Positions 1 through 32,795 of a stretch of DNA of 32,795 bases are shown piece after piece. Within the stretch, counting starts at the first letter, position 1; every line of letters starts with the position of its first letter. The notes under the pieces are model-generated. The model was not told where the DNA came from. It did not search any database and worked only from the letters and a program-made list of their open reading frames with translations. The DNA is from Candidatus Obscuribacter sp. GTDB taxonomy: Bacteria; Cyanobacteriota; Vampirovibrionia; Obscuribacterales; Obscuribacteraceae. The position numbers and the translations under genes were made by a program. The stretch is from positions 1 to 32,795 of the forward strand of contig JADYXQ010000277.1 in the NCBI GenBank assembly GCA_021772135.1, read 5' to 3'.

Positions 1-2
1 AC

Positions 3-2084
3 CCCGAAGTGGTGTCTTTCGTCAATGCCATTTTTGATTATTTGTTGGACGGCGACCCTGAACTGATTCCGTACGTGGCCGCTTTCGAAGCCCTCGAGCC
101 GGCGCGCAAAATGGAATTGATAACTGCCGACGAGCCCCCAGTAGAAACAGTTACAGGTACTTTAGACCTGGGTGATGCCGCGGGCTCAGGCAATCAGGCC
201 GCTGTGGAAGTGGTGATGCTCGATCTGGAAGTGGAAGAAGAAGGGCGAGGCCTCACATCCGCTCTTTATGAAGCGCATCAAGTGGGCCGCTGGCTGAAAA
301 AAAAAGTTGAAAGCGGTTACAAAATTGCAGCGAAAAGTGGCGGCATCAGGCCGATTACTTACGGCGACTGCGCCGTATTAGTTGTGCGCAACAGTGATTT
401 TGCCTCCTTTGAAGCAATGTTTGCTCAGCTGGATATTCCGTACGTCACTTTCGGCGGCAGCGGATTTTTGCGCAGGCAAGAAGTGGCCGATTTTGAAAAT
501 CTGTTTCGCTTTCTGGATAATCCAAAAGACAGCCACTCTCTGCTGGCGGTTTTGCGCTCGCCATTTTGTTCCATCAGTGATGATTTGCTGCACCGGGTGA
601 TTACCGATGACATTGGCGAGCCGCTCTGGCCCACCTTGTTGAAGGTTGTGCGATCGCGTCAGGCTGGTCTTGAGACGCTTGCTACAGCGGTGAGACAGTT
701 GCGCAATTTGCTTGAATATGAGGCACTTTTGCCTCTCGGTGATCTTGTGCGAAAAATTATTGATTCGACTGGTTATGATCTGGCCATGCTGGCTGCCCCA
801 GACGGCAAACAGCGATCGCGCAATGTCTGGAAAATGGCTCACCTGGCCTCAGAGCATGAACATTTATCTTGTGGCGAGTTTGCTCGCCGACTGTCGCTCA
901 TGCGTCAGTTCGGCATGCGTGAATCGGAGGCACCACTGGATAGCGCCGATGCCGTCAAACTAATGACAGTGCACGCCAGCAAAGGCTTAGAGTTTCCAGT
1001 CGTAGCTTTGCCATGCCTGGGCGGGCAATTACTGCGCAACACCGACCGCCTCGTTTATCATCCCAGTTATGGCGTAGCGTTCAACAGCACTCGTCTCGAT
1101 GATCAGGATGTACCGGCCTGGTATCAGGTAGCCGGATACTTAGATAAGCAAATGGAGCGGGAAGAGAAGAAGCGACTGCTCTACGTTTCGATGACCCGGG
1201 CGCGCGATAATCTCGGCATATTTTTCTCAGCACCATTTAAAAAATCTGAATCGTACCGCCAGTGGATCATGGAAGTACTTGGTCTTGATCAAGACGACGC
1301 TGTGCGTCCTGGCCCCGACGATTGCATACCGCTCAGTGTGAGCTCGCGCTCTGACGGAGTGGTAGCACCTTACAATTTGAGCACTGCCTCTGGTTTTGAA
1401 AACATAGTTGAAGCCACTATCGAAATTCAATTGCCAAACTCAGAACAGTCAGGGCAAGCTCAGAAATTACTTTTGCTCGAGCCTACACACGTAAATCTGG
1501 CCGAGCTGAAAGTGAATGAATTGGGGCGCTCACGCATTACTCCGCGCATCAATACTGAGCTGATGGGCGAAGCTGTAGGTCTTTCCGCCAATGCCACCAC
1601 TCTTGGTACATTCTTCCACGCGCTCATGGAAAATTTGCCGCCTTCCGGCCGCAAGGTTGACAGAGAGTGGATTTCAGATATTGCCTTTACCCAAGGGGCA
1701 ATGGTGTCACACCATGAATTATTGAATAAGCTTGTGGATGAAGGCGAGCGTTTGCTGGAAATTTATTATGGCAGCAGACTACATGGTCTATTAACCGAAA
1801 GCCAGCAAAGACGCCATGAATTACCTTATTTAATTGATGTCGCCTACGGGCCCACGCCAGATATGAAGCCACGGCGTCCCGACTTAATTTTTGAAGATGC
1901 GCAGGGCGCCTGGCATCTCGTCGACTACAAAACTGATCATTTTCCTGCCGAGCAAGTAGAGCAGCAAGCGCGCAAACACCGCGAACAGCTCAAGACTTAT
2001 ATCAATGATTTGCGCCACTTAACCGGTCACGAACTGACACCCTGGCTTTATTTTGCGCAGCACGGCATTTTCTTCCCGGTCTAA
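3..2084 (+). CDS. AddA/UvrD-type ATP-dependent helicase-nuclease, C-terminal part (5' end outside window)
   Basis: The reading frame is open at the left edge, so this is the C-terminal ~690 residues of a longer protein; the Walker A and DEAD-like motifs must lie upstream. Counting from the GTG at 9, SF1 helicase motif V (VKLMTVHASKGLEFPVV) is at residues 316-332 and motif VI (RLLYVSMTRARDNL) at 389-402. The C-terminus carries a RecB-type PD-(D/E)xK nuclease signature, with D625 in RPDLIF and D639-Y-K641. A helicase joined to this nuclease is the architecture of AddA/RecB-like enzymes that process double-strand ends for RecA. The family usually exceeds 1,000 residues, which fits a half missing here. 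An AddB partner would be expected upstream. It converges with the next gene, with 3 bp between stop codons. AddA-like is preferred over plain UvrD because of the nuclease domain. Confidence 0.9.
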   Translation, partial: PEVVSFVNAIFDYLLDGDPELIPYVAAFEALEPARKMELITADEPPVETVTGTLDLGDAAGSGNQAAVEVVMLDLEVEEEGRGLTSALYEAHQVGRWLKKKVESGYKIAAKSGGIRPITYGDCAVLVVRNSDFASFEAMFAQLDIPYVTFGGSGFLRRQEVADFENLFRFLDNPKDSHSLLAVLRSPFCSISDDLLHRVITDDIGEPLWPTLLKVVRSRQAGLETLATAVRQLRNLLEYEALLPLGDLVRKIIDSTGYDLAMLAAPDGKQRSRNVWKMAHLASEHEHLSCGEFARRLSLMRQFGMRESEAPLDSADAVKLMTVHASKGLEFPVVALPCLGGQLLRNTDRLVYHPSYGVAFNSTRLDDQDVPAWYQVAGYLDKQMEREEKKRLLYVSMTRARDNLGIFFSAPFKKSESYRQWIMEVLGLDQDDAVRPGPDDCIPLSVSSRSDGVVAPYNLSTASGFENIVEATIEIQLPNSEQSGQAQKLLLLEPTHVNLAELKVNELGRSRITPRINTELMGEAVGLSANATTLGTFFHALMENLPPSGRKVDREWISDIAFTQGAMVSHHELLNKLVDEGERLLEIYYGSRLHGLLTESQQRRHELPYLIDVAYGPTPDMKPRRPDLIFEDAQGAWHLVDYKTDHFPAEQVEQQARKHREQLKTYINDLRHLTGHELTPWLYFAQHGIFFPV

Positions 2085-2087
2085 CGA

Positions 2088-4124
2088 TTATTTGATCAGG
2101 CCTTCTTCTCTCAGGAATTGGAGCACGTCAGCTGCTCGCGATTGCTGATCGCTTGTGCCGCTTTTGACATATTGCTCAAGTTTTGCCACGGCTTGCGGCA
2201 GTATTGCTGTGTCTACATAATTTTGGCGGGCCACATAAATGTCGTGATCAACACTCTTATTTTCAGCCGGCACGGTATCAAGTGATTTTTTCAAAGCGCG
2301 CATCCAAATTACAGTTCTGATTGGCATGTGTTCAGCCGCATCAACAAAAGCTTTGGCGTCATTGCCGAGCGTGCGTTCTCCCAACACCGCCCACTGCTCT
2401 CCGTTGTTGCGATCGGCGTATTTGCTCAGGCTGTACTCTTTTGCTTCAAGATTAATGGCATCAGCAAAACGCCAGGTGAGATTGTGGTCCCAATATTGGT
2501 AGCGCAATTCATGGGACCATTCATGCAAAACGTCGCGTCGCAAATAATTAGTGCGTTCTGTTTTATACATATTCAATTCGCCGTCGGTCATGGACATGGC
2601 TGAGACGAAGTCTTTGTTGTAGCCGCCCTGGCTAACCCAGGCGTCTTCAGGATTGCGTTTGTCTGAAATAAAGATACGCTTGAAGTAGCCGCTATTGGGC
2701 ATGGCATCTAGAAGCGGTGGCAGATCGGCAGGGCCCACTCTTTTGCTGAAATCTTCGACACCTTCTGTGGTGGTGGTAGATTTTTTGGCCGCCGCGTCGT
2801 CCAATTTTTCAGCATAGCGCGTTGGTAAAACTACTTCTACTGTGTGTTTATCAATGCTGTACGTGCGCACATCGGTGGGCACTTTGGCGATGCCGCGATT
2901 GTAAAAATCGTCGAAGTTATTGAAGGGCCCTTCAACCTCACTACGTTCGTTCAGCTTTTCTACAGCGGTTTTATAACCTGTTACTCGGGCAGGTTGTTGG
3001 GCGAGAGAGCGCTCCGGTATGGTCAACTCGCGTATTGTTTGATGAGGCCCTTCAAGCGGACCGATGAAAGTCTTACGCTCTTTATTCAGTTCAATCTGGG
3101 CGATGGCGGCAGCGAAGTCGGGAGTTTTATCGACTTGAACAAACCGTGTCACCGTGTCGTTTTCGCCCACGATATTGACGTGGCTGCTATTTTTCGAACG
3201 GGCGAATGTACTGTGCACTTCACCGGGCTCACCCAGCGGATCAATTACTCTGGAGTTGACACTTTTGTCGCTTTCACTCTGGCGATTTATTGATCTGGCT
3301 CGCATTCCACCTGGCGCGCCGGCCAGAGCGTCGATGCCGCCCTGTATAAGTGAGCGTCCAATGATTTTGCCCAGGTCAAACTTCTCGTTTGAATCTTGCT
3401 GCCGAATAATTTCTGCACTGGCACCATTTGATAAGCCAAAGCTGGCGCTGGTTGCCATTGTTTGAGCGACTACGCTGCGTTCAAAGAGCTGTGGGCTCAG
3501 CCTGGCTGCGCCTTTAAACAATGCGTGGGCGGCCACAAAAGTGGCTGCGTCACTAACAAGGGCGGTAGGATTAACCACCTCGTGAGCAAACTTGCCACCA
3601 AATGCGGCACCACTGATATTTCCTTTGCCGCCCAAATAACTTTGCCGGGTCAATACTGTCTCTAGTGCGCGATTGGAGAAACCAAAAGCCACACCTTTCA
3701 AAGCTGCCGAGTTGGCGACCATTTCAGGAACGTGTTTACTGCCCATGCCGTGCATAATGCCGCGCAAGCCTGCGCCTTTAAAGCCACCCAGAGCCAGGTC
3801 CGCCATTTGAGCGCCGCCTGTTGAGTTGGGAGAGGCATGATCGAGGGCTCCCAACACAACGGTACTGGCCAGACCAATTTTGCCGGGCATGAACAAAGCG
3901 GCGGTCATGAGAAAGCCAGAACCGTAGCGACCTACTTCTGACTGCACATTTTTATTGCTGGTAAAAACCGAAGCAACTTCTTTGACCGCCAGCTGAACAT
4001 AGCCCTGACCGGCTTCAGAGCTCAGCGCAAGTCGGCTTGAAGACTCGCTCAGGAGGTCAGCGGACTCATTTATTTCAGCGATGCTTCTTTTTGGCAATGA
4101 TTCACTCGCCGCGCTGCCCGCCAC
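2088..4124 (-). CDS. Unrecognised 678-aa protein with HExxH metalloprotease motif and Ala/Gly-rich N-terminal half
   Basis: I do not recognise the family. The first ~280 residues are rich in Ala, Gly and Ser and hold several weakly hydrophobic helices (for example around 70-90 and 190-210), without a classical signal peptide. The middle is polar. The C-terminal third holds LHEWSHELRY, giving HExxH with H534, E535 and H538. A downstream Glu (E576, in NNGEQWAVLGE) is placed like the third zinc ligand of gluzincin-type metallopeptidases. This suggests a zinc-dependent protease, possibly of the kind found as effector or toxin domains; that is inference. The start is a GTG, and an in-frame TAG lies two codons upstream, so the N-terminus cannot extend further. 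No Shine-Dalgarno is visible. A hairpin at 4168-4185 separates it from the upstream gene, so it is probably transcribed on its own. Confidence 0.75.
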   Translation of the reverse strand: MAGSAASESLPKRSIAEINESADLLSESSSRLALSSEAGQGYVQLAVKEVASVFTSNKNVQSEVGRYGSGFLMTAALFMPGKIGLASTVVLGALDHASPNSTGGAQMADLALGGFKGAGLRGIMHGMGSKHVPEMVANSAALKGVAFGFSNRALETVLTRQSYLGGKGNISGAAFGGKFAHEVVNPTALVSDAATFVAAHALFKGAARLSPQLFERSVVAQTMATSASFGLSNGASAEIIRQQDSNEKFDLGKIIGRSLIQGGIDALAGAPGGMRARSINRQSESDKSVNSRVIDPLGEPGEVHSTFARSKNSSHVNIVGENDTVTRFVQVDKTPDFAAAIAQIELNKERKTFIGPLEGPHQTIRELTIPERSLAQQPARVTGYKTAVEKLNERSEVEGPFNNFDDFYNRGIAKVPTDVRTYSIDKHTVEVVLPTRYAEKLDDAAAKKSTTTTEGVEDFSKRVGPADLPPLLDAMPNSGYFKRIFISDKRNPEDAWVSQGGYNKDFVSAMSMTDGELNMYKTERTNYLRRDVLHEWSHELRYQYWDHNLTWRFADAINLEAKEYSLSKYADRNNGEQWAVLGERTLGNDAKAFVDAAEHMPIRTVIWMRALKKSLDTVPAENKSVDHDIYVARQNYVDTAILPQAVAKLEQYVKSGTSDQQSRAADVLQFLREEGLIK

Positions 4125-4167
4125 CCGCTATGAGCGTATGACACAAAAGCGCCCAAGTCAATGAAGA

Positions 4168-4185
4168 AAGGGCAATCCGGCCCTT
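4168..4185 (-). terminator. Candidate intrinsic terminator after the SGNH gene at 4198
   Basis: The arms aagggc (4168-4173) and gccctt (4180-4185) form a 6-bp stem with a 6-nt loop. On the minus strand it is followed by TCTTCATT, a modest U-rich tail. It lies 12 bp past the stop codon of the gene at 4198-5334 and upstream of the start at 4124. The stem is short, so confidence is moderate. Confidence 0.45.
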
Positions 4186-4197
4186 AGGCGCCCAAAA

Positions 4198-5334
4198 TTA
4201 AGGCGCGGTTTTTTTCAGCAGGGAGGGATGCTGGGCTATGTGGGCCACGATTCTATGAATCAGTTCGATGCCGCCTTTTTCATTTAAGTGCCAGTCGTCC
4301 ATAAAATTGGCTGTTTGCGATAAAGTCGGATCGAATTCAAGGTCTAAAACGTCGGCCAGTGAACTTTTTTCGATTTCTCGCAAGAAGGCGCTATAGTCGG
4401 CCTGCAGTGCCGGTTGAATTTCGGAGGTTATCACTTTTGGTAGCGGCATGCTCACAATCAAAACTTTAACGCCGCGGTTAGAAGCACTGCGCAGCAGTTC
4501 TTTGAGAGATTTTTTCTGATTATTGTAGAGCCGCATTTTAACTTTCATGCTTGTATCTTTGGTTTTTTCAGTTAGTGTGCTTTTCAGTTTGGCCACGCCG
4601 GGCGCAAAGGCATTTTGCGGAGTGGCAAAAGTTGCGGCTTTTTCTGTTTCTTTCTTCTGGGGGCTCAAGCGATCTTGCAGGGTAGTTGATACTTGTTGCT
4701 GAAAGCGAGTAGAGCCACGCCGCATTGGCGTCAGCTGCGTCACGGCGCCATCGAACCAATCGAGGTCGTCTGCAGAATAAAGTTGTCCGTTGCGAAAATA
4801 GTGTGCCGGTTGCGACAACAATTTATAAACCGGTGTCGATTTAGCTGATTGAAACCAGTTGGTAAAAAATTCTCGCGGCGTAATAGCACAAATAAGAAGC
4901 CTGGGAGGATTTTTTGCCAAGAGCTGATCGAAAAGCAAAAGCATGTCTGAAACGTAGACACCATCGATGCCCATGTTGTATCCGACCAAATTTATGCCGG
5001 CGGCTTTGAGTTCTTTTTCAAAGAACTTTGTTTTGTGATAGTTCGAGTAAAAGATATTTTTGTCGAGAGTGTGGTCGGCGCACCACATGGGCGAGCGAAT
5101 CATAGACGAGCCCAAAAAGACTACATCGGCAGGAGTAGCCAGACGGGAATAGCCGCTGGTAGCAGTGTGTGCCTCTTCAATCCAGATGTCGTTTGCTTCG
5201 GGCTCATTGTGATAGAAAAAAGTGACAAAAAAATTGCAAAGATAAAAGATGAGGAAAGCCACCAAGAAACTGCTCAGCGCAATTTTAATGCCTTGCTTCA
5301 AGCCTGCATTTTTAGGTGGGGTACTGGTTAGCAT
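4198..5334 (-). CDS. Membrane-anchored SGNH-hydrolase-like protein (paralogue 1)
   Basis: 378 residues. One N-terminal transmembrane helix (~17-41) anchors a large extracytoplasmic domain. The domain starts with VVFLGSSM (GSS at 75-77), the degenerate GDS block holding the nucleophile Ser of SGNH hydrolases. It ends with DDWHLNEKGG (D346, H349), the DxxH block with the other two catalytic residues. The same layout, including a central PREF and a later SMPLP motif, recurs in the genes at 7593 and 12002, so the three are paralogues. SGNH proteins of the DltD/AlgX type work with MBOAT proteins to O-acylate cell-surface polymers; the MBOAT here is 3.5 kb away. The substrate is unknown. The ATG start has no clear Shine-Dalgarno site. 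It appears to be monocistronic. Confidence 0.8.
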   Translation of the reverse strand: MLTSTPPKNAGLKQGIKIALSSFLVAFLIFYLCNFFVTFFYHNEPEANDIWIEEAHTATSGYSRLATPADVVFLGSSMIRSPMWCADHTLDKNIFYSNYHKTKFFEKELKAAGINLVGYNMGIDGVYVSDMLLLFDQLLAKNPPRLLICAITPREFFTNWFQSAKSTPVYKLLSQPAHYFRNGQLYSADDLDWFDGAVTQLTPMRRGSTRFQQQVSTTLQDRLSPQKKETEKAATFATPQNAFAPGVAKLKSTLTEKTKDTSMKVKMRLYNNQKKSLKELLRSASNRGVKVLIVSMPLPKVITSEIQPALQADYSAFLREIEKSSLADVLDLEFDPTLSQTANFMDDWHLNEKGGIELIHRIVAHIAQHPSLLKKTAP

Positions 5335-5452
5335 AATTGTAGAAAGATACAGCCTTTTGCTTAGGGAAACCAGAGCTATAAGCTTCGGCAGCGGTTGCCA
5401 ATGGTTAAAATGACTGCATTTTTAAGCCTCAATTGGGCTAGTGAGCTTGCTG

Positions 5453-5480
5453 CAAAATGAAACGTTATCGTTTCATTTTG
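5453..5480. repeat. Perfect 12-bp inverted repeat, 4-nt loop (terminator or operator)
   Basis: caaaatgaaacg (5453-5464), loop ttat, cgtttcattttg (5469-5480). It is a perfect AT-rich hairpin in the gap between the gene at 4198-5334 and the stop of the gene at 5523. It is 42 bp downstream of the minus-strand stop at 5523, so a terminator is possible, but no U tract follows outside the stem on either strand. It could instead be a protein-binding dyad in the promoter region of the SGNH gene. Confidence 0.6.
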
Positions 5481-5522
5481 AAAAATGATCGGGACCATTG
5501 GTTTCAGATCAGAACTTCTCAT

Positions 5523-5900
5523 TTAATGTTTGCGCCCGAGCAGCAAAGCAATCAAAGCCGCGGACAGGCCGGCAGACAATACCGACAAGCCAATTATCGC
5601 TTTGCGTTGTTCACCCAACAAATTTTTCTCTTCTGCTGTTCTGGCAAACTCCACCCGGTCGTTGGCTCGACGCACTGGCACAGCACTGGGGTCAGCTACC
5701 AATCTTGGAATGATATTAGTGGCGCCACAGCTCTCACACCGTAAAAGCTGTTTTGTCGATTCGAAAGATAGCGCCCACAGGCGCGTTTTCTGTTCTTCAA
5801 TCGGTTTATGGCTTTCTGGCTCTTGGGGCAATTCGCCAGTCATACACAGCCTTATAAAACTCTTTGGGTCTCCTGCTTTTTCAATGATAACCCTTGGCAC
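5523..5900 (-). CDS. Small membrane protein with CxxC zinc-ribbon-like motif and C-terminal transmembrane helix
   Basis: 125 residues, family not recognised. A single CESC pair (C55, C58) sits in a context like half of a zinc ribbon. A C-terminal hydrophobic helix (~101-121) ends in GRKH. This is the look of a tail-anchored protein with a cytosolic N-terminal domain; a lone CxxC would need a dimer or another ligand pair to bind zinc. The GTG start has an AGGA about 14 bases upstream, too far for a good site; Met20 (5843) is an alternative. An opposite-strand frame of the same length covers the same DNA, and I chose this strand because its protein has a coherent motif and membrane segment. It is divergent from the TPR gene, 38 bp away. 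Confidence 0.55.
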   Translation of the reverse strand: MPRVIIEKAGDPKSFIRLCMTGELPQEPESHKPIEEQKTRLWALSFESTKQLLRCESCGATNIIPRLVADPSAVPVRRANDRVEFARTAEEKNLLGEQRKAIIGLSVLSAGLSAALIALLLGRKH

Positions 5901-5938
5901 AAACTAGTACACGATCCTGAGTCGTGAGCTAGTATTAG

Positions 5939-7588
5939 GTGGCGTTACCGTTTGAAGGGCTCTGTGTTTTGCATATTGCTAGATTATTCGGACTAGCGGC
6001 CAGTCTAGTCGCTACCACTTTCATGATAACGACTCCCTTCTACGCTGCTGCCAAAGTAAAAATAGAACAATTGGACGTGCCGCAGCCCGCCGACCTGCCT
6101 GCCACAGCCGAATCGGAGCGAATAGAAAAGCAGAGCAAAATACCAACCAGCAACCGTGACTTTCTAAATATCATTACAAAGAGCCTGGCCACCCTGGAAA
6201 GGGATCCCAAAGACGCCGGGGCTTACATAGATCTAGCATATGCCAATCGCAACCTGGATCAATATCGCAAGGGGCTTGATTATTGCAACAAAGCAATTGA
6301 GCTTAACGGTGAAATTCCGGTTGCTTACGGTGAACGTGCCCTTGCCTATGCCAGCCTGCATCAGCCTGAAAAAGCTCTGGCAGATCTTGAGCGAGCAATC
6401 AAACTCGACCCGAATAACTCAGCTTTTTATAGCAATCGCGGTTGGATTTATACCAATCAAAAACATTATGTCAGGGCCATTGAAGAATGCACGAAGTCTA
6501 TAGAAATCTATGCCGGTTACTCACCTGCCTTCTACTGCCGCAGCAGGGCATATCTTGCCACCGGCGAATTTGAAAAAGCGATTGCCGATCTCACTGAAGC
6601 GATTAAGCTCTTCCCCAATCAAGAAGCTGACTACTATAAAGATCGTGCCTTCGCATATATTTGTTTGCACCAGTATCCACAAGCTCTTAACGACCTAGTG
6701 GTAGCCATTCGCCTGAAGCCAAATGATCAGCTGGCTTATGTCTATAAAGGTATTGCCATGTCGAAAACAGGTGCTCAGGAAGATGCAGTTAGAAGTCTCA
6801 GCAGCGCTATTGAGTTGAACGATAAGAATGTTTCTGCCCTGAAGAACCGCGCAGTTTTGTATCGCATTATGCGTGAATTTGATAAATCACTTTTTGACCT
6901 CAATGCGGCTTTGAAGATTGCTCCGCAGGATGACACCATATTCAGTGAACTGGGCCAGACCTATTTGGCCATGAACGATACTGCTCGGGCAAGTGAGCAG
7001 TTCGCTAAAGCCATTGCGCTTAATCCAGATGAAACTGAATATGTTGGTTTGCAGACACGTGCTCAAGCGCACGTAGCGCCCATGGCAACTGCAAAAGATC
7101 GAGTGCCTTATTTCGTTGATGAACCGGTGAAGTCGTCGCCTGATCAAAAGACAGACTGGAAAAGTATGATTGCACGTGTTCGTCAGGCGAAAATCGTTGA
7201 GAACCTTCCCGTTGGTCAAGACTTTACTCCCTTTCTGCAAAGAGATCTGAACAAATATTTTACTGACCACAGCGGTAAAGGCGGCACTACCAGTTTTGAA
7301 CTATTGAGAGACATGGCCACTCTCGGCAGTGCTGGTCAGCCGGTATTTTTTTGTTGGGTGAAGAATTCACAGAGCGACGAAACTGTGCTTGAGGGTGCAG
7401 TTCGCTTAGAAGCTCAGGATAAAAGCGGTTTCAAGATTACCCATTTCATTAAAGCCGCCGATATTGCAGCAGATCCAAAAGCCATTTTTGTTGTTTTTCC
7501 CACACCGGTATCAATTGACATACTGCTCAGGGCCAAGGTAAAACCGCCGGCTGCACCGCTTAACGTCGTCAAGCCTCAGACCGGCTAG
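5939..7588 (+). CDS. Exported TPR-repeat protein
   Basis: 549 residues. The N-terminus has a signal-peptide-like hydrophobic stretch (~14-37) ending in an AxA-type cleavage site (YAAA before KVKIEQ). From about residue 92 to 375 there are roughly eight tandem 34-residue tetratricopeptide repeats, recognisable by the A-Y...A...DP pattern (for example AIKLDPNNSAFYSNRGWIY). TPRs form a superhelix that binds other proteins, so this is probably a periplasmic or surface scaffold. The C-terminal ~170 residues form a separate domain that I cannot name. The start is GTG with little Shine-Dalgarno support. The gene is flanked by SGNH paralogues on the other strand, and its stop is 4 bp from the convergent stop at 7593. 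Confidence 0.8.
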   Translation: MALPFEGLCVLHIARLFGLAASLVATTFMITTPFYAAAKVKIEQLDVPQPADLPATAESERIEKQSKIPTSNRDFLNIITKSLATLERDPKDAGAYIDLAYANRNLDQYRKGLDYCNKAIELNGEIPVAYGERALAYASLHQPEKALADLERAIKLDPNNSAFYSNRGWIYTNQKHYVRAIEECTKSIEIYAGYSPAFYCRSRAYLATGEFEKAIADLTEAIKLFPNQEADYYKDRAFAYICLHQYPQALNDLVVAIRLKPNDQLAYVYKGIAMSKTGAQEDAVRSLSSAIELNDKNVSALKNRAVLYRIMREFDKSLFDLNAALKIAPQDDTIFSELGQTYLAMNDTARASEQFAKAIALNPDETEYVGLQTRAQAHVAPMATAKDRVPYFVDEPVKSSPDQKTDWKSMIARVRQAKIVENLPVGQDFTPFLQRDLNKYFTDHSGKGGTTSFELLRDMATLGSAGQPVFFCWVKNSQSDETVLEGAVRLEAQDKSGFKITHFIKAADIAADPKAIFVVFPTPVSIDILLRAKVKPPAAPLNVVKPQTG

Positions 7589-7592
7589 CAGA

Positions 7593-8810
7593 CTATTTTG
7601 TGTTGCCTGCTTTTTCAATAACAGCGGCTGTCTGCTGATCTTGCTTCAGCCTGTCAGCCAACACCTCAAAGAAATGTTGCCCGCCGCGGCCGTTTAAGTG
7701 CACAGAGTCGGTGAAATATTTCTGGGGAAATAAGGTCGGATCATTGAGATCCAAAAATAAAGCCTGATGTTTTTTGACGATGCCGTTTACCTGTTCAAGG
7801 TAACTTTGATAAAAGCCCGCCGGCATGAGCGCCACGTTGTCTGTGGTCAGTGGCATATTGATGATCACCACGCGCGTGTCGTCGTCTTCAGCCATGGCCA
7901 GCAGCCGCTCTAGAAATGCCAATTGGCTGTTGAATTGTTTCAAATTCAATTTGCGATATCTAAATTTGTATTCTTCCAGATTGGCTTTGTATGGTTCGGC
8001 AATTACCGGCGGCGGTGTGACAAAAAGTGAGGTAGGGCCGAAGTCTTCGGGCAATTCTAAAAAGGCTTGTTTGCGCACGTGCAGCGGAGAGCGCACTTGA
8101 TCGAGCTCCTCATAACCAAGCAGCTTGCGAAATAATTCTTTGGCCCAGCGGTGTTGCACATAGAGAAAATCAGGTCGATGCCTGTAGGTAAAACTAACTT
8201 TGCTCAGACGCTTTTCGCCTTGTTCCCAGGGAGAACCCGCTGACTCTTTATCAATTTCGCTGAGGTCACCGACGCGGTCCATATATTTGAATATTTCGGT
8301 GCTCGATGCCGACGGCAGGGCGCTATCCATAAAATCACGCGGAGCGATACCGTAGATTATTACTTTTGGTTTGCGATCGTCTTTCAACAATGTGTGGGCA
8401 ATCACATAAGCATCTGAAACCATTTCGCCACCCAGAGCAAAGGCGAAAGTACGGTAAGTACGGCCGAATTTTTCTTTTAAAAGATCTTCCAGCAATTGAC
8501 TATGATGATGAAAGGCTACATTTTGAGGCAAGTTTAAGTGGGCGGCGTCACCGCCATGAAGTGGTGCCATCATTAACGATGATCCCAGTAGCACTATATC
8601 CGGTGCGCTCTTGAGTTCATTGAAATCTCTAACATTCCACCACACCCAGCTGCGGTTTGCTGCCTTGAATGGGCTCAGTGAAAGCACTTGAGGCGCATAT
8701 TGAGTTAAGAGTCGGCCGCCCAGGTCGATAGACAGCAAAAGCAAGGCGGCGCAGATGGCATAACTGCTCATCAACACTTTTAGCTTGTTGGGTGCTTTTT
8801 CGCCTTGCAT
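7593..8810 (-). CDS. Membrane-anchored SGNH-hydrolase-like protein (paralogue 2), MBOAT partner
   Basis: 405 residues. One N-terminal transmembrane helix (~14-33) precedes IVLLGSSLM (GSS at 76-78), and the C-terminal block is DSVHLNGRGG (D368, H371), giving an SGNH Ser-Asp-His set. Central APRDF and INMPL motifs match the paralogues at 4198 and 12002. The start ATG overlaps the stop of the upstream MBOAT gene by one base (TGATG), so the two are translationally coupled. The pairing mirrors DltB/DltD and AlgI/AlgX-AlgJ, where the MBOAT moves an acyl group across the membrane and the SGNH protein places it on the polymer. The acceptor (exopolysaccharide, teichoic-acid-like polymer or other) cannot be read from the sequence. 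Confidence 0.85.
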   Translation of the reverse strand: MQGEKAPNKLKVLMSSYAICAALLLLSIDLGGRLLTQYAPQVLSLSPFKAANRSWVWWNVRDFNELKSAPDIVLLGSSLMMAPLHGGDAAHLNLPQNVAFHHHSQLLEDLLKEKFGRTYRTFAFALGGEMVSDAYVIAHTLLKDDRKPKVIIYGIAPRDFMDSALPSASSTEIFKYMDRVGDLSEIDKESAGSPWEQGEKRLSKVSFTYRHRPDFLYVQHRWAKELFRKLLGYEELDQVRSPLHVRKQAFLELPEDFGPTSLFVTPPPVIAEPYKANLEEYKFRYRKLNLKQFNSQLAFLERLLAMAEDDDTRVVIINMPLTTDNVALMPAGFYQSYLEQVNGIVKKHQALFLDLNDPTLFPQKYFTDSVHLNGRGGQHFFEVLADRLKQDQQTAAVIEKAGNTK

Positions 8811-10285
8811 CAGAATTGAAAGTAAATAAAACGGGGAGACTTATCGGGGGAGAAAACAATAACGAGAAACATCATGGCGCAGCACCAGATCACCTTTGCT
8901 GTTTTCGGTGTGCGTTCAATGATAGTGGTGGTATTGAGCCAACCCATAGCCACATGAGCTATGGCCAGCACCGGCAACAATAAAAATATTGCCGGATAAA
9001 TCAAAGGAAAATTGATGGTGGGCAATACCATGGCCAGGGTCTTGAGCGGGCCGGGGGCCTGTCCCAGGGCTAACTCTGTGGCCGGGGTAAAAGTGAGCAT
9101 TCTGCCAATCATTGATAGAGCCAGGGCATTTGTTTCGGCGCGGAAAAATACCCAACCGATGCAGACCACATGGAATGTCAAAATAACCGATGCAATTTTT
9201 CCTGCTTTTGAATCAATTGCATTTTTCAGCCAGCTGATTTTTGCTTTTACATTTTGAAATTCTTTGTGTGCCACCAGAAGCACACCCTGGTAAAGCCCCC
9301 AGAGCAAATAGTGCATGGCGGCACCGTGCCACAATCCGCCCAGGGTCATAGTGATAATCAAATTGCGATAATTGAGCCATTTGCTGACGCGCGAGCCGCC
9401 TAATGGAATAAACAAATAGTCTCGCAACCAGGTGGAAAGCGAGATGTGCCAGCGGCGCCAGAAGTCTGAAATATTGCAGGCCAGGTAAGGCAGATTAAAA
9501 TTGATTGGTACTTTATAGCCAAACAAATTTGCCGATCCCCGGGCTATGTCGGTGTAGCCCGAGAAATCAAAATAGATTTGAAAAGCAAAAGCGTATGCGA
9601 AAATCCAGAGATCCAGGCCGGAGAACAAGTGCGGCTGAGAGAATCCGCCCTGGACAAAAAAGCTGAGATTGTCTGCAATCAATACTTTTTTAAAAAGGCC
9701 AAGCAAAATAAGGGAGATGGCACTGTCGAATATTGCAACAGATAATTGTGCCGGAGCGAGAAACTGCGGAATGAAATCTTGAAAGCGTTTAATAGGGCCG
9801 GCAATTTGCGTGGGAAAAAACGAGGCAAAAAGTGCGAAGGCTGAAAGTGACTTGATTGGTTCACTGCCGCGGTAAACGTCAACCACATAATGGATAAATT
9901 CAAAAACGAAAAAGGAAATGCCCAGTGGCAGAATAATTTCAAAGGGTAGCGACAGTTGTGGCAGGCCCGCCGGCTTCAAGCATTGACTGACTGTTTCAGT
10001 GAGGAAATAAGCGTATTTGAAATAAGCCAGAGTACCAAGATTGAGAACTACGGCCAGTGCCAACCAGTGTTTTTTCCTTTTTCCTGATTTGTGAATGGCA
10101 AAACCGAGGTAATAATTCACCAGGGTAAGGCCAATAATAAGAAGAATAAATACCGGTCGCCAGCTCATGTAAAAGACGTAACTGGCGATGAGCAGAATCC
10201 AGACTCGCCACTTTTGTGGGCAAAGCCAGAAAAGTGCAAAGACAATTGGTAAAAAGAGAGCGTATTTAAAAGAATTGAACAGCAT
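8810..10285 (-). CDS. Membrane-bound O-acyltransferase (MBOAT), AlgI/DltB type
   Basis: 491 residues, the usual AlgI length, with about ten hydrophobic segments. The N-terminus MLFNSFKYALFLPIVFALFW is typical of the family. The signature FWRRWHISLSTWLRDYLFIP is at 275-294 with H280, and the essential His of the family is in LGGLWHGAAMH (H320). AlgI-type MBOATs acylate, usually acetylate, extracellular polysaccharides at the cytoplasmic membrane. It is first in a two-gene unit with the SGNH gene at 7593, sharing one base. The ATG has no Shine-Dalgarno within the preceding 20 bases, but the N-terminal homology fixes the start. A TATAAT at 10393-10398 about 110 bases upstream may be its -10 box. 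Confidence 0.93.
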   Translation of the reverse strand: MLFNSFKYALFLPIVFALFWLCPQKWRVWILLIASYVFYMSWRPVFILLIIGLTLVNYYLGFAIHKSGKRKKHWLALAVVLNLGTLAYFKYAYFLTETVSQCLKPAGLPQLSLPFEIILPLGISFFVFEFIHYVVDVYRGSEPIKSLSAFALFASFFPTQIAGPIKRFQDFIPQFLAPAQLSVAIFDSAISLILLGLFKKVLIADNLSFFVQGGFSQPHLFSGLDLWIFAYAFAFQIYFDFSGYTDIARGSANLFGYKVPINFNLPYLACNISDFWRRWHISLSTWLRDYLFIPLGGSRVSKWLNYRNLIITMTLGGLWHGAAMHYLLWGLYQGVLLVAHKEFQNVKAKISWLKNAIDSKAGKIASVILTFHVVCIGWVFFRAETNALALSMIGRMLTFTPATELALGQAPGPLKTLAMVLPTINFPLIYPAIFLLLPVLAIAHVAMGWLNTTTIIERTPKTAKVIWCCAMMFLVIVFSPDKSPRFIYFQF

Positions 10286-10392
10286 GGGAAGCCGAAACGC
10301 TCGATTACATTTAAAAGCCTATTAATTGCGCCCATGGCAATGATAGCGGGGCTCAAGAGGCTCCACCTTAAGCGTGCCACATGTGCAGTGCC

Positions 10393-10398
10393 ATTATA
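10393..10398 (-). promoter_or_regulatory. Candidate -10 box (TATAAT) upstream of the MBOAT-SGNH operon
   Basis: The minus strand reads TATAAT, a perfect -10 consensus, 108 bases upstream of the MBOAT start. It begins two bases after the hairpin at 10401-10431 on that strand, so any -35 element falls inside the hairpin and matches poorly. Support rests on the hexamer and its position alone. Confidence 0.3.
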
Positions 10399-10400
10399 AG

Positions 10401-10431
10401 CAAAGAGACCTGCTTTAGGCAGGTCTCTTTG
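10401..10431 (-). terminator. Strong hairpin, probable terminator of the thioredoxin-fold gene
   Basis: caaagagacctgc (10401-10413) and gcaggtctctttg (10419-10431) form a perfect 13-bp stem with a 5-nt loop. It lies 25 bases past the stop of the minus-strand gene at 10457. On the minus strand the right arm is U-rich (UCUCUUUG) and is followed by CUUAU. On the plus strand it is followed by TTTT, so it could act in both directions, although no plus-strand gene ends here. Confidence 0.75.
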
Positions 10432-10456
10432 TTTTAGCGATATTGGCGTTCTTTTT

Positions 10457-10726
10457 CTAGGCCGAGAGTAGTGGACTCAAATTGACCTCATGCCACTTAT
10501 GGCTGATCGCCTCACGCACATGCTCTAAACACTGGGGATTTTTCGGTTGAGATTTTTTGATCAAAACACCGTTGATTTGAACAGTTGGCTCTCCTTCAAT
10601 GCTTGAAGAGTTTTCCACTAGATGCACAGGGAGCGGTAACCTTTCCTCGGCAATGATGTACTCCAGAGTATTGAGCGCCTTTTTGTAGTTGCTGCAACCG
10701 GGTGAGTACAACAGTTCAATTCGCAT
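10457..10726 (-). CDS. Small thioredoxin-fold protein
   Basis: 89 residues. The N-terminal MRIELLYSPGCSNYKKA has the beta-strand-then-Cys layout of thioredoxin/glutaredoxin folds, with Cys11 in a CxxY instead of CxxC setting. GEPTVQINGVLI around 47-58 includes the loop and strand typical of this fold, and a second Cys occurs near residue 66. It resembles the short thioredoxin-like proteins that accompany mercury and other metal-thiol enzymes, but the partner is not visible here. With one active-site Cys it would act monothiol or pair with the distant Cys. A strong Shine-Dalgarno GGAGG lies 9 bases before the ATG. The gene stands alone, closed by the hairpin at 10401-10431. Confidence 0.7.
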   Translation of the reverse strand: MRIELLYSPGCSNYKKALNTLEYIIAEERLPLPVHLVENSSSIEGEPTVQINGVLIKKSQPKNPQCLEHVREAISHKWHEVNLSPLLSA

Positions 10727-11029
10727 AAGGACCGTCCTCCAAAATTATTGTGACTGCAAAGTGGTGCCGCCCAGAGCGTTTGCCCAAGGTGAGTCAGGGC
10801 CTCGCATACTACGGAGACCTGTTTCTTTTGTGTTTACTGTTACCGTGGGATTCGTCTTAGGGGGATTCCGGTTGGTCAAATTCAACCCGCCGCACCAATT
10901 GGGTGCTGCTCATTTATTAGGGAAATATGAAGACTCCTCGTTCCTGAAGTATAAGCGTGTAACGCTAAATTACAAAGTTAATCGTGACCTTTTTTGAATA
11001 ATATCCACTTAATGCTCGTTCCATATCTC
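10727..11029. other. Intergenic stretch without a convincing gene
   Basis: This 300-base region separates the divergent thioredoxin-fold and ATP-grasp genes. It must hold both promoters. A plus-strand frame covers most of it but overlaps the start of the minus-strand gene and encodes nothing recognisable, so I do not call it. I see no hairpin with a U tract, no tRNA-like structure and no clear riboswitch core. Confidence 0.5.
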
Positions 11030-11040
11030 GGAGGATCATC

Positions 11041-11937
11041 TTGAAACCCGCTCCCGATATTGTTTTCGTTACTTATGATGATCTCAAGCAGGGAGATCCG
11101 GACGATGGATTAGCGATTTCAATTTTGCTCGACCGTGGATTGAATTGCACTTTTGCCGACTGGCGCAATCGAGATTTCCCCTTTGAACAGAGTCGGCTCG
11201 TAGTCTTGAGATCCACCTGGAACTATCATTTGCATCAAGCTGAATTTATTGAATGGGCGAAGAACGTTGCGTCCCATACGATTTTGAAAAATTCACTAGC
11301 CCTTGTGCAATGGAATCACGACAAACGCTACTTGCACCAGCTTTCTGAGAACGGTTTAAGAACTGTTCCTACCTTCTATATTGAAAAAGATCAGCCGCTT
11401 CCTGCTTTTGAAAAAATTTTAGAATCGCTTCATCAGCCTGGTGAGCCGATTTCGCCGCGCATCGTCGTCAAGCCCTCTGTTGGCTTATCGACTTTTGGCG
11501 TGAAGAAATTCGACCTCAGTGAAAGTGGTGGCCAGCAAGCAGCGCGAGAACATATCAACCAGTTAGCAGGAAAATACTGCGTGATGGTGCAGCCTTTTCT
11601 TGCTGCAGTGGAAGATTATGGTGAGCGCGCTCTAGTATTTATCGATGGAAAATTCAGCCATGGCATTCGCAAGTCGGCCTTCCAGCATTTAGCCGTAGCG
11701 GGAGAAGCTGGTGAGGCCAGAATTGAAGCAACTGACGACGAAATCGAATTTGGCCGCCAGGTTCTCAACGCTGTTCCCGAAACCCCGCTTTATGCACGAG
11801 TAGACATGGTGCCTGATACGCAAGGCCGTCAGTTGTTGCTCGAACTCGAGCTGATTGAGCCATCGCTTTTCCTCCAGGCTCAGCCCGGCGCCGCAGCAAA
11901 ATTCGCTGACGCTGTGCAAGCCTGTCTTCCCGTCTGA
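11041..11937 (+). CDS. ATP-grasp domain protein, DcsG/glutathione-synthetase-like
   Basis: 298 residues. The segments RSTWNY (57-62) and NHDKRYL (92-98), followed by a proline-rich switch region, match the ATP-grasp family that includes the cycloserine ligase DcsG. The ATP-binding Lys is K144 in VVKPSVGLSTFG, with the glycine loop just after it. The Mg-binding acidic strand is LLLELELIEPSLFL near the C-terminus. Such enzymes join a carboxylate, through an acyl-phosphate, to an amine or thiol; the substrate cannot be deduced. The start is TTG with a strong GGAGG (11030-11034) 6 bases upstream, which settles it. The gene is 64 bp ahead of the third SGNH gene on the same strand, so they might be co-transcribed. 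Confidence 0.85.
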   Translation: MKPAPDIVFVTYDDLKQGDPDDGLAISILLDRGLNCTFADWRNRDFPFEQSRLVVLRSTWNYHLHQAEFIEWAKNVASHTILKNSLALVQWNHDKRYLHQLSENGLRTVPTFYIEKDQPLPAFEKILESLHQPGEPISPRIVVKPSVGLSTFGVKKFDLSESGGQQAAREHINQLAGKYCVMVQPFLAAVEDYGERALVFIDGKFSHGIRKSAFQHLAVAGEAGEARIEATDDEIEFGRQVLNAVPETPLYARVDMVPDTQGRQLLLELELIEPSLFLQAQPGAAAKFADAVQACLPV

Positions 11938-12001
11938 AAGCAGTCCTATAACTATAAAAGCCTTCTCAGAATAAAGTTGTAAATAGCTGATAACCTTCCT
12001 G

Positions 12002-13330
12002 TTGGCAATTGCTGTCGAGGGTCCGTTGGCTTCAGTTTCAACAGTGTCAGTTAGCGAAACAGTTAAAACAAAGGCAAAAGTTAGCGCCTTTGCGCTGGCT
12101 GTGGTTTTGTTCGCCGTCATTAATGGTGCTCTGGTTGCCGCCCAGCCTCTTGCTCCTCTAAACCCAGACCGCGTTCCGGCCAGACCCAGTTGGGAAAGTC
12201 ATCGCACGCAAGATTTTCAGGCTACCCCCTCTGCACCAGATGTGGTGCTATTGGGATCGTCACTGATGATGATTCCGACTGCTTGTTGCGACGCTGATTT
12301 TCTCAAAGTCACTATCGATCCTGTGGTGCATCCATATTCGAAATATTTGCAGGCAAAAATCGCTGAGAAATCTGGTAAACAACTGCAGTGTTTTAATTTC
12401 GCTTTGCCCGGCGGCATGATTTCCGATCACTTTATGGTTGTAAGCTCGTTGGTTTCGCCAGAGCGCAAACCCAAGCTGCTGATATTCGGATTGTCTTTGC
12501 GTGACTTTATTGATTCAGGCGTTGAGTGCGCTGCCGCTACCCCTGCTTATCACTATTTCTCGCGCTATAAAAGTGACCGAGAAATCGAAGCGATGTTGCC
12601 TCTATCTATGCCGAGCCTGCTCAACCGCGGTGAGTATCTGGTAGACAAGTATATTTATCTATTCGGCAAGAGACTGCAGATGCAAGTACTTACCGCCTAT
12701 GCTATGCAAAATCAGGCGGCGCGCCTGCTTGCTTCTTATCCGGTCAAGAAACTCAGTGAAGATACCAGCACCGCCGCCAGTGCTAATCCTGATGCGGCTT
12801 TAACCGGTGGCGAAGTGCTTAAGGGCATGGTGGCTTTACAGCCTGATGCTTTTTATCCGTGGCAGGACAACAGTCGCGAGTACAAAAAGCGTTTCAAAGG
12901 CAAAAATGACGGGCTCTTCAAAATTCAGCAAGAGTACATGAACAAGACTTTGAGCCAGCTGCAAGAGCAAGGGATCGAAGTTTTACTTGTAAACATGCCG
13001 CTCACCGAAGCGAATATGAAGCTTATGCCTGAAGGTTCATATCAGAAATATTTGCAAGTACTGGCACAAGAGGCAGAAAAATATGGCTGTGCTTTGCTTG
13101 ATCTCAATGATCAGAAAACATTTGTAACGGCCAATTTCAAAGATCCTGTGCATATGAACGGCTCTGGCGGAAAGGTGCTTATCGATCGCATCGCTGCTAA
13201 ATTAGGTAGCACACCTTCCGCCAGATCGGGTGACCCGAGCGTGACTGCGCCTGCTTCGAGACCATCTATCCTGGCCGCCATCACAGGCAACAAACAGATT
13301 GCCGTCAGTAAAAATCTGAGCAATCAATAG
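12002..13330 (+). CDS. Membrane-anchored SGNH-hydrolase-like protein (paralogue 3)
   Basis: 442 residues. A transmembrane helix at ~27-48 is followed by VVLLGSSLMM (GSS at 85-87). The C-terminal block is DPVHMNGSGG (D381, H384). Central LRDF and VNMPL...MPEGSYQKYLQ match the paralogue at 7593 closely (NMPL...MPAGFYQSYLEQ), more closely than the one at 4198. Unlike paralogue 2 it has no MBOAT neighbour, so it may share the MBOAT at 8810 or another elsewhere. A Ser/Ala-rich tail of ~45 residues follows the SGNH domain. The start is uncertain: TTG at 12002 has no Shine-Dalgarno, and a GTG at codon 15 is an alternative. It converges on aspS with a 20-bp gap. Confidence 0.8.
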   Translation: MAIAVEGPLASVSTVSVSETVKTKAKVSAFALAVVLFAVINGALVAAQPLAPLNPDRVPARPSWESHRTQDFQATPSAPDVVLLGSSLMMIPTACCDADFLKVTIDPVVHPYSKYLQAKIAEKSGKQLQCFNFALPGGMISDHFMVVSSLVSPERKPKLLIFGLSLRDFIDSGVECAAATPAYHYFSRYKSDREIEAMLPLSMPSLLNRGEYLVDKYIYLFGKRLQMQVLTAYAMQNQAARLLASYPVKKLSEDTSTAASANPDAALTGGEVLKGMVALQPDAFYPWQDNSREYKKRFKGKNDGLFKIQQEYMNKTLSQLQEQGIEVLLVNMPLTEANMKLMPEGSYQKYLQVLAQEAEKYGCALLDLNDQKTFVTANFKDPVHMNGSGGKVLIDRIAAKLGSTPSARSGDPSVTAPASRPSILAAITGNKQIAVSKNLSNQ

Positions 13331-13350
13331 GCTTGAGTCAGGTCGCTGCA

Positions 13351-14676
13351 TCACGGCGAAATGCGGTTGATGTCTCGGGGAAACAGCGCGGTCTGTTTTA
13401 CTGAAGGTAAACCAAGCAGTTGTTTTGCCAGACGCTCGAGCCCGATGGCCAGCCCACCGTGAGGGGGCATGCCGTGTTTGAAGCAGAGCAGGTAGTCGCC
13501 GAACTCTTCAGGGTTGAGACCACGGCTGGAGATAGACTCTTTTAATGCCTCATATTGATGAATGCGCTGACCACCAGTAGTGATTTCTAGCCCACGGAAG
13601 AGCAAGTCGAAACTTTTCGAGCCGGCCTTGCCGCTCTCCAGCGGTGCACCAGGCATGGCATAGAAAGGCCTGATGGCATGCGGATAGTCGGTGACATAAA
13701 CGAGATCGCTGCCTTCTGTTTTTTCAAAGTGATTGCAGAGAAGCTTTTCACCTTCACCGTCGAGGTCTGCCGATTCGCTCACCCAGCCGTATTGGCTCGA
13801 CAAAAGTTGCTGCGCTTCCGTTAATCGGATCTGTGGAATGGTGGCACCAATATGCGGCAATATTGCCTCGTACATTGCCAGTTCGCGAGTGCAGTGTTCT
13901 TGCAAATGTGCCACGATTGCCCGCAGCAGGCCCACTTGCATGGCGATTACGTCTTGCTCGCTTTCGATAAAACCCATTTCAAAGTCGAGGCTAATATATT
14001 CGTTTAGATGCCTGGTGGTGTCATGCTCTTCAGCACGGTAAACCGGACCGACTTCGAAGACGCGTTCAAATGCACCGACCATAATTTGTTTGTAGAACTG
14101 CGGGCTCTGAGCCAGGTAAGCGGTTCTGCCGAAATAGTCGATTTTAAATAGCTGTGCGCCGCCTTCTGTGCCGGTGGCGACAATTTTAGGTGAGTGAATT
14201 TCGACAAAATTTTGGTTGTTCAAATATTGACGATAGGCTTTGAGAATTTCGGCTTCAATCTTAAAGATGGCTCTGACTTTTTCGTTGCGCAAAGTCAGCG
14301 GTCGATAGTCCAGCAGTGTGGAGACACCCAAATTGTCTATCTTGCTGTCTTTGCCGATTTCTACCGGGGGCGCGTGCGTCACTGCACTCAATGGCTCTAT
14401 TTCTGTAAGCAATAATTCGGTGCGCTGTTGTTGACCGTTCTTTGGCGGCGGAGACTTCAATGTGCCGGTAAAAATGCAAGGAGTTTCGCTTGCCAGTGCT
14501 CTAATGCGAGTCTGCAAATCTGCCTTGTCTACCACTACCTGGATGGTCGCACTGCCGTCGCGTACCACCAGAAACATGATCTGGCCAAGGTCGCGCATTG
14601 ATTGCAGGTGGCCTTGTATACGCACGGGTTGTTCCAAAAACCGTGCGGCCTGGGCCAGCTGGATAGTCGTAGACAT
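13351..14676 (-). CDS. aspS: Aspartyl-tRNA synthetase, archaeal/eukaryotic type (probably non-discriminating)
   Basis: 441 residues from the ATG at 14676, which has GGGGAG 7 bases upstream; a TTG ten codons earlier lies inside the attenuator hairpin and is rejected. An N-terminal OB-fold anticodon domain (~8-95) is followed by a class II core: QSPQFYKQ (190-197), motif 2 YRAEEHDTTRHLNEYISLDF (213-232) and motif 3 GGLAIGLERLAKQLLG, ending in FPRDINRISP. Standard bacterial AspRS is ~590 residues with a GAD insertion; this one lacks it, which marks the archaeal type. Bacterial enzymes of this type are often non-discriminating, also charging tRNAAsn with Asp for later amidation by GatCAB. The anticodon-loop-contacting region contains Gln25 and prolines 76-78; an alignment is needed to judge specificity. 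The upstream Asn-rich leader supports the non-discriminating reading. Confidence 0.95.
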   Translation of the reverse strand: MSTTIQLAQAARFLEQPVRIQGHLQSMRDLGQIMFLVVRDGSATIQVVVDKADLQTRIRALASETPCIFTGTLKSPPPKNGQQQRTELLLTEIEPLSAVTHAPPVEIGKDSKIDNLGVSTLLDYRPLTLRNEKVRAIFKIEAEILKAYRQYLNNQNFVEIHSPKIVATGTEGGAQLFKIDYFGRTAYLAQSPQFYKQIMVGAFERVFEVGPVYRAEEHDTTRHLNEYISLDFEMGFIESEQDVIAMQVGLLRAIVAHLQEHCTRELAMYEAILPHIGATIPQIRLTEAQQLLSSQYGWVSESADLDGEGEKLLCNHFEKTEGSDLVYVTDYPHAIRPFYAMPGAPLESGKAGSKSFDLLFRGLEITTGGQRIHQYEALKESISSRGLNPEEFGDYLLCFKHGMPPHGGLAIGLERLAKQLLGLPSVKQTALFPRDINRISP

Positions 14677-14696
14677 AAAATTTCTCCCCAAACGAA

Positions 14697-14725
14697 AAGA
14701 CCGCAACCTCTGGGGTTGCGGTCTT
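14697..14725 (-). terminator. Attenuator terminator hairpin in the aspS leader
   Basis: On the minus strand, AAGACCGCAACC (14725-14714), loop CCAGA and GGTTGCGGTCTT (14708-14697) make a perfect 12-bp GC-rich stem. It is followed by TTCGTTT, so the transcript has U4 across the stem end and then CGUUU. It ends 7 bases before the aspS ribosome binding site (14684-14689), inside the leader and not after a gene, which is the hallmark of an attenuator. Confidence 0.8.
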
Positions 14726-14776
14726 AGACTTGTTTACGTTGTGTTTTTTAACTACGTGACAGTCTGAGTGCAACCC
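14713..14776 (-). promoter_or_regulatory. Antiterminator pairing competing with the aspS terminator
   Basis: On the minus strand, GGGTTGC (14776-14770, in leader codons 21-23) is complementary to GCAACCC (14719-14713), most of the terminator's upstream arm. Just inside it, AGACT (14765-14761) is complementary to AGTCT (14730-14726). The two helices nest around a 4x6 internal loop, so this 12-bp fold and the terminator cannot coexist. A weak stem over codons 17-23 (CCT/AGG flanked by TGC/GCA) could mask GGGTTGC when no ribosome stalls. Pairings were found by eye; no energies were calculated. Confidence 0.75.
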
Positions 14777-14837
14777 TTAAAAGGAGGCAATCATTATTGT
14801 CATTATTATTATTATTATTAGCGCTGTAGTTAAACAT
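14748..14837 (-). CDS. Asn/Asp-rich leader peptide of the aspS attenuator
   Basis: 29 codons, ATG at 14837 to TAA at 14748, 71 bases upstream of aspS. The peptide starts M-F-N-Y-S-A, followed by six Asn (codons 7-12), Asp, Asn, Asn, Asp (13-16), then Cys and a Leu/Arg-rich end. Nine Asn and two Asp make up 11 of 29 residues. Eight of the nine Asn codons are AAT and one is AAC; both would be read by the same tRNA. The stop codon is 22 bases before the terminator's upstream arm. Stalling at codons 7-16 would leave the antiterminator strand at codons 21-26 free, as in trp, his and pheST leaders. No convincing Shine-Dalgarno precedes the ATG, which is the main weakness. The ATT-repeat look could also mean a chance microsatellite. 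Confidence 0.75.
   Translation of the reverse strand: MFNYSANNNNNNDNNDCLLLRVALRLSRS
14802..14820. repeat. (ATT)6 trinucleotide run
   Basis: Six ATT units plus one A on the plus strand, reading as six AAT (Asn) codons in the leader peptide on the minus strand. Slippage here would change the number of Asn codons without breaking the leader frame. Confidence 0.9.
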
Positions 14838-14873
14838 GATTTTTGTGGCTGCGGTTCAATTCGTAAGACCTTC

Positions 14874-14902
14874 ATGCTAATCACAAAAGCCCAGGCCGTC
14901 AA
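14874..14902 (-). promoter_or_regulatory. Sigma70-like promoter of the aspS leader
   Basis: The minus strand has TTGACG (14902-14897, five of six to TTGACA), a 17-bp spacer, and TAGCAT (14879-14874, four of six to TATAAT). A transcript would start near 14867, about 30 bases before the leader ATG. The spacing is optimal and it is the best promoter-like pair between the upstream hydrolase gene and aspS. Confidence 0.55.
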
Positions 14903-14935
14903 TAGAAAGTAAATTTTTGATCCCTGCTCTTTACC

Positions 14936-16501
14936 CTATTGGGCTGGAGCAACAGTCTCTTTTTCTTCTAAGACGATTTCTTCTTCGTCTGAAACAATTA
15001 CTTTTTTCGGCGGCTCAAAAGCGCTCAAATCTTTTGGCGCTTCAATTACTTGCGCATTTGACTTTGCCAGCTGGCCGGAAATTTTGTCGGAATTTAAAAT
15101 GTCTTTGACCATCCAGTCAAAAATATCTTTCTGACCGTCAGACGGATTGAGTTCATCTCTAAACTGCGTGTTCACTTTGTTGATAATCGGATTGAGAGGT
15201 CTGACACCGTCGATAAATGTAAGGTGGTCAACATTGCGGAATACTCTGGCCAGGCCAACATCTACTTTGTCTTTAACCTTCTCGAAATCACTTTCTCGAG
15301 CCATAAATTGAGTGCGCGCCACAGCTGGTGGCAAGAAAATAGCACTGGTGACGGGAGTAATGCCGTCATTGAGACCGTAGACAAAAGGCGAACCGGCTTG
15401 CTTAGCTATTTTTTTCGAGACCTGCATATTGGTCATATCGCGATTGATAAATTCCAGCACAGGGTGTTCTCTGCCGAAGTGGGCAGGGAAAGAATTATTC
15501 AAAAGAAAAGCAGGATAAAAAGCCGTAGTTTCTAGATAACGTTTAAAGCCCGGTGCCAGATATGGGCTGGCGATATAACCGCCATACGTAATCAACTTTT
15601 TGCGATTGATTGGCACACTGTTGACTTTGCTCAAGCGCAAATTGATGGTATCGCCCACAGTGAGTGTGCCTCTGGGTCCAAAAGGCAATTTTGATTTGAA
15701 CGGGCCCGCTTCAGGGATAGCTTCGTCAGCGTTGTCCCAGCTCAGGTCTTGCCGCAGCATAGAATTTTTATTAAAGTAGAGATGGTAGGCGAGATTGTGA
15801 TCGATGCGGGTCCAGGGCCAGGCCAGTCGTTTATAGACTGTATAGTTCATCCAGTCTTTGCAAAAGAGCGGCGAGCCGTGGAAAGGCGTGCCCATGGTGA
15901 AGAGCAGGCCTACTTTGGCATCGATGGCGGGATCGGTTAGGGCTTCATAAGCGATGTTGCCGCCCATACTAAGTGCCATCATCGATAGTGGTCGCTGTTT
16001 GGCCGCACTGTAAAGTGAGGTTAGAGCATCTTTAAATTTCGGTAGTACAAGGTCAAATCTGTCGAGACTGGAATAACGAATTAAATAAATTTTGTACCTG
16101 GAATTAAATTCTTCATTCTTGATTAGTTTCTCGGCCACTTTCTGCCAGCGGAAGTAGGGGTAATATTCACCCCTTAAACCGTGGACCAGCAAGAATGGAC
16201 GGCGCTCTGCCAGCGGTTTCTGGTCATATTCGTATATCTTGACATCGGTGGGTCTTTTCCGCTGTCTGAGACCGGCCGGAACGTTGGAAAAACGATCAGA
16301 AACTGAACCGTAGAGCACATTAGATTGTCGAGCAACATCCGGCGGGGTAGTCAAGCGGGCCGGGCTGGCCAGGGCTTGAGAGCTGGCACTGCCTATCAAT
16401 ACAACCAATCCAAGGGCTAAAAAGCAGCTGGCCGGCTTCAATAGCGCGGTGCCAGTTTCAGAGTTCGACCGACTGCTTGAGAGCCAACTTTGATGGTACA
16501 T
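14936..16501 (-). CDS. Secreted alpha/beta hydrolase, lipase/PGAP1-like
   Basis: 521 residues from the ATG at 16501. The N-terminus is a signal peptide with hydrophobic core CFLALGLVVLIGSA and AxA-like cleavage at ALA before SPARL. The alpha/beta hydrolase fold shows LVHGLRGEYY (oxyanion HG, 107-108), nucleophile elbow ALSMGGN with S178 (Ala replaces the first Gly of GxSxG), a probable Asp in LNDGITP, and His at H426 in VDHLTF. GTPFHGSPLF after the elbow resembles lipases that act on large lipid or anchor substrates. An acidic, Glu-rich tail of ~35 residues follows. A TTG 16 codons upstream (16549) is a possible longer start; neither has a good Shine-Dalgarno, and ATG gives the cleaner signal peptide. 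It is divergent from the glycosyltransferase gene; the shared gap should hold both promoters. Confidence 0.8.
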   Translation of the reverse strand: MYHQSWLSSSRSNSETGTALLKPASCFLALGLVVLIGSASSQALASPARLTTPPDVARQSNVLYGSVSDRFSNVPAGLRQRKRPTDVKIYEYDQKPLAERRPFLLVHGLRGEYYPYFRWQKVAEKLIKNEEFNSRYKIYLIRYSSLDRFDLVLPKFKDALTSLYSAAKQRPLSMMALSMGGNIAYEALTDPAIDAKVGLLFTMGTPFHGSPLFCKDWMNYTVYKRLAWPWTRIDHNLAYHLYFNKNSMLRQDLSWDNADEAIPEAGPFKSKLPFGPRGTLTVGDTINLRLSKVNSVPINRKKLITYGGYIASPYLAPGFKRYLETTAFYPAFLLNNSFPAHFGREHPVLEFINRDMTNMQVSKKIAKQAGSPFVYGLNDGITPVTSAIFLPPAVARTQFMARESDFEKVKDKVDVGLARVFRNVDHLTFIDGVRPLNPIINKVNTQFRDELNPSDGQKDIFDWMVKDILNSDKISGQLAKSNAQVIEAPKDLSAFEPPKKVIVSDEEEIVLEEKETVAPAQ

Positions 16502-16609
16502 TATTATCTGAAATGACAGGGGAATTGAGGTCGCGCCTTTTCTGAGCAATACTAGGCGATTTCATTCTATCAGAATAATTGCGCTACCTCTGGCTTTCAG
16601 CCCAATTGG

Positions 16610-17920
16610 TTGGTCCCAAACCGCACGGATGTACTCCCTTTGAATGGAAACAGCAGTTCCTCTAAGAGCAAACCAATCCGTATCGGACTGTTTTTCTCAG
16701 ACACAGGCGGCGGTCATCGCAGTGCCACAGAAGCAATCCAGGCGGCAATACTTTTAGTCGCAGCCGAACGCTATCCTAACCGTCCGGTAGAGATGACCAT
16801 CGACAGCGTCGTGGAGAATACCCACCCGCTCAACCGACGTTTTGTGCAGCTCTATAACTACCTTCTGCGCCATCAGCAATCGGCGATGAAATATTACTAC
16901 TGGGTCATCGAAACCTTTAAACCGAATGACTCAGAGATTGGCTGGAAGATCGCCAAACCATATGTAGAGAAAACTCTGCGCAGTATGAGCGCTGATCTGA
17001 TTGTTTCGGTGCATCCGATGTCGAACCAGTATATTGCGCGTGCTCTCAAAGAAACCGGCATGAACGCGCACACCAAGCTCGTTACTGTGGTTACTGATCC
17101 TAATGGTGATTTCTGGAGCGGTTGGGCCTGCCAGGCTGCCGATCTAACTATTGCTCCTAACGATCTCGCTCATCGCCGCCTGGTTGAACTGGGTGTCGAA
17201 CCGTCAAAAATAGCCACCATGGGTATGCCGGTTCATCCGGCATTTGTCAGCAAGCCAAATTGCAGCGCCGAAGAATTTTGCCTGTCACTAGGACTGAGCC
17301 CTGAGTTACCGACTATCTGTATTAATTCCGGGTGGGCCGGCGGCGGTAATATGCTCGCCATTTACCGCGCACTGAAAAACGTTAAACGCAAGATTCAAGT
17401 TGTCTTCCTTTGTGGCCATAACCTCAAGCTCTACGAAGCAATCAAGCAAGAAGTTGGTCGTTCATCGATACCAACAGCGGTGCTGCCATTTCATGACAGT
17501 ATGTCTGATTTAATGGCTGCTTGCGATCTGATGGTCACCAAAGCTGGTGGCTTAACGTCATTCGAATCGGTCGCCCGCAGATTGCCTATGGCCCTCGATA
17601 TGATCACCACACCTATGCCGCAAGAGCTGGGCACTGCCAAGATGTTGGTAGAGCAAGGTCTCGCTACAGCCATCGTAAAACCTGAACACATTATTGCTGT
17701 GGCAGAAAACATTGTATGCCGTCGCGATATCGATGCCAAACCACTGCCGGTTAAACACCAGCTTGATCAAGTTGATGCAGTATTCAAAATTGCCAATACT
17801 CTGGTTGACATGGCTTGTGCTGAAAATCATATGTCAGCTTCGCCAACATATAGTGTTTCGCAGTCAGCGCCTGTACATACTTCACACGCAGGCAGACCGC
17901 AGACTTCCGTAGGGCACTAA
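16610..17920 (+). CDS. MGDG-synthase-family glycosyltransferase (GT28), glycolipid synthesis
   Basis: 436 residues. FFSDTGGGHRSATEAI (28-43) is the N-terminal signature of MGDG synthase and the processive diacylglycerol glucosyltransferase UgtP. The C-terminal GT-B half has SGWAGGGNM and VTKAGGLTSFESVARRLPM, the nucleotide-sugar-binding region of family GT28. These peripheral membrane enzymes transfer Gal or Glc from UDP-sugar to diacylglycerol; which sugar cannot be told. The start is a TTG without a clear Shine-Dalgarno, and no in-frame ATG occurs before the conserved domain. The C-terminal ~40 residues look disordered. An alpha/beta hydrolase follows after 7 bp, so the pair is probably one operon for membrane glycolipid metabolism. 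Confidence 0.87.
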   Translation: MVPNRTDVLPLNGNSSSSKSKPIRIGLFFSDTGGGHRSATEAIQAAILLVAAERYPNRPVEMTIDSVVENTHPLNRRFVQLYNYLLRHQQSAMKYYYWVIETFKPNDSEIGWKIAKPYVEKTLRSMSADLIVSVHPMSNQYIARALKETGMNAHTKLVTVVTDPNGDFWSGWACQAADLTIAPNDLAHRRLVELGVEPSKIATMGMPVHPAFVSKPNCSAEEFCLSLGLSPELPTICINSGWAGGGNMLAIYRALKNVKRKIQVVFLCGHNLKLYEAIKQEVGRSSIPTAVLPFHDSMSDLMAACDLMVTKAGGLTSFESVARRLPMALDMITTPMPQELGTAKMLVEQGLATAIVKPEHIIAVAENIVCRRDIDAKPLPVKHQLDQVDAVFKIANTLVDMACAENHMSASPTYSVSQSAPVHTSHAGRPQTSVGH

Positions 17921-17927
17921 TTTTCAA

Positions 17928-18662
17928 TTGTTATTGTCGATTCAAAAATCAGAACCTGTAAGTGGTAAAAGCGCTGAGCTGCTTGATCTGGTCTTTTTGC
18001 ACGGCACCGGATCTGCCGGTGATATGTGGAAAAATCAGGTAGCCTTTTTTACCGCTCGTGGTTACCGCTGTTATGTGATAGATTTGCGCGGCCATGGTTT
18101 AACCAAAGATCCCTGTGAGCACACCGATCTTGCTGTGCATTTGAGCGATGTGGTTGAGACTTTAGAAGCTTCAGATATTCAGTTTCCCGCTGCTTTCGTC
18201 GGCCATTCGTTAGGCGCCATGATCAGTGTCACTCTGGCGCAAAGCCGTCCGGAGATGTTCAAGACTGTTCTTGCTGCCGCCCTGCCCGGTCGAGTGCTCA
18301 AGCCGGTTACGTATGCCTTCAAATTGTTCATGGAGCATTCATATGACCATGTCAAAAAGAAGAATATGCATCAAAATTGGAACTGGCGCAACCGCACATT
18401 GATAGAAACAAACAAGCATGCTCTTGAGCAAATTGTGCTCAATTTCGGTGACCTCGATTTTGTCACCAATGCGCCGCAAATGGCTTGCACTCTGCATCTG
18501 GCCGCCGGCCGTTTTGATCCGGTGGCGCCCTGCCATTATGCAACGCAGATTCACAAAAAAGTGCCTGGTTCCACCCTCAAGGTTTTTGAATTAGGCGGTC
18601 ACAATTTTATGGACACTTTTAAAGAGTCTTTCAATCAGTGGATTTTATCAGGCCTTAAATAG
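17928..18662 (+). CDS. Alpha/beta-fold hydrolase
   Basis: 244 residues, a compact single-domain hydrolase of usual length. FLHGTGSAGDMW (24-35) is the oxyanion region, VGHSLGAM holds the nucleophile S94, FD at 196-197 gives the acid D197, and LGGHNF gives H225, so the triad is complete. There is no signal peptide, so it is cytosolic. It begins with TTG 7 bp after the glycosyltransferase stop, indicating co-transcription; a lipase or esterase acting on glycolipid or acyl intermediates is a reasonable but unproven guess. Its TAG stop abuts the stop of the opposite-strand gene at 18663 with no base between them. Confidence 0.85.
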   Translation: MLLSIQKSEPVSGKSAELLDLVFLHGTGSAGDMWKNQVAFFTARGYRCYVIDLRGHGLTKDPCEHTDLAVHLSDVVETLEASDIQFPAAFVGHSLGAMISVTLAQSRPEMFKTVLAAALPGRVLKPVTYAFKLFMEHSYDHVKKKNMHQNWNWRNRTLIETNKHALEQIVLNFGDLDFVTNAPQMACTLHLAAGRFDPVAPCHYATQIHKKVPGSTLKVFELGGHNFMDTFKESFNQWILSGLK

Positions 18663-19940
18663 TTAAGGTATGTGCAAAGTTTTTTTCAGCCAGCTAAAAA
18701 GCTTCTGAGTTTTGTCCACCAGCGAATCGCTGGCCGGTTCTTTGTTGAAATCTTTGAAAGCAGCCGGTTCGGTGCTGCTCAACGTTGGACCCTTGCTGGC
18801 GTCGGCGGCTGCCGCGGCTGAAGGAGCAGAGGAAGGATTTTTATCGAAGGGGCTGTCTTCTAATATGGCCTTGCGAGTAAAGCTATTGTCGGCATGTTCA
18901 TCGCTGAGTTCGTTGCTGTCCATCAGCTCGCCTAAAGTGCCGCGACTATTTTCAGTATCAGTTTTGCTCTCTTGCGGCGCAGGCTTTTTCGTCGGTGCTT
19001 CCGCCGTTTCAACGTCATTTAAATCGATCAGTGCGGAAGGATCGCCGCCCACCAACTTTCCTAGAGTTGAAAGTTTGTATAACAGATCTGCTGGAATGAG
19101 CATATCGGGACGCCGGGCTTTAACCAGCTCGTGAGTATCTTGCGGTGTGGAAATAATGCGGCGAATGCGCCTTCCATCAGCGAGAAAAATTACGGCTTCG
19201 CCAGTTTCTTCAGAGAACATAAAAGCTTCGCCGGCCTTAAGGCTGCCGGTGCCGTTGACGCTCAAATATTTAAGGCGCTTAGCCCAGTCATCATTTTCTA
19301 AAACTACTTTAACCGTGGCTCCAGGAGCGGTCTTTAGGCTTTCTTTCGTGCCTTCAGCTTGGAAAACCAGTGAACTCTTGGCGGGGCTGCGCACCACATC
19401 TGGTGCTCTCAGTGTGGCGGGCGGTGCTGCCATTACTGGTGCCGGTGCTGGTAAAGCCGACTTGGGGCCGTCGGCCAGTCCCAGCGAGCGAGTCAATTCT
19501 TGCGCCGCGCCACCTGTATTACCGGCTTCCAGTCGTACTGTGGCTAAAAGTATGCGCGCTTCACGAAAACTTGGATCTACTGCCAGCGCCTGACAAAGAC
19601 TTGATTCGGCTAGCTTTGGATAACCTTTGCTGCGGAATATCAAAGCCTGTTCGTAAAAAGCCCGGATGCACCGTGGGTTTTCTTTAATCGCTTGTAAAAA
19701 TTCGATTAAAGCGCGATTGACGTCGCCATTTTTTTTGAAGACCAATCCCTGGTCAAAATGCTTTGACTGCGTCACCGTCGACGCCGCTGGTTTTACACCT
19801 GGCACTACAGTTGGTGCCGGGGTCGACATAGAAGATAGATAAACAGGTCGCGCCTTGCTGTCTGCCTCAGAGGAGCAGAATGAAAAAGGTGACACCAAAA
19901 TGGTCAGGGCCACACTTAGCTTCAGTGAATCAGCTTGCAA
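18663..19940 (-). CDS. Exported TPR-containing protein with low-complexity tail
   Basis: 425 residues, no named family. A short hydrophobic N-terminus (~7-23) is followed by Ser/Ala/Pro-rich sequence, then two or three tetratricopeptide repeats (~60-150; FKKNGDVNRALIEFLQAIKE and SLCQALAVDPSFREARILLA). A middle region (~190-300) may be a small beta domain (DDWAKRLKYLSVNGTGSLKA). The last ~110 residues are Ser/Ala/Asp-rich and likely disordered, ending in a WLKKTLHIP helix. The start is TTG with GAGA just upstream. A Cys at 22 follows the hydrophobic stretch but lacks a standard lipobox. Probably a secreted scaffold; function unknown. Confidence 0.7.
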   Translation of the reverse strand: MQADSLKLSVALTILVSPFSFCSSEADSKARPVYLSSMSTPAPTVVPGVKPAASTVTQSKHFDQGLVFKKNGDVNRALIEFLQAIKENPRCIRAFYEQALIFRSKGYPKLAESSLCQALAVDPSFREARILLATVRLEAGNTGGAAQELTRSLGLADGPKSALPAPAPVMAAPPATLRAPDVVRSPAKSSLVFQAEGTKESLKTAPGATVKVVLENDDWAKRLKYLSVNGTGSLKAGEAFMFSEETGEAVIFLADGRRIRRIISTPQDTHELVKARRPDMLIPADLLYKLSTLGKLVGGDPSALIDLNDVETAEAPTKKPAPQESKTDTENSRGTLGELMDSNELSDEHADNSFTRKAILEDSPFDKNPSSAPSAAAAADASKGPTLSSTEPAAFKDFNKEPASDSLVDKTQKLFSWLKKTLHIP

Positions 19941-20041
19941 TCTCTTGATTTGCCTTTAAGCAGGAGCCCGTCTATAGTACACCACTTCCTTGCAACTCTA
20001 TGAGCGTTTGTCATACTCATCAGGGCAGTTGTTAGTGATTT

Positions 20042-20527
20042 TTAATTGCCTTTGATGAAAACCCGCTCCAGATTGCGAATCTTTGTTTTCCAGGCTGGTT
20101 CTTTTTGGGTTTTGAGAATCTGTACCAAAACGGTTTTCATGCCGGCTCTATAGCCACCCCATATATCGGTCAGGGGGCGATCGCCAATTACGGCCACCTG
20201 GTGAGCGTCTAATTGAAAATCGCTCATAAGCTGATGAAAAGCTTTGCGGCTTGGTTTGGCCGCCCGGCCGACCACTTGAATGGTGAGAATGTTGCGAATC
20301 TGATCTAAATAAACCTCATTTTTATTATTGCTGGCAATCGCCACGTTAAAGCGCTGACAGGCACGCTCAAGCCAGGCTTCGGTCTCGGGAGTGAGCTTAG
20401 CGGAATGGGGTTCAACTAGGGTGCTGTCGAGATCTAGAATCAGGCCTTTGATGCCTGCCTGGGCCAGCATTTCAATGTCTATATCTGTAATATCACCCTT
20501 GATCAGGTAATCTGGTTTCAGGAACAA
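20042..20527 (-). CDS. YqeG-family HAD (IIIA) phosphatase
   Basis: 161 residues, the usual YqeG length. HAD motif I is LDLDSTLVEP with D32 (nucleophile) and D34 (acid). Motif III is K91 in AAKPSRKAF, and motif IV is IGDRPLTDIWGGYRAGM with D116 and D121. This last motif is characteristic of YqeG and the related mitochondrial PGP phosphatase Gep4, so a phosphatidylglycerophosphate phosphatase role in membrane lipid synthesis is plausible, though bacterial YqeG is not firmly assigned. The TTG start places the LKPDYL motif of the family at the N-terminus. It is divergent from uppS, 103 bp away; both could serve envelope lipid pathways. Confidence 0.88.
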   Translation of the reverse strand: MFLKPDYLIKGDITDIDIEMLAQAGIKGLILDLDSTLVEPHSAKLTPETEAWLERACQRFNVAIASNNKNEVYLDQIRNILTIQVVGRAAKPSRKAFHQLMSDFQLDAHQVAVIGDRPLTDIWGGYRAGMKTVLVQILKTQKEPAWKTKIRNLERVFIKGN

Positions 20528-20630
20528 TTTGTTTTCTCTGGCGACGGGTAGTTAAATAACTAGTCTAAAATACCAGGCTTTGCCACATGCTTTTGCATAA
20601 GCTTCTTAGACTTCGCCCCTGAGCGCTAAA

Positions 20631-21437
20631 ATGGCAGATAGTGAGTTACGCGTGAAAGCCTTGCACCGCACAAAATTTTCTAAAACCAATAAAGCTGAAC
20701 CAGAGAGCCAATCTGGAGCTGAAGTCGCTCCAATGGCGCCTCTGCCTGTTGATCATGTGGCGATCATTATGGACGGCAACAGGCGCTGGGCCGATAAAAG
20801 GCACTTCCCGCGCTTGAAAGGACATCAGGAAGGAGTTAAAAGCCTGAAGCGGCTGGTAAAGCACGTGGGCGCCATCGGACTTAAATATCTTACGGTTTAC
20901 GCATTTTCATCAGAAAACTGGCAGCGCAGCTCCGACGAGGTCAATTATCTTTTCGACCTCTTTGGCCGGGCCCTGACTGATGAATTTGAAGAGCTTTCAA
21001 GAAACGGTGTCAGACTGCGCTTCATTGGCCAGTTAGATAAAGTGCCGGCCAATTTGCGTCGCTCAATGATGCAGACCATGGAAAGCACAAAAGCGAACAC
21101 CGGTTTAAATTTGCAGGTAGCTGTCAATTACGGCGCTAGGGTGGAAATTACTGATGCTGTGCGCTCTATTGCAGAGTTAGTACAGCAGGGTGTACTGAAG
21201 CCGGAAGATATTACTGAGCAGCTGGTGGCAAGCCACCTTTATACAAGCGGCATTCCTGACCCCGGGCTGTTGATTCGCACAGGCGGCGACATGCGCTTGA
21301 GCAATTATTTGTTATGGCAGGCAGCCTACACTGAAATACTTGTATCGCCTGTACTGTGGCCTGAATTTCTGCCGGAAGATTTCGATCAAGCACTGCGTGA
21401 TTTTGGTAGTCGCAGCCGACGTTGGGGCGGCGATTAA
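20631..21437 (+). CDS. uppS: Undecaprenyl diphosphate synthase (cis-isoprenyl transferase)
   Basis: 268 residues. VAIIMDGNRRWADKR (43-57) contains the catalytic Mg-binding D48. FSSENW and the C-terminal LIRTGGDMRLSNYLLWQAAY are hallmark cis-prenyltransferase blocks; the family more often reads RTGGEQRISN, so DMRLSN is a mild variant. The enzyme adds isopentenyl units to farnesyl diphosphate to make the C55 carrier used for peptidoglycan and O-polymer export. An N-terminal extension of ~40 residues before the domain is rich in polar residues and not conserved in the family. The ATG has no Shine-Dalgarno. cdsA, which often follows uppS, is absent; instead the gene converges on the SLH gene with a 26-bp gap. 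Confidence 0.95.
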   Translation: MADSELRVKALHRTKFSKTNKAEPESQSGAEVAPMAPLPVDHVAIIMDGNRRWADKRHFPRLKGHQEGVKSLKRLVKHVGAIGLKYLTVYAFSSENWQRSSDEVNYLFDLFGRALTDEFEELSRNGVRLRFIGQLDKVPANLRRSMMQTMESTKANTGLNLQVAVNYGARVEITDAVRSIAELVQQGVLKPEDITEQLVASHLYTSGIPDPGLLIRTGGDMRLSNYLLWQAAYTEILVSPVLWPEFLPEDFDQALRDFGSRSRRWGGD

Positions 21438-21463
21438 TTAGTTAGTATCACACTGCAAATTCG

Positions 21464-23263
21464 CTAGTACTGCGGTTGCGGCTGATATTGGGGTTGTTGG
21501 GGATAGCCCTGAGGCTGCTGCGGATACGCTTGAGGCTGCTGCTGATATTGCGGCGGTTGTGCGTAGCCTTGAGGCGGCTGCTGCTGATATTGAGGGGGCT
21601 GAGCGTAACCTTGAGGAGGCTGGGCATAACCCTGGGGCGGTTGTTGATACTGAGGTTGTTGGGGCTGCGCATAATATGGTGCAACAGCTGCCGCTGCTGT
21701 TATCTGCATCGACTCGTCCAGTTGAACAGGCAGCTGCGTTCCGGCTTTGAAAATTACTTCTGAACCTTTGCGCACGCCGGCACCCACCAGGCCGACACCG
21801 GCACCAATGGCGGTGCCAAAAACAGCGCCCATACCTGTGGCTCGACCGACCTGACCGTTCGAGGTTGCGCCCACGATGGCTCCCAGGCCGGTTCCCAGAG
21901 CAGCGCCACCACCAGCACCAATACCAGTGGTGAGTAGGCCTTTGCCCACTCGGCCTGCGGTGCTGCCGCCGGTAAGTCTTACTTCATTGCCGTCCACTGA
22001 AGCTGAAAGCGAGAAGCGTCTGCCGTCAGGCGTTTGAATGGTGGTGAAGCGAATATCTATTTTGCCGTTGGCGCCAAAACGAAAGCGTTTAGCAGAAACT
22101 ACGTTGCTCACCTGACCAATTAGTGTGCTGCCCGCCGGCACCACTTCGACACCCCCTGAGTAAATCGGCGAGGGTAAGGTTGCTTCTACAGATTCGCCGG
22201 GAACAGTGGAGCCGGAATCCAGGGTGTTTTTCAAAGATGCCTGGAATTTTGTGCCGGCGCCTACAGTCATTACCCTGCCTGAAAGCGGCTGCTGGAGGCC
22301 GCCGGCCTGTCCATACTGAGGTGGGTAGCCAGCGGGAGGTTGGCCATAAGCTTGGTGTGGTGGCTGCTGGTAAGGTTGTTTCGGCGGAATGGCGCCAAAA
22401 GTTTCAGGCTGCCCTTCATGCTGAACACCGCCCTGCCAGCCGCCTTGAACCGGTGGCTGCTGATAATTTTGCGGCGGTGCTTGTTGATATTGAGTGGGGG
22501 CTTGATATTGAGGCTGTGACTGCGGGGCTCCCTGAGCCATTATGGGAGTTTCAGCCTGGAATTGCGGTTGTTTTGGTTTGGGATTGCTCAAAGCATGATT
22601 GACAGCCTGACGCTTCTTATAATCGCTCAGCTTGCTTAGAAGTGCGGCGCTATCGCCGCGGGAGGCAATAGTGCTGGCATCAATAGTGGTGTCACCGGTT
22701 TTGTCTACCAGAATGCCTGCAAGCTCAGCCTGGGCGATTCCAGCCGCGGCCCAGTCTGGAATTTTACTTTTATCGCTAAACTTGGCCAGGGCTTTTGTAG
22801 TGGTGCCATCGTCAGGAACGCTGGTGCCTAAAGTGCGGGCTATAATCGAAATCATCTCGCCGCGCTGCATAAATTGCGTTGGTCTGAAGCCGTCGGCATA
22901 ACCGGCAATGTAATTATTTCGCACAATAATCTCGACCGGTTTGTAAAACCAATCGCTCGGTTTTACATCGGGGAAAGTTTGTTTATCAGGTAAGGCTTGA
23001 TTTTCAATGCCTAATACTTTTACCAACCAACTGGCCAGCTGCGCTCTGGTAATAGGATCGGTAGCATGAAATTTACCGTCTGCTTCAGCACTGATTACGC
23101 CCTGGTCAGATAAAGCGTTGACGTATTTTTCTGTCCAATTGCCGGACATATCAATGAAGCGAGCGGCCTGAGCGGCTTGCGGTAGGGCACAAAAAGAAAA
23201 AACGATGGTAGAAGCAATCGCCACAGAAATTCTTTGAAATTTGAGCACTGTTCTAGCCGGCAT
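21464..23263 (-). CDS. SLH-domain surface protein with Q/P-rich linker, glycine zipper and Tyr-Gln-Pro repeat tail
   Basis: 599 residues. The signal peptide ends at AQA before ARFIDM (~34). Three S-layer-homology domains follow (~35-84, 97-147, 160-212; ITRAQLASWL and PDWAAAGIAQAELAGIL are typical), which anchor proteins to cell-wall polymers. Then come a Gln/Pro-rich linker (~225-320), a beta-rich domain (~325-430, VPAGSTLIGQVS), a glycine zipper (~437-500, GTGLGAIVGATSNGQVG and similar) and a ~70-residue tail of YAQPPQ/YQQQP repeats. The zipper suggests membrane or oligomer packing. The ATG has AGGTG about 6 bases upstream. It is last in an apparent operon with the Roadblock gene (17 bp away). 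An outer-envelope structural role is likely; the exact function is unknown. Confidence 0.85.
   Translation of the reverse strand: MPARTVLKFQRISVAIASTIVFSFCALPQAAQAARFIDMSGNWTEKYVNALSDQGVISAEADGKFHATDPITRAQLASWLVKVLGIENQALPDKQTFPDVKPSDWFYKPVEIIVRNNYIAGYADGFRPTQFMQRGEMISIIARTLGTSVPDDGTTTKALAKFSDKSKIPDWAAAGIAQAELAGILVDKTGDTTIDASTIASRGDSAALLSKLSDYKKRQAVNHALSNPKPKQPQFQAETPIMAQGAPQSQPQYQAPTQYQQAPPQNYQQPPVQGGWQGGVQHEGQPETFGAIPPKQPYQQPPHQAYGQPPAGYPPQYGQAGGLQQPLSGRVMTVGAGTKFQASLKNTLDSGSTVPGESVEATLPSPIYSGGVEVVPAGSTLIGQVSNVVSAKRFRFGANGKIDIRFTTIQTPDGRRFSLSASVDGNEVRLTGGSTAGRVGKGLLTTGIGAGGGAALGTGLGAIVGATSNGQVGRATGMGAVFGTAIGAGVGLVGAGVRKGSEVIFKAGTQLPVQLDESMQITAAAAVAPYYAQPQQPQYQQPPQGYAQPPQGYAQPPQYQQQPPQGYAQPPQYQQQPQAYPQQPQGYPQQPQYQPQPQY
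21466..21670 (-). repeat. In-frame degenerate repeats coding for Tyr-Ala-Gln-Pro-Pro-Gln units
   Basis: The 3' end of the SLH gene is built of 18-30 base units such as TATGCGCAGCCGCCTCAA-like blocks that encode YAQPPQ, YQQQP and YPQQPQ. The region is compositionally biased and likely to vary in length among strains by recombination or slippage. Confidence 0.75.
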
Positions 23264-23280
23264 GGAACACCTGGAAAAGT

Positions 23281-23658
23281 TCAGCTCAGCATCCCTTCCA
23301 ACGATCTACCCTGTTCTTCCACAGATCTAATCAATCCTTCTAGATTGATGCGTTGACCTTTGGCAGTTAACACTACGAGAAAATGGCCTGCCGCCTCATA
23401 AAAGTGAAGAATGCCCTGGTCGGTGAGCAGGGTCATCTGAATCAAATTGCCTCTGTTCATACGTTGAATTGAGACATCGTTGTTCGAGAACAACGTGGCG
23501 GATAGGGCACCGATAGTCGATATATCAACTTCTGCAGGCAGACTGCTCGATACTACCGAACCGTCACGACCGACTAGTAAGCAACCGAGAATGCCATGTT
23601 TGCCATTGAGAGAGTTGAGCAAAGTCTTGAGTTGGGCGGCCGATTCAGGTGTAACCAT
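23281..23658 (-). CDS. Roadblock/LC7 domain protein (MglB-like)
   Basis: 125 residues, one complete Roadblock/LC7 domain. GILGCLLVGRDGSVVSSSLP is the first strand pair, followed by the long helix ISTIGALSATLFSNND and the strands LIQMTLLTDQGILHFYEA and HFLVVLTAKG. These domains form dimers that bind or regulate small Ras-like GTPases, as MglB does for MglA in cell polarity and gliding. No GTPase gene lies next to it, which is unusual. The ATG at 23658 has purine-rich AGGAAAGGAATAGGA just upstream. It sits between an exported OB-fold-like protein (40 bp) and the SLH protein (17 bp), so it may be co-expressed with envelope components. Confidence 0.9.
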   Translation of the reverse strand: MVTPESAAQLKTLLNSLNGKHGILGCLLVGRDGSVVSSSLPAEVDISTIGALSATLFSNNDVSIQRMNRGNLIQMTLLTDQGILHFYEAAGHFLVVLTAKGQRINLEGLIRSVEEQGRSLEGMLS

Positions 23659-23698
23659 TAATCCTATTCCTTTCCTTTTTTAGTCAGTCAAGTGCCGC

Positions 23699-24442
23699 TT
23701 ACTTGGAAGGAGCGGCTTCAGCTGCTGCTTTCTTCTCTTTGTCGTCTGCCGCCGCTTTCAGGCGTTTGATTTTTAAGACGTCGATCCATGGTTCGTCCAG
23801 TGGAGTGGCGAAGACTTTACCGGTAATCTCCAGTTGATCACCATCTTTTAATTCGCTCAATAGTTTTGCTTGCGGTGATTTGTCATCTTCTTTGGGAATT
23901 GGCATAGCCAACTTCATTTCAGAAAGTGGCACTTTGCTGTTATTGCGCAGCACCAGAAAAGATAAGTAAGTTTTGGCCGGACGCAGGGCCGGTTTGTAGT
24001 CAAGGGCAATTGAGCTGTATGAATGAAAATTGGAGACAAAACGTACATTCTTGTTGAGATATTCACCGGCATGATCTACCAGTGTCTCTGCCGGCACGTT
24101 CACGACATTTTCAATCACGACCTCCGGCACTGGTTTAGTGTCTTTTTTGTCAGCTGCCTTAACTGCATCTTTTTTGTCGGTGGTCGTTTCACCCTTAGTC
24201 GGCTCTTTTTTCTCGGTGGCCGGTTTGGCATCTTTGCCTTTTTCAGGTGTTTTTTCAGCGGGCTTGTCAACTGCTTTAACGTTCTTTTCTTGAGTAGCGG
24301 CCGGAGCGGCAGGGGCTGGGCTGGCCGTTAGAGTTAAACTCAGTGCCAGAATGCAGCTCAGAGCAGCAAGAATCTGGGGCTGGCGTTTGCGCATGTTGAT
24401 TACCGTTGTATACATAGGGATATAGTTATTTAGTTTAGCCAT
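23699..24442 (-). CDS. Exported Lys/Glu-rich protein with possible OB-fold C-terminal domain
   Basis: 247 residues from the first ATG; Met17 at 24394 gives a cleaner signal peptide (MRKRQPQILAALSCILALSL, cleavage near AAPA) and may be the true start. Neither start has a Shine-Dalgarno. Residues ~45-105 are a low-complexity Lys/Asp/Thr/Pro linker, probably disordered. The C-terminal domain (~115-235) contains LKDGDQLEITGKVFATP, the strand-turn-strand common in OB-fold proteins, and PWIDVLKIKRLK; this fold call is tentative. It is first in the apparent operon with the Roadblock and SLH genes and divergent from mutS, so it may be periplasmic or wall-associated. Confidence 0.65.
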   Translation of the reverse strand: MAKLNNYIPMYTTVINMRKRQPQILAALSCILALSLTLTASPAPAAPAATQEKNVKAVDKPAEKTPEKGKDAKPATEKKEPTKGETTTDKKDAVKAADKKDTKPVPEVVIENVVNVPAETLVDHAGEYLNKNVRFVSNFHSYSSIALDYKPALRPAKTYLSFLVLRNNSKVPLSEMKLAMPIPKEDDKSPQAKLLSELKDGDQLEITGKVFATPLDEPWIDVLKIKRLKAAADDKEKKAAAEAAPSK

Positions 24443-24509
24443 ATTACCAGAAGCTTAATAACTTAGCCGCGCTTCAACGGTAATATTGGTTGCCGACCTG
24501 TAGCGAAAT

Positions 24510-27200
24510 TTGACGAGGGTGCTGAAAGAAGTGACCGCCGGTCTAGAAAGTGAAAAGGCGCCTGATCTTGGCCAAGATTCAGTTAAAGAATCGCCGAAAG
24601 AGCCTAAAGAAGCCAAAGATGCCGCCAAGAGCACGGGCATGATGCGCCAGTACTGGGATATCAAATCGCAGTATCCGGACGCTTTGCTTTTCTTTAGAGT
24701 GGGCGACTTCTACGAAACGTTCGACAGCGATGCCCAGGTGGCTGCACGTGAGCTTGACATCACTTTGACCGGCCGACCAGAGTCGAGCCATCCTGCCGGT
24801 CGTGTACCGATGGCCGGAGTGCCGGTACGTTCGTACGAACTCTATGTCAGTAAACTGCTTGCAAAAGGTTATTCGGTGGCCGTCTGCGAACAAGTTGGCG
24901 AAGTGGGCGCCTCGAAAGGGCCCGTTGAGCGTCAGGTGCGCCGCGTATTGACACCAGGCACGGTGCTGGAATCGCATCTTTTGCCGGCTCGCGACAATAA
25001 TTATCTTGCTGCCATAGTCAAAGCCGGCCGCGCTCAAGCCGGAGGTGAGGAGCTCTGGGGGCTAGGTTACGTTGATGCTTCATGCGGCGAATTTTTTGTG
25101 ACGCAGTTGTCCGAAGAAAATTTGATACTAGAACTTGGTCGTCTGCGTCCGGCCGAAATTATCGCTCCGCTGCGTCTGGTTAAGCCAGGTCCTGATGAAG
25201 TTGTCGCTCGCGAAGTGCTGGAAGTGCCGGAGCTTATTGCCGGCCAATATCGCTTCAGCGGCAGACCGGCAATGTTTTTCCAGACCGAACCGGCTCAACG
25301 CAGAATATTGCAGAACTTCGAAGTCAGCACACTTGAAGGGTTTGGCTGTCAGGAAATGCCACTGGCCATCGGTGCTGCCGGCGCCATTCTGGAATATCTC
25401 GATCGCACTCAAGGCGGCCAGAAACCATATTTTGCCGGCATCTCCACTTACGCAGTGGATGGCTATCTGGTATTAGACGCCAATACCCGCAAAAATTTAG
25501 AGTTGACAGAAACGTCGCGAGATCGCAGCTTTAACGGATCGCTTTTATGGGCTATTGACCAAACTCAAACTGCCATGGGCAGCCGCATGTTGCGTAAGTG
25601 GCTACTCAAGCCGCTTTTGTCGGTAGATGGTATCCGCGCCCGGCAAGAAGCAATTAAAGAATTGCTTTTGCCCATGACCAGACGCGATTTGATTGAAGCT
25701 GTGATTGGCCGCCTTTCTGATCTGGAAAGACTGGCCGTGCGCATGTCGTCGCAATCTATTAATCCGAAAGAACTGGCTGCGGTCGCTGCGTCTTTAGATG
25801 TGTTGCCCGAACTGTTTGCCTTGTTGCAAACGGCGGCGAGCCCATATTTAACCGCGCTCAAAACTACACCTCAGGCCCTGGTTGATTTGTGCGGCAAACT
25901 GCGCGGCGCTCTTTGTCCTGAGCCACCGAGAGAACTAACTGACGGCGGCATTTTTGCCCAAGGTTTCAGCGCTGAGCTGGATGAAATTCGCTCACTTCTG
26001 GGCGGCGGCAAACAGTGGATTGAAGATTTTCAACGCAAAGAGCAAGAGCGTACCGGCATCAAAAGTTTGAAGGTAAACTTCAATCGTAACTTCGGTTATT
26101 TCATTGAAATCACTAATGCCAATCAAGGAGCCGTTCCCGGGGACTATATTCGCAAACAAACGCTCACCAATGCCGAGCGTTACATCACCCCAGATCTAAA
26201 AGAGTATGAGGCGAAAATTCTCAATGCTGAAAAAAATCAGTCTGATGTTGAGTACAAATTATTTATAGAATTGCGCCAGGCCGCGGCCGCCACCGGCACT
26301 GAGCTGCACAAAATGGCTAATCAACTGGCCAATCTTGACGCCCTGCTTTCACTAGCCAAAGTGGCGCAAGAGCGAAAATTTGTCTGCCCATTTGTGGACG
26401 ACGGCAAGAATCTTTTGATCAAACAGGGACGCCACCCTGTTTTAGAGAAGATTTTACCCATGGGCAAGTATGTCTCTAATGATGTGCGTTTGTGCGGCGA
26501 ATGCGAAGAAAATCAGCTGGTCATTCTCACCGGGCCGAACATGGCCGGTAAATCAAGCTATCTCAGGCAGGTGGCCTTAATTGTTATTCTGGCGCAAATG
26601 GGCTCTTTTGTTCCGGCTAAAGAAGCGCATGTAGGTCTGGTTGACAGAGTGTTTACCCGCATCGGCGCTGTGGATGATTTGACTCAGGGGCAGTCGACTT
26701 TCTTAGTTGAAATGTCTGAGACTACGCAGTGTTGTTTGTCCGCCACCAACCGCTCGCTTATTTTATTAGATGAGGTCGGTCGAGGCACCAGTACATATGA
26801 TGGCGTTTCAATTGCCTGGTCGGTAGCTGAATATCTCGCTCGCGAAGTGCGCGCCCGCACGATTTTTGCCACCCACTATCATGAGCTTAACGGCCTGGCC
26901 AATTTCTTCCCCCAGATAGCTAACTATCAGGTGCTGGTAAAAGAGCAAGACGGTCGAGTAGAGTTTATTCGCTCAGTTGTACCAGGCGGCGCCAGTCGCA
27001 GCTTTGGCGTGCAAGTGGCACGCATGGCCGGTTTGCCCATGCAGATAATTGATCGCGCTCTTTATCTGATTAATCAGATGGAGAAAAAAGGTGTGGCCGC
27101 CAAAATTCTAGACGGGCCGCGTCTGCGCAATATTCCTATGGATGAAGTGATGCAACTCTCTATTTTTGAAGCATCTAAAAGTACAGTAAAAGTTGATTAG
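24510..27200 (+). CDS. mutS: DNA mismatch repair protein MutS
   Basis: 896 residues, a full-length MutS1. The mismatch-wedging Phe-x-Glu is F67-Y68-E69 in GDFYETF. The lever and clamp regions follow, with KSLKVNFNRNFGYFIEITN in the core. The ATPase has Walker A GPNMAGKSS (K681), STFLVEMSET, Walker B LILLDEVGRGTSTYDG (D754, E755) and THYHEL. MutS recognises mispairs and recruits MutL, which is not in this window. About 40 acidic, lysine-rich residues precede the conserved MMRQYWDIK. The start is TTG at 24510; GTG codons at 24519 and 24531 are alternatives, and GAGGG sits 11-15 bases before the latter. The downstream TPR gene starts at or just after the stop. Confidence 0.97.
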   Translation: MTRVLKEVTAGLESEKAPDLGQDSVKESPKEPKEAKDAAKSTGMMRQYWDIKSQYPDALLFFRVGDFYETFDSDAQVAARELDITLTGRPESSHPAGRVPMAGVPVRSYELYVSKLLAKGYSVAVCEQVGEVGASKGPVERQVRRVLTPGTVLESHLLPARDNNYLAAIVKAGRAQAGGEELWGLGYVDASCGEFFVTQLSEENLILELGRLRPAEIIAPLRLVKPGPDEVVAREVLEVPELIAGQYRFSGRPAMFFQTEPAQRRILQNFEVSTLEGFGCQEMPLAIGAAGAILEYLDRTQGGQKPYFAGISTYAVDGYLVLDANTRKNLELTETSRDRSFNGSLLWAIDQTQTAMGSRMLRKWLLKPLLSVDGIRARQEAIKELLLPMTRRDLIEAVIGRLSDLERLAVRMSSQSINPKELAAVAASLDVLPELFALLQTAASPYLTALKTTPQALVDLCGKLRGALCPEPPRELTDGGIFAQGFSAELDEIRSLLGGGKQWIEDFQRKEQERTGIKSLKVNFNRNFGYFIEITNANQGAVPGDYIRKQTLTNAERYITPDLKEYEAKILNAEKNQSDVEYKLFIELRQAAAATGTELHKMANQLANLDALLSLAKVAQERKFVCPFVDDGKNLLIKQGRHPVLEKILPMGKYVSNDVRLCGECEENQLVILTGPNMAGKSSYLRQVALIVILAQMGSFVPAKEAHVGLVDRVFTRIGAVDDLTQGQSTFLVEMSETTQCCLSATNRSLILLDEVGRGTSTYDGVSIAWSVAEYLAREVRARTIFATHYHELNGLANFFPQIANYQVLVKEQDGRVEFIRSVVPGGASRSFGVQVARMAGLPMQIIDRALYLINQMEKKGVAAKILDGPRLRNIPMDEVMQLSIFEASKSTVKVD

Positions 27201-27216
27201 GACAGTGAACGCGAAA

Positions 27217-29787
27217 ATGAGTGAGAAAGCAAAAGTGAATGATCGTGCTGAAAGAACAGAAGTTGCCGGTACCGCCCGTAGTGCAGTTTTGCTGGCTGCT
27301 TCGCTGAGCCTGTCACTGCTCAATTCTTCCGGCGCGGCCTTTCCCGCTAGCGGCGAAATTGTTATTAATAATCGCCCGGTCACTGTAGTCGAAACTACAA
27401 ATGTAATAGAGACACCAACTACTGCAGTAACTCGAGCAGTAAATCGCACAGCCGCCGGCAACAAACGTCTTTCTACTATTGAGCAAGTGGCCAATCAGTC
27501 TCTTGACGAGAACAGTTTGCACTTAATCAATACCGGCGACTGGAAAGCCCTGATTGATAAATTGAATAAGCTGCTGGGCACCGATAAAACTAAAGGTGTG
27601 GAGGCTGACCTGCGGCGCTCTTATCGCCAGGGCTGGTTGGCCTTTGCTTATATGTTCAATGCCAAACCGGAGCAGTCGCAAGCACTGAGTGATCAAGTCG
27701 ATCGCGAACGCATTGCCCTTGCCGATATCAAAAATGACACAGAGCGTAGACTTTATGGCAACGCTTTAATTGTCAGGGCTTTCAATCAAATTGCGCAAGG
27801 CAAGAATGACGCTGCCGAAGCCAGTTTGTTATCTGTGCCTGAAATTAATCGCAATGATGCGCTTTATAATTTTGCTTTTGCCGCTGTCTGCGGTAAAAAA
27901 GGTCAAGCAGCACGGGCCATAGATTATTCAATCAAAACCACCCAAGCCGATCCTCGTCTGGCCTGGGCCTACCGCACAATAGGTTTCTTGCGTTTGCGCT
28001 GGCTTAAAGATAATGCCGGCGCCGAGCAAGCGTTGCTCGAGGCTCTAAAAGTGGAGCCACAGTCTTCAGAAGCGCGCGACATGCTCATTGACATAAAGCT
28101 CAGTCGCAATGATTTTGACGGTGCCATCGATGTCGCCAAAGCCGGAATTTTAATTGACCCTAAAAATGGTGCCAGTCATTTCCGTCTCGGACAGATTTAC
28201 ATTCAGCAGTGGCGATTGACCGAAGCGCTGGAGCAGCTCAATCTGGCCATAGTCGATGATGCCAGCAGTGCAAAATATTTCCGCAACCGTGCTTCTGTGA
28301 AAAAACTGCGCGGTGACATCGAGTCAGCCATCGCCGATCAACAAGTGGCAGTGCAGCTCGGCAAAGACAAAGCTTTTGAATTGACTGAACTGGCCAACAT
28401 GAATGTACTGGCCGGTAATATGAACAAAGCCGTAGATAACTTCAAACAGGCTCTGGCTGTCGATCCTGAAAATCAAGCAGCTCGCGAAAGACTTTTCAAA
28501 ATTTTGCTGCAAGAAAAACGATATGACGATGTCTCGCAGCAGTATCAAGAACAGATTGCTAGAGATCCCAAACGTGCTGATTTGCGCCTGGGTTATGCCA
28601 ACGTTTTAATGATGCTCAATCAGTCTGACAAAGCCATTGAAGAGTTCAAAGAAGCGGCTAACCTCAATCAGAGTGATCCCACTGCCCACCGCTCCCTGGG
28701 CGCATTTTATATTACCCGCAAAGAATATAGCCTGGCGGCAAAAGAATACACACGTGCTCTCAATATCATGCCTTCATCGGTAAAGGATCTGGTGGCGGTT
28801 GGTTTTTGTTACGCTGAAAATGACGAATATATGAAAGCCGAAGCTGCCTTCGTTACGGCACTGGCTCTGCAACAACTGGCACCCAATAGTTCGCCTGACG
28901 AACCAAGCCGCTTAGATGTGATGCGCTCTCTGGCTTGTTTGCTCTATGACGAAGGTCGTTATGCCGACGCCGCCGCTCAGTTTGAAAATCTGGTTACCAT
29001 CTACCGCGACAAAGGTGCTACCAAAGACGATCAATTGCTTCTGGCTAAATGCAAAATGATGAGAGATTTGAGCACGGCATCGACTCAAGTGCTTACTAAA
29101 GCTTTAGAAGAACTGCCTGATGATCGCCGTAGTGCCTTTCGCTATGGTGTGATTGAAGCCATGCTTGATGCCGGCAAAACTGTGGACGCCCGGGCCTTGC
29201 TGGACAAAATTCCTGCTGAAGAAAGACAAGACAATTTGTCGTACGCTCTTTATAACAGTACGGCTTTGCGTCTCGCCGGCGATCTCAAAGGCGCTCTGCA
29301 GGCGGTATCGCTGGCGGTGCCCCTGGCTGAAGCCAATAAAGTCGATAGTCCTGCGGTGGCTTCTCGCTTACTTTGCGAGAAAGCGCGTATCGAACTGGCT
29401 CAAGGTGACCTGGAAGGAGCTACCGCTTCTGCTAAAGCGGCTCTGAAGTTGTATGAACAGTGCTATCCCGCTTACCTTTGCCTGGCGCAGATTGCATTAG
29501 CCAAAGGCGATAATACGGCCGCTCTCGATGCGGCGCACAAGGCACTGGAACTCAATCCTTATTATTCGCCTGCTTACCTGGCTCAGGGCGCCGCTCAACA
29601 AAAGACCGGTGCTTTAAAGCCGGCTCTGGAAAGCTACAAAAAAGCGACTGAGCTTTATCCTGGTTGGATAGAAGCCCATAAAGCGCTTTTGAGCGGATAC
29701 GAGAAGCTAGCTCTCACCCAAGAAGCTGAAAAAGAAGCGGCGCAAATTGCCCAGATGGAAGGTCTGCTGCGCACCGGCCGCCCTTAA
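27217..29787 (+). CDS. Large exported TPR-repeat protein
   Basis: 856 residues from the ATG at 27217, which I prefer; an in-frame TTG at 27193 would overlap the mutS stop by 8 bases. A hydrophobic segment near the N-terminus (AVLLAASLSLSLLNSSGAAF) looks like a signal peptide with a long charged lead. From ~80 to the end the protein is almost entirely tetratricopeptide repeats, perhaps 15-18 of them (for example AVDNFKQALAVDPENQAARE and AALDAAHKALELNPYYSPAY). Such solenoids serve as protein-binding scaffolds. It is the second TPR protein of this kind in the window. It follows mutS by 16 bp or less, so co-transcription is likely, but a link to mismatch repair is not implied. Confidence 0.85.
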   Translation: MSEKAKVNDRAERTEVAGTARSAVLLAASLSLSLLNSSGAAFPASGEIVINNRPVTVVETTNVIETPTTAVTRAVNRTAAGNKRLSTIEQVANQSLDENSLHLINTGDWKALIDKLNKLLGTDKTKGVEADLRRSYRQGWLAFAYMFNAKPEQSQALSDQVDRERIALADIKNDTERRLYGNALIVRAFNQIAQGKNDAAEASLLSVPEINRNDALYNFAFAAVCGKKGQAARAIDYSIKTTQADPRLAWAYRTIGFLRLRWLKDNAGAEQALLEALKVEPQSSEARDMLIDIKLSRNDFDGAIDVAKAGILIDPKNGASHFRLGQIYIQQWRLTEALEQLNLAIVDDASSAKYFRNRASVKKLRGDIESAIADQQVAVQLGKDKAFELTELANMNVLAGNMNKAVDNFKQALAVDPENQAARERLFKILLQEKRYDDVSQQYQEQIARDPKRADLRLGYANVLMMLNQSDKAIEEFKEAANLNQSDPTAHRSLGAFYITRKEYSLAAKEYTRALNIMPSSVKDLVAVGFCYAENDEYMKAEAAFVTALALQQLAPNSSPDEPSRLDVMRSLACLLYDEGRYADAAAQFENLVTIYRDKGATKDDQLLLAKCKMMRDLSTASTQVLTKALEELPDDRRSAFRYGVIEAMLDAGKTVDARALLDKIPAEERQDNLSYALYNSTALRLAGDLKGALQAVSLAVPLAEANKVDSPAVASRLLCEKARIELAQGDLEGATASAKAALKLYEQCYPAYLCLAQIALAKGDNTAALDAAHKALELNPYYSPAYLAQGAAQQKTGALKPALESYKKATELYPGWIEAHKALLSGYEKLALTQEAEKEAAQIAQMEGLLRTGRP

Positions 29788-29919
29788 TACTCCCTTGGCA
29801 AGCCTCGGGCTGAGCAGGTAAGTTAGGAAAAGAGCTTCTCTTCCCAGGTTCCTGTTGGCGCACATCGGCCTGTGCAGCATTTCGGCTGTTTCTACGCTAG
29901 GCATGAGGCGAGGGAAGTT

Positions 29920-31008
29920 TTGCACCCAATTAAACTAAATGATGACACGCCTATCTTTGAGCGTAAATCATTCGCCAGTCAGCATTGGCCTTTGGCCTGG
30001 ATTGCCATAATTCTGACACTCGCTGTCTGGTTGGGCAGTGCCTGGTTGGGCAGTGTCTTGTTTGGCTCTGTCAGTGGCACACTTGGCACGGTGATAAAGA
30101 ATCAACCGGGCGAGATCGTTGTTGATTTCACCAAAGAATACGATTCGTCAATCGCCACGCTACCACGTGATCAAATTTCGCTGCGGCAAAAGCATACGGT
30201 GCGCAGCGCTCTTGAAGGCGGCATGCAACTCGATGCCTGGCGAGATACTTTCCGCGTTCTCAGCGTAGATTTATCGAACGTCGGGCGCTTAACCAAGTCT
30301 GTTCCGGAAAGACAATATGTAGAGTGGCAATTGCACAGGCAAACTGGTTTTGTCGCTCTGCGCGGCGAAAACTTTGCCCGGGCGCGCAGTGAGTTTGAGC
30401 AATGTCTCTCTCTGGCTAACGCACTGGGACGCGCCGAACCAATGGTGGTGCAATGCGAGCTTGATTTGGCCTGGGTCAATCTGCGCACATTGCTCGAATA
30501 TGAATATCGTGCCAGCGTTTTGCAATCAATTGTATTGCCCTACTTTTCGCTCGTGGCTGCCTTTTTGCCATTCTTGCTTGTAGTCAGATTTTTGCGCCGC
30601 CGCCGGGTCAGTGGTCAATTCAATGAAAACATAGACGAGAATTTTTCTGAGATTCTCTGGGTTAAACTGCTCACCGCAGGCAGCTGGTGTCTGGCTATTG
30701 CGGCGGCCTGGTTAGTGGTGCGTAATTATTCCTTTGGCGTCGATGAGGTCGTCCTCAGTGGTGCCGTCAATGCCACCATTTTTGCTTTGATTGCCATGGG
30801 CCTGGGCCTTTGCTTGCTTTTGCGCTATATGCCGCCGACTCGCAATCTGACTATGCGCGCAATGATTATTCAATGCGGTTTTGGCGGCTTGCTTCTCAGC
30901 CTTAAAGCGGCTGGAATTTACATGGCGCTCTGTCTGGCTCTGGCCAGCCATCCTGGTGTTAATCAGTTTTTGTTTTTGAGCAACACCCGCGAGTCTCTGC
31001 GTAAATAA
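29920..31008 (+). CDS. Polytopic membrane protein with extracytoplasmic TPR-like loop, family unknown
   Basis: 362 residues from the TTG at 29920, chosen because AGGGA lies a few bases upstream; a GTG at 29872 would add 16 residues of no clear character and has no Shine-Dalgarno. Five hydrophobic helices are visible (~25-50, 201-224, 248-268, 283-302, 315-341). A ~150-residue soluble region lies between the first and second, containing FVALRGENFARARSEFEQCL, which resembles one tetratricopeptide repeat. RFLRRRRV after helix 2 marks a cytoplasmic side. The first helix contains a 15-bp tandem repeat (WLGSAWLGSV). I do not recognise the family. It may be co-transcribed with the TPR gene upstream, 130 bp away. 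Confidence 0.65.
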   Translation: MHPIKLNDDTPIFERKSFASQHWPLAWIAIILTLAVWLGSAWLGSVLFGSVSGTLGTVIKNQPGEIVVDFTKEYDSSIATLPRDQISLRQKHTVRSALEGGMQLDAWRDTFRVLSVDLSNVGRLTKSVPERQYVEWQLHRQTGFVALRGENFARARSEFEQCLSLANALGRAEPMVVQCELDLAWVNLRTLLEYEYRASVLQSIVLPYFSLVAAFLPFLLVVRFLRRRRVSGQFNENIDENFSEILWVKLLTAGSWCLAIAAAWLVVRNYSFGVDEVVLSGAVNATIFALIAMGLGLCLLLRYMPPTRNLTMRAMIIQCGFGGLLLSLKAAGIYMALCLALASHPGVNQFLFLSNTRESLRK

Positions 31009-31054
31009 ATTCAGGTGCTGGCAGCGAGTTGCCCATCCGCAGTATGTCGATTGT

Positions 31055-31444
31055 TTGAGCAAACTGGAGAAAACCAATTTCATATCGAGACCATTTGGTG
31101 TGGCGTTGATTGAACTGACAAATCGTCTGCGTTTCCAGAAGATGTCCAATTGCAGCAATATGGAGAAAAAAGGCGAAGTGCGTTTAGCCAGGCAAACATT
31201 CGATTTATTGCTTGCTGCCAAATATTCGAGTTCAATGTTTATGTCCAGTCAATGCAGCAATGAAAGAAAGAAATTCGAAGAACAGATGGCTATGATCTGC
31301 CCCCAGACCCTGGCAAGCGCCGCGGCGGAAGTGAGCAGCATCCAAACTTTTGCCGAGCCGTTCGATCAAAGTCGTGATAGCGGTTTCTCAATCAAGTATG
31401 ATGACAGGGTTGAAAAGGCAATTCCTATCCGCGTTCGTAAATGA
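31055..31444 (+). CDS. Small unknown protein coupled to the YaeQ-like gene
   Basis: 129 residues from the TTG at 31055; Met30 (31142) and Met36 are later possible starts and none has a strong Shine-Dalgarno. No membrane segment, signal peptide or known motif is visible. The sequence is charged and mixed, with three Cys and a helix-like segment (RKKFEEQMAMICPQTLASAA). The stop TGA overlaps the ATG of the next gene (ATGA, 4 bp), so the two are translationally coupled and probably act together. Frame, codon use and coupling support a real gene; function unknown. Confidence 0.55.
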   Translation: MSKLEKTNFISRPFGVALIELTNRLRFQKMSNCSNMEKKGEVRLARQTFDLLLAAKYSSSMFMSSQCSNERKKFEEQMAMICPQTLASAAAEVSSIQTFAEPFDQSRDSGFSIKYDDRVEKAIPIRVRK

Positions 31445-31986
31445 AATATTCGTTCAATATTCAAGCCGGTGACGGCAAGCAAGAAATCACTGAAAAACTT
31501 GTGGTCGGTGCTTTCAATAACGAGTCAGGCGACCACATCGCTCTTAAATTGCTTGCTTATTTGATGTTTTTCAAAAAGCGTCCGCGCATTGACGAAGATG
31601 CCGGCTGGCATTTTGTGCCCGATCTGGTGGCACGTGATGATGGCGGTAATATTGTTTTGTGGATTGACTGCGGCAGTGTCTCAGCCAAGAAAGCCGATAC
31701 CATTGCCACCAAAGTGCGCGACAGTATTGACTTTTATGTTTTTCGCAAAACCGAACGAGAGATGGAACAGTTCTACAGGCAGATTCAAGATAAAGTAAAG
31801 CATTTGCAAAACGTTAACTGCATAGCCTTTGATGATGGTTTTATCGAAGGCATTGGTGGATGCCTTGATCGCACCAATAATCTGGAAGCCTATCTAAGCG
31901 ACGAGATGGTTACCGTCACCATCAACAATAGTTTCGGTAAGCACGAAGCTTATTCTTCCATTCATCGTATTGTCGGCGCCCGCTGA
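31441..31986 (+). CDS. YaeQ-like protein (PD-(D/E)xK nuclease fold)
   Basis: 181 residues, the YaeQ family length. The layout ESGDHIALKLLAYLMFF (28-44), then FVPDLVARDDGGNIVLWIDCG (with D61 and D76) matches the YaeQ pattern in which a Glu, PDLW and WIEVG form a degenerate PD-(D/E)xK nuclease core. Here Trp is missing after PDL and WIDCG replaces WIEVG. YaeQ family proteins have a nuclease-like fold without an established biochemical role. The ATG overlaps the stop of the upstream gene. The last 25 bases overlap the 3' end of the convergent hxlR-type gene. This is a family-level call made by eye. Confidence 0.65.
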   Translation: MKYSFNIQAGDGKQEITEKLVVGAFNNESGDHIALKLLAYLMFFKKRPRIDEDAGWHFVPDLVARDDGGNIVLWIDCGSVSAKKADTIATKVRDSIDFYVFRKTEREMEQFYRQIQDKVKHLQNVNCIAFDDGFIEGIGGCLDRTNNLEAYLSDEMVTVTINNSFGKHEAYSSIHRIVGAR

Positions 31987-32369
31987 ATTAGGGATTCTTT
32001 TGCTTTAGCTTTTTCTTTGCGCTTTTCTTTTTGCTCGGCACGACTGTGGCAATCAATAATTTCATCACTATGCTCCTGCGCCCATTGCTCAAGGCTGTTC
32101 AAGACCGGAACCAGTGTTTGACCCAACGGCGTCAGCGAATATTCGACTCGTGGCGGAACCTCCGCATAGATTTTGCGCGCCACCAGCCCGTCATCTTCGA
32201 GTTCGCGCAGCTGGCTCGTTAGTACTTTCTGGCTGACGCCCTGTAAAGAACGCATCAGTTCATTAAAACGTAGAGTGCCGGGACGCAATTGGCAGACGAT
32301 TAATACTTTCCATTTATTCGAAATCATGGCCATTGTGGTCATAATTCTGCACTCAAACTTGCTTACCAT
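31962..32369 (-). CDS. HxlR-family winged-helix transcriptional regulator
   Basis: 135 residues. ISNKWKVLIVCQLRPGTLRFNELMRSLQGVSQKVLTSQLRELEDDGLVARKIYAEVPPRVEYSLTPLG (from ~16) is a textbook HxlR (MarR-like) winged helix; NKWK and the LRELEDDGLV recognition-helix region are diagnostic. Cys7 is at the position of the redox-sensing N-terminal Cys of relatives such as YodB and HypR, so thiol or electrophile sensing is possible. A Lys/Glu-rich tail extends past the domain. HxlR proteins often repress a divergent gene and themselves; the divergent gene here encodes a rhodanese-domain protein, and the gap contains inverted repeats. Confidence 0.93.
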   Translation of the reverse strand: MVSKFECRIMTTMAMISNKWKVLIVCQLRPGTLRFNELMRSLQGVSQKVLTSQLRELEDDGLVARKIYAEVPPRVEYSLTPLGQTLVPVLNSLEQWAQEHSDEIIDCHSRAEQKEKRKEKAKAKESLIQRAPTIR

Positions 32370-32409
32370 CTTTCTGTAATCCCCGTCTGTGCTTAAAATT
32401 TGTTAGTTT

Positions 32410-32450
32410 CCAAATGGATACTATAGAACATTTGGGTTGTTAGCCAACAA
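32410..32450. promoter_or_regulatory. Candidate operator and hxlR promoter between the HxlR and rhodanese genes
   Basis: ccaaatg (32410-32416) and catttgg (32429-32435) form a 7-bp dyad with a 12-bp spacer. A second dyad ttgtt-agcc-aacaa lies at 32437-32450. On the minus strand TTGGCT (32447-32442), 16 bp, TATAGT (32425-32420) resembles a sigma70 promoter for the regulator, and its -10 sits inside the first dyad, as expected for autorepression. For the rhodanese gene TTGACA at 32491-32496 is a good -35, but its -10 is poor. Confidence 0.45.
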
Positions 32451-32563
32451 TAAGGTGTCTTCTTGCGAATGTATACTGACTATTCTATGCTTGACACATC
32501 AAAGTTGCAAGGTCGATTTTGACTTGCAGCAGGCGTATCAATTTAAATAGATTGGAGAATAAA

Positions 32564-32795
32564 ATGAGTATCGAAACACTAGCTAAAGAACAAACCAAAG
32601 CAATTGAATTTTTTGAACAAAAACTTGCTTTTGAGATTGGACCGATTGCCCTCAAGTATGCACTGGCTGCTAAAGAGCCGATTACAGTAGTCGACTTGCG
32701 CACTCCTGAATTATTTGCCAAAAGTCACATTCCCGGTGCTGTTAATTTGTCTTACGAAGAATTAGAAAAAAGCACCGGTGCATTGAACAAAGACA
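32564..32795 (+). CDS. Rhodanese-like domain protein, N-terminal part (3' end outside window)
   Basis: 77 residues are visible, starting at the ATG at 32564 with GGAG 6 bases upstream. After a ~37-residue helix, ITVVDLRTPELFAKSHIPGA (41-60) is the classic first half of a rhodanese domain (VxDxRxxxxxxxxHIPGA). The catalytic Cys loop lies beyond the window edge, so I cannot tell whether the domain is active. Rhodaneses move sulfane sulfur or act in thiol stress responses. It is divergent from an HxlR regulator with a conserved-position Cys, which suggests sulfur- or redox-responsive control. Confidence 0.88.
   Translation, partial: MSIETLAKEQTKAIEFFEQKLAFEIGPIALKYALAAKEPITVVDLRTPELFAKSHIPGAVNLSYEELEKSTGALNKD

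What the first reader, a model, noticed from the sequence alone, without database searches (positions are those of the whole stretch)
14676..14902. Asn/Asp-codon leader peptide and attenuator controlling an aspartyl-tRNA synthetase
Seen in the sequence, minus strand: a TTGACG-17-TAGCAT promoter; a 29-codon frame with eight Asn and two Asp at codons 7-16; a perfect 12-bp GC-rich hairpin followed by a short U run, ending 7 bases before the aspS ribosome binding site; and an alternative 7+5-bp pairing between leader codons 21-26 and the hairpin's upstream arm. Known: trp, his and pheST operons use this logic, where a starved ribosome stalls and frees the antiterminator strand. Inference: low Asn-tRNAAsn raises AspRS expression. 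Sensing Asn to control AspRS makes physiological sense if the enzyme makes Asp-tRNAAsn for amidation. Asn-sensing ribosome attenuation of an AspRS gene is not something I know as described; most related control is by T-boxes in Firmicutes.
Basis: partly seen in the sequence, partly recalled or inferred. Interest (0 to 1): 0.93.

Follow-up and report, generated by a model that had tools for sequence, protein, structure and literature searches.

The report
Asparagine-sensing switch for tRNA charging
In front of the gene for an extra aspartate-tRNA synthetase, an uncultured relative of cyanobacteria carries, like 41 of the 42 other genomes of its order where this gene's upstream DNA could be read, a short asparagine- and aspartate-rich reading frame overlapping two predicted RNA pairings that exclude each other, which likely lets the gene be transcribed only when charged asparagine or aspartate tRNA runs short.

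Summary
The downstream gene is an archaeal-type AspRS2, 'aspartate--tRNA(Asn) ligase'. Of 53 Obscuribacterales genomes searched, 44 have AspRS2; 43 upstream regions are readable. In 42 of these (20 genera) an Asn/Asp codon run, a strand (S1) complementary to the terminator's 5' arm (S2), and a terminator hairpin precede the gene; G029 lacks them. S1 and S2 match as partners: one genome per genus, own pairing averages -20.1 kcal/mol, swapped -15.3, 0 of 20,000 permutations as good. A model of the leader hits at E < 1e-4 only at aspS2. No Rfam family matches, while some clostridial and chloroflexotal AspRS2 genes carry T-boxes. Best reading: ribosome-mediated transcription attenuation by charged tRNA-Asn and tRNA-Asp, switching on a second route to Asn-tRNA in a genome that also has AsnRS. 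Translation, termination, starvation response and tRNA-Asn charging by AspRS2 are untested; GatB was not found in several AspRS2 genomes. New specificity, gene and lineage of a known kind.

The parts
14874..14902 (-). sigma-70-like promoter TTGACG-17-TAGCAT (predicted)
   Evidence: consensus match only; TTGAC lies within 230 nt upstream of the codon run in 42 of 42 genomes, mononucleotide shuffles mean 8.3, highest 14 of 42
14748..14837 (-). 29-codon leader frame MFNYSANNNNNNDNNDCLLLRVALRLSRS with stop
14790..14819 (-). regulatory codon run, codons 7-16: 8 Asn, 2 Asp
   Evidence: run present in 42 of 43 readable genomes (G014 set by hand)
14761..14776 (-). S1, predicted antiterminator strand (GGGTTGC and AGACT), inside leader codons 21-26
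14713..14730 (-). S2, shared strand: can pair with S1 (antiterminator) or, from 14725 to 14714, with S3 (terminator)
14697..14725 (-). predicted intrinsic terminator hairpin, 12 bp, followed by TTCGTTT
14684..14689 (-). Shine-Dalgarno-like GGGGAG of aspS2
   Evidence: sequence
13351..14676 (-). aspS2, archaeal-type AspRS, aspartate--tRNA(Asn) ligase, 441 aa
   Evidence: NF003483 519.9 bits (cut-off 353), TIGR00458 389.6 bits (cut-off 368.4); closest solved chain is the AspRS2 1n9w

Best explanation
The leader between the predicted promoter and aspS2 holds an Asn/Asp-rich 29-codon frame, a strand S1 complementary to the 5' arm of a terminator-like hairpin, and that hairpin, parts found in 42 of 43 readable Obscuribacterales upstream regions of this gene, and it likely works as a ribosome-mediated transcription attenuator that would read charged tRNA-Asn together with charged tRNA-Asp. 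When both are plentiful, the ribosome would run through the codon run to the stop codon and cover S1, so S2 would pair with S3, the terminator would form and transcription would end before aspS2. When either is short, the ribosome would stall early in the run, leaving S1 free to pair with S2 as soon as S2 is made; the terminator would be blocked and AspRS2 made. AspRS2 is predicted to aspartylate tRNA-Asn, and GatCAB to amidate it to Asn-tRNA-Asn, giving a second route when direct charging by AsnRS fails. Shown: the parts, their conservation, the partner-specific complementarity, the gene family and the genome content. Inferred: promoter use, translation of the frame, termination, read-through, the tRNA specificity of AspRS2 and the physiology.
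For:: Asn/Asp codon run upstream of aspS2 in 42 of 43 readable genomes; 336 of 393 codons within the runs are Asn or Asp, only 2 are Lys or Glu; AAT/AAC and GAC/GAT both occur; only one frame is enriched (8.0 against 0.0 and 0.05); 0 of 1,680 shuffles reach 8 of 12; upstream regions of 44 AspRS2 genes of other lineages reach 2-6 of 12; own S1:S2 duplex -20.1 against permuted -15.3 (sd 0.72), 0 of 20,000 (one genome per genus, 20); several pair types at the variable positions of both helices. RNA made up to S2 folds S1:S2 in 42 of 42. S1 starts 23-50 nt after the first Asn/Asp codon (beyond an assumed +15 edge of a ribosome stalled there in 42 of 42), and a ribosome at the stop codon (assumed -15) overlaps S1 in 39 of 42; model R1 hits at E < 1e-4 only at aspS2, in 41 genomes; these hits are by construction, the absence of others is the result; gene family and genome content.
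Against: No experiment. In the full-length RNA the terminator is the minimum-energy state in 34 of 42 genomes, the window included, so antitermination would have to be kinetic. S1 begins only 0-14 nt after the last Asn/Asp codon, so a stall late in the run would cover it. That the terminator forms once S1 is covered (42 of 42) follows largely from how the test was made. S1:S2 is weak against shuffled S1 in G009 and G019 (46 and 40 of 300 shuffles as good), and only 2 of 41 pairs beat every swap in both directions. Asp codons are in every leader, so asparagine alone may not be the signal. No clear Shine-Dalgarno site precedes the window's leader ATG (sequence). G029 has AspRS2 without the element. 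GatB was not found in G002, G004, G006, G008, G010, G017, G027, G068 and G072, so amidation is unproved there. Anticodon-domain residues do not settle non-discrimination. Three terminators (G015, G031, G062) and the G014 run were set by hand after the scan missed them.
Confidence: 0.76

Rival explanations
1. The same attenuator, but AspRS2 is only a backup AspRS that charges tRNA-Asp; the leader reads shortage of the aspartate family as a whole and no Asp-tRNA-Asn is made.
For: Asp codons in all 42 leaders; GatB not found in several AspRS2 genomes; the genome also has AsnRS and AsnB; the proline discussed for non-discriminating enzymes (recalled) is not clearly kept.
Against: Asn codons outnumber Asp 231 to 105; both family models named aspartate--tRNA(Asn) ligase are passed and the bacterial-type AspRS is present besides; none of 43 proteins has Trp at the position of W26 of chain 1b8a (the rule is recalled); GlnRS, AsnRS and GatA coexist with AspRS2 in 22 of 31 AspRS2 genomes among G000-G035, 15 of them with GatB over cut-off too, where GatCAB has no other obvious use.
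Confidence: 0.16
2. Translational rather than transcriptional attenuation: the alternative pairings gate the aspS2 ribosome binding site.
For: The hairpin ends 7 nt before GGGGAG.
Against: Neither predicted pairing includes the binding site, and the hairpins are followed by T-rich tails.
Confidence: 0.04
3. A tRNA-binding riboswitch of T-box type, with no need for translation.
For: T-boxes precede some AspRS2 genes elsewhere.
Against: No Rfam match at gathering score in the window or in 12 Obscuribacterales loci; an in-frame run of Asn/Asp codons with synonymous change is unneeded by a T-box.
Confidence: 0.02
4. An AAT-repeat microsatellite beside an ordinary terminator of an upstream transcript, without regulatory meaning.
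For: AAT repeats arise by slippage; promoter and terminator scans alone are not above chance.
Against: Presence in 20 genera, Asn/Asp mixing with only 2 Lys/Glu codons in 393, and partner-specific S1/S2 complementarity.
Confidence: 0.02

Closest known systems
Ribosome-mediated transcription attenuators of amino-acid operons and synthetase genes (trp, his, leu, pheST; predicted trpS and leuS attenuators of Streptomyces, PMC1262725; hisS leader peptides replacing T-boxes, PMC2965389)
   Same: Short frame with codons of the sensed amino acid, exclusive antiterminator and terminator, synthetase gene downstream.
   Different: Asn/Asp codons, an AspRS2 gene, and the Obscuribacterales. The main texts of both papers hold the words asparagine, aspS and asnS 0 times (term counts and passages).
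[quoted passage not shown] only titles seen, in the reference list of PMC4206432; texts not held)
   Same: tRNA-charging control of the indirect Asn route, with gene and pathway redundancy (2012 title); the 2013 title speaks of two codons and two tRNAs. That the controlled genes include AspRS2 and GatCAB is recalled.
   Different: Direct tRNA binding by RNA, not a translating ribosome; no T-box match here.
Second AspRS of Thermus thermophilus and Deinococcus radiodurans with GatCAB (PMC4206432 and PMC6523644, passages)
   Same: Non-discriminating AspRS2 next to a bacterial-type AspRS, AsnRS and GlnRS.
   Different: The passages read mention no leader-peptide control.

Membership tests
Ribosome-mediated transcription attenuator | short frame with a run of regulatory codons upstream of the gene | tested here: met
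   42 of 43 readable genomes; translation itself not tested
Ribosome-mediated transcription attenuator | mutually exclusive antiterminator and intrinsic terminator, maintained by partner-specific complementarity | tested here: met
   in silico only
Ribosome-mediated transcription attenuator | stall site and stop codon placed so that the ribosome frees or covers the antiterminator strand | tested here: met
   42 of 42 for a stall at the first codon, 39 of 42 for the stop codon, with assumed ribosome edges of 15 nt; a stall at the last codons would cover S1
Ribosome-mediated transcription attenuator | promoter upstream of the leader | tested here: inconclusive
   TTGAC in 42 of 42, consensus scan not above chance
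Ribosome-mediated transcription attenuator | read-through rises when the sensed aminoacyl-tRNA is short | not testable with these tools
   needs a reporter or 3'-end sequencing
T-box riboswitch (RF00230) | match to the family covariance model | tested here: not met
   window and 12 Obscuribacterales loci at gathering score
AspRS2, aspartate--tRNA(Asn) ligase | family model over the curated cut-off | tested here: met
AspRS2, aspartate--tRNA(Asn) ligase | amidotransferase GatCAB in the same genome | tested here: inconclusive
   GatA and GatB over cut-off in the window's genome; of 31 AspRS2 genomes in G000-G035 GatA in 28, GatB in 23; GatC not tested
AspRS2, aspartate--tRNA(Asn) ligase | anticodon-binding residues of non-discriminating enzymes (recalled) | tested here: inconclusive
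   no Trp at position 26 in 43 proteins (Gln 24, His 10, Tyr 6, Glu 2, Leu 1); the proline position varies

The most novel reading that the evidence does not exclude
An Asn-starvation switch that reads two tRNAs through one ribosome: a leader frame mixing Asn and Asp codons turns on a second, tRNA-dependent way of making asparagine in cells that already own the direct one. It is the translation-based counterpart of the two-tRNA T-box of clostridia. A separate Asp-codon leader before AspRS2 in four Lachnospiraceae loci would mean that leader-peptide control of this enzyme arose at least twice.
Probability: 0.5. Interest if true: 0.86.

Novelty: new variant of a known kind. Interest (0 to 1): 0.74.

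Why it matters
If true, it adds asparagine (with aspartate) to the amino acids read by leader peptides and places such a switch in a lineage related to cyanobacteria. It would put the indirect Asn-tRNA route under tRNA-charging control by a device different from the clostridial T-box, and would make testable why many bacteria keep two routes to Asn-tRNA: here one may be kept silent until the other fails.

Tried and rejected
Seven of the listed ones were read: none shows an Asn/Asp run with S1, S2 and a terminator in front of a gene; L182 reads as Asn/Asp in one frame, but that stretch looks like the tail of a Thr-rich coding frame followed by its terminator. A short frame MNDNN.. upstream of the genes before gatB in G000 is not conserved in G003 or G001. 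The stretches upstream of AsnRS, bacterial AspRS and three AsnB genes of G000 hold no run of 8 or more of 12 (the upstream of gatA on contig C80 was not read apart from the model search). T-box: rejected. Non-discrimination from residues: inconclusive. tRNA-Asn has U1-A72 in 31 of 31 distinct genes read (32 reads, one gene twice) from 30 genomes, chosen as the best matches plus a second gene of G000; PMC9976931 (passages) names this pair as the amidation determinant, but I recall it in E. coli tRNA-Asn too, so it only permits amidation.

Literature: searches returned no paper; none of the papers listed showed, in what I saw (listings, and passages), leader-peptide attenuation of an Asn/AspRS gene by Asn/Asp codons. 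One search listed 12 of 404 papers and 15 of 40, so this is not a proof of absence; PMC5009743 holds 'asparagine codons' once and was not read. (passages): a Shewanella study tabulates aspS with 'tRNA synthetase leader', no mechanism in the passages. Subscription papers are mostly not held.

Full report
What is there. The window lies in a draft genome (G000, 333 contigs) whose nearest named relatives are Candidatus Obscuribacterales / Melainabacteria metagenome assemblies. On the minus strand the stretch 14902-14684 holds, in order, a sigma-70-like promoter, a 29-codon frame with NNNNNNDNND at codons 7-16, a strand S1 within codons 21-26, a 12-bp terminator-like hairpin whose 5' arm is part of S2, and the ribosome binding site of the next gene. 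The next gene, 441 aa from ATG 14676, passes the curated cut-offs of both NCBIfam models named aspartate--tRNA(Asn) ligase; the closest solved chain, 1n9w, is named a non-discriminating, archaeal-type AspRS2.

Conservation. One search covered 53 genomes of the order (n = 300 was asked for): 44 have AspRS2 at E <= 1e-60. G005's contig ends just upstream of the gene, so 43 upstream regions could be read. In 42 of them a short frame with a run of Asn/Asp codons precedes the gene. G029, whose AspRS2 is 45% identical, has none. The highest count of Asn/Asp codons in 12 is 5-11 (median 8) in the 42, against 2-6 in the upstream regions of 44 AspRS2 genes of other lineages; eight of the 42 (counts 5-6) overlap the top of these controls. 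Within the runs 231 codons are Asn, 105 Asp, 57 others, of which only 2 are Lys or Glu; both Asn and Asp occur in all 42; T and C alternate at third positions; the other two frames are not enriched. This points to selection on the encoded residues, not to a plain AAT repeat.

Covariation. In the 42 genomes the strand after the run (S1) can pair with the 5' arm of the terminator (S2). Across genera the arms change together: CTTGCGGT with ACCGCAAG, GCTGGTGG with CCACCAGC or CCGCCAGC, GCGGTTGTCG with CGACAACCGC, GGGTTGC with GCAACCC, GCGGTCGTC with GACGACCGC. Taking one genome per genus (20), own S1:S2 duplexes average -20.1 kcal/mol; permuting the partners gives -15.3 (sd 0.72) and none of 20,000 permutations is as good. 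In single genomes the test is weaker: only 2 of 41 distinct pairs beat every swap in both directions (sister species share sequences), and G009 and G019 are not clearly better than shuffled S1. The terminator helix also covaries (6 of 10 pairs with a change on both sides in at least one sequence); the pair types of S1:S2 come from the best duplex itself and are descriptive only. Three imperfect terminators and the G014 run were set by hand. S1 keeps to the codon run rather than to the stop codon: in genus g13 the stop codon lies inside S1.

How it would work. S1 starts 23-50 nt after the first Asn/Asp codon, beyond an assumed 15-nt reach of a ribosome stalled there, in 42 of 42, but only 0-14 nt after the last such codon; a ribosome at the stop codon (assumed 15 nt back) overlaps S1 in 39 of 42. 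Folding the RNA made up to S2 gives S1:S2 in 42 of 42; with the RNA up to 12 nt past the stop codon removed the terminator forms in 42 of 42, as expected once S1 is gone. In the complete RNA the terminator is the more stable state in 34 of 42, the window included, and the antiterminator in 8. The switch would therefore depend on S1:S2 forming before S3 is made. This is inference; no transcript or starvation data were at hand. The window's leader has no clear Shine-Dalgarno site, and in G002 and G004 the start codon lies about 9 nt after the -10 box (sequence, loci L009 and L041), so near-leaderless starts are possible.

One element, one gene. A covariance model of the leader (terminator pairs only) searched over the 53 genomes gives E < 1e-4 only at aspS2, in 41 genomes; these are sequences the model was built from, and the result is the absence of others. 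G014 is weak (1.38); G005 and G029 have no hit there. Seven weaker hits read are not such leaders. Other Asn/Asp genes of G000 have no such run.

Genome content. G000 also encodes, over curated cut-offs, AsnRS, a bacterial-type AspRS, GatB, GatA, GlnRS and three AsnB-type genes. Of 31 AspRS2 genomes in G000-G035, 26 have AsnRS, 25 GlnRS, 28 GatA and 23 GatB over cut-off; 22 have AspRS2, AsnRS, GlnRS and GatA together, 15 of them GatB as well (counted from the tables; draft genomes). PMC4206432 (passages) describes such redundancy for Thermus and Deinococcus, where the second AspRS with GatCAB makes asparagine on tRNA; PMC6523644 (passages) states that a non-discriminating AspRS is always accompanied by an amidotransferase. 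Against this, GatB was not found in G002, G004, G006, G008, G010, G017 and G027, nor in G068 and G072, although GatA is over cut-off in all of these but G008. Gaps in draft genomes are possible but not shown; if the loss is real, AspRS2 there would have to be a discriminating backup enzyme.

Compared with what is known. The logic is that of trp/his/pheST attenuators (recalled). Leader-peptide control of synthetase genes is predicted for trpS and leuS in Streptomyces (PMC1262725, passages) and for hisS with T-box/leader exchange (PMC2965389, passages). Elsewhere this gene can be under T-boxes: Rfam finds them in 4 of 17 clostridial-type loci and 2 of 20 other loci (both Chloroflexota) searched, and none in 12 Obscuribacterales loci or the window; seven of the 44 other-lineage loci were not searched. 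Saad 2012 and 2013 on the clostridial T-box were seen only as titles in a reference list. In the searches made I met no description of Asn/Asp leader-peptide attenuation (listings partly capped). Hence: a new specificity, gene and lineage of a known kind.

Lead. Four Lachnospiraceae loci (L051, L058, L075, L085) carry an unrelated short frame with ..LNRDDD.. (LHRDDD in L058) before AspRS2. In three of them (L051, L058, L085) the following strands can pair as 1:2, 2:3 and 3:4 before a terminator-like hairpin; in L075 the fold shows the 1:2 pairing and such a hairpin. It suggests a separately evolved Asp leader, but only these loci were seen and no control was run.

Noticed in passing
L051, L058, L075, L085 (upstream of the AspRS2 match at 3001); L068 similar: Lachnospiraceae AspRS2 genes preceded by a short frame with three Asp codons (..L(N/H)RDDD..) and strands that can pair in alternative ways before a terminator-like hairpin; L068 (Oscillospiraceae) has GAT AAT GAT shortly before a stop. 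Possibly an independent Asp-codon attenuator.
   Followed up: partly
L080 and L084, about 290-305 nt upstream of the AspRS2 match: GGGTGG(C/T)ACCGCGG, which I recall as the T-box antiterminator motif; these loci gave no Rfam match at gathering score.
   Followed up: no
G002, G004, G006, G010, G017, G027, G068, G072: GatA over cut-off but GatB not found, while congeners in g1, g13 and g23 have it; G066's GatB match holds one TAA. Draft gaps or real loss.
   Followed up: partly
G000:C97:10193-10779 (L208, L218): Cluster of tRNA genes with a second tRNA-Asn whose gene encodes CCA; possibly a mobile tRNA array.
   Followed up: no
window 4198-5334, 7593-8810, 12002-13330: Three proteins share a D(V/I)V(F/L)LGSS stretch; the third matches DUF1574 and, just below cut-off, DltD. 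8810-10285 looks like an MBOAT acyltransferase (recalled, untested). Perhaps a cell-surface acylation cluster.
   Followed up: no
G029:C4 (L143): The only readable AspRS2 of the order without the leader; divergent (45% identity), in a 71%-complete genome where no AsnRS passed the cut-off, so possibly a separate acquisition.
   Followed up: partly
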